Below are positions 1 to 64,000 of a stretch of 64,000 bases of DNA, piece after piece (the first letter of the stretch is position 1; each line of letters starts with the position of its first letter). The stretch covers positions 248,001 through 312,000 of the forward strand of contig NZ_WNIJ01000001.1 of the NCBI RefSeq assembly GCF_009725755.1, written 5' to 3'. The translations under genes and the position numbers were made by a program. Source of the stretch: Bombella sp. ESL0385. GTDB taxonomy: Bacteria; Pseudomonadota; Alphaproteobacteria; Acetobacterales; Acetobacteraceae. The notes beneath the pieces are model-generated. The model had not been told where the DNA came from, ran no database searches, and saw only the letters and a program-made list of their open reading frames with translations.

Positions 1-28
1 ATTATTGAAGGTATTGGAAGGCATGAGC

Positions 29-796
29 ATGAAGAATTATGTAGCCACATGTGCATTAGCGTTATGTATTGGCCTACCTGTAGGGGGAGGGGCGTTCTTT
101 CAGCAAGCCCATGCGGCAGAGGGGGATGTTTTTAATCCTCAGCAACGTGCCGCTATTATAGAGATTGTCCGTAATGCCTTAAAGACGGACCCGACTATCC
201 TCTCTGAGGCGATTCAGTCTATCCGCCAACAAGCGACAGCGCAGCAGGATGCCCAAGCAAAAGCGGCTGTACGGACGAATTGGGCGGCTCTTTCCACCGC
301 GCCTTCTTATGCGGTGCGGGGTAATCCACAAGGGCAAGTTACGGTTGTAGAGTTTCTCGACCCTCGTTGTGGCTATTGCCGCCGTATGGCCCCGTTGGTG
401 GACCAATTCCTTACAAAACATCCTGATGTGCGCTTGGTGGAGAAGGTCATCCCTGTATTGGGTGAAGCCAGTATTTTGGAAGCGCGGGCGATTTATGCGG
501 CGGCCTTTCAAGGGCAATATGATGCGATGCGCCGCCGTTTGATGGAAGATAATGCTAAGCCAAGCATGGAGCGTATTCGCGATATTGCGAAGGGTTTAAA
601 GCTAGACCTAGCACGGTTTGAGAAAGATATGGCTAACCCGGCTGTTATGGGCCTTCTTGCTACGAATCTAAACCAAGCTCAAACGGTTGGTGTGCAAGGG
701 ACGCCAACCTTCCTATTTGGCCAAGCTGCGATTGCCCCCGGTGCGTTGGATATGGCGCAGATGGAGCAGTTCTTGACCCTCGCGCAGAAGGGTTAA
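29..796 (+). CDS. DsbA-family thiol-disulfide oxidoreductase, exported
   Basis: Periplasmic thioredoxin-fold protein that likely forms or isomerises disulfides. The 255-residue product has an N-terminal signal peptide ending near QAHA, an alpha-helical region, then a thioredoxin domain with the active site CGYC at residues 114-117 and a cis-proline loop (GTPTF) near the C-terminus. The N-terminal helical part resembles ScsC/DsbA-like proteins that may oligomerise. I chose ATG 29 because GGAAGG at 16-21 lies 7 bases upstream; ATG 23 is too close to it. The gene starts at the window edge, so upstream partners are unseen. The fold is certain; whether it oxidises or isomerises is not. Confidence 0.88.
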   Translation: MKNYVATCALALCIGLPVGGGAFFQQAHAAEGDVFNPQQRAAIIEIVRNALKTDPTILSEAIQSIRQQATAQQDAQAKAAVRTNWAALSTAPSYAVRGNPQGQVTVVEFLDPRCGYCRRMAPLVDQFLTKHPDVRLVEKVIPVLGEASILEARAIYAAAFQGQYDAMRRRLMEDNAKPSMERIRDIAKGLKLDLARFEKDMANPAVMGLLATNLNQAQTVGVQGTPTFLFGQAAIAPGALDMAQMEQFLTLAQKG

Positions 797-833
797 GCGT
801 GCCGATGCCTTGTATGTAAGGTGGTGCGGATAG

Positions 834-1712
834 ATGAAACCTACCCTTGTTGAACAGATTGCGGCTTATGGTCCGTCTAACCTCACATCGCTGGGGCGGT
901 GTCCTCTCATTATGGGGATTGTGAATGTCACGCCGGATTCATTCTCCGATGGGGGGCAGTTTTTCACCCCGGAGGCGGCACTCCAGCAAGCGCGTCTATT
1001 ACGCGCCCAAGGAGCTGATGTTCTGGACCTTGGGGCGGAATCTACAAGGCCGGGTTTTACCCCTGTGGAGGCGGATGAGGAATGGGGACGTCTAGCCTCT
1101 GTCATTCCTCCTTTAGTGGATGAGGGGGCGGTATTGTCTATCGATACCACTAAAGCCTCTGTTGCACGTCGGGCGTTAAAGGCTGGGGCGCAGATGATTA
1201 ATGATGTGTGGGGGTTGCAGGCGGACCCGGCTATGGCCTCTGTCGTGGCGGAAGGCGGGGCGGTTGTTGCAGTGATGCATAACCGACAAGAGGTTACTCC
1301 GCAGTTGGATTTATGGGATGAGTGGCAACGTTTTTTTGACCACTCCCTTACGTTGGCTGAGCAAGCGGGTATTGCGCGGGAGAAGATTATGCTGGACCCC
1401 GGCATTGGCTTCGGCAAAACAGTAGAGCAAAATCTATGGGCAATACGGCATATGCGCGCATTAGGGGCGTATTATGAGCGGCCTATTCTGCTCGGTGTGT
1501 CGCGTAAGTCGCTTTTTGGGAAGCTGCTTGGCCGAGAGGTGGGGGCCCGCTTGCCTGCAACCCTAGCGACGCATCTTTATGGGGCCGCAGAGGGGGCTTG
1601 TATGGTGCGTGTGCATGATGTTCAAGCGCATAAAGATGCCCTTACAATGGCGGCATTATTGGCTGGGCGCGATGAGGGGGCGGCTTGTGCTATGGTGGGA
1701 GAGACAGCGTGA
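834..1712 (+). CDS. folP: Dihydropteroate synthase
   Basis: Cytosolic TIM-barrel enzyme that joins 6-hydroxymethyl-dihydropterin diphosphate to p-aminobenzoate, the sulfonamide-sensitive step of folate synthesis. The 292-residue product has the family signature GIVNVTPDSFSDGG, the second motif DLGAESTRPG, the central IDTT and IND segments, and the C-terminal SRKS loop. Length is normal for bacterial FolP. The stop overlaps the GTG start of the folB-folK fusion (GTGA), so the two are probably translationally coupled. It opens a folate run of folP, folBK and folE. Confidence 0.96.
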   Translation: MKPTLVEQIAAYGPSNLTSLGRCPLIMGIVNVTPDSFSDGGQFFTPEAALQQARLLRAQGADVLDLGAESTRPGFTPVEADEEWGRLASVIPPLVDEGAVLSIDTTKASVARRALKAGAQMINDVWGLQADPAMASVVAEGGAVVAVMHNRQEVTPQLDLWDEWQRFFDHSLTLAEQAGIAREKIMLDPGIGFGKTVEQNLWAIRHMRALGAYYERPILLGVSRKSLFGKLLGREVGARLPATLATHLYGAAEGACMVRVHDVQAHKDALTMAALLAGRDEGAACAMVGETA

Positions 1713-2560
1713 TTACTGCTCCTTTATCGCATGTGCGTGTGCATGATCTTTGCCTTTTTGGCCCTCATGGTGTGCATGGGGAGGAGCAACGTCTTGGCCA
1801 GCGTTTTTATATCTCAATAGATGTGCAGGCGGATCTTTCTGCTGCGACAAGCGCGGATGATTACGAAAAGGCCGTCTGTTATGGCCAGCTATGCCAGATT
1901 GCTGAGGCAGTGTTCCATGATACGACCTATCATTTGATAGAGACGTTAGCCGCGCAGATTGGTCATGCTGTGTTGGCGGCTCATGCTGTGGTGGAGCAGG
2001 TTTCTGTAACGGTGCGTAAACCGTCTGCCCCTGTACCGCATCCGGTGGAAGATGTCTCTGTGACGGTGGCGCAGCAGCGGGCGCATGAAGTGGGTTTTTC
2101 TTTAGGGGCGAATTTGGGGGAGCGCGAGGCGGTGTTACGCGCTGCGGTGGAATCGCTCGGCCATTATGAGGGGATGGAGATAGAGGCTGTTTCCTCCTTT
2201 TATGATAGTGCCCCGTGGGGGGTGGAGGACCAACCGCCTTTTGTAAATATCGCAGCCCTAGGGCGTACGACCCTGCCCCCGCAAGCGGTATTGCGCTTAT
2301 GCAAAGAGATTGAGCAGCGTTTAGGCCGCATGCCGGGGCGTCGCTGGGGTGAGCGTGCTGTGGATATTGACCTTCTTTTCTATGGGGAGCGTGTTATCGA
2401 GCATCCTGCGCTGAGCGTGCCGCACCCCCATCTGTTTGAGCGCGCTTTTGTGTTAGAACCGCTTGTGGAAATCGCACCAAAGCTTGAGATTGCTGGACGT
2501 TCCATCGCGGAGGCGTTAGCAGGGATGGAGCGTATAGCCGGGGATGTAACACGGCGATAA
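1709..2560 (+). CDS. folBK: Fused dihydroneopterin aldolase / HPPK
   Basis: Bifunctional folate enzyme of 283 residues. Residues about 1-115 are FolB (dihydroneopterin aldolase) with the GPHGVHGEE active-site segment and the VRKPSAPVP lysine motif. Residues about 125-283 are FolK (6-hydroxymethyl-dihydropterin pyrophosphokinase), starting LGANLGERE and carrying RRWGERAVDIDLL, which holds the metal- and substrate-binding residues. GTG 1709 is preferred because it overlaps the folP stop and has a purine-rich GGGAGAG about 7 bases upstream. The fusion places two consecutive pathway steps on one chain, directly after folP, which takes their product. Confidence 0.95.
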   Translation: MITAPLSHVRVHDLCLFGPHGVHGEEQRLGQRFYISIDVQADLSAATSADDYEKAVCYGQLCQIAEAVFHDTTYHLIETLAAQIGHAVLAAHAVVEQVSVTVRKPSAPVPHPVEDVSVTVAQQRAHEVGFSLGANLGEREAVLRAAVESLGHYEGMEIEAVSSFYDSAPWGVEDQPPFVNIAALGRTTLPPQAVLRLCKEIEQRLGRMPGRRWGERAVDIDLLFYGERVIEHPALSVPHPHLFERAFVLEPLVEIAPKLEIAGRSIAEALAGMERIAGDVTRR

Positions 2561-2589
2561 TGGGGCTATGTGGTGATGGGGAGTGTTGA

Positions 2590-3231
2590 ATGGCGCGTAA
2601 GACGATAAAGGCAGTAACAGAGGCAAAACCCACGCCAGAGGGCGCAGCCGGGGCTATCATTCAGCCAGAGGACGCGTTGGAGCGCATTGCCGTTGGCGTG
2701 CGGGAGCTTCTACTCGCTATAGGGGAGGACCCTAGCCGCGAGGGGCTACGCGATACGCCAGAGCGTGTAGCCAAGATGTATTTGGAGGTTTTCTCTGGCT
2801 TGTATGAGGACCCGCGTGACCATCTCAAAAAGCAATTCAGTGCGGATCATCATAGTGGGATGGTGTTGGTGAAGGATATTCGCTTCCATTCTACATGCGA
2901 GCATCATCTCTTGCCGGTTATCGGGCGGGCGCATGTGGCGTATCTGCCAGAGGGCGGGCGTTTGACGGGCCTAAGCAAGTTAGCCCGTGTTGTGGAGGGC
3001 TATGCACGCCGCCCGCAATTACAAGAACGACTAACGGACCAGATTGTTCAAGCCCTTGTGGAGATATTGGAGCCTAAAGCTGTGCTGGTCATGATAGAGG
3101 CAGAGCATATGTGCATGAGCCTCCGTGGTGTGCGTAGCCCCGGTGCTACGACCGTCACGACAGGGTCTTACGGCTTATGGGCTGAAGATGCTCAAGCGCG
3201 GCAGGAAGTCATGGGGTTGATGCGTGATTGA
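2590..3231 (+). CDS. folE: GTP cyclohydrolase I
   Basis: Converts GTP to 7,8-dihydroneopterin triphosphate, the shared precursor of folate and queuosine. The 213-residue protein has the zinc-binding segments STCEHH and [11 protein letters not shown] and the GLSK motif. It is the zinc-dependent type IA enzyme, with no sign of the FolE2 type. A GGGGAG box lies about 6 bases before ATG 2590. It follows folBK by 29 bases and faces queD-queC-queE, whose first enzyme uses the FolE product, so the location joins two pathways. Confidence 0.97.
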
Positions 3232-3250
3232 CGTGGTTGTGCGTGCGGGT

Positions 3251-3805
3251 TTAATCGCGCGTACTGTCATCCGCCCGGTGCCACCAGCATTGCTCTGCGG
3301 GGCGGTCCACTAATGGGAGATAGAGGGTCGGGTCGCCATGCAGGCGCACTGTGTTGGTGGGTGTTTCTTTAATCTCTAAACTTGCAGGGGCAAGTAGCCC
3401 GCCTTGGGCGGTGAGGAAGGCTTGCAGTTTGCTCATCAGTAGGGCAGCGAGCAGCTCCGTTGTTGGGTCACCCGGTGTAACGACGATTCGCTCTAGGCGT
3501 TGGGGTTCATGTGTTGTGAACCATTGTAAGAGCGGGTCGGATGCGGAAAGCTGAAAGCTATGGTCCATCCGCTCATCAATAAAGCGATGCCAACGGCCTT
3601 TGGCCTCTGCAAAGGGCAGCATCATATTATGGTGCCCATCAAGCCTCTGACCCTGCGGGGCGTTAGGGCCGGGGATGAGCGTGACGGTGACATATTCATT
3701 ATGCCCATGTGGGATGGCACAACGCTCGCTACAGCCAGAGATAAGCCGATGCCCCATGCAGAAACGCCGGGTAAAAACGAGTTCTGTGCGGGTGATGTCG
3801 CTCAT
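3251..3805 (-). CDS. queD: 6-carboxy-5,6,7,8-tetrahydropterin synthase
   Basis: Converts dihydroneopterin triphosphate to 6-carboxytetrahydropterin in queuosine synthesis. The 184-residue product shows the zinc histidines and catalytic cysteine region (FCMGHRL, then PHGHNEYV) and the C-terminal [11 protein letters not shown] motif with the catalytic glutamate. ATG 3805 is chosen because AGGAGGAG sits just upstream and the ATG overlaps the queC stop (ATGA); a longer upstream frame would ignore this. Last gene of queE-queC-queD on the minus strand. Confidence 0.94.
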
Positions 3806-4539
3806 AACTCCTCCTGATAGTGCCGCCACCCTTCAGCACGCAAGGCGCAGGCGGGGCAATCCCCACAGCCAAAGCCCCATGGATGCTCATGGGAGCGTTC
3901 CCCTTTATAGCAAGAATGGCTCTCATGGCGGATGATGTCCACAAGGCTATCCCCGCCAAGCTCGTGGCAGAGTTGCCATGTCTGCGCTTTATTGATCCAC
4001 ATAAGCGGTGTGTGGAGGACAAAGCGTTGCTCCATGCCGAGATTAAGGGCGACTTGCAGGGCTTTGATGGTATCATCGCGGCAATCAGGATAGCCGGAAT
4101 AATCCGTCTCACACACGCCGGTGACAATATGGCGGAGGCTACGGCGAAAGGCTAAGGCTGCTGCGAAGGTGAGGAAGATGAGATTGCGCCCCGGCACAAA
4201 GGTGTTGGGCAGGCCATTCTCCCCCATGCTGATTTCAGCATCACGGGTGAGGGCTGTGTCGGAGAGGGCACCAAGGCTGGCGAGGTCAATCATATGGTCC
4301 TCCCCCAGCTTTTTTGCCCAAAGAGGGTTCTGCTCTGTTAGACCGTGGCGAAGAGTATTGCGGCATTCCAGCTCGATGGCGTGGCGTTGGCCATAGGCAA
4401 AGCCGACCGTCTCGACATGCTCAAAATGCTGCAACGCCCATGCGAGGCATGTTGCAGAATCCTGCCCGCCGGAGAACAGGACAAGCGCACGGCGATTCTG
4501 CGCGGCTTGATGGCTGGCGGAAAGGGGAGCATTGGGCAT
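3802..4539 (-). CDS. queC: 7-cyano-7-deazaguanine (preQ0) synthase
   Basis: ATP-dependent enzyme that turns 7-carboxy-7-deazaguanine into preQ0. The PP-loop motif [15 protein letters not shown] is near residue 20. The C-terminal zinc site is visible as SCYKGE followed by CGDCPAC. Length of 245 residues is slightly above the usual 220-235. The gene lies 2 bases from the queE stop and overlaps queD by an ATGA, indicating one coupled transcript. No strong Shine-Dalgarno precedes ATG 4539, consistent with coupling to queE. Confidence 0.95.
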
Positions 4540-4541
4540 AA

Positions 4542-5183
4542 TTAGGCAATCCCGATGAGTTTATGAGTTTGCAGGCTAAGACGCCATTGCGGATGCGCTT
4601 GGCAATACTGCACAGCGTGCCTTGTGTTAGCGATGCGCTCTGGCCCATCCATAGGTTGGAGCCAGAAATGTTGGAAGGCTAGCCCCGCGAATTGCTCTGG
4701 TGTGAGGCTTGGTTGGGGATAGACGAGTTTAAGCTCATGACCATGGGTTTGTACGAGCGACTGGCCCGGTTTGGGGCTAACGCATATCCAATCAAGCCCC
4801 GCAGGGGCGGGGAGTGTCCCATTAGTTTCCACGGCGAGGGTAAAGCCGCGGGCTTTTGTGGCTTTGATGAGGGCATCATCAAGCTGAAGCAAAGGCTCCC
4901 CCCCTGTAAAGACGACATAGCGATGCGCTGCGTCATCTGCATGGGCGCGCCAGCATGATTCTAGGGCCTCTGCAAGGGAATCGGCATGTGCAAAACGGCC
5001 TCCACCGGGGCCATTCGTGCCGATAAAATCCGTATCGCAGAAGTTGCATTGGGCTTTATGGCGGTCCTCTTCCCGGCCAGACCAGAGGTTACAGCCTGCA
5101 AACCGGCAGAAGATAGCCGCACGGCCCGTATGGGCTCCCTCGCCTTGCAATGTAGCGAATAATTCCTTGATGATATAAGCCAT
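4542..5183 (-). CDS. queE: 7-carboxy-7-deazaguanine synthase (radical SAM)
   Basis: Radical SAM enzyme converting 6-carboxytetrahydropterin to 7-carboxy-7-deazaguanine. The 213-residue protein begins with FATLQGEG, a QueE hallmark. It binds its 4Fe-4S cluster with a spread cysteine motif: CRFAGCNLW, then CNFCDTDF. The insert between the second and third cysteines makes it the variant QueE type rather than the plain CxxxCxxC. GGEPLLQ is the SAM-binding GGE motif. ATG 5183 is chosen since family members begin just before this sequence; the frame stays open 16 codons further upstream. First gene of the que operon. Confidence 0.94.
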
Positions 5184-5270
5184 GGGCAGAGATGTCGGGC
5201 AGCAGCGCGCTGGATGCAAGCGATTTCTCATCGCATGGGGTAAGTTTTTTATTTTTGAGAGGGGGGATGA

Positions 5271-5299
5271 TACAAAAACGCCACCCTTTGAATAAAGAG

Positions 5300-5303
<4 letters not shown>
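5271..5303 (-). terminator. Terminator of tRNA-Asp
   Basis: Read on the minus strand, the CCA end of tRNA-Asp runs straight into a 10-bp hairpin (GCCACTCTTT / AAAGGGTGGC, loop ATTC) followed by GTTTTTG. The 5' arm reuses the encoded CCA, so terminator and tRNA 3' end overlap by 4 bases. Confidence 0.75.
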
Positions 5304-5376
<73 letters not shown>

Positions 5377-5403
5377 AGTCTTATAACCTTCTATAAAAAG
5401 GTT

Positions 5404-5417
5404 CATCCCGTGGGATG
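5404..5417. repeat. Inverted repeat beside tRNA-Asp
   Basis: Perfect palindrome CATCCCGTGGGATG between the aspartyl protease gene and tRNA-Asp. Read on the minus strand it is followed by AACCTTTTT, so it may end the protease transcript before tRNA-Asp; the short loop makes this uncertain. Confidence 0.4.
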
Positions 5418-5452
5418 GCGTCTGTTTAGCGGGATAGCGCAGAGCTGGCAAT

Positions 5453-5474
5453 AGTGAAAAATGATTTTTTCACT
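5453..5474 (-). terminator. Possible terminator at the end of the aspartyl protease gene
   Basis: A-T rich hairpin AGTGAAAAA / TTTTTCACT overlapping the protease stop codon. It contains its own T-run but little GC, so strength is doubtful. Confidence 0.35.
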
Positions 5475-6441
5475 TTTTCTGTGCTGGTTTTGTCTCTGGC
5501 GTGGTTTTAACAAACACGGCCCCCTCTGCCCCAGCGGAAAGCCAGAGGTGATGATGCATCAGCCAATCCGCCCCGAGGAGCATATCAGCTTGTTCATGCA
5601 GGGATGTCACTGTAAGGACCGGGTGAAGCTGGGTTTGTCCCCCCAAGGTAAGGCGGCCAAAACGGTGCCAATGGTAGCGATGCTCCTTATCGCCAATTCC
5701 CGCACTGACCCCGCCGGGGTCTTGGGCGAGGTCATCTTTTGTGATGCCGAGTTTATAGACGAACTCTTTGCTGATGATGTGCGAGCGTGCGCCACTATCA
5801 ATCAAGGCCACACCATGTTGGCCATCTAAGGTAAAGGGGATGAAGAATCGCCCTCTCACCCGCCCTGCGGTGAGCCTCTGGCTCTGATACGGCCAAAAGG
5901 GAGGTTGTTGGCAGAGCATAGAATGTGTCTGAATCTCCCAAAGGCTTAATTTATGATGAGGGAGGTCGAGGTCTATATCGTAATGGCCGAGTAAATCCAT
6001 CCCAATTAACCCCAATACGGGCGGTTGAATCGCCGGGAAGGCGGGTAAGGCCCCTAAAGGCATAATCGGTTGATGGAAGGTCACATGGCCGAGTGTAAGG
6101 GAGGCCAGCTCAATAGTGGGGACAACGTGACCACGTCCATCCGCCCCGGAGATGATGGTGGCTTCTTCTGCATTGGGTGTAAGATGTAATTGGCTAATAG
6201 CCTCTGGTGTGAGCAAGCTCCCCTCCGAGCCTGTATCAATAATCATGGAGAGGGACCGGCCATGAATCTGTGCTACAGAGGTTAGATAATAGCCTGTCTC
6301 TTGCAAGGTGATGGTGGTGAGATGCCTCTGCCGACAAGCAGGCCCCGGCTCGTTCGCATAAGCTGTGGGCAGGATGAGGTTCAAGAGAGCCATCATCATG
6401 GTTGGGATTATCACTTTGAGAGCGCGGGGGAAGGTCATCAT
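5470..6441 (-). CDS. Exported aspartyl protease with two retropepsin-like domains
   Basis: A signal-peptide-like start (residues about 1-27, ending TAYA) precedes two retropepsin-type repeats. The first has the catalytic triad IIDTGSEGS (Asp about 69) and the closing motif GMDLLGHYD. The second has ALIDSGARS (Asp about 215) and GADWLMHHH. Single-domain retropepsin-like proteins act as dimers; here both halves are on one 323-residue chain, so it could act as an intramolecular dimer like pepsin. ATG 6441 is preferred because it begins the signal peptide and lies after the xerC stop; ATG 6438 is equally possible. Substrate unknown. Probably cotranscribed with xerC, 16 bases upstream. Confidence 0.8.
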   Translation of the reverse strand: MMTFPRALKVIIPTMMMALLNLILPTAYANEPGPACRQRHLTTITLQETGYYLTSVAQIHGRSLSMIIDTGSEGSLLTPEAISQLHLTPNAEEATIISGADGRGHVVPTIELASLTLGHVTFHQPIMPLGALPAFPAIQPPVLGLIGMDLLGHYDIDLDLPHHKLSLWEIQTHSMLCQQPPFWPYQSQRLTAGRVRGRFFIPFTLDGQHGVALIDSGARSHIISKEFVYKLGITKDDLAQDPGGVSAGIGDKEHRYHWHRFGRLTLGGQTQLHPVLTVTSLHEQADMLLGADWLMHHHLWLSAGAEGAVFVKTTPETKPAQKK

Positions 6442-6457
6442 CAGCCATTTATGTTGG

Positions 6458-7465
6458 TTAGGGGGATGTATCAGCGCGGGGATGGGCTTTCTGCCATACA
6501 TCCATGAGGTGTTGTTCATCAGCAAGGGTGTAGATTTGCGTGCTAGAGAGGCTGGCATGGCCCAACAGCTCCTGAATCGTGCGAAGGTCGGCCCCATTTT
6601 GCAGGAGATGAGAGGCAAAAGCATGGCGTAAGGCATGCGGTGTTGCAGAATCGGGCAGTCCCTCCATCATGCGCCATTGGCGCATGGCCCGTTGTGCGAT
6701 GGCCGGATTCAGTCGTCCCCCCCGTACCCCACAAAAGAAGGGAGCCTCTGCATGGCGGTAAGGATGTGCTGCTAACCAACGCTCCAAGGCCTGCTTAACA
6801 GGTGGTAGAATCGGCACGGCGCGCTCTTTACCGCCCTTACCGATGATGAACAGCATATCATCGCTGAGGCGTTCCACATCCCCGATAGAGAGGGAGAGAG
6901 CCTCGCTGATTCGCAAACCTGCACCATAGAGCAAGGTAAAGAGGGCTTCATCACGTGCAGCAAAATGAGGATTAACGGTTTGCTCTGCAATGCCTTCTGG
7001 GGCGAGGCGTGCAGCGTCTGGCGTAAGGGGGCGTGGTAAGCGGGTTTTTAACCGTGGGCTACGAAGGAGGGTTAAAGCGGGGTTGGTGAGGTGATGTTCT
7101 TTTTCCAAATAACGGTAAAAAGAGCGTAGAGCGGAGATGCGGCGGGCGCGGCTGCGGGCATGGCCATCTTGTGTATGGCGGCTATGGGGATGGCGGCGGG
7201 CGTTCTGCTCTGCACGTGTTGTCTCATGGGCCAGCCATGAGCGGAAGTCGGTTAAAGAGAGGCGAGCAAGAGCGTGTAGAGGCAGCTCCCCTCCAAAATG
7301 ACGGCTGAAGAAGCCTAAAGCGAGGGCAACATCATGTTGATAGGCTATGCAGGTCGCTTTACTGGCGCGTTTTTCGTAGAGGAGCCATTCTTGCCACGCG
7401 GTGAGGGCCTCTTGCGCGGTATGTAGCGTAAGCGATGAAGGCGTGCGCGTTGGTAGATGGCTCAT
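6458..7465 (-). CDS. xerC: Tyrosine recombinase XerC
   Basis: Site-specific recombinase that resolves chromosome dimers at dif with XerD. The 335-residue product has an N-terminal core-binding domain (about 20-130) and a C-terminal catalytic domain with Arg in GLRISEALSL, HALRHAFASHLL (His-x-x-Arg), LGHASLSSTQIYT and the nucleophile Tyr in QIYTLAD. ATG 7465 begins the family-typical sequence and has GGGGA about 7 bases upstream. Only 36 bases separate it from the divergent priA, so promoters overlap. XerC rather than XerD is judged from overall sequence style. Confidence 0.88.
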   Translation of the reverse strand: MSHLPTRTPSSLTLHTAQEALTAWQEWLLYEKRASKATCIAYQHDVALALGFFSRHFGGELPLHALARLSLTDFRSWLAHETTRAEQNARRHPHSRHTQDGHARSRARRISALRSFYRYLEKEHHLTNPALTLLRSPRLKTRLPRPLTPDAARLAPEGIAEQTVNPHFAARDEALFTLLYGAGLRISEALSLSIGDVERLSDDMLFIIGKGGKERAVPILPPVKQALERWLAAHPYRHAEAPFFCGVRGGRLNPAIAQRAMRQWRMMEGLPDSATPHALRHAFASHLLQNGADLRTIQELLGHASLSSTQIYTLADEQHLMDVWQKAHPRADTSP

Positions 7466-7501
7466 GGTATTTCCCCGCCGGAGAGGGTAAGGTGATGCGA
7501 T

Positions 7502-9754
7502 ATGGCAGAACAACGCCTCTCCCCCCATAGCAGGAGACGGGAAGCCGGTCATCGTCTTTCCGTCCTTGTGCCGCGTCCTTTTGCGGGGCCGCTGGATTAT
7601 AAGTTCGATACGCCTTTGGCACCGGGCACGGTGGTGCGCGTCCCCTTGGGGCGGCAGGAGATCGTAGGCTGTGTGTGGGAGGCCGAGCCAACACATTTGC
7701 CGGTGGACCTTCGCCCGCCACGCTCTAGCCGGCATGTGGCGTTTGGCTCTTTACGCGCGATTATTAGCGTGGAGACGCACGTCCCCGCCTTACCAGAGAC
7801 GTTACGGCATTTTATCGATTGGGTAGCTGCTTATGGGCTGAGTGCGCCGGGTATGGTGCTCGCCATTGCGCTGCGCGTACCTGCCCAAGGGGGAGGGATG
7901 AAGCCGATGCTTGGTTGGGCCCGTAAAGCTGGTCCCTTGCCAGAGTCTTTACGGCTTACCCCCGCGCGTAACGCGGTTTTAGCCGCGTTGGAGGCTCATG
8001 GCCCGGCCAGTACAGCGGCATTAAGCACGCAAAGTGGGGCGAGCGCGGCGGTGATTCGTGGCTTAGCACATGCCGGTGTGCTGGAGGAGAGCGTGCTGGA
8101 AGGCTCCCCCATGAGTGCCACGCCGCCTGAGCCTGATTACGCCCCGCCCACTTTATCAGCCGAGCAAGCTGAGGCTGCTCATGCTTTGATAGAAGCAGTG
8201 GAGGAACGCGCTTTTAATGTGACCTTGCTAGAGGGGGTAACGGGCTCTGGCAAAACGGAAGTGTATTTCGAGGCTGTGGCGGCGGCTCTGCGGCAAGGGC
8301 GGCAAGTGCTGGTTTTGGTGCCAGAGATTGCCCTAACAACCCAATGGACGGAGCGTTTTGCCAAGCGTTTCGGCACTATTCCGGCGATTTGGCATTCCGA
8401 TTTAGGGCAGAAAGCCCGGCGGGAGACATGGCGTGCGGTGGCAGATGGGCAGCAGCGCGTGGTTGTGGGTGCGCGCTCGGCCCTGTTTCTTCCCTTTGCT
8501 GCGTTAGGGCTTGTTGTGGTCGATGAAGAGCATGAGAGCACCTATAAGCAGGAGGAAGGGGTGCTGTATCATGGGCGGGATATGGCCATTGTGCGAGCGC
8601 GCCTTGCCGGGGCTGCGGCGATTTTGGTTTCAGCAACGCCCTCTATGGAAACATTAGTGAATGTACAGAAGGGCCGCTTCCGTCATGAGGTGCTCGAATC
8701 GCGGCACGGGCCAGCCTGTATGCCAGAGATTAGCCTGATTGATATGTGTGACCACGGGCCGGAGCGTGGCTTGTTCCTCTCCCCTTTATTATGTGAAAGC
8801 ATTGAGGATGGCATGAAGGCGGGGGAGCAAAGCATGTTGTTCCTCAACCGGCGTGGCTATGCCCCGCTGACTTTATGCCGGGCTTGTGGGCATCGCATCC
8901 AGTGCCCGCATTGTGCGGCATGGATGGTGGAGCATCGGCGGCGGCGGATTTTAGCGTGCCATCATTGCGACTATACCCAACCTCTAATGAAAGCCTGCCC
9001 CGCTTGTGAGGCGGAAGATAGCCTCGTGCCCATTGGCCCGGGGATAGAGCGGATTCATGAGGAGGTACAAGCGCGCTTCCCGGAGGCCCGGTTGCTGGTT
9101 ATGGCCTCTGATACCTTAACCTCTCCCGCTGCGATGGAGGAGGCAGTCCGTAAAATCGCCCAAAAGGAGGTGGACCTCATCATCGGGACGCAAATTGTCG
9201 CGAAGGGCTGGCACTTCCCCGACCTCACCCTTGTAGGGGTTGTGGATGCGGACCTTGGCCTAGGCGGGGGGGATTTACGAGCGGCTGAACGGACGATGCA
9301 GCTTCTTCATCAAGTGGCAGGGCGGGCAGGGCGTGGCTCAAAACCCGGCCGTGTGATGCTGCAAAGCTATGTGGGGGATCACCCCGTTATGCAGGCTCTT
9401 ATAGAGAATGACTTTATCCGTTTTATGGAGCAAGAGGCTGCCCAACGCCGCCCCGGTTTTTGGCCTCCCTATGGGCGGTTAGCAGCTGTGATTGTCAGTG
9501 CTCCTAAGGAGACGCATGCCGAGGCCCTTGCTCGCCATCTAGCCCTTAATGGCCCGCATGGGGAGGGGATGGAGATTTTAGGCCCGGCCCCTGCACCTTT
9601 AGCGTTGCTACGCGGGCGGTATCGCTTCCGCCTCCTTTTGCGAACACGGCGTGACATCGCCCTCCAACCCGTTTTGCGTCATTGGCTCGCAGGGGTGACT
9701 TGCAAGAATGATGCGCGCATTGATGTAGATGTGGACCCGGTATCTTTTATGTAA
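7502..9754 (+). CDS. priA: Primosomal protein N' (replication restart helicase)
   Basis: 3'-5' DNA helicase that reloads the replisome at stalled forks, acting with DnaB (also in this window). The 750-residue product has an N-terminal DNA-binding domain, Walker A GVTGSGKTEVY (about 250), Walker B VVVDEEHE, and the eight-cysteine zinc region (CRACGH, CPHC, CHHCDY, CPAC at about 455-505). The C-terminal helicase motifs include GTQIVAKGWHFPD and QVAGRAGRG. Length is normal. It is divergent from xerC and converges with a TPR gene 9 bases away. Confidence 0.96.
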   Translation: MAEQRLSPHSRRREAGHRLSVLVPRPFAGPLDYKFDTPLAPGTVVRVPLGRQEIVGCVWEAEPTHLPVDLRPPRSSRHVAFGSLRAIISVETHVPALPETLRHFIDWVAAYGLSAPGMVLAIALRVPAQGGGMKPMLGWARKAGPLPESLRLTPARNAVLAALEAHGPASTAALSTQSGASAAVIRGLAHAGVLEESVLEGSPMSATPPEPDYAPPTLSAEQAEAAHALIEAVEERAFNVTLLEGVTGSGKTEVYFEAVAAALRQGRQVLVLVPEIALTTQWTERFAKRFGTIPAIWHSDLGQKARRETWRAVADGQQRVVVGARSALFLPFAALGLVVVDEEHESTYKQEEGVLYHGRDMAIVRARLAGAAAILVSATPSMETLVNVQKGRFRHEVLESRHGPACMPEISLIDMCDHGPERGLFLSPLLCESIEDGMKAGEQSMLFLNRRGYAPLTLCRACGHRIQCPHCAAWMVEHRRRRILACHHCDYTQPLMKACPACEAEDSLVPIGPGIERIHEEVQARFPEARLLVMASDTLTSPAAMEEAVRKIAQKEVDLIIGTQIVAKGWHFPDLTLVGVVDADLGLGGGDLRAAERTMQLLHQVAGRAGRGSKPGRVMLQSYVGDHPVMQALIENDFIRFMEQEAAQRRPGFWPPYGRLAAVIVSAPKETHAEALARHLALNGPHGEGMEILGPAPAPLALLRGRYRFRLLLRTRRDIALQPVLRHWLAGVTCKNDARIDVDVDPVSFM

Positions 9755-9763
9755 GGCGGATGG

Positions 9764-10429
9764 TTAATCCGGTGTGCCGTTTGCGCGTTGCTCTAGCTGT
9801 TGGTAGCGTTTTTGCCCATTGGGGAGGAGCGGGGCATGGGTGAGGGCCTCCGTATAAGCATGGAGGGCCTGATGAGGGTGATGGAGATGCTCTTGCGTGC
9901 GGGCGAGCAAATCCCAGCTTTGAGCATCACCGGGGTCATGCACAAGGGCGACTTGGAGGTCCTCTACCGTGCCGGTGAGGTCATTGCCGATAAAGCGAAT
10001 CGCTGCGCGTTGGCGGCGGAGAAAGGCATTGTCCGGCTGAAGGGTCAAAGCGGCAGAGAGGGCGCGTTCAGCCTCATCCGTATGGCCTTTTTGGATGGCC
10101 TCTTGCGCTTCGCTTAGCAGTAAACGGCCACTATTTTGCACGGTATAGAGGCGTAATGTTTCGGCCTTTTTCATCAAGGCTTGGGCTTTTTGATCGTCTT
10201 GCTCTGTGGCGAGAGCCTGTTCGGTTTGGGTGATTTTCTCTTTTAAGCTGAGGCTATGAGCCTTAGGGGGGGCAGAGGCAGCAGACGTGGGATGAGTCGG
10301 GGCTGCTGCATAGGCGAGCGGGGTAGCTGTAAGGTAAAAAAAAGCCCCCAGCCAGAAGGCAAGAGGCTTCCCCCTCTCATAAGGGGGCAGAGCATGAAGT
10401 ACGCAGCACATCAAGCGGTGCGTCCCCAT
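9764..10429 (-). CDS. Exported TPR-containing protein
   Basis: 221-residue protein with an N-terminal hydrophobic segment (about 22-42, ending AYAA) that looks like a signal peptide. An alanine/glutamine-rich helical part follows, then two or three tetratricopeptide-like units (ALTLQPDNAFLRRQRAAIRF, ALVHDPGDAQSWDLLARTQE). TPRs bind proteins, so this is likely a periplasmic adaptor, partner unknown. The start is uncertain because ATG 10429 has only a weak ribosome site. It lies next to rpmJ on the same strand with an 11-base gap. Confidence 0.65.
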   Translation of the reverse strand: MGTHRLMCCVLHALPPYERGKPLAFWLGAFFYLTATPLAYAAAPTHPTSAASAPPKAHSLSLKEKITQTEQALATEQDDQKAQALMKKAETLRLYTVQNSGRLLLSEAQEAIQKGHTDEAERALSAALTLQPDNAFLRRQRAAIRFIGNDLTGTVEDLQVALVHDPGDAQSWDLLARTQEHLHHPHQALHAYTEALTHAPLLPNGQKRYQQLEQRANGTPD

Positions 10430-10440
10430 AAATCCGTTAC

Positions 10441-10566
10441 TTAGCCCTGACGAGCCTTCATACGCGGATTCTGCTTATTGATGACATAAACGCGGCCACG
10501 GCGGCGAACAACGCGGCAGTTTTTATCACGAATCTTAGCGGATTTCAGGCTATTACGAATCTTCAT
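10441..10566 (-). CDS. rpmJ: 50S ribosomal protein L36
   Basis: 41-residue basic peptide, [14 protein letters not shown] at the start and NPRMKARQG at the end. It is the zinc-free form of L36: only one cysteine (NCRVV) remains where the zinc type has a C4-like site. It has GGGGAG about 11 bases before the ATG, and a CTACCTT/AAGGTAG hairpin in its leader. This single-gene placement away from the main ribosomal operons is common in alphaproteobacteria. Confidence 0.95.
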
Positions 10567-10754
10567 AATGTTCAGGCTCCCCGACCAAAAGATGGGCCTT
10601 TTCTACCTTGTTGTAAGGTAGTGGCTCTCATAATGCAGGGCTAACACGCCCGCGAAACTTGGCGACCGCATAACCTGTAATGGAGGGGTGAGTCAAGGTG
10701 ATGTCGTGCAAAAGCCCCATTTCCCCTTCATGTTTTTCGGATTATGGTAGGGGA

Positions 10755-11216
10755 ATGAGCCAGTTTTCTTTCTTCTCGTCCCGCCGGTCCCGCCTTTTAG
10801 GGGGGCTTTTGAGCCTTGTTTTTATGAGTTCAATGGGGGTGGCATGGGCTGATGGCTCTGCCCGCACGGATGATGATGACCCCGCAGTGAATGAAAAAGG
10901 CGTGGTCGTGAATAACATCCTCGCCGTTTTGCGCGACCATACGCGTGTCGTCAGCACAGCTTGTGTGAATAATCTGCATGAGATGCGAAAGGTGCAAAAG
11001 CAGCTTGATGTTGAGGAAACCGCACAACGTAGCTTTGACGTTGGGCTTGTCCGCGATGTTTTGGAATCGGACATGGAGAGCGTGATTAAAAGCTGCGGTA
11101 AAGATGCGCGCACAGCTTGCGGGGAGGGCGTGGGGCAGGGTGATTCCCGGCTAGGTAAGATTTGTTCCCAGCTTGCAGAGATGGATATGGATAGCGAGGG
11201 GGATGACCTCCAATAA
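10755..11216 (+). CDS. Small secreted protein of unknown function
   Basis: 153 residues. The N-terminus, with charged FSSRRSRLL and hydrophobic GGLLSLVFMSS ending AWA, is a convincing signal peptide. The mature part is acidic and holds four cysteines (STACVNN, KSCGKD, TACGEG, KICSQ), which suggests two periplasmic disulfides. An acidic stretch RTDDDD follows the cleavage site. I do not recognise the family. The start is uncertain: ATG 10755 has AGGGG almost touching it, while GTG 10698 or ATG 10701 with GGAGGGG upstream would add 18-19 residues. It converges with the oligopeptidase gene. Confidence 0.6.
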   Translation: MSQFSFFSSRRSRLLGGLLSLVFMSSMGVAWADGSARTDDDDPAVNEKGVVVNNILAVLRDHTRVVSTACVNNLHEMRKVQKQLDVEETAQRSFDVGLVRDVLESDMESVIKSCGKDARTACGEGVGQGDSRLGKICSQLAEMDMDSEGDDLQ

Positions 11217-11242
11217 GGCTCTTCCCCGCTTTAATGGAGGGG

Positions 11243-13390
11243 TTATGCGTTAGCGCGTTGGAGGCTCCATAGTGCGAAGGCTTGCACGAGGGCGACTTCC
11301 TTCAAACGTGCAAACCGCCCGGAGGAGCCGCCATGGCCTGCCTCCATATTGATATGACAGAGGAAAGGCCCGCCCTTGGCTTCCTCTCGCAAACGGGCAA
11401 TCCATTTTGCTGGCTCCCAATAGGTGACGCGTGGGTCAGATAAACCCCCCATCGCCAGAATCGCCGGATAGGGGACAGGCCGGATGTTATCGTAAGGGGA
11501 ATAGCTGGCGATGAGATCGTAAGCCTCTGGGTCGGTGAGAGGATTACCCCATTCTGGCCATTCCGGCGGGGTGAGGGGGAGGGAGATGTCCGACATTGTG
11601 TTGAGCATATCCACAAAGGGCACTTGGGCCGCAATCCCGGCAAAAAGCTCCGGGGCCATATTGGCAATCGCCCCCATAAGCAGCCCCCCAGCAGAGCCCC
11701 CATGGGCGACAATGCGGCGTGGTGCGGTATAGCCTTCATCAATCAAATAATGAGCAGAGCTGATGAAGTCGGTAAAGCTGTTGGTCTTTTTGGTGGCTCG
11801 CCCGTCTAGGAACCACCCCCATCCTTTCTCACTGCCACCACGCACATGGGCTATAGCGTAAATGACCCCACGATCCACCAAGCTTAGCGCAGTGGTGGAG
11901 AAGCTGGCCTCCATAGAGATACCATAAGAGCCATAGCCATAGAGCAACATGGGGTTCTTCCCATTTAGCTCCGTGCTTTTTTTCATCAAGAGGGTGATGG
12001 GGACCAACGCGCCATCTTGTGCTTTAGCAAAAAGGCGGCGTGTCTCATAAGCGGCAGGGTCATGCCCGGAGGGGACCTCCCGCACTTTGCGGAGGGTCTT
12101 TTGCCCCGTCTGCATATCGTAATCATACCAATGGGCCGGTGTGGTGGGGGATTGGTAAATATAACGCAGAATGGGCACGTCATATTCCAACACCCCGAGG
12201 AGGCTGAGCGTATAGGCTGGCTCATCCATGCTGATACGGCGTGCATGGGTGCGAATCGCCCCTTTATCAGCATCCTTATGGTCAAGGATGAAGATTTCCG
12301 TATTGCCATTGCGCCGTTCTATCCAAGCGAGATGCTCGCGCCCTGTACTAACACCGAGGAGGAAATGGCCTTCCTCATAAGGGAGGAAGTTCCGCCAATG
12401 GCTCCGGTCTGGCGTAGCTTCTGGTGCGGTCATGAGCTTGAAATCAACCGCTCCCCCTGCATTGGTGAGGATGATAAAACGGTCATTCCAATGGGTGAGG
12501 CTATAGCGTTCTCCCCGCACGAGGGGGGCGGCTAATTTTGGAGGGGCTGTTGGCTCCGCTGCGGGGATGAGGAGGGTCTCATTCGTATCATGGTCCCCGC
12601 GCTCGATGATAATCCATGCGCGGGAGGCACTTACCCCAATGCTGAGGAAGAAACCGGGGTCGGTCTCATCAAAGACGAGCGTATCATCCCCCCCACGCAG
12701 GGGGCGGCGATAAATACGGGAGGGGCGGCCATTATCATCGCGGTAAATCCAAAAGAGATATTGGCTATCTGGCGAAAGGGTGAAGCTGCCGGTACAGCTC
12801 TCCACCGCCGGGGCGCAGAGTGTCCCTGTGGAGAGGTCTTTGACCTGAATGCGATAGACCTCCGAGCCTTGTACATCCTCAGCATAGACGTAATAGCGGT
12901 GGTCTTCGGTATGGGCAGCTTGGGCGAGGCTGTAGAAGCTATGTTGAGCGGCAAGCTTGTTGACATCAAGGAGAATCTCTTCCGGCCCATCGGCCTCGTT
13001 AGTGCCAGCTTTGCGGGGGCGGCGGATATGGAGGGGATATTGGGCGTCTTTCTCAAAACGTAAGCTATATAGCCACGGGCCAGAGGGGAGCGGGACGGAT
13101 TCTTCAGCAGGAGGAATCCGGCCGACCATCTCTTTAAAGAGGGCCTCTTGTAAGGGGACGGTCTCGGCCAGCATGGCCTTTGTATAGGCGTTTTCGTGCT
13201 CTAAATGGGTGCGGATATCATCGCGTAGAATGGAAGGGTCTCTTAAGACCTTCTGCCAGTTTTCATCTTTCATCCACGCGTAGGAATCCGTGCGGGTGCG
13301 GCCAAGCTGTTCCAGCACGATGGGGTTGCGCCGGGCGATGGGGGCCTTGGGCGTGGCGGTGGGAGCGGGGGTATGTGTATGTGCAGTCAT
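11243..13390 (-). CDS. ptrB: Oligopeptidase B (S9 family serine peptidase)
   Basis: Cytosolic serine peptidase cutting after basic residues in short peptides. The 715-residue product has an N-terminal beta-propeller (about 70-420) and a C-terminal alpha/beta-hydrolase domain with the nucleophile in GGSAGGLLMG and the upstream AHVRGGSEKGWGW segment. The catalytic His is likely MEAGHGGSSGR near the end. Length fits the family. Its ATG overlaps the pabC stop (ATGA), tying it to the pabB-pabC transcript, an odd partner for p-aminobenzoate genes. Confidence 0.92.
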   Translation of the reverse strand: MTAHTHTPAPTATPKAPIARRNPIVLEQLGRTRTDSYAWMKDENWQKVLRDPSILRDDIRTHLEHENAYTKAMLAETVPLQEALFKEMVGRIPPAEESVPLPSGPWLYSLRFEKDAQYPLHIRRPRKAGTNEADGPEEILLDVNKLAAQHSFYSLAQAAHTEDHRYYVYAEDVQGSEVYRIQVKDLSTGTLCAPAVESCTGSFTLSPDSQYLFWIYRDDNGRPSRIYRRPLRGGDDTLVFDETDPGFFLSIGVSASRAWIIIERGDHDTNETLLIPAAEPTAPPKLAAPLVRGERYSLTHWNDRFIILTNAGGAVDFKLMTAPEATPDRSHWRNFLPYEEGHFLLGVSTGREHLAWIERRNGNTEIFILDHKDADKGAIRTHARRISMDEPAYTLSLLGVLEYDVPILRYIYQSPTTPAHWYDYDMQTGQKTLRKVREVPSGHDPAAYETRRLFAKAQDGALVPITLLMKKSTELNGKNPMLLYGYGSYGISMEASFSTTALSLVDRGVIYAIAHVRGGSEKGWGWFLDGRATKKTNSFTDFISSAHYLIDEGYTAPRRIVAHGGSAGGLLMGAIANMAPELFAGIAAQVPFVDMLNTMSDISLPLTPPEWPEWGNPLTDPEAYDLIASYSPYDNIRPVPYPAILAMGGLSDPRVTYWEPAKWIARLREEAKGGPFLCHINMEAGHGGSSGRFARLKEVALVQAFALWSLQRANA

Positions 13391-14250
13391 GAGGCAGATG
13401 TGGCTGTTTGGGTGGGGGGATTCAAGATGGGATGGTCATAGAGGATGCGCCGTAACTCTGCGCTGCGCTCTGGCTGAGGTGGCAGCGCATGTTCCCCAAT
13501 CGCGGCAATCGGGGTGAGGTTAAGGGCCGTGGCCAGCCATGCCCCTTGCAGAAGGGGAATGTCATTGCTGCTCAAAAGCTGTTCTTCACATATCCCAGCG
13601 GCGAGCAATCGTGCGCGCGTAATACCAGGGAGGATGCCGGTGGAGAGGGGAGGTGTTACTAATCGTCCGTCTATCAAAGCTAGGAAGCTTGCCGCAGTGG
13701 CTTCGGTAATGGAGCCTTCATGGGTGAGCCAAAGCGCATCATCTGCCCCATGGTCTTGGGCTTCTAAACGGGCGAGGATGGCCGGTAATGCATTGAGTGA
13801 TTTCACCCGATTCAACATAGAGTGAGGGTCCCGCCGCTGCGTGCTGATATGCAGGCGGATAGGCTGGGGTGGGTGTTGCAGTGGTGGGGCGGTTGTGATG
13901 AGCAAGGTCGGGTTTGGGTGAGCTGGTGGGGCTAAGCCCCGCGGGCCGGGGCCGCGTGTGAGCGTCAAGCGCACAGAGCCATGAGTGAGGTGGTTGGCCT
14001 CTATAAGTTGGTGGAGTGCCCTCTCAATAAGGGTGCGCTGAGGTGTGGGGATGTGCAATAGGTGGCAGCCTTCTTCTAGCCGGGTGAGGTGAGCCTCTAG
14101 TAAAGGCACGCGGTGATTATAAAGCTGCATGGTCTCAAAGAGCCCATCACCGAGGAGGTAGCCTCTGTCTTGGGCCATAATGGCCGGTTGGTCCGCTGGG
14201 TGGAGCGTGTCATTCAGCCAGAGATAAGGGGGGATGACCTTATGAGCCAT
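13387..14250 (-). CDS. pabC: Aminodeoxychorismate lyase
   Basis: PLP fold-type IV enzyme releasing pyruvate from 4-amino-4-deoxychorismate to give p-aminobenzoate. The 287-residue product has the early GYLLGDGLFETM motif, the RVKSLN segment with the PLP lysine, and the distal EATAASF and LPGITRARLL motifs. Branched-chain aminotransferases share the fold, but the position behind pabB (11-base overlap) supports PabC. The product feeds FolP at the left of the window. Confidence 0.88.
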   Translation of the reverse strand: MAHKVIPPYLWLNDTLHPADQPAIMAQDRGYLLGDGLFETMQLYNHRVPLLEAHLTRLEEGCHLLHIPTPQRTLIERALHQLIEANHLTHGSVRLTLTRGPGPRGLAPPAHPNPTLLITTAPPLQHPPQPIRLHISTQRRDPHSMLNRVKSLNALPAILARLEAQDHGADDALWLTHEGSITEATAASFLALIDGRLVTPPLSTGILPGITRARLLAAGICEEQLLSSNDIPLLQGAWLATALNLTPIAAIGEHALPPQPERSAELRRILYDHPILNPPTQTATSAS

Positions 14251-15574
14251 AATGGCGAAGCACCTTTAAAAGAGGCGCGGCTTTGAGGCACATTTCCTCA
14301 TATTCGCGCTCTGGGTGGGAGGGATATGTGATGCCCCCACCAGCCCCGATGGCAAGGGTCTTGGCTGTTACGCTGATACTGCGGATGATAACGGCACTAT
14401 CAAGCGTGCCATCCCATCCGAGGCGGAAAAGCGTCCCACAATAGGCCCCGCGTGCGGAGGTCTCGACCTCATCAATAATCTCCATAGCCCGATATTTTGG
14501 GGCCCCGGTGACGGAGCCGGGCGGTATTGTGGCGGCGAGGAGGTCCGCTGCATCTAACCCCGGTCTGAGCCGCCCTTGCACGCTAGAGACAAGATGATGC
14601 ACATGGGCAAATGCCTCGACTGCAAAAAGCTGCGGCACGGTGACGCTGCCAAGCTGGCAGACTTGCCCAATATCATGGCGCATTAGGTCGGTAATCATGA
14701 GGTTTTCCGCCCGCTCTTTCTCATCATGGCGGAGAGCCTCTTTGAACGCGTCATTCTGTTGTGGGTCTGGGCTGATGGGGCAGGTGCCTTTAATGGGCCG
14801 TGTCTCAATCATGCCCTCGGCATCAAGGGCGATAAACCGCTCAACTGAGGCACTGAGCAGCGTAAAATCCGGTGTATGAAACCACGCCCCAAAGGGGGCA
14901 GGGCACTGGGTGCGGAGTTGCTCATATAAAAGTGGGAGGTCCAACCCTGCGGGGCGGTCAGCATACCAGCGCATAGTGAGGTTCGCTTGGAAGATATCGC
15001 CGGCTGCGATGTAACGCCGCATAGTTTGTACAGCCTCTTGCCAGTGTGAGGCATTTTGCGTGGCATGAGGGGTGAGATGTGGTGTTAGGGTGGGTTTATG
15101 CGTTGGGGTGGGCATAGCGGGGGGAGGGAGCCCCTCCGCGCTGACCCACCATAATTTTTGCGCGCGCCGGTCAAAGAGGAAGAAATCCCGGCAGGCAAGG
15201 GCTGTTAAGGCGGGGCATTCTGTTTGATGGCGGGAGGTTAGACCTGCATAGCGCATACCCGCCTCATAGCTGAGCATACCAATCACCCCACCCAGAAAGG
15301 GCAGAGCGTCATCCATAGGCTCTAACGGTGTAGCGGGGGCATGAGTGGTGAGGAACTGGCGTAATGTTTGGGGAAACTGGTGTATCTCTGCCAAAGGCAG
15401 GGTGAGATGAGCCACCGGGCGGGGGCAAAGCAAGCTCCAACGATGGCGGTCTTGTGTGGCAGGGCCGCCACTATCGAGAAAAACGGAATGTTCTGTCGTG
15501 CGGCAGAGGGGGAAAAATGCCGCAGGCGGCTGCCATGGGAGGGGTGTGATAAAGGGGGCAGCAGGGTGGCTCAT
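14240..15574 (-). CDS. pabB: Aminodeoxychorismate synthase component I
   Basis: Makes 4-amino-4-deoxychorismate from chorismate and ammonia. The 444-residue product has the chorismate-binding core: ETRPIKGTCP with the PIKGT lysine that marks PabB over anthranilate synthase (which has PIAGT), then GSVTGAPKYRAMEII, ARGAYCGT and AGGGI. No fused glutamine amidotransferase is seen, so a PabA must be elsewhere. First gene of pabB-pabC-ptrB, divergent from gyrA across 111 bases. Confidence 0.93.
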   Translation of the reverse strand: MSHPAAPFITPLPWQPPAAFFPLCRTTEHSVFLDSGGPATQDRHRWSLLCPRPVAHLTLPLAEIHQFPQTLRQFLTTHAPATPLEPMDDALPFLGGVIGMLSYEAGMRYAGLTSRHQTECPALTALACRDFFLFDRRAQKLWWVSAEGLPPPAMPTPTHKPTLTPHLTPHATQNASHWQEAVQTMRRYIAAGDIFQANLTMRWYADRPAGLDLPLLYEQLRTQCPAPFGAWFHTPDFTLLSASVERFIALDAEGMIETRPIKGTCPISPDPQQNDAFKEALRHDEKERAENLMITDLMRHDIGQVCQLGSVTVPQLFAVEAFAHVHHLVSSVQGRLRPGLDAADLLAATIPPGSVTGAPKYRAMEIIDEVETSARGAYCGTLFRLGWDGTLDSAVIIRSISVTAKTLAIGAGGGITYPSHPEREYEEMCLKAAPLLKVLRHYGS

Positions 15575-15685
15575 AAGGGTAAAAAGAGCGCGATAAAAGA
15601 GGATGGACGGAACAAACTAGGAACTCTCGGTAGAATAGGCTATGCTAGGGACCCTAACCATTTATAGAAAATAGGTTGATTTGTC

Positions 15686-18502
15686 TTGAGCGAGCCGCAC
15701 GATATTTTACCCTCCGACCGTCTCCCAGTAACGATTGAGGAGGAAATGCGCTCCTCTTACCTGGCTTATGCGATGTCGGTGATCGTCTCCCGCGCTTTGC
15801 CAGATGTGCGCGATGGGCTGAAGCCTGTGCATCGCCGTATTTTGTACGCTATGCGAGAGAGCGGCTTTACGGCGGATAAGCCTTATCGTAAATCGGCCCG
15901 CGCGGTCGGTGACGTGATGGGTAAATATCACCCTCATGGTGATAGCTCCATTTATGATGCTATGGTCCGCATGGCGCAATCATGGTCCATGCGTGTGCGG
16001 CTTGTGGATGGGCAGGGTAATTTTGGCTCTGTCGATGGGGATAGCCCTGCGGCTATGCGCTATACCGAGGCCCGCTTAGCAAAATCAGCCTCCTTTTTGC
16101 TGGATGATATTGACCGCGATACGGTTGCCTTCCAGCCCAATTATGATGAGAGCGAGCAAGAGCCGCAGGTTCTTCCGGCTGCCTTCCCGAATCTTTTAGT
16201 TAATGGGGCATCCGGTATTGCGGTGGGTATGGCTACGAACATCCCACCCCATAATCCGGGCGAGGTGATTGATGCTGTCCTAGCCCTTATTGCTAACCCG
16301 GATATGACGCTTGAAGACCTCATGCAGATTGTCCCGGGGCCGGACTTCCCAACGGGGGGAATTATTATGGGCCGCCGGGGTATCCGGCAGGCTTATGAGA
16401 CAGGCCGTGGCTCCATCCCTGTGCGTGCCCGTGCTGAGATTGAGGAAATCCGTAAAGACCGTTTTGCCATTGTGGTGACGGAGATTCCTTATCAGGTCAA
16501 TAAAGCGACGTTGCAGGAGAAGATTGCCGACCTTGTCCGCTCTAAGGATATTGAAGGCATTTCCGACATCCGCGATGAGAGTGATCGCTCCGGTATGCGG
16601 GTGGTGATTGAGCTAAAGCGTGATGCTACGCCGGAAGTGGTGTTGAATCAGCTTTATCGCTTTACGCAGCTTCAGACGAGTTTTAGCGTGAATATGCTGG
16701 CTCTGGATGAAGGCCGCCCCCGTACGATGGGGCTGCGCGATGTGTTGGATGCGTTTATTCGCTTCCGTGAGGATGTGATTCTCCGCCGGGCGCGGTTCGA
16801 TTTGAATAAAGCGCGCGACCGTGGGCATTTGCTCGTTGGTCTGGTGCTGGCTGTGGCGAATATTGATGAGGTCATTGCCCTCATCCGCTCCGCACCAGAT
16901 GCCGCTACAGCGCGTGAGCAGCTCATGACGCGTACATGGCCCGCTGCGGATGTAGAGCCGCTGCTGGAATTGATCCATGATGAAGGCAATGTGATTATTG
17001 ATGGCCGCGTCCATCTTACCGAGGCACAGGCGCGCGGTATTTTGGAGTTGCGTCTCCAACGCTTAACAGGGCTTGAGCGGGAGAAGATTCAGGGTGAGTT
17101 GGCAGAGGTCAGCCAGCGCATTACGGAATTGTTGGAGATTATCGGCAGCCATGTCCGCCGTATGGAAGTCATGCGGGAGGAACTTCAGGCCGCACGCGCT
17201 GCTCTGGCAGACCCGCGTTGTACGGAAATCTCCGATGCGCTGGGTGATCAGTCCGATGAGAGCCTGATTGAGCCGGGCCAGATGGTTGTGACCATCACGC
17301 GCGATGGCTTTATTAAGCGGACCCCGCTTGATTTATTCCGTTCGCAGAATCGCGGTGGGCGGGGGCGCACGGCAGCAGGGCGGCGTGGTGATGATATCGT
17401 CATCCGCAGCTTTAATGCCCATACTCATCAATGGGTGTTGTTCTTCTCCTCTGGCGGGAAGGCGTATCGGATGAAGGTCTGGCATTTGCCAGAGGCAGCC
17501 CCAACCGCCAAAGGCCGCGCTTTGGTGAATCTGCTGCCGGAATTGGGCGAGGATACTATCACTGCCGTGCTGCCGTTGCCACAAGATGAGGAGCTGTGGG
17601 ATGATTTGCATCTCGTCTTTGCCACAGCAAGCGGGAATGTGCGGCGTAACCGGTTGAGTGACTTCCGCAATATTCGTTCCTCTGGCCTTATCGCGATGAA
17701 GCTGGATGAAAATGACCAGCTCATTGGCGTGGCAACATGCCGGGAGGGGCAGGATGTCTTTCTTGCCACGCGTAATGCACGTGCGATTCGCTTCCATATC
17801 ACCGATGATGTGCTGCGTGTTTTTGCAGGGCGTGGCAGCACCGGTGTGCGGGGTATTCGCCTCGCTGATGGGGATAAGGTGGTCTCTCTGGCCGTATTGA
17901 ATCACGTTGAGGCAAGCGTGGAGGAGCGTGCTGCTTATCTCCGCGCCGCAAATGCACATCGCCGCGTCATTGCCGCTCAGGCGGGGGATGAGACCCTTGA
18001 GGAGGATATTGATGAGAGCAGCGATGTCGCCTCTGATGAAGAAGGGCTAGAGGGGATTCTCGCTGATAGCCCATTGAGTGAGGAACGCTATGCCGCGCTT
18101 GAGGCGCAGGAGCAAATCCTTCTCACTGTGACAGATACAGGCTTTGGGCGGCGGTCCTCCGCGTATGATTATCGCGTCTCCGGCCGTGGGGGGCAGGGCA
18201 TTAATAACATGACCTTCTCCAATGCGCGCCGCGGTCGCGAGGTGGTCGGCACGCTTGTAACGCTAGATGGTACAGATGTGATGATGGTGACCGATACAGG
18301 CCGCCTTATCCGTCTGCCAGTGGAGCAAGTGCGCGTGATGTCCCGTCAGGCAGGGGGGGTAACGCTCTTCCGTGTCGATGGGGATGAGCGCATCATCAGC
18401 GTATTCCCCGTGATGGAGGAGGAGACTGAGGAGGCTGAATCGTCTGCCGAAGGTGAGGCCGAAACAGCTGAAGCCGCTACGGATGATAAAACGGATGACT
18501 AA
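15686..18502 (+). CDS. gyrA: DNA gyrase subunit A
   Basis: Breakage-reunion subunit of gyrase. The 938-residue product has the winged-helix/tower domain with active-site Tyr126 in [10 protein letters not shown], the quinolone-determining region [12 protein letters not shown] with Ser87 and Asp91 intact (susceptible type), a QNRGGRG GyrA-box at the start of the beta-pinwheel, and an acidic tail. An acidic insert (EEDIDESSD, about 770-800) interrupts the pinwheel. The start must be TTG 15686 or far inside: a TGA lies three codons upstream and no ATG/GTG fits before the conserved [12 protein letters not shown] is about 10 bases upstream. Overlaps coaD. Confidence 0.97.
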
Positions 18503-18995
18503 CCCGCGCATCGGTTTCTACCCCGGTACGTTCGACCCTATCACATTCGGGCATCTGGATGTGATTGACCGGGCGGCGGTGTTGTTCGATCATGTTGTGG
18601 TTGGTGTGGCGATTAACGATGCTAAGGCCCCGCTTTTAGGCTTTGAGGAGCGGCGCGGCCTTGTAGAGCAAGAGATTGCTAGCCTACCGCACCGGGATCG
18701 CATTTCTGTTACAGGCTTTGATACGCTCTTAGTCGATGCAGTTAGGCAAGCTGGGGCGGGGACGGTTATCCGCGGGTTGCGCTCTGCGGGGGATTTTGAC
18801 TTTGAGACTCAGCTCTCTGGTGCGTTACGGCGTTTAGCCCCGGAGATTGAGACGGTCTTTTTGCTGGCCTCAGAGAATCACCGTACAACCGCAAGCCGGA
18901 TTGTGAAGGAGATTGCCCGCCTAGGGGGGGATATTTCCCCTTTTGTCAGTGACAGGACAGCTCGTCACTTGCGGGGTAAATTAGCAGGAGGATAA
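18495..18995 (+). CDS. coaD: Phosphopantetheine adenylyltransferase
   Basis: Nucleotidyltransferase of coenzyme A synthesis. The 166-residue product starts with [14 protein letters not shown], carrying the T/HxGH nucleotide motif, then [14 protein letters not shown] and the late SRIVKEIA segment for ATP binding. ATG 18495 overlaps the end of gyrA by 8 bases; a longer frame exists but is inside gyrA. It is followed by the cyclophilin gene after 4 bases, so gyrA-coaD-cyclophilin probably share a transcript. Confidence 0.96.
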
Positions 18996-18999
18996 TGAG

Positions 19000-19596
19000 A
19001 TGAAACGGCGGCATTTCGTCACCGCTTTAACAGCCTTATGCGCGACTGGCGGAAGCTTGGCACAAGCTTGGGCTAGTGAGCAGGCTGATAGTGATAATTT
19101 AGGAGAGGGTACAACCATGACAGAGACAACAAGCGGGCATAAATTGGTTTTGGAATTAAAGGACGGCAAGGTTGTCATCGCGCTGCGTCCAGACCTCGCC
19201 CCTAAAGCGGTGGAGCGTTTGGAGACCTTGGCGAAGGAGGGCTTTTATAATGGTGTGAAGTTCCACCGTGTGATTGAAGGCTTCATGGCGCAGACAGGCG
19301 ACCCCACAGGGACGGGGACAGGCGGTAGCAGCTATCCCGACCTGCCAGCAGAGTTTAGCCAAACGGCCGTGTTTGACCGTGGGACAGTGGGCATGGCCCG
19401 TACTATGGACCCGAACTCCGCTAACAGCCAGTTCTTCATCATGTTTGATCGCGTTCCGTCTTTGGATGGCCAATATACGATTGTTGGTCAGGTCATTGAG
19501 GGGATGGAGGCTGTCGATAAGGTCAAACGTGGGGCTGGTGCCTCTGGCATGGTGCAGAATCCGGACCACATCATTAAGGCTTATGTCGAGAAGTAA
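19000..19596 (+). CDS. Cyclophilin-type peptidyl-prolyl isomerase
   Basis: 198-residue product. Residues 1-26 (KRRHF, then a hydrophobic run ending AWA) form a signal peptide. The cyclophilin fold follows, with FHRVIEGFMAQTGDPTGTGTGG, ANSQFFIMF and LDGQYTIVGQV (the active Arg, Gln-Phe and cyclosporin-loop motifs). ATG 19000 has AGGAGG 8 bases upstream. A second ATG at 19117 also has a near-perfect AGGAGAGGG 7 bases upstream and would give a 159-residue cytosolic form starting MTETTSG. Both forms may be made. Confidence 0.93.
   Translation: MKRRHFVTALTALCATGGSLAQAWASEQADSDNLGEGTTMTETTSGHKLVLELKDGKVVIALRPDLAPKAVERLETLAKEGFYNGVKFHRVIEGFMAQTGDPTGTGTGGSSYPDLPAEFSQTAVFDRGTVGMARTMDPNSANSQFFIMFDRVPSLDGQYTIVGQVIEGMEAVDKVKRGAGASGMVQNPDHIIKAYVEK
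19101..19119 (+). promoter_or_regulatory. Internal ribosome binding site and start in the cyclophilin gene
   Basis: AGGAGAGGG, 7 bases, then an in-frame ATG at 19117. It sits exactly at the junction between the export signal/linker and the folded domain, so initiation here would give a leaderless cytosolic cyclophilin. Confidence 0.6.
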
Positions 19597-19616
19597 GATA
19601 CTGGCTTTGTAAAAGG

Positions 19617-19665
19617 TTTTCTTCCCTCTTAAAGAGCGCGAGAGGCGTAGAGAGGGGGAAGAAAA
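19617..19665 (+). terminator. Hairpin after the cyclophilin gene
   Basis: Long imperfect stem TTTTCTTCCCTCT / AGAGGGGGAAGAAAA with about 20 bases between arms. No T-run follows (TCATCATCA), so a rho-independent role is doubtful, but it is the only structure between gyrA-coaD-ppi and the tRNAs. Confidence 0.4.
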
Positions 19666-19699
19666 TCATCATCATGGCGGGTTTCTCCGCTATGTGGGG

Positions 19700-19728
19700 T
19701 TGACGCTCCTTAGGGGAGCGGGTAGATA
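19700..19728 (+). promoter_or_regulatory. Promoter of the tRNA-Lys/tRNA-Leu pair
   Basis: TTGACG at 19700-19705, 17-base spacer, TAGATA at 19723-19728. It ends 12 bases before the mature tRNA-Lys. The spacer is a CGCTCC TTAG GGGAGCG hairpin. Confidence 0.5.
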
Positions 19729-19740
19729 GCCTCCTCAAGT

Positions 19741-19816
19741 GAACCGGTAGCTCAGTTGGTAGAGCATTCGACTTTTAATCGAATGGTCCTGGGTTCGAGT
19801 CCCAGCCGGTTCACCA
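19741..19816 (+). tRNA. tRNA-Lys(TTT)
   Basis: 76 nt. The acceptor GAACCGG pairs with CCGGTTC and CCA is encoded. The anticodon loop CTTTTAA gives TTT, and the T-loop is GTTCGAG. Confidence 0.97.
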
Positions 19817-19833
19817 TACTCCCAAAAGAGTAT

Positions 19834-19920
19834 GCCCAGATGGCGGAATTGGTAGACGCGCAGGCTTCAGGTGCCTGTGTCCGCAAGGACGTGGAAGTTC
19901 GAGTCTTCTTCTGGGCACCA
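19834..19920 (+). tRNA. tRNA-Leu(CAG)
   Basis: 87 nt with a long variable arm, as expected of class II tRNA. The acceptor GCCCAGA pairs with TCTGGGC and CCA is encoded. The anticodon stem CAGGC/GCCTG encloses the loop TTCAGGT, so the anticodon is CAG. It lies 17 bases after tRNA-Lys. Confidence 0.97.
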
Positions 19921-20095
19921 ACTCTCTCGAAGAGATGATCGCTCTTTGATGAGGTATGATTCTTAAAGTTCACACCATCACAGTTTAGAGTGCTTTATTT
20001 AAGAGGTGTTGCGAGTTTATTGCAACAAGATGTCTTACTTGGTGGTATTTTGAGCTTATAGTGCAATGCAAATCCTCTATTAAGAGGGCAATTTT

Positions 20096-20125
20096 CTCCG
20101 ACTGTTAGGTTATCGGAGTTTTTTT
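20096..20125 (+). terminator. Rho-independent terminator downstream of the tRNA pair
   Basis: Stem CTCCGA / TCGGAG with an 11-base loop, then seven T. It is 175 bases after tRNA-Leu. Confidence 0.75.
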
Positions 20126-20201
20126 GTGCTGTTTTGTCTTGTAAAAAATTTTACTTTCTCTTAGAAGGGAAACCAGGCCCGGAAAGAATTGGTTTATAAG
20201 A

Positions 20202-20246
20202 GTTATTAAAAATAACGATTTACTTGCCTTCCTGCATCCCGATAAT
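20202..20246 (+). promoter_or_regulatory. Putative katG promoter and operator
   Basis: Palindrome GTTATTAAAAATAAC (20202-20216) sits directly before TTTACT (20219-20224), a 16-base spacer, and GATAAT (20241-20246). The layout fits an activator or repressor site touching the -35. The regulator is not identifiable; OxyR would be the obvious guess but the match is not clear. Confidence 0.45.
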
Positions 20247-20351
20247 ATAACTCTGCGATGTGTGACAGCGAGGCATACGCCGTGCAGCGTCTAGCTTGCC
20301 ACTGTTACGCACTCTAACGAGTCCTCATCCACGAATAGGGAAATTATCAGG

Positions 20352-22592
20352 ATGAAATTGAAACAATTTGGGGCAGCTCTGCTGATTGCCAGCACGACAC
20401 TGACCTCTTTCGCATCGGTTGCTATGGCCGCTGATGTGCCCTCTCCGAACCAGTATTACTGGCCGAAGGGCATGAATCTGGCCAAGCTGCGTGCCCATGA
20501 TTCAGAGTCTGACCCATATGGTGCAGACTATTATACGAGCTACCACAAGAAGTTCGAGCAGCTGAATCTTCAAGAAGTCCGTAAGGATATCGAGAAGGTT
20601 ATGCTGACGTCCCAGCCTTGGTGGCCGGCGGACTACGGCAATTACGGGCCGTTCTTCATCCGTATGGCATGGCATAATGCTGGTACATACCGCGCTATTG
20701 ATGGTCGTGGTGGTGAGGAAGGCGCACAACAGCGTTTTGCTCAGTTGAATGACTGGCCCGATAACGCTAGCTTGGATAAAGCAAAGCGTCTGCTGTGGCC
20801 TGTTAAGAAGAAATATGGCGAGAAGCTCTCCTGGGGTGACCTTATCGTCCTGACAGGTGATGTCGCGCTGAACCAGATGGGCTTTAAGACCCTCGGCTTT
20901 GTTGGTGGTCGTCCTGATGACTGGCAGTCCGAGCTGATTTATTGGGGTCCGGGCACCACATTCTTCCCCAATAAGAGCTCCTTCCAGGTTGGGCAGAACG
21001 GTACTCTGAAGCACCCGCTGGCTGCTACGCACATGGGCCTTATCTATGTGAACCCAGAGGGGCCGAACGGCGATCCTGACCCTGTGAAGTCCGCTGCGAT
21101 GATTCGTCTGGCCTTCGGTCGTATGGCGATGAATGACGAAGAGACTGTGGCTCTTATCGCTGGTGGTCATACCTTTGGTAAGGCACATGGTGCGCATCCG
21201 AACTCCTGCTTGAGCGGCCCGCCGGTTGCTAACGGTGTGGAGCATCAGGGTCTTGGCTGGGCTGACCATTGCATTAAGGGCACACAGACCGCTGATGATG
21301 CCTCCACCAGTGGTCTGGAAGGCTCTTGGTCTGCTGATCCGATCCACTTCACCACACAGTATATTGACAACTTGTTGAACAATGACTGGGTGTTGGGGAC
21401 AAGCCCGACTGGTGCGCATCAGTGGCACACCAAGACGGACGACAAGATCGCTCCAGACCCGGCCAACCCGAACGATCCTTCCAAGATGCGTCCGATCATG
21501 ATGTTCACAACGGACATCGCGCTGAAGACGGATCCGGTTTACCACAAGATTCTTGCCCGTTGGGCTGAGCATCCGAATGAATTCGCTGATGCTTTTGCTC
21601 GTGCATGGTTCAAGCTGGTTGTGCGTGACATGGGGCCGAAGAGCCGTTACTTCGGTAGCGAAGTTCCGAAAGAGACCTTCGTCTGGCAGGATCCCATCAA
21701 TATGCCGGCTAAGCCGATCAATCAGGCTGATGTCCGTGAGCTGCGTAAGCTGATTGCGGCAACAGGTCTGTCTGACCGTGAGCTGATCAAGACAGCATGG
21801 GCGGCTGCGTCTTCTCATCGCGTGACCGATCACCGTGGTGGTGCTAACGGTGGCCGTCTGGCTCTGATGCCGCAAAATGGCTGGGCTGTGAATGATCCTG
21901 AGGAGCTGAAGGCTGTTCTGCCGAAGCTGGAGCAGGTGCGTGATAAGTTTAACGCTCACAGCGTTCGCAAGGTTGCTCTGGCTGACGTCATCGTTCTCGG
22001 CGGTAGCGTTGGTATCGAGGATGCAGCTCAAAAAGCTGGCGTGAAGATTCAGGTGCCGTTCGCACCGGGTCGTGGTGATGCAACGCAAGAGCAGACAGAT
22101 GTTAACTCCTTCAACCTGTTGGAGCCGACAGCTGATGCCTTCCGTAACTACTATCGTGCAGATGCCGATAACACACCGCCGCTTAACGCAATGGTAGATA
22201 AGGCTGACACGCTGGGTCTGACCATCCCTGAGATGACAGTCCTGCTTGGTGGTCTGCGTACTCTGGACATCAACTCTGGTCATTCCGCCAATGGTGTGCT
22301 GACAAAGACCCCCGGTGTCTTGACGCAAGACTTCTTCACCAACGTGTTGACGATGGATACACGCTGGCAAAAGGTTGCTGGTCAGGAAGACCTCTATGAG
22401 GGCTTTGACCGCGCAACAGGGCAGAAACTGTGGACAGCCACGGATGTGGACTTGGTCTTCGGTGCGAACCCAGAGCTGCGCGCTGCGGCTGAGGTTTATG
22501 CCTCTGACGATGCTAAAGCGAAGTTCTATAACGACTTTGTGAAGGCATGGACAAAGGTGATGAACCTGGACCGTTTTGACCTTCAGCGTTAA
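20352..22592 (+). CDS. katG: Catalase-peroxidase with signal peptide
   Basis: Heme enzyme destroying H2O2 by catalase and peroxidase action. The 746-residue product has two KatG-type domains. Distal residues Arg104, Trp107, His108 lie in IRMAWHNAG; the proximal His is in [21 protein letters not shown] and RMAMNDEE hold the Tyr and Met of the Trp-Tyr-Met adduct. Unusually, residues 1-27 are a clear Sec signal peptide ending SVAMA, so the enzyme should work in the periplasm rather than the cytosol. Codons favour CTG, CGT, GGT and AAG, suggesting strong expression. A GC-rich hairpin follows, then pseudoazurin and cytochrome b561. Confidence 0.96.
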
Positions 22593-22632
22593 GCTTTGCT
22601 CTCTCTGTCAAAGAAAGAGTAGATAAAGCATT

Positions 22633-22659
22633 CCGCCGGGGTCTTTCCCCGGCGGTTTG
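22633..22659 (+). terminator. Terminator or processing hairpin after katG
   Basis: Perfect 9-bp stem CCGCCGGGG / CCCCGGCGG with loop TCTTT, then TTTGTT. The pseudoazurin ribosome site begins only 8 bases later, so partial read-through or mRNA processing may set the ratio of the two products. Confidence 0.65.
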
Positions 22660-22678
22660 TTAAGAAGTGGAGGATAGT

Positions 22679-23122
22679 ATGTTTAAGTTTGCAGGTGGGG
22701 CTTTGGCCCTGTTTATGGCAACAGCCCTGTCCGCCACAGCGGCGACAGTCGATGTTAAAATGCTGACCCATGGCAGCGATGGTGCTTATGCTTTCGAGCC
22801 GGGGGTTGTACGTATTCATTCTGGTGATAGCGTGCGTTTTATCCCTACCGATAGAGGGCATAATGTGCAGTCCATCCCGGGGATGATCCCTGAGGGAGCG
22901 CAGTCCTTTAGCGTGCCCTTTAGCCAAGAGCGGACAATTAAGTTCACGACACCGGGCGTGTATGGTTATAAATGCCTACCGCATTATTCTTTTGGCATGG
23001 TTGGGCTTGTTGTGGTGGATAATGCTAATAACGAGGCCCAAGCGCGTAAAGCCCCGATGTATGGCAAGGCGAAAGACCGTTTTGAGCAGCTTTTCCAGCA
23101 AGTGGATAACGCTAGCAAGTAA
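22679..23122 (+). CDS. Pseudoazurin (blue copper protein)
   Basis: Small periplasmic type 1 copper electron carrier. The 147-residue precursor has a signal peptide (about 1-20, ending ATA). The copper ligands are visible: His in RGHNV, then Cys, His and Met in YKCLPHYSFGM. The C-terminal tail is helical as in pseudoazurins. ATG 22679 has GTGGAGG 5 bases upstream. Pseudoazurins usually serve nitrite reductases or peroxidases; no denitrification gene is here, and the neighbour is the periplasmic katG. Confidence 0.93.
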   Translation: MFKFAGGALALFMATALSATAATVDVKMLTHGSDGAYAFEPGVVRIHSGDSVRFIPTDRGHNVQSIPGMIPEGAQSFSVPFSQERTIKFTTPGVYGYKCLPHYSFGMVGLVVVDNANNEAQARKAPMYGKAKDRFEQLFQQVDNASK

Positions 23123-23144
23123 GTAAAAATTGTTTATAACGATG

Positions 23145-23186
23145 CCGGCCTTATTCCTGATCTTTTCAGGAAAAGGCCGCTTTTTT
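23145..23186 (+). terminator. Terminator after pseudoazurin
   Basis: Extended stem GGCCTT plus TTCCTGA / TCAGGAA plus AAGGCC, followed by GCTTTTTT. Confidence 0.8.
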
Positions 23187-23209
23187 ATATACAACCTATG
23201 GAGAAAGCC

Positions 23210-23794
23210 ATGTCGGCGAAGGTGGAATTACAGGGCGAGCAACCGGCACGTTATGACGGTGTGGCAATGCTTTTGCATTGGGTGATTGCCCTGCTAATCT
23301 TTTTTTTGATAGCCCTTGGTTTATATATGGATCATGCCTCTGTGAGTGATCCAGTTGCGTTACATCAGCTGCATAAATCGGTTGGTATTATAACGATGCT
23401 GCTAATTGCAGTGCGGATTATATGGCGGTTGACGCATAAAGCCCCACCACTTCCGCAAGGTATGTCTGGTATTCAACGTGTAATGGCGGGCAGCGTTGAG
23501 GGGTTTTTGTATCTTTTTCAGATTCTCCTACCTGCAACAGGTTGGTTGATGGTCTCTGCCATGGCGATGCCGCTTGTATTGTTTGGTCTTGTGGCTTGGC
23601 CATTAATTCCCCTGCCGCAGAGTGTGATGGATAGTGGCTCCCTTGCAGAGATGATGCCAGGGCTGCATCAGTGGCTTGGGTGGATATTTGCTGGGTTTAT
23701 TGCATTGCATGTGCTGGCGGCGTTGTATCATCGGTTTATTAAGAAGGACCATATTGTAGAGCGTATGGTGCCGGGTCATCGTTCTGACCGCTGA
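23210..23794 (+). CDS. Cytochrome b561
   Basis: Inner-membrane di-heme b-type cytochrome, 194 residues, with four hydrophobic helices (about 20-42, 55-75, 95-125, 150-170). Heme-ligand histidines are likely in MLLHWVIA, LHQLHKS, GLHQWLGW and FIALHVLA. Family members oxidise quinol or superoxide and pass electrons across the membrane. ATG 23210 has GGAG 6 bases upstream; ATG 23198 lacks a ribosome site. Its place behind katG and pseudoazurin suggests it feeds electrons to the periplasm. Confidence 0.9.
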   Translation: MSAKVELQGEQPARYDGVAMLLHWVIALLIFFLIALGLYMDHASVSDPVALHQLHKSVGIITMLLIAVRIIWRLTHKAPPLPQGMSGIQRVMAGSVEGFLYLFQILLPATGWLMVSAMAMPLVLFGLVAWPLIPLPQSVMDSGSLAEMMPGLHQWLGWIFAGFIALHVLAALYHRFIKKDHIVERMVPGHRSDR

Positions 23795-23809
23795 ATGGTT
23801 CTTGCTGGA

Positions 23810-23846
23810 ACACCCTTACTCGATTGGGAGTGAGGGTGTTTTTCTT
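23810..23846 (+). terminator. Terminator after cytochrome b561
   Basis: 12-bp stem ACACCCTTACTC / GAGTGAGGGTGT, 6-base loop, then TTTTCTTT. Confidence 0.85.
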
Positions 23847-23864
23847 TGGAGAATATGGTATCAC

Positions 23865-23922
23865 TCAGCGTGATAGGTAGGATATAAAGCAAGCTATATA
23901 TCCTGCTAGTGAAAGCCCGCTG
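23865..23922. repeat. Two inverted repeats upstream of the PLP sulfur-metabolism gene
   Basis: ATCAC / GTGAT around a 5-base loop, then AGGATATA / TATATCCT. They fill the 89-base leader before ATG 23936. Possible operator or leader RNA; I could not fit a known SAM riboswitch. Confidence 0.4.
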
Positions 23923-23935
23923 AAGGAAGAGCGCA

Positions 23936-25219
23936 ATGGCGTCAGATCATAAAAAAACCCATATCGGCAACCATAAGCTGCATCCTGAGACGGAGATGCT
24001 GAATTACGGGTATGACCCGGCTCTTTCAGAAGGGGCGGTAAAGCCGCCGGTATTTTTAACCTCCACCTTTGTGTTCCCCACGGCGGAAGATGGGCGCGAT
24101 TTTTTTGATTACGTCTCTGGTCGTAAAGAGCCACCGGAGGGCAAAGGGCAGGGGTTGGTTTATTCCCGCTTTAACCATCCCAATAGCGAGATTGTAGAGG
24201 ACCGCTTGGCGGTTTATGAGGAGGCAGAGAGGGGCGTATTATTTTCCTCTGGCATGTCCGCGATTGCGACCACCTTATTGGCGTATGTGCGTCCGGGGGA
24301 GGTGATTCTCCACTCCCAGCCGCTTTATGGTGGGACGGAAACTTTATTGACCAAAACTATGGCCTCTCTAGGGATGAAGTCCGTAGGGTTAGGCAGCAAT
24401 GGTGTTGATGCTGGCTTAATGCGGAAGGCGGCAGAGCAAGCCATGGCAGAGGGCCATGTAGCGATGATTCTGGTCGAGACGCCTGCGAATCCAACAAATG
24501 GTCTGGTGGATTTAAAGCTGATTCGTCACATTGCAGAAGAGATTGAGGCGAAGCAGGGAAAGCGGCCTGTCATTGCGTGTGATAATACGCTCCTCGGCCC
24601 GCTTTATCAGCATCCGTTGAAGCATGGGGCAGATTTGTCGCTCTATTCTCTGACAAAATATGTGGGTGGTCATTCCGACCTTGTGGCAGGGGCTGTGCTG
24701 GGTAGTGAGGCGATGACCCGCCCGCTGCGTCAATTACGCGGGGCGATTGGGACGCATTTGGACCCGCATAGCTGCTGGATGCTTGGCCGTTCTTTGGAGA
24801 CATTGAGCTTGCGGATGGAGCGGGCCACGAAGAATGCGGAGCGTGTGGCGACATTCTTAAACCATCATCCTAAGGTGCAGAAGGTGCACTTCCCGCCTTT
24901 TTATGAGGCTTCCTCAGCTGAGGGGCAGCTTTATGCCCGCCAATGCAGCGGTGCGGGATCAACTTTCTCGTTTGATATTGAGGGCGGTGAGGCTGCGGCC
25001 TTCCGCTTCCTCAATGCGTTGAAGATTATGAAGCTGGCTGTCAGTCTTGGCGGAACAGAATCTTTAGCGAGCCATCCCGCTACCATGACCCATTCTGGCG
25101 TGCCGAAAGAGGTGCGCGAGCGCATCGGGGTGACATCGTCCACCGTGCGTCTCTCCATCGGTGTGGAGCATGTTGATGACCTGCTGGTGGATGTTGAGCA
25201 AGCTCTCAATGTTGCCTGA
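23936..25219 (+). CDS. Cys/Met metabolism PLP-dependent enzyme (trans-sulfuration family)
   Basis: 427-residue member of the cystathionine gamma-synthase / methionine gamma-lyase / O-acylhomoserine sulfhydrylase family. PLP contacts include [28 protein letters not shown] and the Schiff-base Lys in [22 protein letters not shown] and [14 protein letters not shown] are late motifs. Acylhomoserine sulfhydrylation (methionine synthesis) and methionine cleavage cannot be told apart by eye. It converges on metN-metI-metQ with a shared terminator, so the locus handles methionine supply. The N-terminal extension to about residue 35 is longer than in CGS of E. coli. Confidence 0.88.
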
Positions 25220-25247
25220 GAGGGTGTGGCGTTAAGGTACAGTGTAG

Positions 25248-25281
25248 AAAAGCCCGTCCCCATTATGGAGGCGGGCTTTTT
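25248..25281. terminator. Bidirectional terminator between the PLP enzyme and metI
   Basis: AAAAGCCCG / CGGGCTTTT with a bulged inner CC/GG and loop CATTAT. T-runs on both sides serve both converging genes. Confidence 0.85.
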
Positions 25282-25307
25282 AAATGGGAGTGGAGGCGCG
25301 CTGTTTG

Positions 25308-25958
25308 TTAGTGCTTTAACCAACGAGCGAGTGCATTACCGAGAATCTGCATCACGCTGACCATGATGATGAGGACCACCACCACACCGAACATCACAGT
25401 GGTGTTGAAACGTTGATACCCGTAGCGAATGGCCAAGTCGCCTAGCCCACCGGCCCCAATCACACCTGCCATAGCAGAGGCCCCCACCATGGAGATGAGC
25501 GTCACCGTCACCCCGGTGACGAGGCTCGGCATGGCCTCTGCAATCAAGACCGAGCGGATGATGGTTAGACGTGTCCCGCCCATAGCGCGTACGGCGTCTA
25601 TCAAGCCGGAATCAACCTCCCGCAATGCCATCTCTGCAATACGGGCGAAGTAAGGAATCCCCGCAATGGAGAGTGGGACAATGGCGGCCTCGGTCCCTAA
25701 GGAGGTCCCTGCAACAAAGCGGGTAACAGGGATGAGCAGGACGAGCAAAATGATGAAAGGGACAGCCCGTACAGCATCAACAATCATACCAATAAGACGC
25801 GCTGCAAAAGGGAGGCGATAAAGCCCGCGCGGACCTGTAGCAATCATAAATAGAGCAAGAGGCAGCCCCAATAAGACGGAAATCGCTGTGGAGGCGAGGA
25901 CCATCTCCAGCGTTTGTTCTGTGGATTGGAGAATCAGCTTAAGGATGAGAGGGGACAT
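25308..25958 (-). CDS. metI: Methionine ABC transporter permease
   Basis: Inner-membrane permease of the D/L-methionine importer, 216 residues with five hydrophobic segments. The EAA loop that docks MetN is seen as RAMGGTRLTIIRSV. GAGGLGDLAIRYGYQRF near the C-terminus is typical of MetI. It overlaps the metN stop by 20 bases and is last in metQ-metN-metI. Confidence 0.94.
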   Translation of the reverse strand: MSPLILKLILQSTEQTLEMVLASTAISVLLGLPLALFMIATGPRGLYRLPFAARLIGMIVDAVRAVPFIILLVLLIPVTRFVAGTSLGTEAAIVPLSIAGIPYFARIAEMALREVDSGLIDAVRAMGGTRLTIIRSVLIAEAMPSLVTGVTVTLISMVGASAMAGVIGAGGLGDLAIRYGYQRFNTTVMFGVVVVLIIMVSVMQILGNALARWLKH

Positions 25959-26976
25959 AGCCCAAAACCTCCATGCTTTGTGTCGCTGTTTTGAGGAAGG
26001 CCAAGGCTTGCTCTATATGTTCTCCCTCTAAGCTGAGGATTATATCGCCGCTAAGGCGTTGGCTAATGGTCGTAACCCCACCTTGGAGTAAGGTCGCTTT
26101 AACGGCATAGTGTGCGTAAAGCATACTAAAGAGCGGGGTTGTAGCACTATCCCCACTCAAAACCAGCCGGATGATGGTTTTATGTGGCTCAGCTAGGGGG
26201 CTGGGGCTGAGGTTCTCAGCAATGAAGGCCGGGAGAGAAGGGCGAATATCGGCTAGCAATTTATGTAAGGTTTGGTTCTCCTGCCCATCGCGCAGGATGT
26301 CGAGCAAGGAGCCATCTTCCACGAGGCGGCCATGGTCAAGGACGAGAATCCGCTGGGCAAAGCGGCGGACAACCTCCATCTCATGTGTGATGAGGATAAT
26401 CGTCAGGCCAAGTGTGCGGTTAATGTCGGCCAAGAGGGCCAATATGGAGTTTGTGGATTCCGGGTCTAGGGCGGAGGTCGCCTCATCACAAAGGAGCAAT
26501 GTTGGCTCTGCGGCGAGGGCACGCGCAATGCCGACACGCTGCTTTTGCCCGCCAGAAAGTTGGGAGGGGTATTTATCCTCAAAGCCTTCCAACCCGACAA
26601 GGGCCAATAATTCGGCGATGCGTTTGGCATGGTCCTTACGGGGGCGGCCCGCGATTTGGAGGGGGAGGGCAATATTACCCGCCACCGTGCGCGAGGTAAG
26701 CAAATTAAAATGCTGAAAGACCAAGCCAATCTTGCGCCGCGCGCGGACAAGTTGCCGCTCGGTTTGGGTGGTGAGGTCCACCCCATCGAGCAAGATATGG
26801 CCTTGCTGTGGTCGCTCTAACGCGCAGAGGCAGCGCAAAAGGGTGGATTTCCCCGCCCCGGAGCGACCAATCAGCCCAACAACCTCTCCTTGCTTGATAG
26901 AGAAGGAAATATCATGCAGGGCGGTATGGTGGCCAAAAGCATGGGTTACATGCTGGATGTCAAGGATAGGCCTCAT
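25939..26976 (-). CDS. metN: Methionine ABC transporter ATP-binding protein
   Basis: ATPase of the methionine importer, 345 residues. Walker A is GRSGAGKST, the Q-loop VFQHFN, the signature LSGGQKQR, Walker B LLLCDEATSALDP and the H-loop ITHEM. Residues about 265-345 form the NIL regulatory domain, which in the E. coli transporter binds methionine and inhibits transport. ATG 26976 is chosen as it overlaps the metQ stop in an ATGA; the GTG two codons upstream is less likely. Confidence 0.95.
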   Translation of the reverse strand: MRPILDIQHVTHAFGHHTALHDISFSIKQGEVVGLIGRSGAGKSTLLRCLCALERPQQGHILLDGVDLTTQTERQLVRARRKIGLVFQHFNLLTSRTVAGNIALPLQIAGRPRKDHAKRIAELLALVGLEGFEDKYPSQLSGGQKQRVGIARALAAEPTLLLCDEATSALDPESTNSILALLADINRTLGLTIILITHEMEVVRRFAQRILVLDHGRLVEDGSLLDILRDGQENQTLHKLLADIRPSLPAFIAENLSPSPLAEPHKTIIRLVLSGDSATTPLFSMLYAHYAVKATLLQGGVTTISQRLSGDIILSLEGEHIEQALAFLKTATQSMEVLGYVPSHP

Positions 26977-27803
26977 GACCACGCAGGGGTGACCGTACCG
27001 TGATAGAGGTCCAAAATCACCTGACGGACATTAGGTTGATGATAGCTCTCCACCAAGGGCTTAACCCATGGTGCATTAGCGTCATTCCCATTCACAGAGA
27101 TGAAATTGACATAAGGGTTGTTGGCCAAGCCTTCTACCCCAATGCGCTCTGTCTGCGGGATGCCAGCCTTACGCGCCCAGTCCATATTCACAACCGCGGC
27201 GTCTAAATCCGGCAGGGAGCGGCCAACAACACCAGCATCAAGTTCCTCAATAGAGAGGTCACGCGGGTTTTCGGCAATATCTAGCACAGTGGGGAAAAGC
27301 CCCGTATTGCTGGGAAGCTTAATGAGGCCAAGTGTCTCTAACACATGCAGGGCACGGCCCTCATTGCTGGGGTCATTAGGGATGCCAATGCGGGCCCCCT
27401 TAGGGATGTCCGCAGGGCTGTGCCATTTATGGGAGTACAGGCCAATCGGCTGGAAGTAAGTATCCCCTACAGGGACGATGTCATACCCATGGGCCTTCTT
27501 TTGCGCATCAAGGAACGGCTTGTGCTGGAAGGCATTTGCATCCACCTCATGCTCGGAGAGGGCTTCATTAGGGGTGTTATAATCGGAGAAGGTGATGATT
27601 TTAAGGCTCAAGCCACGCTGTGCCGCATTTTGGCTCACAACGCGCCAAATATCTTCATCCTCACCGGACATGATACCGATTTTGAGCGTGCGCTCCTCCG
27701 CATGAGCTGCGGCAGAACCGAGAAGGCCAAGAGTCGCAGCCCCCGCTAGCCCTGTTGAAAGGCTAAGAAAACGACGCCGGGGGAGAGAAAAGGACCGGGA
27801 CAT
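26973..27803 (-). CDS. metQ: Methionine-binding protein of the Met ABC transporter
   Basis: Substrate-binding NlpA/MetQ family protein of 276 residues. The N-terminus has PRRRFLSLSTG and ends AAAHA, which looks like a twin-arginine or Sec signal with an alanine cleavage site. No lipobox cysteine is visible, although MetQ is usually a lipoprotein. Family motifs: KIGIMSGEDEDIW, FSDYNTPNEAL and NAFQHKPFLD. ATG 27803 is preferred because GAAAGG lies about 7 bases upstream; two earlier ATGs lack ribosome sites. First gene of metQ-metN-metI. Confidence 0.92.
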   Translation of the reverse strand: MSRSFSLPRRRFLSLSTGLAGAATLGLLGSAAAHAEERTLKIGIMSGEDEDIWRVVSQNAAQRGLSLKIITFSDYNTPNEALSEHEVDANAFQHKPFLDAQKKAHGYDIVPVGDTYFQPIGLYSHKWHSPADIPKGARIGIPNDPSNEGRALHVLETLGLIKLPSNTGLFPTVLDIAENPRDLSIEELDAGVVGRSLPDLDAAVVNMDWARKAGIPQTERIGVEGLANNPYVNFISVNGNDANAPWVKPLVESYHQPNVRQVILDLYHGTVTPAWS

Positions 27804-27874
27804 GGGCATACCTTTCAACATTTAGGAGTGGATGGGTACTGTATTACAGACGTTTCCACCACAAGGAAAGAGGG

Positions 27875-27936
27875 ACACGCACACCAATCATAGCGCGTGT
27901 GAGATGAGTTTTTAGCTGGTCGCTTTATTCTGTCAA
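27875..27936 (-). promoter_or_regulatory. Putative metQ promoter and leader hairpin
   Basis: On the minus strand: TTGACA (27936-27931), 16 bases, TAAAAA (27914-27909). An ACACGC / GCGTGT inverted repeat at 27875-27900 then lies in the leader. The regulator is unknown. Confidence 0.4.
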
Positions 27937-28019
27937 GATAAAGATATGACCATATGAGCAGTTAATGATAAAGGAATATAAAGCTTCATGAATATCCTCC
28001 TTTGAGGGAAGGGTGCGTC

Positions 28020-28901
28020 TTATGGCGTTAAGAGATGGAGACCCGTCATGGGGCCTTGTTGGGTGAGGAGGCGTGCCTCTGCTGTGGTGAGGTTAATCTC
28101 GTAAAGCGCACCCTCTAAATTACTGACAAAAGCGCATCCTTTTGCTTCATCAATAGCGAGGCCGATGGCGTCTCCTAGGTCTCGGGCGATGATGCGATGG
28201 TCGTGTAGGCCCTGCTTATCTACATGGGCAACATTCAAGCTGCTGCCATTCGGGGGGCCGCCTCGGTCTGTCCACCATAAGGTGTGGCCATCGGAGGAGA
28301 GATGCAGGTCAATAGGTTCAGGCAGATGCGAAAGGAGGCAGTCTATATCTGTACGATGAGCGGGGTCCATGCCCTCTGGCCGCTCTAATGCCATACGGAA
28401 GATGCTGCCTTTGCCTCCTTTTGGGGGGCCTTTTTGGGTCCAATAGAGGTAATTATGATGTGTATCGAGGGCGATTCCAACGCAATGGAGGGTGCAATCT
28501 GTCATATCTGTGGGGAAGGTGCCTCTTTGGAGGAGAACCTCCAAATTGCTACCATCGCGGCGGCAGCGCATGATGCGCATCCCCTCTCGGTCGCACCAAT
28601 AAAGATGCTCACAATGCGGGGCGGAGGTAAGCTGCTTGGGTGTTACGACAAGGCCGTGGCCTATGAGGGTTTTATGGTCACGTCCATCTAACCGGGCGGT
28701 GCTTATTGTGCCATCAGCAGCGGCGTAATCCTTGCCCATATTGGTCCAATAAAGGCGGCCCTCGGCTTTATCAATCCAGAGGCCATCAGGTGTGCCCCAA
28801 CCGAGGTCAATATGGGAGAGCACCTGCCCTTCTTTGGGGGAGAGAATTATTATGCGTGGTGGTTCGGTTTCTAACGTGTAGAGAAGGGGCTGATGGGTCA
28901 T
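28020..28901 (-). CDS. YWTD-repeat beta-propeller protein
   Basis: 293-residue protein built of repeats of the low-density-lipoprotein-receptor class B type: LYWTNM, LYWCDR, LYWTQK, LWWTDR, each preceded by a GIALD/GLWID strand. These fold as a six-bladed propeller. No signal peptide is seen, so it is cytosolic. Its start overlaps the stop of the hydroxyacyl-CoA dehydrogenase (ATGA), so the two are coupled. A lactonase or sugar-binding role as in SMP-30/NHL propellers is possible but not shown. Confidence 0.72.
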   Translation of the reverse strand: MTHQPLLYTLETEPPRIIILSPKEGQVLSHIDLGWGTPDGLWIDKAEGRLYWTNMGKDYAAADGTISTARLDGRDHKTLIGHGLVVTPKQLTSAPHCEHLYWCDREGMRIMRCRRDGSNLEVLLQRGTFPTDMTDCTLHCVGIALDTHHNYLYWTQKGPPKGGKGSIFRMALERPEGMDPAHRTDIDCLLSHLPEPIDLHLSSDGHTLWWTDRGGPPNGSSLNVAHVDKQGLHDHRIIARDLGDAIGLAIDEAKGCAFVSNLEGALYEINLTTAEARLLTQQGPMTGLHLLTP

Positions 28902-29770
28902 GATGTTTCTTTACCATAGCTATAGAAGCCGCGGCCTGTTTTGATACCGAGCCGGTTTTCGGCAATCATTTCGCGGAGAAGCTGGCGTGGGGCCTCTGGC
29001 AGATGAGGGAATACCGCTGCGTAATGTTCCTCAATTTGTAAAACGATGTCCAATCCCACTTGGTCCATAAGCTGGAAGGGGCCTTGGGCGGTTCCTATAG
29101 TTTCGCGGTAAATGCGGTCGATCGTTTCAGGCTCGGTAATGCCTTCAGCCGCAACGCAGAGAGCTTCGCGTTTGATGGCCGCCCAAATGCGGTTCTGGAT
29201 AAACCCCATGCTCTCTTTCTTTAGGAGATAAGGTGAGAGGCCAAGCTGGGTGAAGTAAGCTGCTAACCCTTCCATAAGGCTAGGCTCTGTGGCCCCGCAG
29301 GACATAATCTCCACCGCGCGCTTATCCGGTGGCATCATAAAATGCGTGTTAAAGACGCGGTGCGTATCCTTCACATGGCCAATAATGTGACGAGAGGGGA
29401 AGGAGGATGAGGTCGTTGTAAGGAGGGCATCTTTGGGGGCGTATTGCTCTAATTGGCCAAAAATATCTATTTTAAGGTCCAATTTTTCCGGCAGGGCCTC
29501 AATCACAAGCCATGCGTCTTTTAAGGCATCGTCCAGAGCGGTGGTGATATGTACAGGCCCGGCTTTCCCCCCTTTTACGGTAGGGATGACCTGTGGAAGT
29601 GTGTGTTGAATATAAGCAAGTCCGCGTTGGGTGGCTTCCACGCTGCGGTCAAAAAGGCGTACCTCTCCCCCTTGTGTGGCGAGCATAAGGGCGATGCGCG
29701 TGCCCATCGTCCCTGCCCCAATAACAACGGCTGGCCTGTTACGGGCTTTTGTTAAGAGTGTATCGAGCAT
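28898..29770 (-). CDS. 3-hydroxyacyl-CoA dehydrogenase family protein
   Basis: NAD-dependent dehydrogenase of 290 residues. The Rossmann motif is VVIGAGTMGTRIALM at the N-terminus; the family segments TTSSSFPSR, VFNTHFMMPPDKR and GFIQNRIWAA follow. The catalytic His lies in NTHFM. The substrate may be a short hydroxyacyl-CoA or a free hydroxy acid (the carnitine and gulonate dehydrogenases share this fold). It leads a small operon with the YWTD protein and lies 10 bases from yciI. Confidence 0.82.
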   Translation of the reverse strand: MLDTLLTKARNRPAVVIGAGTMGTRIALMLATQGGEVRLFDRSVEATQRGLAYIQHTLPQVIPTVKGGKAGPVHITTALDDALKDAWLVIEALPEKLDLKIDIFGQLEQYAPKDALLTTTSSSFPSRHIIGHVKDTHRVFNTHFMMPPDKRAVEIMSCGATEPSLMEGLAAYFTQLGLSPYLLKKESMGFIQNRIWAAIKREALCVAAEGITEPETIDRIYRETIGTAQGPFQLMDQVGLDIVLQIEEHYAAVFPHLPEAPRQLLREMIAENRLGIKTGRGFYSYGKETS

Positions 29771-29780
29771 GACGGCCCCT

Positions 29781-30071
29781 TTATTGCGCTAGTGTTTTTA
29801 GCTCTGGGGCTGTTTTGGCGGCTGCGAACTCAATAAACCGATATTGCCCTACGCCAGAGGTCACAAAAGGGTCCTCCGCTAAGAGGGATTCAATCTCATC
29901 TAGGCTAATGCCATCGCGAATGATGAGGATGCCACCATCCTTGCTGGTTTTAGGCCCAGAGGCCAGTAATAAGCGGCGGTCATATAATGTATCAAGGAAG
30001 GCGCGATGAGCAGGGCGTTGGGCTTGTACGTCTTCAGGTGAGGCGAGGTAGGAAACTTCAGCGATGATCAT
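29781..30071 (-). CDS. YciI family protein
   Basis: 96-residue dimeric alpha+beta barrel protein. It has the YciI pattern RPAHRAFLDTL and LLLASGPK, with a conserved His in the first and Asp in DPFVTSGVG. Function in the family is unclear; some relatives dehalogenate or isomerise small organic acids. It lies upstream of the dehydrogenase on the same strand and probably shares its transcript. Confidence 0.85.
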   Translation of the reverse strand: MIIAEVSYLASPEDVQAQRPAHRAFLDTLYDRRLLLASGPKTSKDGGILIIRDGISLDEIESLLAEDPFVTSGVGQYRFIEFAAAKTAPELKTLAQ

Positions 30072-30179
30072 AGAAGAGGTCCTTTGGTGAGTATATGGAG
30101 GCGATTTAATCTAGCAGCCTCATAGAGAAGGAGAATAACACTTTCATAATATTGGTATTTTTTTTAAGGATGATAAGGT

Positions 30180-30212
30180 GTTCTTCCAAAAAGGGAGGAA
30201 CGCTGTTTTTGC
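30180..30212 (+). other. Hairpin upstream of the Pmp3-like gene
   Basis: GTTCTTCC / GGAGGAAC around AAAAAGG, then GCTGTTTTT. It resembles a terminator in the leader of the small membrane protein gene and could be an attenuator or the end of an unseen transcript. Confidence 0.35.
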
Positions 30213-30242
30213 TACTGCCCTTTATGATAGGGAGGACTAATT

Positions 30243-30413
30243 ATGATTCGTACATTGATAGCCTTTTTCATCCCCTGGCTGACCTTTTTTACCATTGGTC
30301 GCCCTTTTGCTGGGATTATTTGCCTTATCCTGCAAATCACCATTCTGGGCTGGATTCCGGCGGCCATTTGGGCGGTGTTGGCTTTGCAGAAATATGATGA
30401 GACAAATCGCTAA
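30243..30413 (+). CDS. Pmp3/YqaE-like small membrane protein
   Basis: 56-residue peptide with two transmembrane helices. The core motif GRPFAGIICLILQITILGWI is characteristic of the Pmp3/YqaE family, whose members affect membrane potential and salt tolerance. GGGAGG lies 7 bases before ATG 30243. The gene stands alone, followed by a strong bidirectional terminator. Confidence 0.85.
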   Translation: MIRTLIAFFIPWLTFFTIGRPFAGIICLILQITILGWIPAAIWAVLALQKYDETNR

Positions 30414-30435
30414 GACGCGGTAACGTCCGTTAAAA

Positions 30436-30472
30436 AGAAAGCCCCCTGATTGTAAGGTCAGGGGGCTTTTTT
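30436..30472. terminator. Bidirectional terminator
   Basis: 12-bp stem AAAGCCCCCTGA / TCAGGGGGCTTT with an 8-base loop and T-runs on both strands. Serves the Pmp3-like gene (+) and the MscS gene (-). Confidence 0.9.
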
Positions 30473-30477
30473 ATGGG

Positions 30478-32907
30478 CTAGTGTTGTGGGGGTTGGGGGG
30501 TCTCCCCAGAAGGGGCAGCATTGGTGATAAATCTCTCCAACGCAGCACCTTGAATATCCACGACCTCGCGGGGATATTGGATGCCATGCTCCTCAAAGCG
30601 TTTCTTCATACGGCGGTTAAACTCCCATTCCACTGTCCAACGGCCTGCATTGGTGGTGGGATAAACCCCCTTAACCGAGACAGAGGATGTGCCGATGGCC
30701 GAGACGCCCCAGAGGTCGAAATCAGCGAGGATGAGGTCTTTATAAGGGGCCTCATGACGCATCTCCTTCCCAATTTCGACCAGAATAGCCGCTACTTGGT
30801 CCGTATCGCTTTCAATATCCACAGTTGCGAGAATCATAGCGCGGGAGAAGTCGCGGTTATAGTTGGTCACTTGGCTGAGTGAGCTAAAGGAGAAGATATT
30901 GATGGACCCATCATTTGCTCGTACATGCACCGAGCGCAGGGAGAGACGCTCAATCACCCCATATGTCCCATTAAGTGTGACAGCATCACCAACGGTAAGG
31001 GCATTCTCTAAAAGCAAGAAGATCCCGCTAATGAAGTCTTGGACGAGCTTTTGAGAGCCAAAACCCAAGGCCACACCGAAGATAGACGCACTGGCAATTA
31101 ATGGCCCGGTATCAATGCCTAATTGGGAGAGAACCGTCAGCCCAATAATAACAGCCAAGATGAGGAGAAAGAGGATGCGGAACATCGGCGTTAATGTTTG
31201 CAGCCGTGCTACGCGGATTTTGGTATCGCGGCCCTCTTGTGCATCAAGGCGGCGGATATGATGCTCGATCGTCACATTGGCCACTTCCCAAGCAACCACA
31301 CCGATAATCAAGGCTACGAGAATGGTGAGAGCAGCTTGGAAGATGCGCGGGCCAAGAGTGTTCTGCCCCATGAGCAGATAAACAGGGGCCCCCCATGCAA
31401 TCGCAAGGGCCAAGATGGTGATAACGGCCATAATGATGCGAATAATCGCTGTAGCGGCCGGATAATAACGGCGGATGCGTGCTAGGGTTTCTCCATTAAG
31501 GTTCCAGTCATTCAAAGCGCGCATGAAGCGTTCTAATCCACCATAGATGAGGATGCTTACAACGCGGACAATGACTAGCGCGATAATAGTCCGCACGAAT
31601 AATTGCAGGATGAGTTGGTACCCCCCAGCAATATCGGCAGCCCAAACGAGCCATAGCGCACCGTCAAAGAAGAGCGCGACAATCCACCATCCCTTAGCAA
31701 TGACAGACATGAGGGACTGTAAATGGCGGTTATTGGCTCCCACAAGTTGGCAAGCACGGCGCACAATCCCGCGTGAGCGGATAATCATGACCGCTAAGAG
31801 GAAATGGACGACCAGTATAAGCAGCTTTTGCAATCCGTGGAGAACAGGGCTAGGAACACTCATTGTCGCGATGACATCTAATGCCGCAAACCCCCACGCA
31901 ATGATGTAACCAATATGGCGGAGATAGCGGAAGATGAAGTTTGCTGTCCTATCATGCAGGATGCTGAGCCGCAGCCATGGGGCTTCTGGCGCAAGGAAAA
32001 TGCGTAGGAGAATCACCCATAGGCCCAATCCAATGCCAACTAACCATGTAATGCTCCAAAGAGCATGGTCGCTTTGGGGGGTAGGGGCGGGGTCTAGGAC
32101 CTCCATCAACAAAGTGACGAGAGGGAACATGACAATCGCGAGGAGCTCTAGCCCTGCCCATGCCAGCGCGTAAGGAGCGCGGCGTAGGCATAGCATAAGC
32201 TGTGTTAAGGCCCCTTGATGGCGCAGGCTTTCCTCTAAAGTGGCTTGTACGGATTCAGCATCATCATGAGATGATGTTGTTTTTGCGGAGGTAGCCTCAT
32301 CTGTGGCGTGTTGAGCAAGGCCTTCAGCGTCAGCATTTGCTTTGCGGAGCTTACGGGCAGCGTTTTGGAAAACCTTTTTATTATGCTCCTTAGCCATACG
32401 GTTAATGCGCCGGCGAAGGGGACGTAGAACAAGGCGCACGCTGTAAAGCAGCACAAAGCTTACGGCCAGCATGATGAGAACACGCAGGGCAATATGTGCA
32501 ATTGTTTTTTGTAAGGCAGCATCATGCAGAACGGCCCCTAGCCAAGGGCCAATCGCGCCAAAATCAATAATATTTTGATGCAGCACATGGAGTTGCTGGA
32601 GGGCACGCTCCCCAAACTCTGTGAGATTATCCCGTGCCATAGTGAGCAGGGAGGTATGTTTTGTATTTTGCTGCGCTTTAACGAGGTTTTGCAGGGTCGT
32701 TAAAAATTGCTGCCGTTGAGAGTCATTGCTTAGGACAGAAATGAGCTGCCGGGCTTGTGCATCACTTAGCCCAGTGTTGCTAGAGGCATCGGCAGCACAA
32801 GCAGGGCGAACAAACGCAAAGGCCGCAAAGCATGCTAGCAAAAGCGTTGATATAATAGCGCGGAAGCCTTTTTGCCTCATCGCAACGGGCTGTAGAGGTT
32901 TAAGCAT
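30478..32907 (-). CDS. Large mechanosensitive channel of the MscS/MscK type
   Basis: 809-residue membrane protein. A signal peptide (ending ACAA) and a periplasmic part are followed by about ten hydrophobic segments and the MscS domain: pore helix region ASIFGVALGFGSQKLVQDFISG and beta domain GDAVTLNGTYGVIERLSLR. Such channels open on hypo-osmotic stress. Residues about 175-225 form a charged cytosolic loop. MscK-sized rather than the 286-residue MscS. The start has only a weak ribosome site; ATG 32880 is an alternative. Confidence 0.9.
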   Translation of the reverse strand: MLKPLQPVAMRQKGFRAIISTLLLACFAAFAFVRPACAADASSNTGLSDAQARQLISVLSNDSQRQQFLTTLQNLVKAQQNTKHTSLLTMARDNLTEFGERALQQLHVLHQNIIDFGAIGPWLGAVLHDAALQKTIAHIALRVLIMLAVSFVLLYSVRLVLRPLRRRINRMAKEHNKKVFQNAARKLRKANADAEGLAQHATDEATSAKTTSSHDDAESVQATLEESLRHQGALTQLMLCLRRAPYALAWAGLELLAIVMFPLVTLLMEVLDPAPTPQSDHALWSITWLVGIGLGLWVILLRIFLAPEAPWLRLSILHDRTANFIFRYLRHIGYIIAWGFAALDVIATMSVPSPVLHGLQKLLILVVHFLLAVMIIRSRGIVRRACQLVGANNRHLQSLMSVIAKGWWIVALFFDGALWLVWAADIAGGYQLILQLFVRTIIALVIVRVVSILIYGGLERFMRALNDWNLNGETLARIRRYYPAATAIIRIIMAVITILALAIAWGAPVYLLMGQNTLGPRIFQAALTILVALIIGVVAWEVANVTIEHHIRRLDAQEGRDTKIRVARLQTLTPMFRILFLLILAVIIGLTVLSQLGIDTGPLIASASIFGVALGFGSQKLVQDFISGIFLLLENALTVGDAVTLNGTYGVIERLSLRSVHVRANDGSINIFSFSSLSQVTNYNRDFSRAMILATVDIESDTDQVAAILVEIGKEMRHEAPYKDLILADFDLWGVSAIGTSSVSVKGVYPTTNAGRWTVEWEFNRRMKKRFEEHGIQYPREVVDIQGAALERFITNAAPSGETPQPPQH

Positions 32908-32939
32908 TCAGAGTGGCCTCACAAAAGGAGAACAAGATA

Positions 32940-32960
32940 GAGCGAATGAATCGCTCTTTT
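32940..32960. terminator. Hairpin between the Ton operon and the MscS gene
   Basis: GAGCGA ATGAA TCGCTC, with TTTT on the plus-strand side. On the minus strand, where the genes run, it is followed by TATCTTGTT, a weak T-run. Confidence 0.4.
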
Positions 32961-33007
32961 CTCAAAAGATTCACATAGTTTTAAGGGTGAGTTTTATGAA
33001 GATGATG

Positions 33008-34297
33008 TCATTTTCCAGCAGAGGCGGCATGAGAGGTAAGCTGGACGGCCCATAACTGCGCAAGATTATCGGCCGCACCGTCACTATTTACGCTGTTAAA
33101 GAGGGCAATAGCCTCGGTACGTTTGCCGCCATCCAGCAGGGCCATACCGAGGGTCAGACGGGCAAGGTCTGGTTGATGCGGGTGTTTTGCGAGGCCTTGC
33201 TGCATCAGGGCGATGCCTTGGTCCACCTGCCCATTGAGGACAAGATTATAACCTGCTGTGAGAGATAGCCCTGCATCTGGTGAGGTTTTGGCGTGTTCAA
33301 CAGCAGCAGGAAGAGCCGCGCGTGTCTCGTTCGCGCGTTGGGCCACAAAGGCGCGGAAACGCGCTTGGGCTGCTGCTTGTGGCCCCGTACCGAGGAGATG
33401 ACGGTTATAGCCTTCATCCAGTAAATTAAGCGCAAGCTGTGGTAGCCCCATTTGGACGGCACGCTCGGCCATATCTTGGAACTCCGCCGGGTTTGTAAGC
33501 AGCCCGGTTGCGAGGCGTAAGCGTTGGAGGTTAAAGACCATACGCGGGGTCAAGGTGCTGTCCGTCGTGAGGTCATGAATCAGCATCTGCCAATATTGTG
33601 GCCGTGCATAATATTTCACCAGCTTGACATAAATGCCCGTCTTATTGGTGATGTCATGCAGCTTATCATAAGCAGTCGCCAGCATTTGGAGCTGATTTTC
33701 CGCGGGAATGAGCTTGGCTTTTTGGTCCGCGGCGAGGATGGCTTTCCCAACCCCTGTTAAGCCCTTCCAATCTTGTTGGAGGTAATAACATTGCAGCAAG
33801 AGAGTTTGCATCGCAGGGTTAGGGCCAGCCTCACGCAGGTAGCGGCTGGCGGCACGGGCTGCGCTAGGGTAGTCATGCGCCCCATAAGCAAGGCTGGCTT
33901 GGGCCATGAGCATTTGATGGCGTGTTGCAGGGGCTGTGCGCTCATTAGTGATGAGCACATCATACGCTTTTAAGGCCGTTGGGACATCACCTGCTTGGCT
34001 TGCCGCTGCAGCGCGCATTTGGGCGATGACGTAGCTCTCATAAGCGGTTTTTGTCGGGATAGCATCCGCGCGTTTGATGAACTCTAACGCCTGAGCAGGG
34101 TGGTGGGTATCCAGAGCAGCTTGCGCTTGTTGGAGTGGCTTGCCAACCTCTTGCCCTAGCTCATCCTCTGCATAAGCGGTGTTGAAGGCGAGGGGAGTAA
34201 GAGGGGTGTGCGTTAGCCCTGCAACCCCGGTGGCAGAAAGACCAATTAGGGCTGTTAAAAGCCACGGGCGCGGCTGTTTGAGAGATGGGAACATCAT
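33008..34297 (-). CDS. Exported TPR protein of the Ton operon
   Basis: 429-residue periplasmic protein. The signal peptide ends near NTAYA; the rest is mostly helical with tetratricopeptide-like pairs (AAQAQARFRAFVAQ, LARLTLGMALLDGGK). Its ATG is 2 bases from the exbD2 stop, so it belongs to tonB-exbB-exbD-exbD. TPR proteins often accompany such double-ExbD systems and may link the complex to receptors or peptidoglycan; that is inference. Confidence 0.8.
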   Translation of the reverse strand: MMFPSLKQPRPWLLTALIGLSATGVAGLTHTPLTPLAFNTAYAEDELGQEVGKPLQQAQAALDTHHPAQALEFIKRADAIPTKTAYESYVIAQMRAAAASQAGDVPTALKAYDVLITNERTAPATRHQMLMAQASLAYGAHDYPSAARAASRYLREAGPNPAMQTLLLQCYYLQQDWKGLTGVGKAILAADQKAKLIPAENQLQMLATAYDKLHDITNKTGIYVKLVKYYARPQYWQMLIHDLTTDSTLTPRMVFNLQRLRLATGLLTNPAEFQDMAERAVQMGLPQLALNLLDEGYNRHLLGTGPQAAAQARFRAFVAQRANETRAALPAAVEHAKTSPDAGLSLTAGYNLVLNGQVDQGIALMQQGLAKHPHQPDLARLTLGMALLDGGKRTEAIALFNSVNSDGAADNLAQLWAVQLTSHAASAGK

Positions 34298-34299
34298 GA

Positions 34300-34740
34300 T
34301 TATTGGCCCTCCATCATTTGCTCTAACCCTACAATGCCGAGTTTGGTCACACCAAGGCGCTGGGCATCGGCAAGGACATGAGCCACGGTTTTATAATTCG
34401 CAAGGCGGTCGGGCCGGATATGGATTTCGGGCTGGTCCCCCGTTGCAGGATGTACGGCCTCGTTAATATGCGCTTGGAGAGCATCCTCAGAGGGGATGGG
34501 CATGTCATTCCAGCTCAATGAATTGTCGTAATTAATGCTAATCGTGACAATTTGTGGCTGTATCGCCGAGGGAGGCGGGTTGCCTTGGGGGAGGTCAATC
34601 GCCACGGAATGAGTTTGGAGGGGGATGGTGATGATGAGCATGATGAGCAACACCAACATGACGTCAATCAACGGGGTGGTGTTGATATCGACAATGGCTT
34701 CATCTTCATGAGTGCTGCTAGAGCCAATACCCATAGCCAT
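34300..34740 (-). CDS. exbD: Biopolymer transporter ExbD/TolR (second copy)
   Basis: 146-residue inner-membrane subunit of the Ton motor. A short cytosolic start is followed by DINTTPLIDVMLVLLIMLII, where Asp of PLIDV carries protons, then a periplasmic domain. ATG 34740 is selected since GGGAGG lies 6 bases upstream; an upstream extension of 13 residues lacks support. Compared with the first ExbD, it has a longer N-terminus (SSSTHEDEA) and a different periplasmic part. Confidence 0.9.
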   Translation of the reverse strand: MAMGIGSSSTHEDEAIVDINTTPLIDVMLVLLIMLIITIPLQTHSVAIDLPQGNPPPSAIQPQIVTISINYDNSLSWNDMPIPSEDALQAHINEAVHPATGDQPEIHIRPDRLANYKTVAHVLADAQRLGVTKLGIVGLEQMMEGQ

Positions 34741-34830
34741 GATGGACCTCCCAAAATGTTCGTCCGGTTTGGCCCCCAAAGAGGGGGCAGAAAATGGGGC
34801 CTCTGTTACAGATTAGGTAAATAGAGGGGG

Positions 34831-35256
34831 TTAGTCGTGTGGTTGCTCGGTGATGAAGTCCACATGTTGGATGCCAGCCTCTTGGCACGCCGCTACAATC
34901 CGACCGATGGGCATATATTGGACAGACCCATCGCCACGGATTTGGATTTGCGGTTGAGGCTGCTGGCGTGCTGCCTCCATAAGGCGGTTGAGGAGGTCCT
35001 TATGCCCGGTGAGGGGGGTGGTGTTCCAGTAGCTTTGCCCATCAGCGGTGACAGCCAACACAATATTGCCCGGTTTGGTCTTGGTTGGCTGGTTGCGGTC
35101 CACCGGTAGCTGCACCTTAACCGTATGGGTCGCTACCGGGATGGTGATGAGGAAGATGATAAGCAGCACCAGCATGACATCAACAAGCGGCGTGGTGTTG
35201 ATAGCCGACACCACCTCGCCGTCATCATCTCCACCGTTACCGATGTTCATAGCCAT
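34831..35256 (-). CDS. exbD: Biopolymer transporter ExbD/TolR (first copy)
   Basis: 141-residue ExbD. The transmembrane segment NTTPLVDVMLVLLIIFLITI carries the proton-path Asp. The periplasmic domain shows IQIRGDGSVQY and PIGRIVAACQEAGI. It starts 5 bases after the exbB stop and is followed by the second exbD after 90 bases. Confidence 0.92.
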   Translation of the reverse strand: MAMNIGNGGDDDGEVVSAINTTPLVDVMLVLLIIFLITIPVATHTVKVQLPVDRNQPTKTKPGNIVLAVTADGQSYWNTTPLTGHKDLLNRLMEAARQQPQPQIQIRGDGSVQYMPIGRIVAACQEAGIQHVDFITEQPHD

Positions 35257-35261
35257 AATGA

Positions 35262-36416
35262 TTAGACTCGCGTGCTGGTGGTTGTCGTGGTGGGGCTGTC
35301 ATCCTTCACGGCTTCGCTCAGGCCATCTTCATGCCGATAGCCGCCGAGCAGAACGGAGTGAAGGTCAGAGCCGAAATTACGGACGCGATCCATCGCTCCT
35401 TTATTACGGCGCACCAAAAGGTTGTACCCCAACACAGCCGGGACAGCGGTAGCAAGGCCGATAGCCGTCATGATGAGGGATTCACCAACAGGACCAGCGA
35501 CTTTATCAATGGAGGCTTGCCCTGCAATGCCGATAGCTGTCAGAGCATGGTAAATACCCCAAACCGTACCAAAAAGCCCGATAAAGGGCGATGTGGAGCC
35601 AACCGTACCGAGGAAGGCGAGACCCGCTTGCAAACGTGTATTGATGGTCTCTAACGCGCGCTGGATGGACATGGCTGTCCAAGATTGCAGGTCGATTGAA
35701 TCCCGCATGGAGCCTTCATGATGCTGCGCGGCGATGATGCCTGTCTCCGCAATATAGCGGAAGGGCGAGGTGGGCTTGAGGGTTTTCGCCCCTTCTTGAA
35801 TGGTCTTTTGTGTCCAGAAGGTCCGGTCTGCCGCTTTGGAGGCACTAAAGAGACGGGATTGCTCAATGAACTTGCTGACCATGATAATCCATGTCCCTAA
35901 GGACATCAGAGCCATAATCAGCAGGACGCCACGGGCGATGATGTCCCCATTCTTCCACAAGGCTTTCAGCCCATAGGGATTCTCTTTTGAGGCATCATCA
36001 GCGGGTTTGTCGCTGACGGGGGTTGCTGTGACAGGGGCATTGCCCTCGGTCCCAGCGGGAGGCTGTGCGTCACTAGTCGCCCCTGCTGGCGGTTGAGCCG
36101 GAGCAGTTGTTGTAACGGGGGCTTGTGCGGGAGCTGTTGCCCCAGCGGGGGGCTGGGCTGGTGCGCTCGCCCCCGCGGGCGGTACAGCAGGGCTTGCCTC
36201 TTGAGCCAACGCCGCAGAGGAAAGCGGCATAGCTGCAAGGATTAAGGCCAAAGCCGTACCGTAGAATGGACGCGCTTTAGAGGCGGTATGTGTCAGGGGA
36301 AGGCGGAGCATTCTGGTCATGAATCTCATATCCTTGTCTATCAACGCAAGGTGCGTTTTCTTAACGGACCCTGTGGTCAGGGCAAATAAGCGGGTGATGG
36401 ATGAGGCGATACTCAT
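35262..36416 (-). CDS. exbB: ExbB/TolQ-type proton channel with Pro/Ala-rich periplasmic insert
   Basis: Proton-channel subunit of the Ton motor, 384 residues. ATG 36416 overlaps the tonB stop (ATGA). About 75 residues in, there is a signal-like segment ending LSSAALAQ, then a periplasmic stretch of imperfect repeats of the type PPAGATAPAQ (about 78-120). The MotA/TolQ/ExbB core follows with three helices and VGSTSPFIGLFGTVWG and IGLATAVPAVLGYN. A later start at ATG 36320 would place the signal nearer the N-terminus. The repeat insert is far longer than in E. coli ExbB. Confidence 0.88.
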   Translation of the reverse strand: MSIASSITRLFALTTGSVKKTHLALIDKDMRFMTRMLRLPLTHTASKARPFYGTALALILAAMPLSSAALAQEASPAVPPAGASAPAQPPAGATAPAQAPVTTTAPAQPPAGATSDAQPPAGTEGNAPVTATPVSDKPADDASKENPYGLKALWKNGDIIARGVLLIMALMSLGTWIIMVSKFIEQSRLFSASKAADRTFWTQKTIQEGAKTLKPTSPFRYIAETGIIAAQHHEGSMRDSIDLQSWTAMSIQRALETINTRLQAGLAFLGTVGSTSPFIGLFGTVWGIYHALTAIGIAGQASIDKVAGPVGESLIMTAIGLATAVPAVLGYNLLVRRNKGAMDRVRNFGSDLHSVLLGGYRHEDGLSEAVKDDSPTTTTTSTRV

Positions 36417-37105
36417 TCATCATCACCGAGGGTGAAGTCCACATGCAGGACGTGGTTATGTTCAACAATGGGTTGTCCGCCAGCCACAGCGGGTTGGTAG
36501 CGTACGGGGGAGCGTTCTAGGAAGTTGAGTGCGCTTTCGGCAAAATCATGCCCTCCTTTTACACTGAGCAACTTACAATTAGCGGGCTTGCCATTGGTGA
36601 GAATATCGCATGAAGCCGTCACAGAGCCCTCCCGGCTCTCCTCTTGGGCTTCTTCAGGATATTCTGGCCGCACATTATTAATCGGCACAGCCCCAGCAGC
36701 ATGGTCGCTATCGGAGGTGCTATCACCACTGCCACTACTGCTGCTGGACGCTGCCGAGGCCGATGTGGCAGCAGGCGCGACAGATGTAGGAGCCACTTTA
36801 GGTTGAGGCACTTTTTGCGCGCTATGATGGATAGGCGGCTTAGGCGGCGGTGGCAGCTTAATGCGCGGGGGAGGGATATAAGGTGGTGGTGGCTGCACCA
36901 TGACCGGATGAGGCGGCGGTGGCGGTGGTGGGGGAGGTGGTGCCTCTGCAATGATGACCGTTTGAATCGGCGGGTGTGCAGGCTCGGTCTTCTCTGCCTT
37001 ATTGAGCGTGAGGGCATAGACCACCAACCCAATGGCAAGAAAAGCCACAACAGCGGCAACGATATAGTCAATCGGCCTACGTTGTAAGGCAGCGTAGCTT
37101 TTCAT
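36413..37105 (-). CDS. tonB: TonB energy transducer
   Basis: 230-residue protein coupling the proton gradient to outer-membrane receptors. One N-terminal transmembrane helix (about 14-33), then a proline-rich span with ten prolines in a row (about 56-65) and further PPPP runs, a serine-rich linker (about 112-135), and the TonB C-terminal domain with RPEYPEEAQEESREGSVT. It leads the tonB-exbB-exbD-exbD-TPR operon. A perfect ATGCGA/TCGCAT palindrome lies about 120 bases upstream. Confidence 0.93.
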   Translation of the reverse strand: MKSYAALQRRPIDYIVAAVVAFLAIGLVVYALTLNKAEKTEPAHPPIQTVIIAEAPPPPPPPPPPHPVMVQPPPPYIPPPRIKLPPPPKPPIHHSAQKVPQPKVAPTSVAPAATSASAASSSSSGSGDSTSDSDHAAGAVPINNVRPEYPEEAQEESREGSVTASCDILTNGKPANCKLLSVKGGHDFAESALNFLERSPVRYQPAVAGGQPIVEHNHVLHVDFTLGDDE

Positions 37106-37223
37106 AGCAAAACTCTTTGCCCCTTTGTTATCTCAGCTCATACACCATGCCTACACGGGACCAGTCCCGTCTAGTTTCTGGTGTCAAGATGGCCTAAGCG
37201 GGGGCCTCTATGCAAGATATTAT

Positions 37224-37240
37224 ATGCGACTCTTTCGCAT
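37224..37240. promoter_or_regulatory. Palindromic operator upstream of tonB
   Basis: Perfect inverted repeat ATGCGA CTCTT TCGCAT. On the minus strand it abuts TATAAT (37223-37218 region), so a bound regulator would cover the tonB promoter. Iron or zinc control would make sense for tonB, but the motif does not clearly match a regulator I know. Confidence 0.5.
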
Positions 37241-37435
37241 AAGAGAGTGTGTATAACTAAAGAGAAAATTGTGCATAACTTATGAGATGGTTAATAAATG
37301 GCTATTTTTGAGGGTTTTTTGGTCTCTAAAATCACGTTTTTGAGATTGCTCTCTGTGTATAAGTTACACCAGAGCTGCCTATAAAAATGACAAGTTTTGC
37401 TCTTGATGGGGGAGGATCACCCCTTTGGTCGTGGT

Positions 37436-37464
37436 GGGATGCCCTCTTAAATGAAGGGCATCCC
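37436..37464 (-). terminator. Hairpin after prfB
   Basis: Stem GGGATGCCCT / AGGGCATCCC with a 9-base loop, 19 bases beyond the prfB stop. No T-run follows on the minus strand, so it may only stabilise the mRNA end. Confidence 0.5.
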
Positions 37465-37482
37465 ATTTAGGCGCGTACGCCG

Positions 37483-38614
37483 TTATTGTGCGGTTGCACT
37501 GGCTTCGGAGCGTGTTGCGCTTACACGTTGGGCGAGTGACGCGGCCATGAACTCATCTAAATCACCATCAAGAACGGCATCGGGGTTGCCTTTCTCTATG
37601 TTCGTCCGCAAGTCCTTGACCAGCTGATAAGGTGCGAGAACGTAGGAGCGAATTTGGTGTCCCCAACCAATATCCGTCTTAGCTGCTTCAGCGGCGGAGG
37701 CTTCAGCCTCCCGCTTTTGCAGCTCAGTTTCGTAAAGGCGGGCACGCAGCATCTCCATCGCAGTGGCACGGTTGCGGTGCTGGGAGCGGTCTGTCTGGCA
37801 GGCCACAACAATGCCGGTGGGGATGTGCGTAATACGGATAGCCGAATCCGTTTTATTCACATGCTGGCCCCCCGCACCAGAAGCACGGAATGTATCGACT
37901 CGGAGGTCAGAATCGAGGACTTCAATCTCAATCGAATCATCCACAACGGGGGAGATATAGATGGAGGCGAAGGAGGTCTGACGGCGTGCAGCAGCGTCAA
38001 AGGGGGAGATGCGGACAAGCCGATGTACCCCGGCTTCGGTTTTCAGCCAGCCATACGCATTGGGGCCGCTTACGAGAATCGTAGCCGATTTTAGCCCCGC
38101 TTGCTCGCCTGCGCTGCTTTCCATCAGCGTGACTTTATAGCCATGTTGCTCGGCCCAACGTGTGTACATGCGCAGCAGCATCTCGGCCCAGTCTTGCGCC
38201 TCGGTCCCTCCCGCGCCGGAATTGACCTCAAGGTAACAGTCATTCCCATCGGCCTCACCAGAGAGAAGGCTCTCCGTCTCACGCTGTTGGGCTTGGGCGG
38301 CTAAGGCACGCAGAGTGGTCAGGCCATCTTGGATGACAGCCTCGTCATTCTCCATCTCGGCAAGTTCGACAAGGTCGAGCGTGTCTTGCACTTCAGTCTC
38401 TAAGGCCTCGACCCCTTCAATCTGATTAGCGAGCATGGTGCGCTCGCGCATCATTTTTTGGGCAGCGTCTGGATTATTCCAAAGCTCTGGGTCCTCAGCG
38501 AGGTGGTTTAGCTCAGCAAGGCGTGTTTTGGCGGCATCCCAGTCAAAGATGCCTCCTCAGCAGTGCAACAGACTGCTTGATTTGCTCGGAGAGGGCTTCG
38601 GTCTCAGCCGACAT
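37483..38614 (-). CDS. prfB: Peptide chain release factor 2, with programmed +1 frameshift
   Basis: Terminates translation at UGA and UAA. The 376-residue product is made from two frames. ATG 38614 opens 23 codons that end CTT TGA C; shifting +1 at CTT (38548-38546) continues GAC TGG GAT into the main frame. AGGAGG (38557-38552) sits one codon before CTT, the usual internal Shine-Dalgarno that drives the shift, and the stop is UGA, which the protein itself reads. The main frame has the SPF anticodon-like motif (RISPFDAA) and the catalytic GGQ ([12 protein letters not shown]). Confidence 0.96.
38542..38557 (-). promoter_or_regulatory. prfB autoregulatory frameshift site
   Basis: On the minus strand AGGAGG CAT CTT TGA C. 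It has the same architecture as the E. coli site (AGGGGG TAT CTT TGA C): Shine-Dalgarno-like hexamer, one codon, slippery CTT, in-frame UGA followed by C. Low RF2 slows termination and raises the shift. Confidence 0.95.
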
Positions 38615-38652
38615 GAGGCGTTCTCCTTATTCCTATGGTTAGTGATGCTGCC

Positions 38653-41217
38653 TTAGTATAGCCCCCCAACGCCAATGTCACCTCCCCCTGTGGTGTTTGG
38701 TGTCGTGTTGGGAGTGCTGGGGGCTGGCGTAGCCGCCATGGGTGTAGGGGGGGGAAGGGGGGCATCACTATTGGCAGGGTTAGCAGAACCGGATGTGTTG
38801 TTGGGGGTGCTGCTGGGCATATCGGTCTCAGAATCAGGAATCATATCCGCACCCGTATCGGCCGCAGTAAGGGTTTGTGTCCCATCGCCAAAGCCATGCA
38901 GTGGGACGGATGCTCCTGGAATCTGGTCCTGTTTAAACGCATCAATCGCCCGGATGCGCCCTGTGTCATATTCTGCCAAGGTCATGCCCTCTGGGGTGGG
39001 GAAGTCCAGTTTGGGACGGGTGGCAAAAACGGCTTTCATGATGCCATTCCAGATAGGGCCGGAGAGATGGCCGCCTGTCTCGTTCTTACCGAGGCTGCGG
39101 GGGTTATCATAACCAATCCACACCACAGTGACGACATCGGGCGAGAAGCCTGCAAACCATGCGTCATGATAATCTTGGCTTGTCCCGGTTTTCCCGGCGA
39201 TGGGGCGGTCAATCCCCACACCTGCGCGCACACCAGTCCCACGGGCAATGACATCGCGCATCATGGTGGTGATTTGATAAGCACTTTGCGGGGAGGCGAG
39301 GACGGGCCGGTCATCATGGATGACAGGCAGGCCATTCTCCGTTGTGACGGTACGGTGATTAGCCTGATTTCGCCAAATAATTGTCCCATCTGGGTTTTGG
39401 ATATAGTCGATGAGGCTAGGGGTGATGCTATGGCCACCATTGGCGATAGCAGCATAGGCCCCAGCTTCTTTAAGGACGGTTGTCTCCACCGCACCGAGGG
39501 CAGCGGGCAGGTAAGGCGGCATATTGTTCACCATGCCAGAGCGTACCGCTATATCGCTAACAGCCTTCATCCCTAGATGCGCGGCAACGCGAATCGTGAC
39601 GAGGTTACGGCTCTCCCGCAGGGCATCATGCAACGTGGTGGGGCCCCAATTATCATGCTCGTAATTTTGCGGCTTCCAATCCCCAAAGCTGATGGGGGAA
39701 TCATCAAATGTTTCAGAGGGGGAAATATCCCGCTCCATCGCAGCAAGATAGACGAGCGGCTTAAAGGAGGACCCCGGTTGACGTTGGGCCTGTGTGGCAC
39801 GGTTAAATTGGCTTTGCTGGAAGGACCAGCCCCCCACAAGGGCCAGCACACGGCCTGTATGGGCATCCAGCGTGACGGTAGCCCCTTCCACTTGGGGGAT
39901 TTGCTCTAGTGCTGCGGAGCCATCGCTTTGCGGTTCAATCATCACGATTTGACCGGGGAGAAGTGGATGAGTGCGCCGGCTCCAGCTCTCATCAGCTTTG
40001 CGGAGTGTGGCGGTGTGGGCTGTATGGCCACTCACCCACCCAACATGCACTACTGGGGCTGGGGAGAGTATAACGGCTAACCGCCATGAGGAGAGCATCC
40101 CTGCGGGAGGCTTCTGGCTGGGGAGGTCATCTTGCCATGTTGTCAGGCTGGTTAGGTGCCCTACAGGGCCGTGCCAGCCCTCATGCGTGCGTGCATAATT
40201 GATGAGCCCTTCCCGTAATAAATGAGTGCTGACTTGCTGGAGGTGAGCATCCAAACTGGTATGGACATCCAACCCGCCCTCGGTGGTTTGTTCCTCACTA
40301 TAGAGGGTGGTGAGCTGGCGGCGGACTTCTGCGGCGAACCATTCGGAATCCTGCAAGGGGCCGAAGCGCGTATAGCCTTGGGGGATGAGCGGGTCTTGCT
40401 TAGCTTGCTGGGCATCCTCTGGGGTGATGGCGCGTGTCTCGCTCATCCGGTCCAGCACCCAGTTGCGCCGCCACATCGCCGCTTTAGGGTGGAGGAAGGG
40501 ATTATAATTGCTAGGGGATTTAGGCATGCTGGCCAGCATCGCAGCCTCGGCATTGCTAAGTTGGTCGAGCGTTTTGTTAAAATAAGTCTGAGCGGCGGCT
40601 TCTACACCATAAGCCCCATTACCCAGATAAATCCCGTTAAGATAGATTTCTAAAATACGGTCTTTGGAGAGGGTGCGCTCAATACGCATCGCAAGCAGAG
40701 CTTCGCGTATTTTGCGGTCGATGGTCAGGCTGTTATTATTAAGCAGCATGACCTTAGCGACCTGTTGGGTAATGGTGGAGGCCCCGAGGGGACGCTTACC
40801 CTGATGGGTGAGGATGCTGATAATATCCGTCACCCCAGCACGCAGCATCGCTAAAGGGTCCACCCCGCCATGGGAATAGAAATTTTGGTCCTCCGCAGCG
40901 AGGAAGGCGTTACGCACACGTGGGGGGATGGCCCGGATGGGCACATAAATACGCCGCTCGTGCGAGAGTTCGGCCATGAGTTGGTCATCAGCGGTGTATA
41001 GCCGGCTTACAACGGGGGGTTGGTAATGTTGCAAGCTCTCTACGCTGGGGAGATTAGCACTAAGATGGGCATATAAGCCCCAACCCACCAGCACAAGGGT
41101 GGCAAGGCCAAGCGTGCAAAGGCTAAGCGCAGCCCCTAGTAAGAACCGCCAACGGCGGAAACGGGGCTTCTGAAAAGGCGGTGGCGGGCTGTCTGGCAGC
41201 ATAGAAGAACGCGTCAT
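38653..41217 (-). CDS. mrcA: Penicillin-binding protein 1A
   Basis: Bifunctional peptidoglycan synthase, 854 residues. Cytosolic start and one membrane helix (about 26-50). Glycosyltransferase family 51 domain with EDQNFYSHGGVDP and TITQQVAK. Transpeptidase with RQPGSSFKPLVY (active Ser, SxxK), ESRN (SxN) and KTGTSQDYHDAWF (KTG). The C-terminus (about 790-854) is a low-complexity Pro/Ser/Thr/Asn tail with no family role known. It starts about 130 bases from the divergent rph. Confidence 0.95.
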   Translation of the reverse strand: MTRSSMLPDSPPPPFQKPRFRRWRFLLGAALSLCTLGLATLVLVGWGLYAHLSANLPSVESLQHYQPPVVSRLYTADDQLMAELSHERRIYVPIRAIPPRVRNAFLAAEDQNFYSHGGVDPLAMLRAGVTDIISILTHQGKRPLGASTITQQVAKVMLLNNNSLTIDRKIREALLAMRIERTLSKDRILEIYLNGIYLGNGAYGVEAAAQTYFNKTLDQLSNAEAAMLASMPKSPSNYNPFLHPKAAMWRRNWVLDRMSETRAITPEDAQQAKQDPLIPQGYTRFGPLQDSEWFAAEVRRQLTTLYSEEQTTEGGLDVHTSLDAHLQQVSTHLLREGLINYARTHEGWHGPVGHLTSLTTWQDDLPSQKPPAGMLSSWRLAVILSPAPVVHVGWVSGHTAHTATLRKADESWSRRTHPLLPGQIVMIEPQSDGSAALEQIPQVEGATVTLDAHTGRVLALVGGWSFQQSQFNRATQAQRQPGSSFKPLVYLAAMERDISPSETFDDSPISFGDWKPQNYEHDNWGPTTLHDALRESRNLVTIRVAAHLGMKAVSDIAVRSGMVNNMPPYLPAALGAVETTVLKEAGAYAAIANGGHSITPSLIDYIQNPDGTIIWRNQANHRTVTTENGLPVIHDDRPVLASPQSAYQITTMMRDVIARGTGVRAGVGIDRPIAGKTGTSQDYHDAWFAGFSPDVVTVVWIGYDNPRSLGKNETGGHLSGPIWNGIMKAVFATRPKLDFPTPEGMTLAEYDTGRIRAIDAFKQDQIPGASVPLHGFGDGTQTLTAADTGADMIPDSETDMPSSTPNNTSGSANPANSDAPLPPPTPMAATPAPSTPNTTPNTTGGGDIGVGGLY

Positions 41218-41351
41218 GCTGCCCTCTATAACATGGTCAATAAAAAAACGGGAGGCAGCCTCATAGGCTCTGTTTTATGGTACGGTGCTGGACGCCCATA
41301 GGATAAGCCTTATTGTGGGGCTTGTTTTAAAAAGAGTTAAGGATTTAGTTC

Positions 41352-42071
41352 ATGGTTACACGTCCCTCCGGTCGCGCTGCCGATGCCCTCCGTTCTGTTA
41401 CAATCGAGACAGGCTTTGCTACTCATGCGGAAGGCTCTGCGCTGATTCGCGTAGGGGGGACGGAAGTGCTCTGCACGGCCTCGGTCGAGACACGGGTGCC
41501 ACCTTTCCTGCGAGGGCAGGGCCAAGGGTGGGTAACGGCGGAATATGGCATGTTACCGCGCGCGACTCATACGCGTGGCTCCCGCGAGGCAGCACGGGGT
41601 AAGCAATCAGGCCGCACGCAGGAGATTCAGCGGCTCATTGGGCGGTCCCTTCGGGCTTGCGTGGACCTTAAAGCCCTTGGCGAATGTATGATTACGCTAG
41701 ATTGTGACGTGCTGAATGCCGATGGCGGGACGCGTTGTGCCTCCATTACCGGGGCATGGGTTGCCCTGGCGCATGCGTTGGAGGGGATGGGCAAAAGCAA
41801 AGCTCTGACCGCACAAGTCGCAGCTGTATCGTGTGGTTTGACAGAGGCCGGGGCTGTGTTGGACCTTGATTATCAAGAAGATAGCAGCGCGCAGGCCGAT
41901 ACCAATTTTGTCCTCACAGCCGATGGCGGGATTGTGGAGATTCAAGGCACAGCGGAGGATCGCCCCTTCCGCCCGGAGGAGTTCCAACAGCTTTTTGACC
42001 TTGCACAGAAAGGCACACAGACCCTCTTTGCCGTGCAGAAAGAAGCTCTCACTCGTAAAAAGGGAGGCTAA
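41352..42071 (+). CDS. rph: Ribonuclease PH
   Basis: Phosphate-dependent 3' exoribonuclease that trims tRNA precursors. The 239-residue product starts [11 protein letters not shown], has the [35 protein letters not shown] phosphate-binding motif and [18 protein letters not shown]. Normal length. AAGGA lies 8 bases before ATG 41352. The rdgB gene follows after 5 bases, a common pairing in alphaproteobacteria. Confidence 0.97.
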
Positions 42072-42076
42072 GCTTT

Positions 42077-42700
42077 ATGCCGCATTATGAAGATAAAATG
42101 CGCCGCCTAGCGCGGGGGAGTGAGCTTGTCCTTGCTAGCCATAATCAAGGTAAATTACGAGAGTTCTCCCTCTTATTGGCGGAGAGCGGCATTACAGTCC
42201 GCTCCGCAGCGGCATTAAATTTGCCAGAGCCAGAGGAAACCGCAGCGGATTTTGCCGGGAATGCGCTGATTAAGGCCGCGGCCGCAGCAAAAGCAACCGG
42301 CCTGCCTGCTTTGGCAGATGATTCTGGTTTTTGCGTTGCAGCCCTTAACGGCAAGCCGGGTGTGTATTCCGCCCGCTGGGCTGGTCCGCAGCGTGATATG
42401 ACCCTCGCGATGAACCGCGTATATGAGGCGATGCAGGCCAGTGGCTCTGCTGATAAAGGGGCCTCTTTTGTTATGGTCTTATGTGTGGCGTGGCCTGATG
42501 GGGCGTATCGTATGGTAGAGGCGGCATGTCATGGCTATGTCGCATGGCCCCCGCGTGGGACGCATGGCCATGGTTATGACCCTATCTTTATCCCTGAAGG
42601 GGAGAGCCGCCGTTTTGCCGAAATGACCGAGGAGGAGAAAAACCGTTTCAGCCATCGTGGACAGGCCATGGCCCGCTTTTTGCAAGATTGTGTGGCGTAG
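42077..42700 (+). CDS. rdgB: Non-canonical purine NTP pyrophosphatase
   Basis: House-cleaning enzyme that hydrolyses ITP, dITP and XTP. The 207-residue product has SHNQGKLREF, NALIKAAAAA, the catalytic DDSGFCV and the C-terminal GTHGHGYDPIFIP and FSHRGQA motifs. ATG 42077 is supported by GGGAGG about 10 bases upstream; a second in-frame ATG at 42098 would still keep the core. Coupled to rph. Confidence 0.95.
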   Translation: MPHYEDKMRRLARGSELVLASHNQGKLREFSLLLAESGITVRSAAALNLPEPEETAADFAGNALIKAAAAAKATGLPALADDSGFCVAALNGKPGVYSARWAGPQRDMTLAMNRVYEAMQASGSADKGASFVMVLCVAWPDGAYRMVEAACHGYVAWPPRGTHGHGYDPIFIPEGESRRFAEMTEEEKNRFSHRGQAMARFLQDCVA

Positions 42701-42715
42701 AATCGGAAAAATAAT

Positions 42716-42735
42716 CGTGGAATTATAATTTCACG
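42716..42735. repeat. Near-perfect palindrome upstream of the porin
   Basis: CGTGGAATTATAATTTCACG, with only one base-pair mismatch between the 10-base arms. It begins 15 bases after the rdgB stop and could end that transcript or bind a regulator. Confidence 0.45.
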
Positions 42736-42757
42736 ACTTCACAAAGGGGATAAAAAC

Positions 42758-42785
42758 ATATGTAATATATTGTACTATTACATAT
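42758..42785. promoter_or_regulatory. Inverted repeat operator before the porin gene
   Basis: Perfect arms ATATGTAATA and TATTACATAT, 10 bases each, separated by TATTGTAC. It ends 18 bases before ATG 42804, where a bound protein would block transcription or initiation. Confidence 0.55.
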
Positions 42786-42803
42786 CGTATAAGTGGATGT
42801 CCC

Positions 42804-44489
42804 ATGCCCTCCGTCTCGTCATCACGCCATGCTCGTGCGTATATCATCGGTGATGTGTCAAAATGGGATGGCCCTGTATGGGCATCTATTGTGATGGTGG
42901 CATCGGCGTGCTTTGGCGGGGTAGGGCCGTTACAGGCAGAGGATAAGCCCCCGCCAGCGGTGGAGGTCATGCCGGGGGCGGGGGTGATTGGCCAACCACG
43001 TCGTGTCACGCTGGAGCAGAATCGTTCTAAAAAGCGGCATCAGGGCGATTGGGGGGCTTTTAATTGGGGGAATGGGGAGTTCGCAGGTTTTGGCCCGGTG
43101 GGGGTTTATGGTGTGGCCCCATGGGCTGAGGATTGGAGCAGCAAAAAAGACCCGAAGAATTACACGGATTTTCTGGACCTTCTAAAAGCGATTCGTCTGA
43201 ATGAATCAGGCAGTATTTGGCTGACCCTCTCCGGGGAATCACGGATTCGGAACTGGTATGAATCCAGCCCGATGCTTGGCACAGTGGGTAAGCGTCATTC
43301 TGGCCGGTTTACAGTGCGTAATTTGTTGGGGGCAGAGCTGCATCTCGGCACGCATTGGCAGATATTCGGGCAGCTTAATAATGGCGAGGCCGCAGGGTGG
43401 AATTATTACGGCTATAACGCGACATGGCGGCGTAGGCTTGGCTTGCAGCAGCTTTTTGTTCGTTACGAGCAGAAGCTTCTAGGTGCTAAAACGGGCGTAA
43501 TGGTCGGGCGGCAGCAATTTTTGGATGCCCCTTCATGGCTGATTTACGCCCGTGAGACCCCTAATGTGCAACTCTCATGGAATGGCGCGCGAGGCTATGC
43601 CATGTGGGAGCGTGTGCGGGTTGATGTGTATAATTTTGTGGCAACACAAGTGACGCGAGATACCATCATGGGCGGCGGATTTGATGATGGAACGCGCCTT
43701 TATGGGGGCGATGTTACGGTCGCTCTGCCGCGTTTTTCTATCGCGGGGCAGCAGGTTCATTCTTTTTTGGACCTATTTTGGATGGGCTTTCATTATGGGG
43801 GGAAGTCTGCTGCTATCGCCCAGCTTAAAGGAAGCGAGGCTGGCACGCAGACGCGCCAAAATGGCGGGTTTCGCTGGTATGGCTCGGCCCCCGCCTTTGA
43901 GTATGATGTTAGTGGCGTTTATCAGGCAGGGCGGTTCCATCCGAGTAAATCTGCTATCGGCAGCCGCCCAGTGAGCGCATGGGCTGTGCGTGGGGTGGCG
44001 GGCTGGCGTCATTCTTCCTCCTCCTTACATCCCTTCCTCGGTGTGCAGGCGGAGGCTTATAGCGGGGGGGATAATCGTCGCGCGCATGGTACGGAGGGAA
44101 CATTCTCGGCCCCTTTCTCCCCGCGTAATGCGACATTCGACCTCACACGGACGATAGCGCGGGCTAACCTTATTAGTGCAGGCCCGCTTATGAGCATTGC
44201 GCCTCGCCCTTTTATGAATATCCGTATTCGTGTGCCGTATTTATGGCGAGAGAGCGTGCATGATGGGCTGTATAACTCCTCATCGCCTTTTTCCTTTTTA
44301 GCGGGGTCTCGTCTAAGGGCGGCGGGACGTGCCGTGGGGTTACAACCGCAAGGGCAGGTGCAATTTCAGCTTCAACAGCATGTGAATTGGCAGCTTGATG
44401 GTGGGGCTATTTTTCTTACCCATCGGATGCGGCAAGCGGGGGGAAAGAATGGGACCTATATGCTCTCTACGTTGACCTTCCGCTTTTAA
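42804..44489 (+). CDS. Outer-membrane porin of the alginate-export type
   Basis: 561-residue beta-barrel. The signal-like hydrophobic segment (about 26-46, ending PLQA) lies far in, so the true start may be later than ATG 42804. The mature part has alternating aromatic strands (SIWLTLSGESRIRNWYE, GRQQFLDAPSWLIYARETPN, WERVRVDVYNFVA) typical of the alginate export family and ends LSTLTFRF, with a terminal Phe as outer-membrane proteins do. The substrate is unknown: in sugar-rich niches these may take up glycosides. Two palindromes precede it. Confidence 0.78.
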   Translation: MPSVSSSRHARAYIIGDVSKWDGPVWASIVMVASACFGGVGPLQAEDKPPPAVEVMPGAGVIGQPRRVTLEQNRSKKRHQGDWGAFNWGNGEFAGFGPVGVYGVAPWAEDWSSKKDPKNYTDFLDLLKAIRLNESGSIWLTLSGESRIRNWYESSPMLGTVGKRHSGRFTVRNLLGAELHLGTHWQIFGQLNNGEAAGWNYYGYNATWRRRLGLQQLFVRYEQKLLGAKTGVMVGRQQFLDAPSWLIYARETPNVQLSWNGARGYAMWERVRVDVYNFVATQVTRDTIMGGGFDDGTRLYGGDVTVALPRFSIAGQQVHSFLDLFWMGFHYGGKSAAIAQLKGSEAGTQTRQNGGFRWYGSAPAFEYDVSGVYQAGRFHPSKSAIGSRPVSAWAVRGVAGWRHSSSSLHPFLGVQAEAYSGGDNRRAHGTEGTFSAPFSPRNATFDLTRTIARANLISAGPLMSIAPRPFMNIRIRVPYLWRESVHDGLYNSSSPFSFLAGSRLRAAGRAVGLQPQGQVQFQLQQHVNWQLDGGAIFLTHRMRQAGGKNGTYMLSTLTFRF

Positions 44490-44686
44490 GGATGCTGCGA
44501 GAGAATAAACAACGAATATAAATAGTTTAATAAAAGCAAATATTTTGGCTGAATTTCTTTACAAAGCTATCTTTATATCATCAAAAAATGATCTTTTTTC
44601 ATTTTTTATATAAAATACACATTGAAGTTAGTGGATTATGCAATTACTCTCTTTCTTATCGTATTAAAGATGCAGGAGCAGGGTAC
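44490..44686. other. AT-rich leader of the sulfate assimilation operon
   Basis: 197 bases, clearly more AT-rich than both flanks. An A-T hairpin AAAAAATGA / TCATTTTTT lies at about 44583-44608. Likely the promoter region for cysH-cysD-cysNC. The cysH frame is open back to 44588, but that part looks non-coding. Confidence 0.45.
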
Positions 44687-45466
44687 GTGGCAGTCTCGGA
44701 GGATGAATTTCAAACCCTTCCTCATCAGGGGGTTGTTGCTGCGTCAGAGGAGGAAACAGGGCGTGTGCTGGCCTCTGTTTTGGCACGTTTTCCCGGTCGC
44801 GTGGCGGTGATTTCATCCTTTGGGGCGGAGTCCGCCGTATTACTCGCGCAGATTGCCGCGCAGGATAAAGCCGTGCCGGTTTTCTTCCTCGATACAGGGC
44901 GGCATTTCCCGGAGACTTTGGCCTATCGTGATGAGCTAAGCCAGCATTTGGGGTTGGAGGATGTCCGCACCCTCCAGCCTGCGCGTAAAGAGGTCGAGTA
45001 TCGTGACCCGGAGGGCCAGCTTGTGGCCTTCGACCCTGATGCGTGTTGTGCCCTGCGTAAAGTAGAGCCTTTAGATGTTGTTCTGCCAGAGTTTGATATT
45101 TGGGTGACGGGGCGTAAGCGTATGCAAGCAGCCACGCGGGCAGCCCTTCCAGTGGCTGAGCGGCAGGCGGATGGCAGTGTAAAGCTTAACCCTCTTGCTG
45201 GGTGGAGTGAGGCGCAGATTGCTGACTTTATGAAGGAGAAAGCCTTGCCTGCTCATCCTCTTGTTGCGCGTGGTTATCGCTCTATTGGGTGTGAGCCTTG
45301 CACAAGGCCCGTTGGTGCGGGTGAGGATAGCCGCGCAGGCCGCTGGGCTGGGCTTGCGAAAACGGAATGTGGCCTACATCGCCCTGTGCCTGTTACGCCG
45401 CCACCCGGTGCGGATAAGGAAGAGATTTCAGCCACGGCTTTATTAGCGGAACGGCCCGTAGAATGA
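44687..45466 (+). CDS. cysH: APS/PAPS reductase, iron-sulfur type
   Basis: Reduces activated sulfate to sulfite using thioredoxin. The 259-residue product has the PP-loop-like SSFGAES, LDTGRHFPET and the 4Fe-4S ligands Cys120-Cys121 (DACCALR) and Cys202-Cys205 (GCEPC), plus the catalytic ECGLH at the C-terminus. The CC...CxxC pattern marks the APS-reducing type. GTG 44687 is chosen because AGGAG sits 8 bases upstream; the earlier ATG 44588 would add a low-complexity AT-rich extension. First gene of cysH-cysD-cysNC. Confidence 0.92.
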   Translation: MAVSEDEFQTLPHQGVVAASEEETGRVLASVLARFPGRVAVISSFGAESAVLLAQIAAQDKAVPVFFLDTGRHFPETLAYRDELSQHLGLEDVRTLQPARKEVEYRDPEGQLVAFDPDACCALRKVEPLDVVLPEFDIWVTGRKRMQAATRAALPVAERQADGSVKLNPLAGWSEAQIADFMKEKALPAHPLVARGYRSIGCEPCTRPVGAGEDSRAGRWAGLAKTECGLHRPVPVTPPPGADKEEISATALLAERPVE

Positions 45467-45507
45467 CGCCCGACTATCGGGTTTATCAGTAAGGAAAGGG
45501 AGCAGGC

Positions 45508-46326
45508 ATGGCTCTGCAAGACGCACATATTATGGATGGTTTGGACCAATTAGAGGCCCAGAGCATCTTCATCCTGCGGGAGGCTTATCGTAAGCTGAAG
45601 CCTATGGCCCTGCTATGGTCTTTAGGCAAAGATAGTAACGTGATGGTCTGGCTCGCGCGTAAGGCGTTTATGGGTCATGTGCCTTTCCCCGTGATGCATG
45701 TGGATACGGGTAAGAAGTTCCCCGAGATGTATGCGTTTCGTGATGAATACGCCAAAAAATGGAACTTAGACCTCATTTTAGGGGAATGTCCCCCCGTGGA
45801 GGAGATGGACCCGTCTCTCCCCCCCGCTGCACGCTCTGCTGCACGCAAGACGGTCGGGTTAGCGAATTTGATTGATAAGCATAAGTTCCGCGGTGTTGTG
45901 GCTGGTATCCGGCGGGATGAGCAGGCGACCCGTGCTAAAGAGCGCGTCTTTAGCCCGCGCGGGGCGAGCCATCAATGGGATGTGCGGAACCAACCGCCAG
46001 AGTTTTGGGACCAATATGCTACCCCTTATGAGGAGGGGATGCATGTGCGTGTTCATCCGCTGCTGGCATGGCGGGAGCTAGATATTTGGCGGTATATTGA
46101 GCGCGAGAATATTCCGCTAGTGGACCTCTATTTCGCAAAAGATGGCAATCGTTATCGCTCGCTAGGCGACCAAGACATTACCAGCCCGATTGAAAGCCAA
46201 GCCTCCACCGTGGCGGAGGTTATTGCCGAGCTTGAGACAAGCCGCACGTCCGAGCGGGCGGGCCGCGCTATGGACCATGAATCAGAAGATGCGTTTGAGC
46301 GTCTCCGCGTTGCTGGCTATTTGTGA
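45508..46326 (+). CDS. cysD: Sulfate adenylyltransferase subunit 2
   Basis: Catalytic subunit that makes APS from sulfate and ATP. The 272-residue product has the PP-loop [38 protein letters not shown], and the [12 protein letters not shown] region. It lies 41 bases after cysH and its stop precedes the cysNC ATG by 14 bases. Confidence 0.96.
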
Positions 46327-46340
46327 GGAGAGCTTTAACG

Positions 46341-48212
46341 ATGACACAACCTCATTCATCTTCTACGCAGGTTCGTCATGGTGTTAGCACGCCGATTGTG
46401 ATTGTTGGCCATGTGGACCATGGCAAATCCACCCTGATTGGCCGTTTGTTATACGATACAGATAGCCTGCCTGATGGCCGCCTCGTCCAGATTGTCGAGA
46501 GTAGCCGTAAGCGTGGCCTTGCTGTGGAATGGAGCTTCCTGCTCGATTCCCTTCAGATTGAGCGGGACCAAGGCGTGACGGTGGATTCCACGCGCATTCC
46601 TTTCCAGCTAAATGGGCGGGATTTTGTGATTGTCGATGCGCCGGGTCATCGGCAATTTTTACGGAATATGATTACTGGTGCAGCGGATGCAGAGGCTGCC
46701 GTGCTGGTGGTTGACGCAGCTGAGGGCGTGCGCGAGCAAACACGCCGCCATGCGATGTTGCTACGGCTCATCGGCATTAGTCATGTGATTGTGCTGCTTA
46801 ATAAGGCTGATAGCATCAATTTTGATGAGGCAAAGCTTAAACAGGTCGAGGGCGATATTCGCCAGTTGTTAGCCCGGTTGGAGATTGATGTTAAGCAGGT
46901 CATTCCTGCTTCGGCACGGGATGGCGATAACATCGCTACCCGCTCGGAGAGGGCAGAATGGTATAAAGGCCCAACCTTGTTGGAGGCCCTAGCGCAGATT
47001 CAGCCGCCAGCCTCTCGTCATGCGCTGCCTTTGCGTATGCCTGTGCAAGATGTGTATCGTTTTGAAGGTGTGCGTTATGTCGCAGGCCGTATTGAGCGCG
47101 GCACAGTGCGGGAGGGGGACCGGCTGGTGATTGGCGGGCAAGGGCAGGAGGCCACCGTGGCGGAGGTCTGCCGTTGGCATGCCCCGCATGAGCCTGTTGC
47201 AGGTGCTGGTGAGTCCATTGCTTTGCGCTTAGAGCCTGACCTCGTACCAGACCGTGGGGATTTGCTCTTTCCTGCGGGGGATGAAGCCGCTGCCCCATTG
47301 AAAGCGGCGCGTTTGAAAACACGGCTCTTTTGGCTGCGTGGTGAACCGTTGCATGTGGGTGAAAGCTTCCGCCTACGTTTAGCCACAGCGGAATATGACG
47401 TGACGGTTGCGGCGATTGATGCGGTGGTGAATCTGGATGACCTCACCCTCAGCCCCGCTGATGAAGTTCCCCCCGATGGTTTTGCCGAGATTACGTTGGC
47501 GGTCGCACGGAATATCTTGTTCGATCCCTTTGCACCGGGGATGCCAGATGGGCGCGGTGTATTGGTGGACCGGCATCAGAAGATTGTCGGTGGGGCGCCG
47601 CTTATCGGCCCAGCTGCGTTGGCAGATGGGGCGCATGCCATTCATCCTACAGCAAGCGGTGTGAGTGAGGCTGTTCGGGCAGGGTTGCGCGGGCATAAGC
47701 GTGCTGTGTTCTGGCTGACAGGTTTACCCGGTGCTGGCAAAAGCACTATCGCCCGCCATGCTGAGGAGGCTCTCAGCCATGAAGGGCTGAATGTCACAGT
47801 GTTAGATGGCGATACGGTGCGCTCCGGCTTGTGTAGCGACCTCGGCTTCTCCCCAGAGGATAGGCGGGAGAATATCCGCCGTGTCGCGCATGTGGCGCGG
47901 ATTTTGGCAGAGAGTGGGCAGATTGTGTTGGTCGCTTTGGTGTCGCCTTTAGCGCAGGATCGTGCCATGGCGCGGGCGATTATCGGTGAGGATTGGCATG
48001 AGGTCTTTGTTGATACCGCACCAGAGCTTTGCCGCCAGCGTGACCCGAAGGGGCTTTATGCACAGGCTGAGAAGGGGCGGATTGCCTCCTTTACCGGTGT
48101 ATCCGCTGCCTATGAGCCACCAGAGACGCCAGATGTCATTGTCCCCGGTGATGGGGATGTGGCCCGTAGCGTACAGCATTTAACAGACGCTGTGCATAAA
48201 GCCGTACGGTAA
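46341..48212 (+). CDS. cysNC: Fused sulfate adenylyltransferase subunit 1 / APS kinase
   Basis: 623 residues. Residues about 15-425 are CysN, a translation-factor-like GTPase with [19 protein letters not shown] and NKAD. Residues about 450-620 are CysC with [13 protein letters not shown] and [10 protein letters not shown], which phosphorylates APS to PAPS. ATG 46341 has GAGGAGAG about 9 bases upstream; a TTG that overlaps cysD is less likely. The kinase is unexpected beside an APS-type CysH, so PAPS may be used elsewhere, or CysH accepts both. Confidence 0.95.
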
Positions 48213-48253
48213 GCCGCTCAGGCCGTAAGGACTGTCTATTTAGGGAAAAGAAG

Positions 48254-48307
48254 CCGGTTTTTGCCAAGGCAAAGGCCGGGACGGGAGGAGTTTACCCATT
48301 ACGGTAA
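48254..48307 (+). other. Structured leader before the TauE-type transporter
   Basis: Two hairpins: CCGG + TTTGCC / GGCAAA + CCGG (48254-48279) and TTACC / GGTAA (48292-48307). They lie in the 122-base gap between cysNC and the transporter. They may be a cis-regulatory RNA or a plain terminator pair; neither has a T-run. Confidence 0.35.
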
Positions 48308-48334
48308 GCCCCACCTTTAAGGGAGGATAGGGTG

Positions 48335-49099
48335 ATGCAGCATTTTGCTTATGTCATCTCCGGTGCGTTAGTGGGGTTTTTAGTGGGTATGACGGGCGTT
48401 GGCGGCGGCTCCCTCATGACCCCGCTGCTTATCCTCCTTTGTGGGATTCATCCTAAAGCAGCGGTGGGGACGGACCTCATCTATGCCGCGATGACGAAGT
48501 TGTTTGGCACGTTTTTACATAGGCGATGTGGGCCGGTGCGTTGGTCTATCGTGTTGTGGATGATGTCTGGCAGCCTTCCCGGTGTGGCAGTCGCGCTCCT
48601 TTGGCTGCGGCATATAGGCTCCCCGCAAGAAATGGCGCAGGTTATTCGTGTCTCATTGGGTATTTGCTTATTAATAACCGCCCCTGCCATTCTCTTTCGT
48701 CCCACCTTAAAAGCATGGGTCTTACGGCATCAGCTTGGTGGGCCGGTGCAATCGCGGGTGCTAACGGTTGTGCTAGGTTTTGTGCTGGGCTGCATGGTGA
48801 GCCTCTCCTCCGTGGGGGCCGGGGCGATTGGCATGGCCGTGCTGGTGATGCTCTACCCCACTTTGCCACTGCGTGAACTCGTAGCCATTGATATTGCTCA
48901 TGCTATCCCCCTCACACTCATTGCCGGGGCAGGCCATTGGGTGGAGGGTGATGTTATTGTGCCAACATTGTTGCTGCTTTTAAGCGGCTCCTTGCCCGGT
49001 ATTTGGCTCGGCACACATTGCGCAGGCCGCTGCCCAGAGCGATGGCAACGGCTCATTTTAGGAAGCTTATTGTTATTGATTGGCGTGAAGATGATTTGA
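48335..49099 (+). CDS. TauE/SafE-family membrane transporter
   Basis: 254-residue inner-membrane protein with about eight hydrophobic helices. The family repeat motif GMTGVGGGSLMTPLL near residue 20 has a partner SLSSVGAGAIGM near 150. TauE/SafE proteins move sulfite, sulfoacetate or other organic anions. Position right after cysH-cysD-cysNC favours sulfate or sulfite transport. ATG 48335 has GGGAGG 8 bases upstream. Confidence 0.85.
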   Translation: MQHFAYVISGALVGFLVGMTGVGGGSLMTPLLILLCGIHPKAAVGTDLIYAAMTKLFGTFLHRRCGPVRWSIVLWMMSGSLPGVAVALLWLRHIGSPQEMAQVIRVSLGICLLITAPAILFRPTLKAWVLRHQLGGPVQSRVLTVVLGFVLGCMVSLSSVGAGAIGMAVLVMLYPTLPLRELVAIDIAHAIPLTLIAGAGHWVEGDVIVPTLLLLLSGSLPGIWLGTHCAGRCPERWQRLILGSLLLLIGVKMI

Positions 49100-49158
49100 C
49101 CATGAGCCGGGCTATGTCCCGGCTTTTTTCACGATAAGGGTAAGAAGCACCTTCACAA

Positions 49159-49175
49159 ATGTTATAGTATAACAT
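49159..49175. promoter_or_regulatory. Zur-type zinc operator
   Basis: Perfect 17-bp palindrome ATGTTATAGTATAACAT, 48 bases upstream of the receptor start. It matches the core of the proteobacterial Zur box (GTTATANTATAAC with ATG/CAT flanks). Zur with zinc would repress the receptor. Confidence 0.82.
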
Positions 49176-49223
49176 AACATTCTTCACGAAGCAGGATGCG
49201 TGCGTGAAGGAGTGGAGAGTGGC

Positions 49224-51461
49224 ATGGCGGTAAAGCGGTGGGGCGGGGGTGTTTATGTCGCCTTGGTTGTGGGAGGGATGTTACCGCCTACAATATGGGC
49301 ACAAGAGAGCCGCCAGCCTGTGCAGCGTGATGCTAATAACGCAGCAGAGGGGCAAGAGGAGGCACATCCGCTTAGCGCGCAGGAGGAGCACATCCATGTG
49401 ACAGCGCGGCGGTTGGACCAAGCGCGCCAAGCTTTGCAACCTGCCATTGGGGCCACGCAGACAAGTTTCTCCCGCAAAGCTATAGAGGCCAATCCCGGCG
49501 GGGATAATGCTGCCCTTAACAGCATCCTTTTGCAGGCCCCCGGTGTTACGCAGGATAGTTATGGGCAGATTCATATCCGGGGGGATCATAATAATGTTCA
49601 ATTCCGGCTGGATGGTGTGGCCTTACCAGAAGGGGTGAATGTGTTCGGGCAGGCTTTGATGACCCGCTTTGCCCATTCTATGAGCCTGACAACGGGCGTT
49701 CTGCCAGCGGAATATGGGTTTCGCCAAGCGGGGGTGATTGATATTCAAACCAAAAATGGTGTGTCGGATGAGGGCGGAACACTCTCCGGCTATGGCGGGG
49801 TGAGGGATTATGTGCAGCCTTCCCTCCAATATGGTGGGCATTGGGGCCAGTGGGATGGCTTTATCACCGCTGATATGATTCATGACCGGGTGGGGATAGA
49901 GAATACCACTCCCAGCTATAATGCGATTCACGATCTCTCACGTCAGCATCATATCCTAGGGCATGTGCGCTATACCCTCCGGCCAGAGACGCGCTTTAGT
50001 TTTACAGCGGGGATATCCAATGCGTGGTATCAGCTACCTAATAATCCCGGCCAACAACATCAATTTGCAACCCCGCTTTTTAAGGCAGATAATGCACTCT
50101 CTATGCAGGCAAACGCGCCTGATAGTAGCCATCTGGATGAGCATCAGCAGCAGATTACCGACTTCGCTATCCTTTCATGGCAAGAGGAGCATGAGACTGT
50201 TAGTGCTCAGACATCAGCCATTCTTCGCTATAGTTCTATGCGTTATTCGCCCGATTGGGTGGGGGACCTTGTTTATAACGGCATAGCGCAGCAAGCGGCG
50301 CGGTCGGTCTTTTCTAGCGGGGTGCAGAGTGATGTAACATGGCGTCTTAATCATGCTCATACGCTGCGTGGTGGGGTGCAAGCCTATGGGGAGCGGGCGG
50401 TGAGTAAAAGCAACGCCTCGGTGTATCCCTTAGCAGAGGATGGAAGCATCATCCCTCAACCGATGAATGTGCATGATTCATCAGGCAAGACCGGGGCTCT
50501 ATATGGGGCGTATATTCAAGATGAGTGGAAGATTACGCGTAAACTTACCCTCAATCTTGGTGCGCGGTTTGATGGTGTGGAGGAATATGTCCATGCCCAT
50601 CAGTTTAGCCCGCGTATCTCTTTGGTGTGGACACCGTGGCGTGGTGGGCGGTTTCATGTTGGTTATGCGCGTTATTTAACCCCCCCACCTTTTGAGACCA
50701 TCGGCACAACTAGCCTCAGCCGGTTTGCCAATACATCGGCCGCCCCAGCGCATTATCAAAATGACCGCGTGAAAGCAGAGCGGGATAATTATTACGATAT
50801 TGGCTTTATCCAACGCCTTACCCCGCATTGGTTCATCGGGGTGGATGCTTATTGGAAGGATGCGAAAAATCTTTTGGATGAAGGGCAGTTCGGCGCGCCG
50901 GTGATTTTGACGGCCTATAATTACCGCCGGGGCCATGTGCGGGGGGTGGAGTTTACAACCGATTATGAGGCTGGGCCGTGGAGCTTATATGGCAATGTTG
51001 CCCTCTCCCGCGCGATGGGGAAGGATATTAACTCCGCACAATGGAACTTTGATGAAGATGACCTCCAATATATGCGCCATCATTGGGTGCATTTAGACCA
51101 TGATCAACGTGTAACGGCCTCAGCGGGGGCGGCTTATACGGCTTTTCGTAAGACGAATCACCCTTTGCACCTTTCTGGGACGATGGTTTATGGCAGCGGG
51201 TTACGGCAGGATAAAGAGACGGCCACCGGAGACATCCCCAACGGGGCGCATGTGCCGCGCTATGTGACCTTTAACCTCGCCCTGGTACAGCATATCTGTC
51301 ATATCGCTGCATTAGGGGGGCATAACATGCAGCTACGCTTGGATGTTATCAACTTGTTTGATAAGCATTATATGCTACGCGATGGCAGCGGCATTGGGGT
51401 TGGTGCCCCACAATACGGGCTGCGGCGGAGTGTGATGGGGGGAGTCTCTTTCTCCCTCTAA
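49224..51461 (+). CDS. TonB-dependent outer-membrane receptor, probably for zinc
   Basis: 745 residues. Signal peptide (ending IWA), then a plug domain with NPGGDNAALNSILLQAPGV, QIHIRGDHNNVQFRLDGV and the conserved GFRQAGVIDIQTK, and a 22-strand-type barrel ending RRSVMGGVSFSL (terminal hydrophobic). The TonB box is likely the EEHIHVTAR segment. The mature part is rich in histidine (SSHLDEHQQQ, QEEHETV, YMRHHWVHLDHD). ATG 49224 has GGAGAG about 5 bases before it. The Zur box upstream points to zinc uptake of the ZnuD kind, powered by the Ton operon at 33-37 kb. Confidence 0.9.
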   Translation: MAVKRWGGGVYVALVVGGMLPPTIWAQESRQPVQRDANNAAEGQEEAHPLSAQEEHIHVTARRLDQARQALQPAIGATQTSFSRKAIEANPGGDNAALNSILLQAPGVTQDSYGQIHIRGDHNNVQFRLDGVALPEGVNVFGQALMTRFAHSMSLTTGVLPAEYGFRQAGVIDIQTKNGVSDEGGTLSGYGGVRDYVQPSLQYGGHWGQWDGFITADMIHDRVGIENTTPSYNAIHDLSRQHHILGHVRYTLRPETRFSFTAGISNAWYQLPNNPGQQHQFATPLFKADNALSMQANAPDSSHLDEHQQQITDFAILSWQEEHETVSAQTSAILRYSSMRYSPDWVGDLVYNGIAQQAARSVFSSGVQSDVTWRLNHAHTLRGGVQAYGERAVSKSNASVYPLAEDGSIIPQPMNVHDSSGKTGALYGAYIQDEWKITRKLTLNLGARFDGVEEYVHAHQFSPRISLVWTPWRGGRFHVGYARYLTPPPFETIGTTSLSRFANTSAAPAHYQNDRVKAERDNYYDIGFIQRLTPHWFIGVDAYWKDAKNLLDEGQFGAPVILTAYNYRRGHVRGVEFTTDYEAGPWSLYGNVALSRAMGKDINSAQWNFDEDDLQYMRHHWVHLDHDQRVTASAGAAYTAFRKTNHPLHLSGTMVYGSGLRQDKETATGDIPNGAHVPRYVTFNLALVQHICHIAALGGHNMQLRLDVINLFDKHYMLRDGSGIGVGAPQYGLRRSVMGGVSFSL

Positions 51462-51503
51462 GGCTGGTGCAGCCATGATTGATGTACCAAGGAGTGGGGT
51501 TTC

Positions 51504-52481
51504 ATGCGGAAGATACTCTTTACGTCTGGCATTGTGCTGGCTTTTATTGGGTATGCGTTCTTTTCCATCAGTGATGCTTGCTCCAAAGGGTTGGCAGGGG
51601 CGTTGGACCCTTTTGAGGTCGCCTTTTTTGGTGGTGTCTTTGGGTTTTTGATTGTCCCAACATTGCGGCGACCGCAGGAATCCTATAGCGCGCTGGTCCT
51701 CTCCAACCATCCATGGCTCTGGCTGTTACGAGCGGCGGCGGTGTTTGTGGCTACAGCAGCCAGTGTGGAGGCCTTTATGCTTCTACCCATGCCAGAGGCC
51801 CTCTCGCTCATGTTCCTTATGCCTTTCTTTGTGACGATTGTATCGGTCTTATTCCTTAAAGAGCAGGTGACGGGCTGGGCGTGGCTGTCTGTTCTGTTGG
51901 GGTTTGTTGGGGTGATGATTGTTCTGCGCCCCGGTATGAAGGCCCTTAATTTCGGCCATCTTTGTGCGGTCTTAGCCGCGATGTCCACCGCTGTGAGTGT
52001 GATTGCCTATCGCTTTGCGGGGAAGGAAGCGTCCCGCCTTACTTTGTTTGGCTCTAGCTTGTTTGGGCCGTTAGTGGGGGATGGGATTTTGATGGCGAAG
52101 CATTTCGTCATCCCTCATACGGTAGCGGAATGGCTATTGCTTTTTGGTTATGGCTTTTTGGCCGCTGCTGGGCAGTTGTTACTGATGTTGGCGGCCTCCA
52201 TCGCTCCGGCTAATCGCGTGGCTTTGCCCCAATATAGTCAGATGGCTTGGATTGTGGCCTTTAGTTATTTCATCTTCCATCAACCTGTTGATGTGTGGGA
52301 TGGGATTGGGATTCTGGTCGTTACCTTCTCTGGCATGCTGAATTGGCTGCGGCAGAAGATTCGCTTTGAGAAGATGATTCATCGTGGCTGGTGGTGGAAG
52401 CGTAAACCCTCCCCAGAGGTCATTGCGGCTACCCCAGCAGCAGTTATCACCCCGCCATTGCCGGAAACGCCTCATGATTAA
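51504..52481 (+). CDS. EamA/DMT-family transporter
   Basis: 325-residue inner-membrane protein with ten hydrophobic helices in two five-helix halves (second half starts about 150). EamA hallmarks are present: FFSISDACSKGLAG, ALSLMFLMPFFVTIVSVLFLKEQVTGW and PNYSQMAW-like PQYSQMAWIV. The substrate is unknown; relatives export amino acids or metabolites. It has AAGGAG about 9 bases upstream and follows the receptor by 42 bases, so it might share its zinc control. Confidence 0.85.
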   Translation: MRKILFTSGIVLAFIGYAFFSISDACSKGLAGALDPFEVAFFGGVFGFLIVPTLRRPQESYSALVLSNHPWLWLLRAAAVFVATAASVEAFMLLPMPEALSLMFLMPFFVTIVSVLFLKEQVTGWAWLSVLLGFVGVMIVLRPGMKALNFGHLCAVLAAMSTAVSVIAYRFAGKEASRLTLFGSSLFGPLVGDGILMAKHFVIPHTVAEWLLLFGYGFLAAAGQLLLMLAASIAPANRVALPQYSQMAWIVAFSYFIFHQPVDVWDGIGILVVTFSGMLNWLRQKIRFEKMIHRGWWWKRKPSPEVIAATPAAVITPPLPETPHD

Positions 52482-52511
52482 GGGGCGGATCGCAGCATTG
52501 TGAGGCAGTGG

Positions 52512-54038
52512 TTATTCGTGGAAGCTATCTAAATCCCCAAAGCGGGTGAACTCCCCTTCAAAATAGAGGGGGATGGTGCCTGTGGGGCCGTGGCGTTGTT
52601 TCTCCAAAATAAGCTCAGCTTTATTATGGACAAGCGACATTTTGCGCTGCCATTCCTCAAGCGCAAGCTGGTACTTCTCCGGGCTGGAATAAGTGGAATC
52701 TTTAGGTTTGCGCTGTTGGAGGTAATATTCCTCACGATAGACAAACATCACCGCATCCGCATCTTGCTCAATCGAGCCTGATTCACGCAGGTCGGAGAGC
52801 ATGGGGCGTTTATCATCGCGTGATTCCACTTGGCGAGATAGCTGGGAGAGCGCAATCACGGGGACGTCTAGCTCTTTTGCGATGGCTTTAAGCCCTTGTG
52901 TAATCATGGAGATTTCCAGCACGCGGCTATCGGGCCGTGTCCCAATGGCAGGGCGCATGAGCTGGAGATAATCCACCACCACAAGGCTTAGCCCGTGTGT
53001 TCGCGCAAGGCGGCGGCAGCGCGTCCGCATGGCGGAGAGGGAGATGGCCGGTGTATCGTCAATATGCAGCGGTAGGCGTTGTAGCTCCGTTGCGACACGG
53101 ACAAAGCGGTCAAAATCCTTCGAGCCAATATCGCCACGGCGGATGCGCTCGCCCGAAACTTCTGCTTGCTCGGAGAGGATACGCGTGGCTAATTGCTCGG
53201 AGGACATTTCAAGGGAGAAAATAGCCACACTTCCGCGCGGTCTCTCAAGCCCTTCGTCTTGGGCCTCTTGCATCAGTGCGCGTGCGGCGGAGAAGGCGAT
53301 TTTTGTCGCAAGGGCCGTTTTCCCCATAGCAGGCCGACCAGCGAGGATGAGCAGATCGGAGGGGTGCAACCCGCCTGTTTTTTTATCAAAATCGCGTAAG
53401 CCGGAGGTGAGGCCCACAATATCGCCCGTATGACGATAGGCTTGGTCGGCAATCTCCAGCGCGCTCTTTAGGGCTTGGGAGAAAACGAGAAAGCCACCTT
53501 CTTGGCCTTTATCGGTTGCGAGATTAAAGAGGGCTTCCTCCGAGGCGGAGATTTGCTCTGGTCCGTCAAGGTCAGGGCGTGCCCCAAAGGCGTTATTGAC
53601 AATATCCGTCCCAATGCCAATGAGCTGGCGGCGCACCCAGCAATCATGGATGACCTTCCCATAATCGCGCGCATTGACAATCCCCACCATGGCATTGAGC
53701 AGCTTAGCAACATACTCCGTCCCGCCCGCAGCAGCGAGGGTGGCACTGGCCTCAAAATCCCCGCGCATGGTGATGATGTCCACCCCGCCTTTGCCGCCAT
53801 TACGTTCAATACGCCGAGTGATAAGCTCATAAAGATGAGCATTGACAGCATCAGCAAAATGAGAGGGGTGGAGAAAGTCCGACACGCTCTCATAGGCTTT
53901 GTTATTGGTCAGAATCGCCCCTAAGAGGGCTTGCTCTGCCTGCATATTGGTAGGGGGGACACGCTGTAAAAGGCTTTGTAATTCCCCGCCTTGGTCTGTG
54001 GTGGGGCTAGTTTGTGGAGTAGGGTTTTGGTCGCTCAT
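52512..54038 (-). CDS. dnaB: Replicative DNA helicase
   Basis: Hexameric helicase that opens DNA at the fork. The 508-residue product has the N-terminal DnaB domain (NMQAEQALLGAIL) and the RecA-like C-terminal domain: Walker A AGRPAMGKTALA, DYLQLMR, LSQLSRQVE and the arginine finger region. An insert-free standard length. ATG 54038 begins MSDQNP; no ribosome site is evident before it, so it may be coupled to folC, 38 bases upstream. Confidence 0.95.
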   Translation of the reverse strand: MSDQNPTPQTSPTTDQGGELQSLLQRVPPTNMQAEQALLGAILTNNKAYESVSDFLHPSHFADAVNAHLYELITRRIERNGGKGGVDIITMRGDFEASATLAAAGGTEYVAKLLNAMVGIVNARDYGKVIHDCWVRRQLIGIGTDIVNNAFGARPDLDGPEQISASEEALFNLATDKGQEGGFLVFSQALKSALEIADQAYRHTGDIVGLTSGLRDFDKKTGGLHPSDLLILAGRPAMGKTALATKIAFSAARALMQEAQDEGLERPRGSVAIFSLEMSSEQLATRILSEQAEVSGERIRRGDIGSKDFDRFVRVATELQRLPLHIDDTPAISLSAMRTRCRRLARTHGLSLVVVDYLQLMRPAIGTRPDSRVLEISMITQGLKAIAKELDVPVIALSQLSRQVESRDDKRPMLSDLRESGSIEQDADAVMFVYREEYYLQQRKPKDSTYSSPEKYQLALEEWQRKMSLVHNKAELILEKQRHGPTGTIPLYFEGEFTRFGDLDSFHE

Positions 54039-54076
54039 GAGAGGGGTCTTACGATGCAAAGTGAGGGGCAGGTGGG

Positions 54077-55417
54077 TTAGTGCGGTGTGGCACCATCAAG
54101 GGCGAGGGCACAGCCTGCGAGATATAAGCTACCACAAATGAGGACACGCGCCGGGGGGCTGTGCGGGGGGGCATGGTTGGTCCGCAAATAGTGTAGGGCG
54201 GTGCGAATATCAGGCCCTGCTATAGCCTCTCCCCCCGCAGCACGGGCAGCGTTAAGAATGGTAGGGACAGGCATAGCCAAATGCTGACCCGGCTCTGCCA
54301 CGGCTTGGAGTGTGGTTGCATAGGGGATGAGCGGGCGGAGAAAGCCCGTAACATCCTTGCTGTCTTTTAGCCCGACAATCAGATGGAGGGGGCGATCCTG
54401 CCAGTGGTGGAGGACTTTTGCCAAAGCCTCTCCCGCGCCGGGATTATGCCCGCCATCAAGGAGTAAGTCCCACCCGGTTGGGAGGGCGTGATGCAATGCC
54501 CCATGGAGGGGCTGTAAGCGAGCGGGCCATGTGGTTTTGGCAATGCCCGCAAAAGCATTTTGCGGCAGCGTAAGGCCCGCATGACGCAGGGCGGCAATGG
54601 CTAAGGCGGCATTATCGTATTGATGAGGGCCGTGGAGGGCCGGATAGGGTAGTGTGAGCGTGCCTTTATCATCGTGGTAAAGCAGCCCATCACTTTGCGT
54701 TGTGAGGGTGATGTCATGCCCTAACCGATAGAGCGGGGCCTGATGGGCGGTGGCGATGTCTGTGATGGCCTGCATGACGGCATCAGTCTGTGGTGCGACA
54801 AAGACAGGCACATTTTGCTTGATAATCCCCGCTTTTTCCCGCGCGATACCGGCGAGGTCATCCCCTAAAAAGGCCTGATGGTCGAGGCTGATAGAGGTGA
54901 TGATGCAAGCGCGTGCTGTGGGGATGACATTTGTTGCATCAAACCGCCCGCCAAGGCCGACTTCAAGGATGAGAAGGTCCGCAGGGATACGGGAGAAGAG
55001 CAAAAACCCCGCTGCGGTGAGGACCTCAAACACGGTGATGGGGGCCCCGTCATTGAGCCGTTCAATCTCCTCTAAAGTCGCGATGAGGTCATCTTCTGTT
55101 ACAAGCTGCCCTGCAAGGCGAAAACGCTCTGTCACGCTGAGGAGATGCGGGCTGGTCATGACATGCACTTTTAAGCCTGCTGCTTCAGCAATGGCGCGGA
55201 GATTGGCGCATGTGCTGCCCTTACCATTTGTCCCAGCGACATGGATGGTAGGGGGTAAGTGCTGCTCTGGGTGGCCAAGGCGAGCGAGTAGCCGTTCTAG
55301 CCGCTCTAAGGAGAGATCGATGAGCTTGGGGTGGAGTTCTTGAAGGCGGCGCACCACCTCCCCCGTCCGCCCGTGGAACTCACCAGAGGGGAGGTTGGTT
55401 TGCGGGCTTGTTGCCAT
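54077..55417 (-). CDS. folC: Folylpolyglutamate synthase / dihydrofolate synthase
   Basis: Adds glutamates to folates and dihydropteroate. The 446-residue Mur-ligase-fold product has the P-loop HVAGTNGKGSTCANL, the omega-loop TSPHLLSVTERFR, EVGLGGRFDATN and LDGGHNPGAGEAL. It completes the folate genes of the window. It is followed by dnaB and preceded by accD (79 bases), an order (accD-folC) common in proteobacteria. Confidence 0.94.
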   Translation of the reverse strand: MATSPQTNLPSGEFHGRTGEVVRRLQELHPKLIDLSLERLERLLARLGHPEQHLPPTIHVAGTNGKGSTCANLRAIAEAAGLKVHVMTSPHLLSVTERFRLAGQLVTEDDLIATLEEIERLNDGAPITVFEVLTAAGFLLFSRIPADLLILEVGLGGRFDATNVIPTARACIITSISLDHQAFLGDDLAGIAREKAGIIKQNVPVFVAPQTDAVMQAITDIATAHQAPLYRLGHDITLTTQSDGLLYHDDKGTLTLPYPALHGPHQYDNAALAIAALRHAGLTLPQNAFAGIAKTTWPARLQPLHGALHHALPTGWDLLLDGGHNPGAGEALAKVLHHWQDRPLHLIVGLKDSKDVTGFLRPLIPYATTLQAVAEPGQHLAMPVPTILNAARAAGGEAIAGPDIRTALHYLRTNHAPPHSPPARVLICGSLYLAGCALALDGATPH

Positions 55418-55458
55418 AATCGCCTATCCGGGTTTCTCAGAAGGGGAGGGGTCATACC

Positions 55459-55485
55459 CGGCCGTTTAGTCAGGAAAGGGCCGGG
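55459..55485 (-). other. GC-rich hairpin between accD and folC
   Basis: CCCGGCC / GGGCCGGG arms about 13 bases apart in the 79-base gap. It has no T-run and probably modulates the accD-folC mRNA rather than ending it. Confidence 0.35.
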
Positions 55486-55496
55486 GCAATGGAATG

Positions 55497-56369
55497 TTAG
55501 GATGCTTTTTGGGCGGGAGCGTCTTTTGTGGGGCTGAGCATCCCTACGAGTCGTCCCAAAAGAGCGGGGAGTTCATCACGCGTGGCGATAAGGTCCACCA
55601 TCCCATGGTCTTTGAGATATTCAGAGCGTTGGAAGCCTTCAGGCAACTCTTCACGCACTGTATCCCGAATCACACGCGGTCCTGCAAAGGCGATGAGCGC
55701 ATTAGGCTCGGCAATATGGATGTCTCCCAACATGGCAAAGGAGGCCGACACCCCGCCTGTTGTGGGGTTGGTAAAGACAACAAGATAGGGCAAGCCGGCC
55801 TCGCGCAGCATCTCCACCCCGATGGTGGTGCGGGGCATTTGCATGAGGCTGACAACCCCTTCCTGCATCCGCGCCCCACCAGAGGCTGTAAAGATGATGA
55901 GCGGGGCTTTTTGCAAGATAGCGAGGCGACATGCTGCGAGGAAGGCCTCCCCTAACGCGCTGCCCATCGTCCCGGCCATGAACTCAAAAGCCATGACGGC
56001 AACAACGGCATCATGACCGCCAATTTTGCCATGTGCCACAAGGAGGGAATCCTCCAAGTTGGATTTAGAGCGTGCCGTTTTGAGGCGGTCTGTATAGCGT
56101 TTGGAATCGCGAAAGTGCAGCGGGTCAGCAGGGACGGAGGGTAGCTCAATGGTGGTGTAATGGCCGTCATCAAAGGTCCATGCCATACGCTCATGCGCCC
56201 CGGCACGCATATGGTGCCCACAATGGGGGCAGACTTTCTTTTTGCGGGTAAGCTCCTTAGTGAGCATCATCTGCGAGCAAGATTCACAGTTGGTCCAGAG
56301 GTTATCTGGGACCTCCCTTTGTAGCAGGCTCCGTAATTTGGGACGGACATGTTCGGTCAGCCAGCTCAT
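55497..56369 (-). CDS. accD: Acetyl-CoA carboxylase carboxyltransferase subunit beta
   Basis: Part of malonyl-CoA synthesis. The 290-residue product has the four-cysteine zinc ribbon (NCESCSQMM, then KVCPHCGHH, residues about 24-46), VVAVMAFEFMAGTMGSALGE and SGGARMQEGVVSLMQM. ATG 56369 starts the conserved MSWLTEHVRPK. First gene of the accD-folC-dnaB run, divergent from the decarboxylase across 240 bases. Confidence 0.95.
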   Translation of the reverse strand: MSWLTEHVRPKLRSLLQREVPDNLWTNCESCSQMMLTKELTRKKKVCPHCGHHMRAGAHERMAWTFDDGHYTTIELPSVPADPLHFRDSKRYTDRLKTARSKSNLEDSLLVAHGKIGGHDAVVAVMAFEFMAGTMGSALGEAFLAACRLAILQKAPLIIFTASGGARMQEGVVSLMQMPRTTIGVEMLREAGLPYLVVFTNPTTGGVSASFAMLGDIHIAEPNALIAFAGPRVIRDTVREELPEGFQRSEYLKDHGMVDLIATRDELPALLGRLVGMLSPTKDAPAQKAS

Positions 56370-56609
56370 GGTATTCTGTTCACTCTCCAGCAATGGTGCA
56401 TCATTAGGGCCTATAAAGGCTGGGGGACTTTATCCGGGCTTGGGAAAAGATGCCAGCTTTCTCTTTGCACAAGGTGTATTTCTACGTTTTTAGGGCGGTT
56501 TTGTTAGTCATTTGTTTGTGAAAAGAGGCATACAGGGCCGTATGAAACACGGTATAAAGACCGCGAAGGCACAATGTGCGGATGATAATAGACGAGAGGG
56601 GAGTCGGAC

Positions 56610-58313
56610 ATGCGTATGTTGATAGGGGATTATCTCATTCGCCGTTTGGCAGAGGCAGGCATTAGCCATCTTTTTGGTGTGCCAGGGGATTTTAATCTTT
56701 CCTTCCTAGAGCAGGTAGAGGCGGCTCCCTCTGTTAGCTTCGTTGGTAGTTGTAATGAGCTTAACGCAGCTTACGCGGCTGATGGCTATGCCCGCACAGC
56801 AGGGCTTTGTGGGTTGGTCACCACCCTTGGGGTGGGGGACCTTGGGGCCATTAGCGGCATCGCTGGGGCTTATGCAGAGCGTGTGCCTTTTGTACATATT
56901 ACGGGGATTCCCCCCCTGCATGCGGTGGAAAGCCGTGCCTTATTGCATCACACATTGGCTGATGGGGGTTATGGTAATATTGGCCGCTGCATGGCTGAAT
57001 ATACAGTCGCACAAGCGCGCCTCACCCCAGCTAATGCTGTGGAGGAGATTGATCGTGTCCTCCAAGCCTGTTGGCGGGAGCGGCGGCCTGTCCATCTTCA
57101 ACTTCCTTCGGACATTACCCATTTAAGCATTGAGGTGCCCGATGCACCGCTTGTCTTGGAGGATTCACAAGGCGATGCGGAGCAAGTGGCCCTCGCAGCT
57201 GAGCATATTGCCACACGCCTTGCCGCAGCGCGTCATCCTGTTATGATTCTTGATGCTGATGTGGATCGTTTCGGCACGGCCTCCTTGGTGGCCGACTTAG
57301 CCGAACGAGGCGTCATTGCTTGTGTGGCCACGGCCCCTGCCAAAGCTGTGTTGGATGAGACCGCCCCTTATTATCTAGGTGGGTATGTGGGGGCTGCGAG
57401 TCGTCCTGATATAAGGGAGCTTGTCAGTCAGTCCGATTGTGTGATTGGCCTTGGGCTACGCTTTACCGAGATTAATACGGGCTTTTTTACGCAGAAGATT
57501 CGGCCAGAGGCTTTTATTAATATCCTAGCCCATGAGGTAAGTCTTGCTGGGCGGTCTATCCCTGCTGCACCGATGGCAGCGGTGTTGAAGGCTTTATTAG
57601 CAAAACTCTTCCCTAGCACACGCACATTGCCCGCGCGCCCTGCGACAGGGGCAGCGAGTGCACCCGGGCAAGGGGATGATGCCCTCACCCATGCGGCTCT
57701 TTGGCCCCGTGTGGCGGCCTTCTTGCGGGAAGGAGACGTGATTATTGGTGAGGCCGGGACAAGCAATACTGCCCTTTTGGGGACAGCCTTCCCCCAAAAG
57801 ACGCGTTATATCGCCCAGCCCATATGGGGGGCGATTGGCTATACACTCCCCGCTTTATTTGGCTCTTATATGGGAAGCCCGGAACGGCGGCATATTTTGT
57901 TCATCGGGGATGGGTCCTTTCAATTAACAGTGCAGGAGCTTTCTTCCATCCTCCGTCATGGGCAGAAGCCAATCATCTTCTTGCTTAATAATAAGGGTTA
58001 TACGATCGAGCGTCTCATCCTTGGGGAGCGGTCACGGTATAACGATATTGCAAATTGGCGTTATGCGGCTTTGCCTCATGCCTTCGACCGTGAGGATAAA
58101 GCTCTCTCCCTCGTAGTGGAGCGTGTGAGTGAGTTAGAGGATGCGCTCAAACAAGCAGAGCAGGCCGATAAAGCTGTGTTTATTGAGCTGATTTTGCCAG
58201 AGATGGACGCGCCAGAGGCTCTCAAGAGGTTCGGCATAGCCGTGGCTGATTATGATTACGGCCCCACAGGCCCGCGCAATGCCAGCACGCAGACACACGC
58301 ACAGAAAGGATGA
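56610..58313 (+). CDS. ThDP-dependent 2-oxo-acid decarboxylase, indolepyruvate type
   Basis: Cytosolic thiamine-diphosphate enzyme, 567 residues, cleaving CO2 from a 2-oxo acid. Motifs: VPGDFNLSFLEQ, the catalytic Glu in CNELNAAYAADGYAR, LLHHTLADGGY with the paired His, and the cofactor site GDGSFQLTVQE...LLNNKGYTIE. HHTLADG and the EIDRVLQACWRERRPVHLQLPSD segment are closer to indolepyruvate and branched-chain decarboxylases than to Zymomonas-type pyruvate decarboxylase. The aromatic aminotransferase 9 bases downstream fits an Ehrlich-type or auxin route. Pyruvate use cannot be excluded. Confidence 0.87.
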   Translation: MRMLIGDYLIRRLAEAGISHLFGVPGDFNLSFLEQVEAAPSVSFVGSCNELNAAYAADGYARTAGLCGLVTTLGVGDLGAISGIAGAYAERVPFVHITGIPPLHAVESRALLHHTLADGGYGNIGRCMAEYTVAQARLTPANAVEEIDRVLQACWRERRPVHLQLPSDITHLSIEVPDAPLVLEDSQGDAEQVALAAEHIATRLAAARHPVMILDADVDRFGTASLVADLAERGVIACVATAPAKAVLDETAPYYLGGYVGAASRPDIRELVSQSDCVIGLGLRFTEINTGFFTQKIRPEAFINILAHEVSLAGRSIPAAPMAAVLKALLAKLFPSTRTLPARPATGAASAPGQGDDALTHAALWPRVAAFLREGDVIIGEAGTSNTALLGTAFPQKTRYIAQPIWGAIGYTLPALFGSYMGSPERRHILFIGDGSFQLTVQELSSILRHGQKPIIFLLNNKGYTIERLILGERSRYNDIANWRYAALPHAFDREDKALSLVVERVSELEDALKQAEQADKAVFIELILPEMDAPEALKRFGIAVADYDYGPTGPRNASTQTHAQKG

Positions 58314-58322
58314 GCCACGCTT

Positions 58323-59528
58323 ATGTTTCACTCTGTTGAGCAATCGCCGGGAGACCCGATTCTTTCTCTTGTGGAAGATTTTAAGCGGGATAAGCGGGCG
58401 GAGAAGGTCAATCTCAGCATTGGGCTTTATTATGATGAGGCGGGGCAGGTCCCTCAATTAGCCTGCATCCGTAAAGCCTATGAGAGGTTGGCAAATACAT
58501 GGGATAAGCCGGAGCTTTACCTCCCGATGGAGGGCCTCGCCTCTTATCGGCAGGCTGTGCAACATATGTTGTTCGGTGAGGAGAGCGAGGCTGTAAAAGC
58601 GGGGCGTATTGCCACAGTCCAAACTCTTGGCGGCTCTGGGGCGTTAAAAATTGGTGCGGATTTTTTGCATCGTTATTTTCCCCAAGCTGACCTATGGGTG
58701 AGCCGCCCTACATGGGAGAATCATATCGCCATCTTTGCTGGGGCGGGCTTTACAACGCATGAATATCCTTATTTCGACCCTAAAACAGGCGGGGTGGATT
58801 TTGAGGCGATGTGCGCATGTATCCGGCAGATTCCGGCTGGGGACGTGGTTTTGTTGCACCCTTGTTGCCATAACCCCACCGGTGCAGACCTTAGCGAGGC
58901 CCAATGGGATGTGCTGATTCCTTTGTTGAAGGAGCGGCGGTTAGTCCCTTTCCTCGACCTTGCTTATCAAGGGTTGGGCAGTACGTTAGAGGCAGATGTG
59001 TATGCCGCCCGGGCGATGGTGAAAGCTGGGATGACGTTTTTGCTGAGCAACTCATTCTCTAAAGTGTTTTCCCTTTATGGGGACCGGATTGGGGCTTTGT
59101 CGGTCGTCTGTCAGGATGAAGAAACGGCGGAGCGGGTGCTAAGCCAGCTAAAGGTAACGGTACGGCGTAATTATTCCAGCCCGCCAGTCCGAGGGGCGCA
59201 GCTTGTTAATATCGTGCTGAATGATAAAGAGCTGGCTCGCCTCTGGCGGGAGGAAGTCGCCGCTATGGGCGCGCGCATCCGCGCAATGCGCCAGAGCTTA
59301 CATACCCAGCTTTCCACCCGTTTACCGGGGCAGGACTTCCAGTATCTTTTGGCGCAGCGCGGTATGTTTAGCATGATGAAGCTAACCCCCGCCCAAGCAG
59401 ACCGTTTACGCGAGGAATATGGCGTTTACATTCTGCGGAGTGGCCGTGTCTGCATGGCCGGGCTGAATGAGCAGAACCTCCCGCCTGTGGTCAATGCCCT
59501 TGCGGCGGTTTTTTCCACCAGCGCGTAA
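58323..59528 (+). CDS. tyrB: Aromatic/aspartate aminotransferase
   Basis: PLP fold-type I transaminase, 401 residues. It starts with the class I pattern EQSPGDPILSLVEDF and NLSIGLYYDE. The cofactor Lys is in LSNSFSKVFSLYGDRIGALS, with HPCCHNPTGAD and the late Arg in RSGRVCMAGLN. It resembles TyrB/AspC. It sits 9 bases after the decarboxylase, so the pair would convert an aromatic amino acid to its oxo acid and then to the aldehyde. The substrate preference is not determinable by eye. Confidence 0.88.
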   Translation: MFHSVEQSPGDPILSLVEDFKRDKRAEKVNLSIGLYYDEAGQVPQLACIRKAYERLANTWDKPELYLPMEGLASYRQAVQHMLFGEESEAVKAGRIATVQTLGGSGALKIGADFLHRYFPQADLWVSRPTWENHIAIFAGAGFTTHEYPYFDPKTGGVDFEAMCACIRQIPAGDVVLLHPCCHNPTGADLSEAQWDVLIPLLKERRLVPFLDLAYQGLGSTLEADVYAARAMVKAGMTFLLSNSFSKVFSLYGDRIGALSVVCQDEETAERVLSQLKVTVRRNYSSPPVRGAQLVNIVLNDKELARLWREEVAAMGARIRAMRQSLHTQLSTRLPGQDFQYLLAQRGMFSMMKLTPAQADRLREEYGVYILRSGRVCMAGLNEQNLPPVVNALAAVFSTSA

Positions 59529-59544
59529 AGCAAGTGCGTAAGGG

Positions 59545-59573
59545 AAAAGGGCCTCGTTAAAGAGGCCCTTTTT
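59545..59573. terminator. Bidirectional terminator between tyrB and copA
   Basis: AAAAGGGCCTC / GAGGCCCTTTT with loop GTTAAA; T-run on both sides. The copA stop codon (59559-59557) lies in the loop, so its last codons are part of the terminator. Confidence 0.88.
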
Positions 59574-61848
59574 CAAAGGTTTTACGTTTGGATTTATGGG
59601 CCTGTTCGGGCAAGAAGGGTGGGGCGAAACGGAGCCGGATAGCGTTACCAAGAACAAACAGGCTAGAGAACGCCATGGCCCCCGCGGCGAAGGCTGGGGA
59701 GAGCATGATATGGGCCAGCGGATATAAAGCCCCGGCTGCGAGGGGAATAAGCACGATATTGTAAATAAAAGCCCAAAAGAGATTCTGCCGGATGACCTTC
59801 ATGGTCGAGCGTGAGAGCGTGATGGCGTCCGGGACACTCATCAGGCTATCGCGGGTGAGGACGAGGTCAGCAGCCTCAATGGCGATGTCTGTTCCGTGGC
59901 TGATGGCAAGCCCTGTATCGGCTAAAGCGAGGGCGGGGGCATCGTTAATGCCATCTCCCACAAAGGCAACCGGCCCATGCAGCTTTTGTAGCGTCTGTAT
60001 GGTAGCACCTTTCTCCTCTGGCATAACATGCGCGATGACATCTTCAATCCCCGCTTGTTGGGCGATGGAACGGGCTGTGGCTTCAATATCCCCGGTAATC
60101 ATGACGGTGCGGATATGCGCGTTCTTTAGCGCGGCGATGGCTGCGGCGGCAGAGGGGCGGATAGGGTCGGCAATCGCCATTAAGGCGATGATGCGGCCTT
60201 TATAGGTCATATAAAGGGGGGATGTTCCCTTCTGGCTTAGCGTGTCAGCCAAGCGGTTTGCCTCGGCAGAATAATGACCGAGTGACTTCATATAAGCATG
60301 GTTGCCAAGATGGATGTGATGGCCTGCCTCATCTTGCGCTTCAATCCCCAACCCGGTGAGGGTGCTGACATAACGAACAGGCGGCAGCGTTACAGCTCGC
60401 TCCTCCGCGGCTTGGGTAATCGCCCGGGCCAAAGGATGGTCGGAATGTCGCTCCACAGCCGCAGCGAGGGCGAGGAGTGCTTCCTCCGTTATTGTATCAT
60501 CAAGGCGATAGATGTCCGTAAGATGAGGTTGGCCTTTGGTGAGGGTGCCTGTTTTATCAAAAGCAACAAGGCGTGTATGGCCGAGGGATTGCAGGGCCTC
60601 GCCTTTGCGAAAGAGGATGCCTATCTCCGCGCCTTTACCCGTTGCCACCATGATGGCCGTAGGGGTCGCAAGCCCCATCGCGCAAGGGCAAGCGGCAATG
60701 AGGACGGCAATAGCGTTGGTAAGAGCATAGATAAAGGAGGGGGCAGGCCCTATGATGAGCCATAATAGGAAGGTCAGCCCAGCAATGGCGATAATAACGG
60801 GCACAAACCAGAGAATGACCTTATCCACTAAGGATTGAATAGGGAGTTTGCTGCCCTGTGCATGCTCCACCATGCTGATGATGCGCGCCAGAACAGTATC
60901 AGCCCCCGTGGCTGTGGCCTGAATGGTCAATGCGCCTTCTTGGTTTAGCGTCCCCCCAATGATGGTCTCACCCACACCGCGTGGGGTGGGGAGGGCCTCG
61001 CCTGTCAGCATGGATTCATCAAGATGGCTTTTGCCTTCCAAAATGACGCCATCCAGCGGTACGCGTTCCCCGGGGCGGATGAGGAGCTGATCTCCCGGCT
61101 TTATCTGCGCGATGGGGACATCATGCCCCCCTCCATTATGGAGGCGGTGCGCCTCTTGGGGTTGGAGGCAGATGAGTTTTTCTAACGCGGCGGAGGTACG
61201 GCCTTTCGCGCGGGCCTCTAACAAACGGCCAAGCAGGACGAGCGTGATGATGCCTAAAATAGTATCAAAATAGAGATGCTGTGTTTCTGCGGGTAATAGG
61301 GCAGAGGCAAAGACAACAAGGCTGGAATAAAGATAAGCTGCCCCCGTACCGAGGGCAACGAGGGTGTTCATCGTTGGGGTGCGGTGGAGCAGCGCGGGGA
61401 GACCGGCCCGATAAAATTGTCGCCCCGGCCCGATGAGGGCGAGTGTCGCAAACACCCATTGCAGCCAAGGCCGCCATCCTACAGGGATAAAGCCAAAGCC
61501 GTGACCCATACCCATAAATAAGATGAGCAACCAAAGGATGACCGCATGTAATAAATCGTGTCGGAGCGCGCGCGTTTGGGCCTCACGATGTGTTTTGCGG
61601 TCTTGTATTGTACGATGCGCCTCTTGTTGGATGAGCGGTGCCGCCCCAAACCCAACAGTCTTGACGGCCCCGATGAGAGCCTCCTGAGAGGCTGTGCCTG
61701 TAATCTGAGCCTGCTGTGTTGCAAGATTTACATGAGCATCCGTTACGCCCGGTACAGCTTTTAAGGCTTTCTCTACCCGTGCGGAGCAGGATGCGCAGCT
61801 CATACCCTCGATAAGAAGTGTGCGTGATGATGGGGAGGATGTAGGCAC
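59557..61848 (-). CDS. copA: Copper-exporting P1B-type ATPase
   Basis: Pumps Cu(I) out of the cytosol. The 763-residue product has one heavy-metal domain (GMSCASC, Cys18 and Cys21), eight predicted membrane helices, the metal-transit CPC in AACPCAMGLATPTA, phosphorylation site FDKTGTLTKG, HP motif SDHPLAR and hinge VGDGINDAPAL. GTG 61848 is chosen because AGGAGG lies 6 bases upstream; an earlier TTG has none. A consensus TATAAT (61887-61882, minus) is about 35 bases upstream, and a GGCTTTGC/GCAAAAGCC dyad lies just beyond it. Confidence 0.94.
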   Translation of the reverse strand: MPTSSPSSRTLLIEGMSCASCSARVEKALKAVPGVTDAHVNLATQQAQITGTASQEALIGAVKTVGFGAAPLIQQEAHRTIQDRKTHREAQTRALRHDLLHAVILWLLILFMGMGHGFGFIPVGWRPWLQWVFATLALIGPGRQFYRAGLPALLHRTPTMNTLVALGTGAAYLYSSLVVFASALLPAETQHLYFDTILGIITLVLLGRLLEARAKGRTSAALEKLICLQPQEAHRLHNGGGHDVPIAQIKPGDQLLIRPGERVPLDGVILEGKSHLDESMLTGEALPTPRGVGETIIGGTLNQEGALTIQATATGADTVLARIISMVEHAQGSKLPIQSLVDKVILWFVPVIIAIAGLTFLLWLIIGPAPSFIYALTNAIAVLIAACPCAMGLATPTAIMVATGKGAEIGILFRKGEALQSLGHTRLVAFDKTGTLTKGQPHLTDIYRLDDTITEEALLALAAAVERHSDHPLARAITQAAEERAVTLPPVRYVSTLTGLGIEAQDEAGHHIHLGNHAYMKSLGHYSAEANRLADTLSQKGTSPLYMTYKGRIIALMAIADPIRPSAAAAIAALKNAHIRTVMITGDIEATARSIAQQAGIEDVIAHVMPEEKGATIQTLQKLHGPVAFVGDGINDAPALALADTGLAISHGTDIAIEAADLVLTRDSLMSVPDAITLSRSTMKVIRQNLFWAFIYNIVLIPLAAGALYPLAHIMLSPAFAAGAMAFSSLFVLGNAIRLRFAPPFLPEQAHKSKRKTFEKGPL

Positions 61849-61881
61849 GCAGGGCCTCCTAAGAGTGAGGACGTTTGTAAT

Positions 61882-61922
61882 ATTATATTTATGATAGGGC
61901 TTTGCAGGGGGTAGCAAAAGCC
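61882..61922 (-). promoter_or_regulatory. copA promoter with dyad
   Basis: On the minus strand TATAAT at 61887-61882. Upstream is an interrupted inverted repeat, GGCTTTTGC / GCAAAGCC (61922-61898). A MerR/CueR-type arrangement is possible, but the -35 is poor and the repeat is off centre. Confidence 0.4.
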
Positions 61923-62059
61923 TTTCTTTTAGGGAGGGGCAGAAGTGGCACGGCCCTTAGCACGACATATGCAGAAAAAAGAACTCTCCCATGAGGGCAG
62001 GCCCCCTTATTCTTTATGATGAGGGTGTTATGTTTACCAAATGTCAGTATTTTTCTGAC

Positions 62060-62086
62060 GGAACTATAAGATTCAATCTGTCTATC
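62060..62086 (+). promoter_or_regulatory. Possible ECF-sigma promoter of the small membrane protein
   Basis: GGAAC (62060-62064), 16-base spacer, TCTATC (62081-62086). GGAAC is the usual -35 of extracytoplasmic-function sigma factors; the -10 is less typical. A GTCAG/CTGAC hairpin lies just upstream. Confidence 0.35.
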
Positions 62087-62134
62087 AGCTCCTTTTAAGA
62101 GAGGGGCGGAGCAGTGTTGAAGGAGGGGAAACCC

Positions 62135-62401
62135 ATGGCAGACGCTCTTAATGTCGATGCGCTTAAAACAAAAGCAGAGCAGACCCTTAACAAGGCTGGG
62201 AATGCTGTTGATACAGACGCGCTAAAAGCTAAAGCACATGAGCAAGCACGTCAGGCACAGCATGCTTTTAATGAGCTGAATAACGAGTTGAAGCAGCCTA
62301 AAGGCCGTTGCCAATGTGTTGGCCATACGCTGCTTTGGGGCGGTATTATCGTTGCTGCTCTAGCAGGCCTTTGCGCCATCGGCCGCTGGCTGAAGAAGTA
62401 A
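62135..62401 (+). CDS. Small helical membrane-anchored protein
   Basis: 88 residues. Two similar charged helical segments (NVDALKTKAEQ and DTDALKAKAHEQ) are followed by a Gly/Cys-containing turn (GRCQCVGH) and a C-terminal transmembrane helix (about 66-82). It looks like short YtxH/DUF883-like envelope stress proteins, but I do not place it firmly. AGGAGGGG lies 6 bases before ATG 62135. Stands alone, ends in a strong terminator. Confidence 0.75.
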   Translation: MADALNVDALKTKAEQTLNKAGNAVDTDALKAKAHEQARQAQHAFNELNNELKQPKGRCQCVGHTLLWGGIIVAALAGLCAIGRWLKK

Positions 62402-62441
62402 GCTTATATCATCACGCTTTGTTATAGATAAAGCATGATGC

Positions 62442-62471
62442 CCCCGGCCTTCCTACAGGCCGGGGTTTTTT
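62442..62471 (+). terminator. Rho-independent terminator
   Basis: 9-bp stem CCCCGGCCT / AGGCCGGGG, loop TCCTAC, then six T. It also marks the boundary between normal and AT-rich sequence. Confidence 0.92.
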
Positions 62472-62478
62472 GTGGATG

Positions 62479-63999
62479 TTATGGCGTTTCATACTGAGGA
62501 TTCATCATCATATCATAGTGACTTTTGTGCCCCATTTCTTTGAAGATTCTTTCGAATATAGACAGGTACATTTTAACACCGTTTTTATTAGTATCGGCAT
62601 ATATACCATCCGGTATATTGTGCGAACCGTCATGAGCCCAATTTATAAGAGACGAACAGATTATTTTTTCATCAGGTGGGAATTTGTTAGGTAATTTGCC
62701 AAGGCTTGTATTGCCTATAAATGTAAAATAATATTCTAGTATCCTTCTGCATGTATTCTGAATAGCAATGGAATGTGCTTGCGGATTATGTTGGGCGTTA
62801 CGGATTTCATCCCATAATAAATTATAGGATGTCTTAATGGGGTTATGATCATGATATGATATTTCTGAGATATTGTTATGCTTCTTTATTACCCAAAATG
62901 TATGTTTCTTATCTTTAGAATTATGGGTTATTTCTTTGAAGAAGTATACGTTATGAGAAAGGAGAAAAAATTGTTTTATATTTTTTTTATTATATGAGTT
63001 TTTATTTTGAGTGTCTCTAATAATTTCTTTTATAATGGAACTAACTATGAATGAAATATTAAAATCCATACTTGATACGGGATCGTCGATAACGACGATT
63101 TTTTCTTGATTTATACCTTTCTCATTAGTGCTTCCCTCTAATAGATAATAAAAATACAGAAATGAGACAAAAGATTTTTCACCCTCACTTAGGGTATCAT
63201 AGGCTTTTTCTTTATTAGGGCGGACTATAGTATAGTCATTCGTTCCTTTAATGTTTTCTAGAAAAAAATTTGTGAATCCATACTCTTTCAAGAGGTCATT
63301 TATTTTTTTTATAGTTGGCTTGACACTAATAAGAGATTTTTCAAGACAATATTTTTCATCATTCTTTTCTTTAATTTTATGAGAAATAGATTTAAGGTTA
63401 TTGTTAATTTTATCGACTTCTTGAGAAAGATTTTCATATTCTGAAATATATTTTTCTATGGCTTCTTTGTTTTCTAAATGAAAAAGAGCCCATATTTCTT
63501 TTGTAAGACTTTCTCTGTATTTGTTTTTGTTATCAATTAAGCGATTATGTTCTTCTATAAGAGAATTTGAAGTCTTAATTTCATTAATTAGCTTCTCTAA
63601 AAGGTCTTTTGTAGGGCTTATACTTAAACTATTTTGTTTTGATTCTATTTCGCTATAGGATATAGTTTCACTTGGATTTTCAAATTTCTTATTTAAGACC
63701 CTATAATTATAATCAAGTCGTAGAACTAAACCATCTTTTATGGATAATATTGCCTCAGTTTTTTTTGCTATCTCAGGAATGTCATGTAATAATGCAAATT
63801 CATCTAATGTAATGTTTATAAAATTATTTATATTTTCTTGGAATTTTTTATATTCTTTTTTTATTAAATTTATTTTGCTGAGAGATTCATGGTAGGTTTT
63901 ATCGAATAATTTTCTTAATTTTATTTGTAGATCATGATCAATATGTTGTTGGCAGAAGGGACATTTATCTTTTGATTTGTCAAGGAATTTAAGCCCTTG
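62479..63999 (-). CDS. AAA_13-type ATPase, C-terminal part (RloC/PrrC-like defence family)
   Basis: The frame is open without a stop to the window edge, so at least 506 C-terminal residues are present and the N-terminus with Walker A is missing. From left in protein order: a zinc-hook CPFCQQ near residue 13 of the visible part, a long Lys/Glu/Asn-rich coiled coil (about 20-235), then ABC signature LSEGEKSFVSF, Walker B IVVIDDPVSSMD and the H-loop LLSHN. The C-terminus has RRILEYYF and WAHDGSHN. RloC and related SMC-like ATPases share this order. Codons are very AT-rich, unlike every other gene here, which suggests transfer. Confidence 0.82.
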   Translation of the reverse strand, partial: QGLKFLDKSKDKCPFCQQHIDHDLQIKLRKLFDKTYHESLSKINLIKKEYKKFQENINNFINITLDEFALLHDIPEIAKKTEAILSIKDGLVLRLDYNYRVLNKKFENPSETISYSEIESKQNSLSISPTKDLLEKLINEIKTSNSLIEEHNRLIDNKNKYRESLTKEIWALFHLENKEAIEKYISEYENLSQEVDKINNNLKSISHKIKEKNDEKYCLEKSLISVKPTIKKINDLLKEYGFTNFFLENIKGTNDYTIVRPNKEKAYDTLSEGEKSFVSFLYFYYLLEGSTNEKGINQEKIVVIDDPVSSMDFNISFIVSSIIKEIIRDTQNKNSYNKKNIKQFFLLSHNVYFFKEITHNSKDKKHTFWVIKKHNNISEISYHDHNPIKTSYNLLWDEIRNAQHNPQAHSIAIQNTCRRILEYYFTFIGNTSLGKLPNKFPPDEKIICSSLINWAHDGSHNIPDGIYADTNKNGVKMYLSIFERIFKEMGHKSHYDMMMNPQYETP

Positions 64000-64000
64000 A

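Follow-up and report, generated by a model that had tools for sequence, protein, structure and literature searches.

DnaA boxes upstream of tonB in Bombella: probably a switch for DnaA control of the operon and not the chromosome origin

We analysed a stretch of 64 kb (the window, C1:248001-312000) from the 1.9-Mb, 5-contig genome of Bombella sp. ESL0385, an acetic acid bacterium of the Acetobacteraceae that belongs to a group living with bees. Three DnaA boxes at C1:285 kb, between prfB and tonB, had initially been annotated as either oriC or a DnaA-controlled control region for tonB. The second alternative gained sequence support, with box–promoter distances kept in 11 of 11 genomes of the genus, and the boxes are probably not an origin but a switch that places the nutrient-uptake gene tonB under DnaA control. 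With a probability of about 0.6, they would form a regulatory module upstream of the tonB-exbB-exbD-exbD promoter, where DnaA would bind and stimulate transcription. The genus has probably put tonB under DnaA control, most likely in the form of activation, and the finding is reassigned from an origin to a promoter.

The box array and the tonB promoter region

Three exact TTATNCACA sites were found in the prfB–tonB gap (37106-37482, 377 bp), all on the minus strand and with an overall span of 115 bp: box 1 (TTATACACA, 37354..37362), box 2 (TTATGCACA, 37270..37278) and box 3 (TTATACACA, 37248..37256). Several claims of the initial annotation were reproduced here, namely the three same-strand exact boxes within 115 bases (starting at 37248, 37270 and 37354), the lack of ORFs in the 377-bp gap (none of at least 60 aa was found), the A/T-rich stretch (37240-37400, with 32.9% GC in comparison to 44.0% for the whole gap) and the GANTC site, of which there is one, GAGTC on the minus strand at 37228-37232. 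The claim that the clustering is beyond chance also held. The window contains 8 exact sites, whereas 100 dinucleotide shuffles gave a mean of 1.44 and a maximum of 4, and a first-order Markov model of the gap gave a mean of 0.015 sites, with three sites in none of 100,000 simulated gaps.

In the whole genome 57 exact sites were counted (24 + 33), and a reversed-pattern control gave 11 + 8. Inspection of these 57 boxes showed that three exact boxes come together within 150 bp nowhere but in the prfB–tonB array, and two exact boxes on the same strand with 0-30 nt between them occurred once genome-wide. When up to one mismatch was allowed, the gap had 3 boxes per 300 bp and was not the densest place in the window, since four such boxes lie inside 300 bp at about 22900-23300. 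On a larger scale, 13 of the 57 exact boxes are located within 110 kb (C1:186000-296200), which exceeds even spacing.

On the strand of the boxes, the prfB stop is followed by an inverted repeat, box 1, an AT-rich spacer, box 2 and box 3, and then by the GAGTC palindrome, TTGCAT, 17 nt, CCATCT, a leader dyad and tonB; all coordinates in this and the next paragraph refer to the minus strand. The upstream neighbour prfB (37483..38454) matched PCRF (7.4e-49) and RF-1 (4.4e-44). The inverted repeat 3' of its stop (37435..37465, perfect 11-bp arms) is terminator-like by position only, and it was not called in a terminator scan. The palindrome of 19 bp, TATGCGA-AAGAG-TCGCATA (37223..37241), has a core, TGCGA-N5-TCGCA, that occurs once in the own genome, and the GAGTC inside it (37228..37232) belongs to GANTC, the CcrM recognition motif. 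TTGCAT (37210..37215) is the predicted -35 element and CCATCT (37187..37192), 17 nt after it, the predicted -10-region hexamer. A generic sigma-70 scan found no promoter and did not recognise CCATCT, and this weak -10 counts against our reading.

Under the assumption that the transcript starts near 37180, 7 nt past the -10, the box centres would lie at about -72 (box 3), -94 (box 2) and -178 (box 1). Close to the expected start is a dyad of the ACGGGA-N4-TCCCGT type (37151..37174, arms 37151-37161 and 37164-37174). GGGA-N4-TCCC is conserved here, where the tonB leader begins, and may act either as an operator or as a hairpin in the mRNA; the lowest-energy fold of the G001 leader left the dyad unused. 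The genes downstream are tonB (36413..37105, TonB_C 1.3e-14), exbB (35262-36416, MotA_ExbB 2.2e-28), a first exbD (34831-35256, ExbD 4.7e-29) and a second exbD (34300-34779, ExbD 2.4e-24), after which comes a protein with weak TPR matches. Gene spacing suggests that tonB–exbB–exbD–exbD form one transcript.

Conservation within the genus and in relatives

tonB was found downstream of prfB in all 11 genus genomes, in which the identity of prfB to that of the window was 99-100% in two genomes, 94-95% in seven and 89% in one. As these genomes are related, the conserved distances do not represent 11 independent events. In an unforced alignment boxes 2 and 3 were placed 22 bp apart without an intervening gap in all 11 rows, and this spacing was fixed for the later counts of mismatches, columns and distances. 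At the fixed spacing, boxes 2 and 3 together had no mismatch in four genomes, one in six and three in G008. Box 3 was exact in 10 of the 11 genomes, with 2 mismatches in G008, and box 2 was exact in four and ATATCCACA in seven. The distance from box 3 to the CTTG of the -35 was 40 bp in 11/11 genomes (G000 and G007 have a second CTTG further along). Lengths outside this module varied, from 173 to 265 between the prfB stop and box 2 (11 genomes) and from 111 to 277 between CTTG and the tonB start (10 genomes with a placed tonB start). The spacers between the module elements have diverged with their distances kept, and boxes of conserved position at a promoter, itself predicted, are present in 11/11, as would be looked for in DnaA-regulated promoters.

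Without the N, the share of the commonest base was 95% for box 2 and 98% for box 3, and 55% for the 13-nt spacer (11 genomes). The N of box 3 was A in 3, C in 4 and G in 4 genomes, its commonest base thus reaching 36%, and this freedom together with the conservation of the box columns agrees with the DnaA code TTATNCACA. In box 2, by comparison, the N was nearly invariant (C 9, G 2), which counts against DnaA control as we propose it. So does the state of box 1, which was poor in 7/11 genomes and missing in one. It was exact in three (the window genome, G006 and G010), was present in seven as an AATTCACA form that has one or two mismatches and lies 85-86 bp ahead of box 2, and was absent at its expected place in G007; five genomes had 2 mismatches. 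The box 1–box 2 distance was 84 in three genomes, 85 in five and 86 in two, where in several genomes with other 2-mismatch 9-mers nearby box 1 was identified by alignment. The boxes had been described as perfect, which is right for 3 of the 11 genomes (this one, G006 and G010); the remaining genomes have mismatches in box 1 and, for the most part, in box 2 as well.

Between box 3 and the promoter, the palindrome core TGCGAAAGAGTCGCAT was identical in 9/11 genomes, with one change in G008 and loss in G007, and GAGTC just upstream of the -35 was kept in 10/11. The -35 was CTTGCAT in 10/11 genomes and CTTGACA in G007. Likewise, the leader GGGA-N4-TCCC was present in 10/11, and the G007 hairpin has altered bases. 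G007 carries boxes 2-3 together with a TTGACA -35, without box 1 and the palindrome, indicating that the boxes and the altered -35 are not strictly coupled.

A search of 397 family genomes with prfB gave 353 matches at E up to 1e-150, and the 19 best-matching loci from outside the genus were taken as the sister set. A predicted promoter of the form TTGAC[A/T]-17-(CCCA/TCCT) was detected in 18 of these 19 (CCCA in 16, TCCT in 2), the -10 prefixes CCCA and TCCT having been picked after inspection of the sister sequences. The -35 was TTGACA in 17/19 and TTGACT in 1/19, and L166 was without such a promoter. The CCATCT of the window sits at the same distance as the CCCAA(T/C) of the sister loci. 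Absence of the boxes from close relatives had been named as a check on the initial annotation: they were kept within the genus, but 19 of 19 sister-genus loci had no exact box, nor a pair within 2 mismatches, nor the palindrome; 8 of the 19 had no tonB match inside the locus. One single-mismatch box each was seen by eye in the same gap of L162 (TAATGCACA) and L163 (TAATACACA), which counts against our reading.

Exact pairs with 0-30 nt between the boxes occurred in 9 of 60 relatives, four of them from the own genus. Of the 397 family genomes, 12 had the arrangement TATNCACA-N14-TATNCACA, namely 10 of the 11 of the own genus (G008 was missed), G099 and G175, and in the G099 and G175 matches prfB, tonB and the other query genes were absent from the 3-kb locus. 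The region downstream of prfB was inspected in 16 of 80 named loci, and TATNCACA was not found within 600 bases downstream of prfB in Komagataeibacter, Gluconobacter and Acetobacter (L056-L058). The G099 match falls inside an array of 14 exact TTATCCACA boxes, with both orientations represented, that lies between Maf-like and HemE-like ORFs, named by eye (L160:1364-1632); this array is apparently the own oriC of that genus.

The genus seems to have retained an older promoter and modified it from TTGACA to TTGCAT in 10/11 genomes. Going by the G007 state and without a tree, boxes 2 and 3 would seem to be older than the palindrome and the changed -35. How DnaA gains targets could be followed along a natural series made up of sister genera whose promoter is plain, G007 with its two boxes, and ten genomes with a fuller module. 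A genus-specific rewiring can tentatively be proposed, with somewhat less than even chances: the replication initiator would have taken over the TonB-ExbBD promoter, with boxes 2-3 coming first and box 1 and the methylatable palindrome later as the -35 changed, and nutrient uptake through the outer membrane would follow the DnaA level or fork passage.

Position of the chromosome origin

A minimum of the GC skew at the boxes had been suggested as a check of the oriC reading. Every one of the 32 two-kb bins in the window had a positive skew, without a sign change, and the minimum was found instead near C1:55 kb. Skew was sampled in 20 stretches of 8 kb, plus six more on C2-C5. On C1 it was negative at 1-8 kb, positive in 13 stretches from 75 kb to 1.0 Mb and negative in the four from 1.075 Mb on, with a gradual sign change near 1.06 Mb that marks a broad maximum. 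Two stretches of C2 and the six more of C2-C5 were negative, in contigs whose orientation is not established. dnaA (C1:1047716-1049113, L002) is located near the broad skew maximum, at C1:1.048 Mb and roughly opposite the region described next, and is therefore no marker of the origin here.

As a by-product, a better oriC candidate for the genus was obtained at C1:55700-56250 (L182). Six one-mismatch boxes lie within 300 bp at about C1:55.85-56.2 kb, a higher count than anywhere else in the first 75 kb. This intergenic region, which has divergent boxes, was matched in 11/11 genus genomes, and each match had two TTGTACACA and one TTTTCCACA; an exact TTATNCACA was present in 1/11 of the matches and not in the region of the own genome. 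By eye, the region also has an AT-rich stretch. Downstream of it, at C1:62.7-68.2 kb, are MnmE, MnmG/GidA, RsmG/GidB, ParA- and ParB-family genes, the last two families at C1:66.5-68.2 kb, and rho was located by eye at C1:58 kb. One-mismatch parS-like sites were found near the skew minimum (C1:45.5, 48.2 and 65.9 kb) and at four further places (C1:113.8 kb, C1:326.4 kb, C3 and C4), making 7 in total as compared to 2 in a reversed control, and exact sites were not found. The tonB boxes lie 229 kb (12% of the genome) from this candidate, about 23% of the way from the skew minimum to the maximum. The corresponding separation on one contig is ~219 kb in G010 and ~223 kb in G006.

It is extremely improbable that the tonB boxes are the chromosome origin. 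They do share with origins a cluster of exact boxes beside an AT-rich stretch, and an exact TTATNCACA is missing in this genome from the candidate at C1:55.8 kb, but the skew does not change sign in the window, the boxes at 285 kb have no parAB or parS-like sites close by, and the skew minimum, parA/parB and parS-like sites are ~220-240 kb off, where a separate box-bearing region recurs in 11/11 genomes. On the grounds of skew, the positions of parAB and the parS-like sites, and the better candidate, oriC at the tonB boxes was rejected.

DnaA control and its alternatives

In the reading that we prefer, activation of tonB by DnaA, the protein would most likely bind boxes 2 and 3, and box 1 weakly, all in a single orientation. 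From this upstream position it would stimulate RNA polymerase at the promoter, in which the -35 TTGACA has become TTGCAT, and a second input may come, via some factor, from the palindrome with GAGTC that lies between box 3 and this element. That the distance to the promoter is kept speaks for an action on transcription, and the upstream boxes together with the changed -35 speak for activation. We infer DnaA binding, activation over repression and the position of the start from sequence. The supply of TonB would be tied to the DnaA level or the replication cycle; our guess is that uptake could in this way be matched to growth or gene dosage. The DnaA of the genome is a full-length match; at its C-terminus, a conventional DNA-binding part, it matches DnaA chains of solved structures and aligns at RDHTTV. 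A second, weak DnaA match in the genome has an Hda lid domain. The lack of an exact box near gcrA in the own genome counts against DnaA control of tonB. Neither DnaA control of tonB nor the oriC of this genus was the subject of a paper among the literature matches listed, which is not proof of absence.

According to an excerpt of PMC3193534, DnaA directly activates four promoters, hdaA, gcrA, ftsZ and mipZ, in the alphaproteobacterium Caulobacter. Promoters activated by DnaA are established in this bacterium, PMC8203912 being a further source. The tonB promoter is like those of PMC3193534 in belonging to an alphaproteobacterium, in having DnaA sites and in the activator role that is proposed here. 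In contrast to them, the target is a TonB energy-transducing operon, the module is confined to one genus among the genomes examined, and gcrA, a DnaA target in Caulobacter, has no exact box near it.

The array might alternatively regulate DnaA itself, by titration or a change of its nucleotide state, as a locus outside oriC similar to datA, DARS or a DnaA-box cluster, with the promoter being incidental. The tonB array is indeed a group of DnaA boxes outside oriC, the only exact triple within 150 bp in the genome and 229 kb from the oriC candidate (~219 kb in G010, ~223 kb in G006). It resembles E. coli datA, DARS1 and DARS2 as a non-coding box group away from oriC, the DARS core also having three boxes (excerpt of PMC4585315), and the Bacillus subtilis clusters in its location outside oriC (excerpt of PMC5295017). 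A locus of this kind would not need the fixed promoter distance, yet 40 bp are kept in 11/11 genomes; the poor conservation of box 1 also counts against this explanation. Compared with the E. coli loci as given in that excerpt of PMC4585315, a conserved box–promoter distance, a third box that is weak in most genus genomes and, apparently, the lack of a conserved IHF-like site set the array apart; compared with the six B. subtilis clusters in the excerpt of PMC5295017, so do its fixed distance to the promoter and its being one exact-box triple. For IHF, WATCAANNNNTTR was found within 1 mismatch in 1/11 spacers before box 2, although the IHF of this group may prefer another consensus. We regard this explanation as unlikely.

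Repression of the tonB promoter by DnaA, alone or with a palindrome factor, is quite unlikely: DnaA is capable of acting as a repressor (PMC8203912), but the boxes sit farther upstream than about -68, which is outside the core promoter, and the change in the -35 has led away from the common form, not towards it. Very unlikely is that the 9-mers are sites of some protein other than DnaA. Their assignment to DnaA is made from the sequence, which leaves room for such a protein, and against it stands the degeneracy of box 3, which matches TTATNCACA both at the N (A 3, C 4, G 4) and elsewhere (98%).

Candidates for the reader of the palindrome were also considered. A palindrome regulon, with a Fur-like box as one idea, was rejected with the exact core occurring once in the own genome and 2-mismatch counts that stayed at or below the reversed-pattern control in each of the 11 genus genomes. 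This search misses the G004 element, in which three outer bases differ, and the G007 element is lost. Several 2-mismatch sites were common to more than one genome, and there may be a degenerate palindrome regulon. One 2-mismatch match to the tonB palindrome is a perfect palindrome, TATGAGAAT-C-ATTCTCATA, at G001:C1:1158641-1158659 and G003:C7:12405-12423 (L207), which we take to resemble a metal-regulator box. GcrA/CcrM appears a poor candidate as well: GcrA is encoded in the genome, but motif and position fit poorly. Promoters of GcrA/CcrM have GANTC of the type YGAKTCK and a GcrA peak from -40 to +40 of the start, according to an excerpt of PMC7987155. AGAGTCG fails this motif at Y and the other strand, CGACTCT, at the first K, and the tonB GANTC lies at about -50 from the inferred start.

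Elsewhere in the window, GC went down to 33% in the last 2-kb bin (62000-64000). The ORF at 62479-63291 on the minus strand matched the C-terminal part of AAA_13, as well as PADLOC PDC-S06 (2.7e-108) and PrrC (2.3e-14), and is probably part of an acquired defence-type gene.
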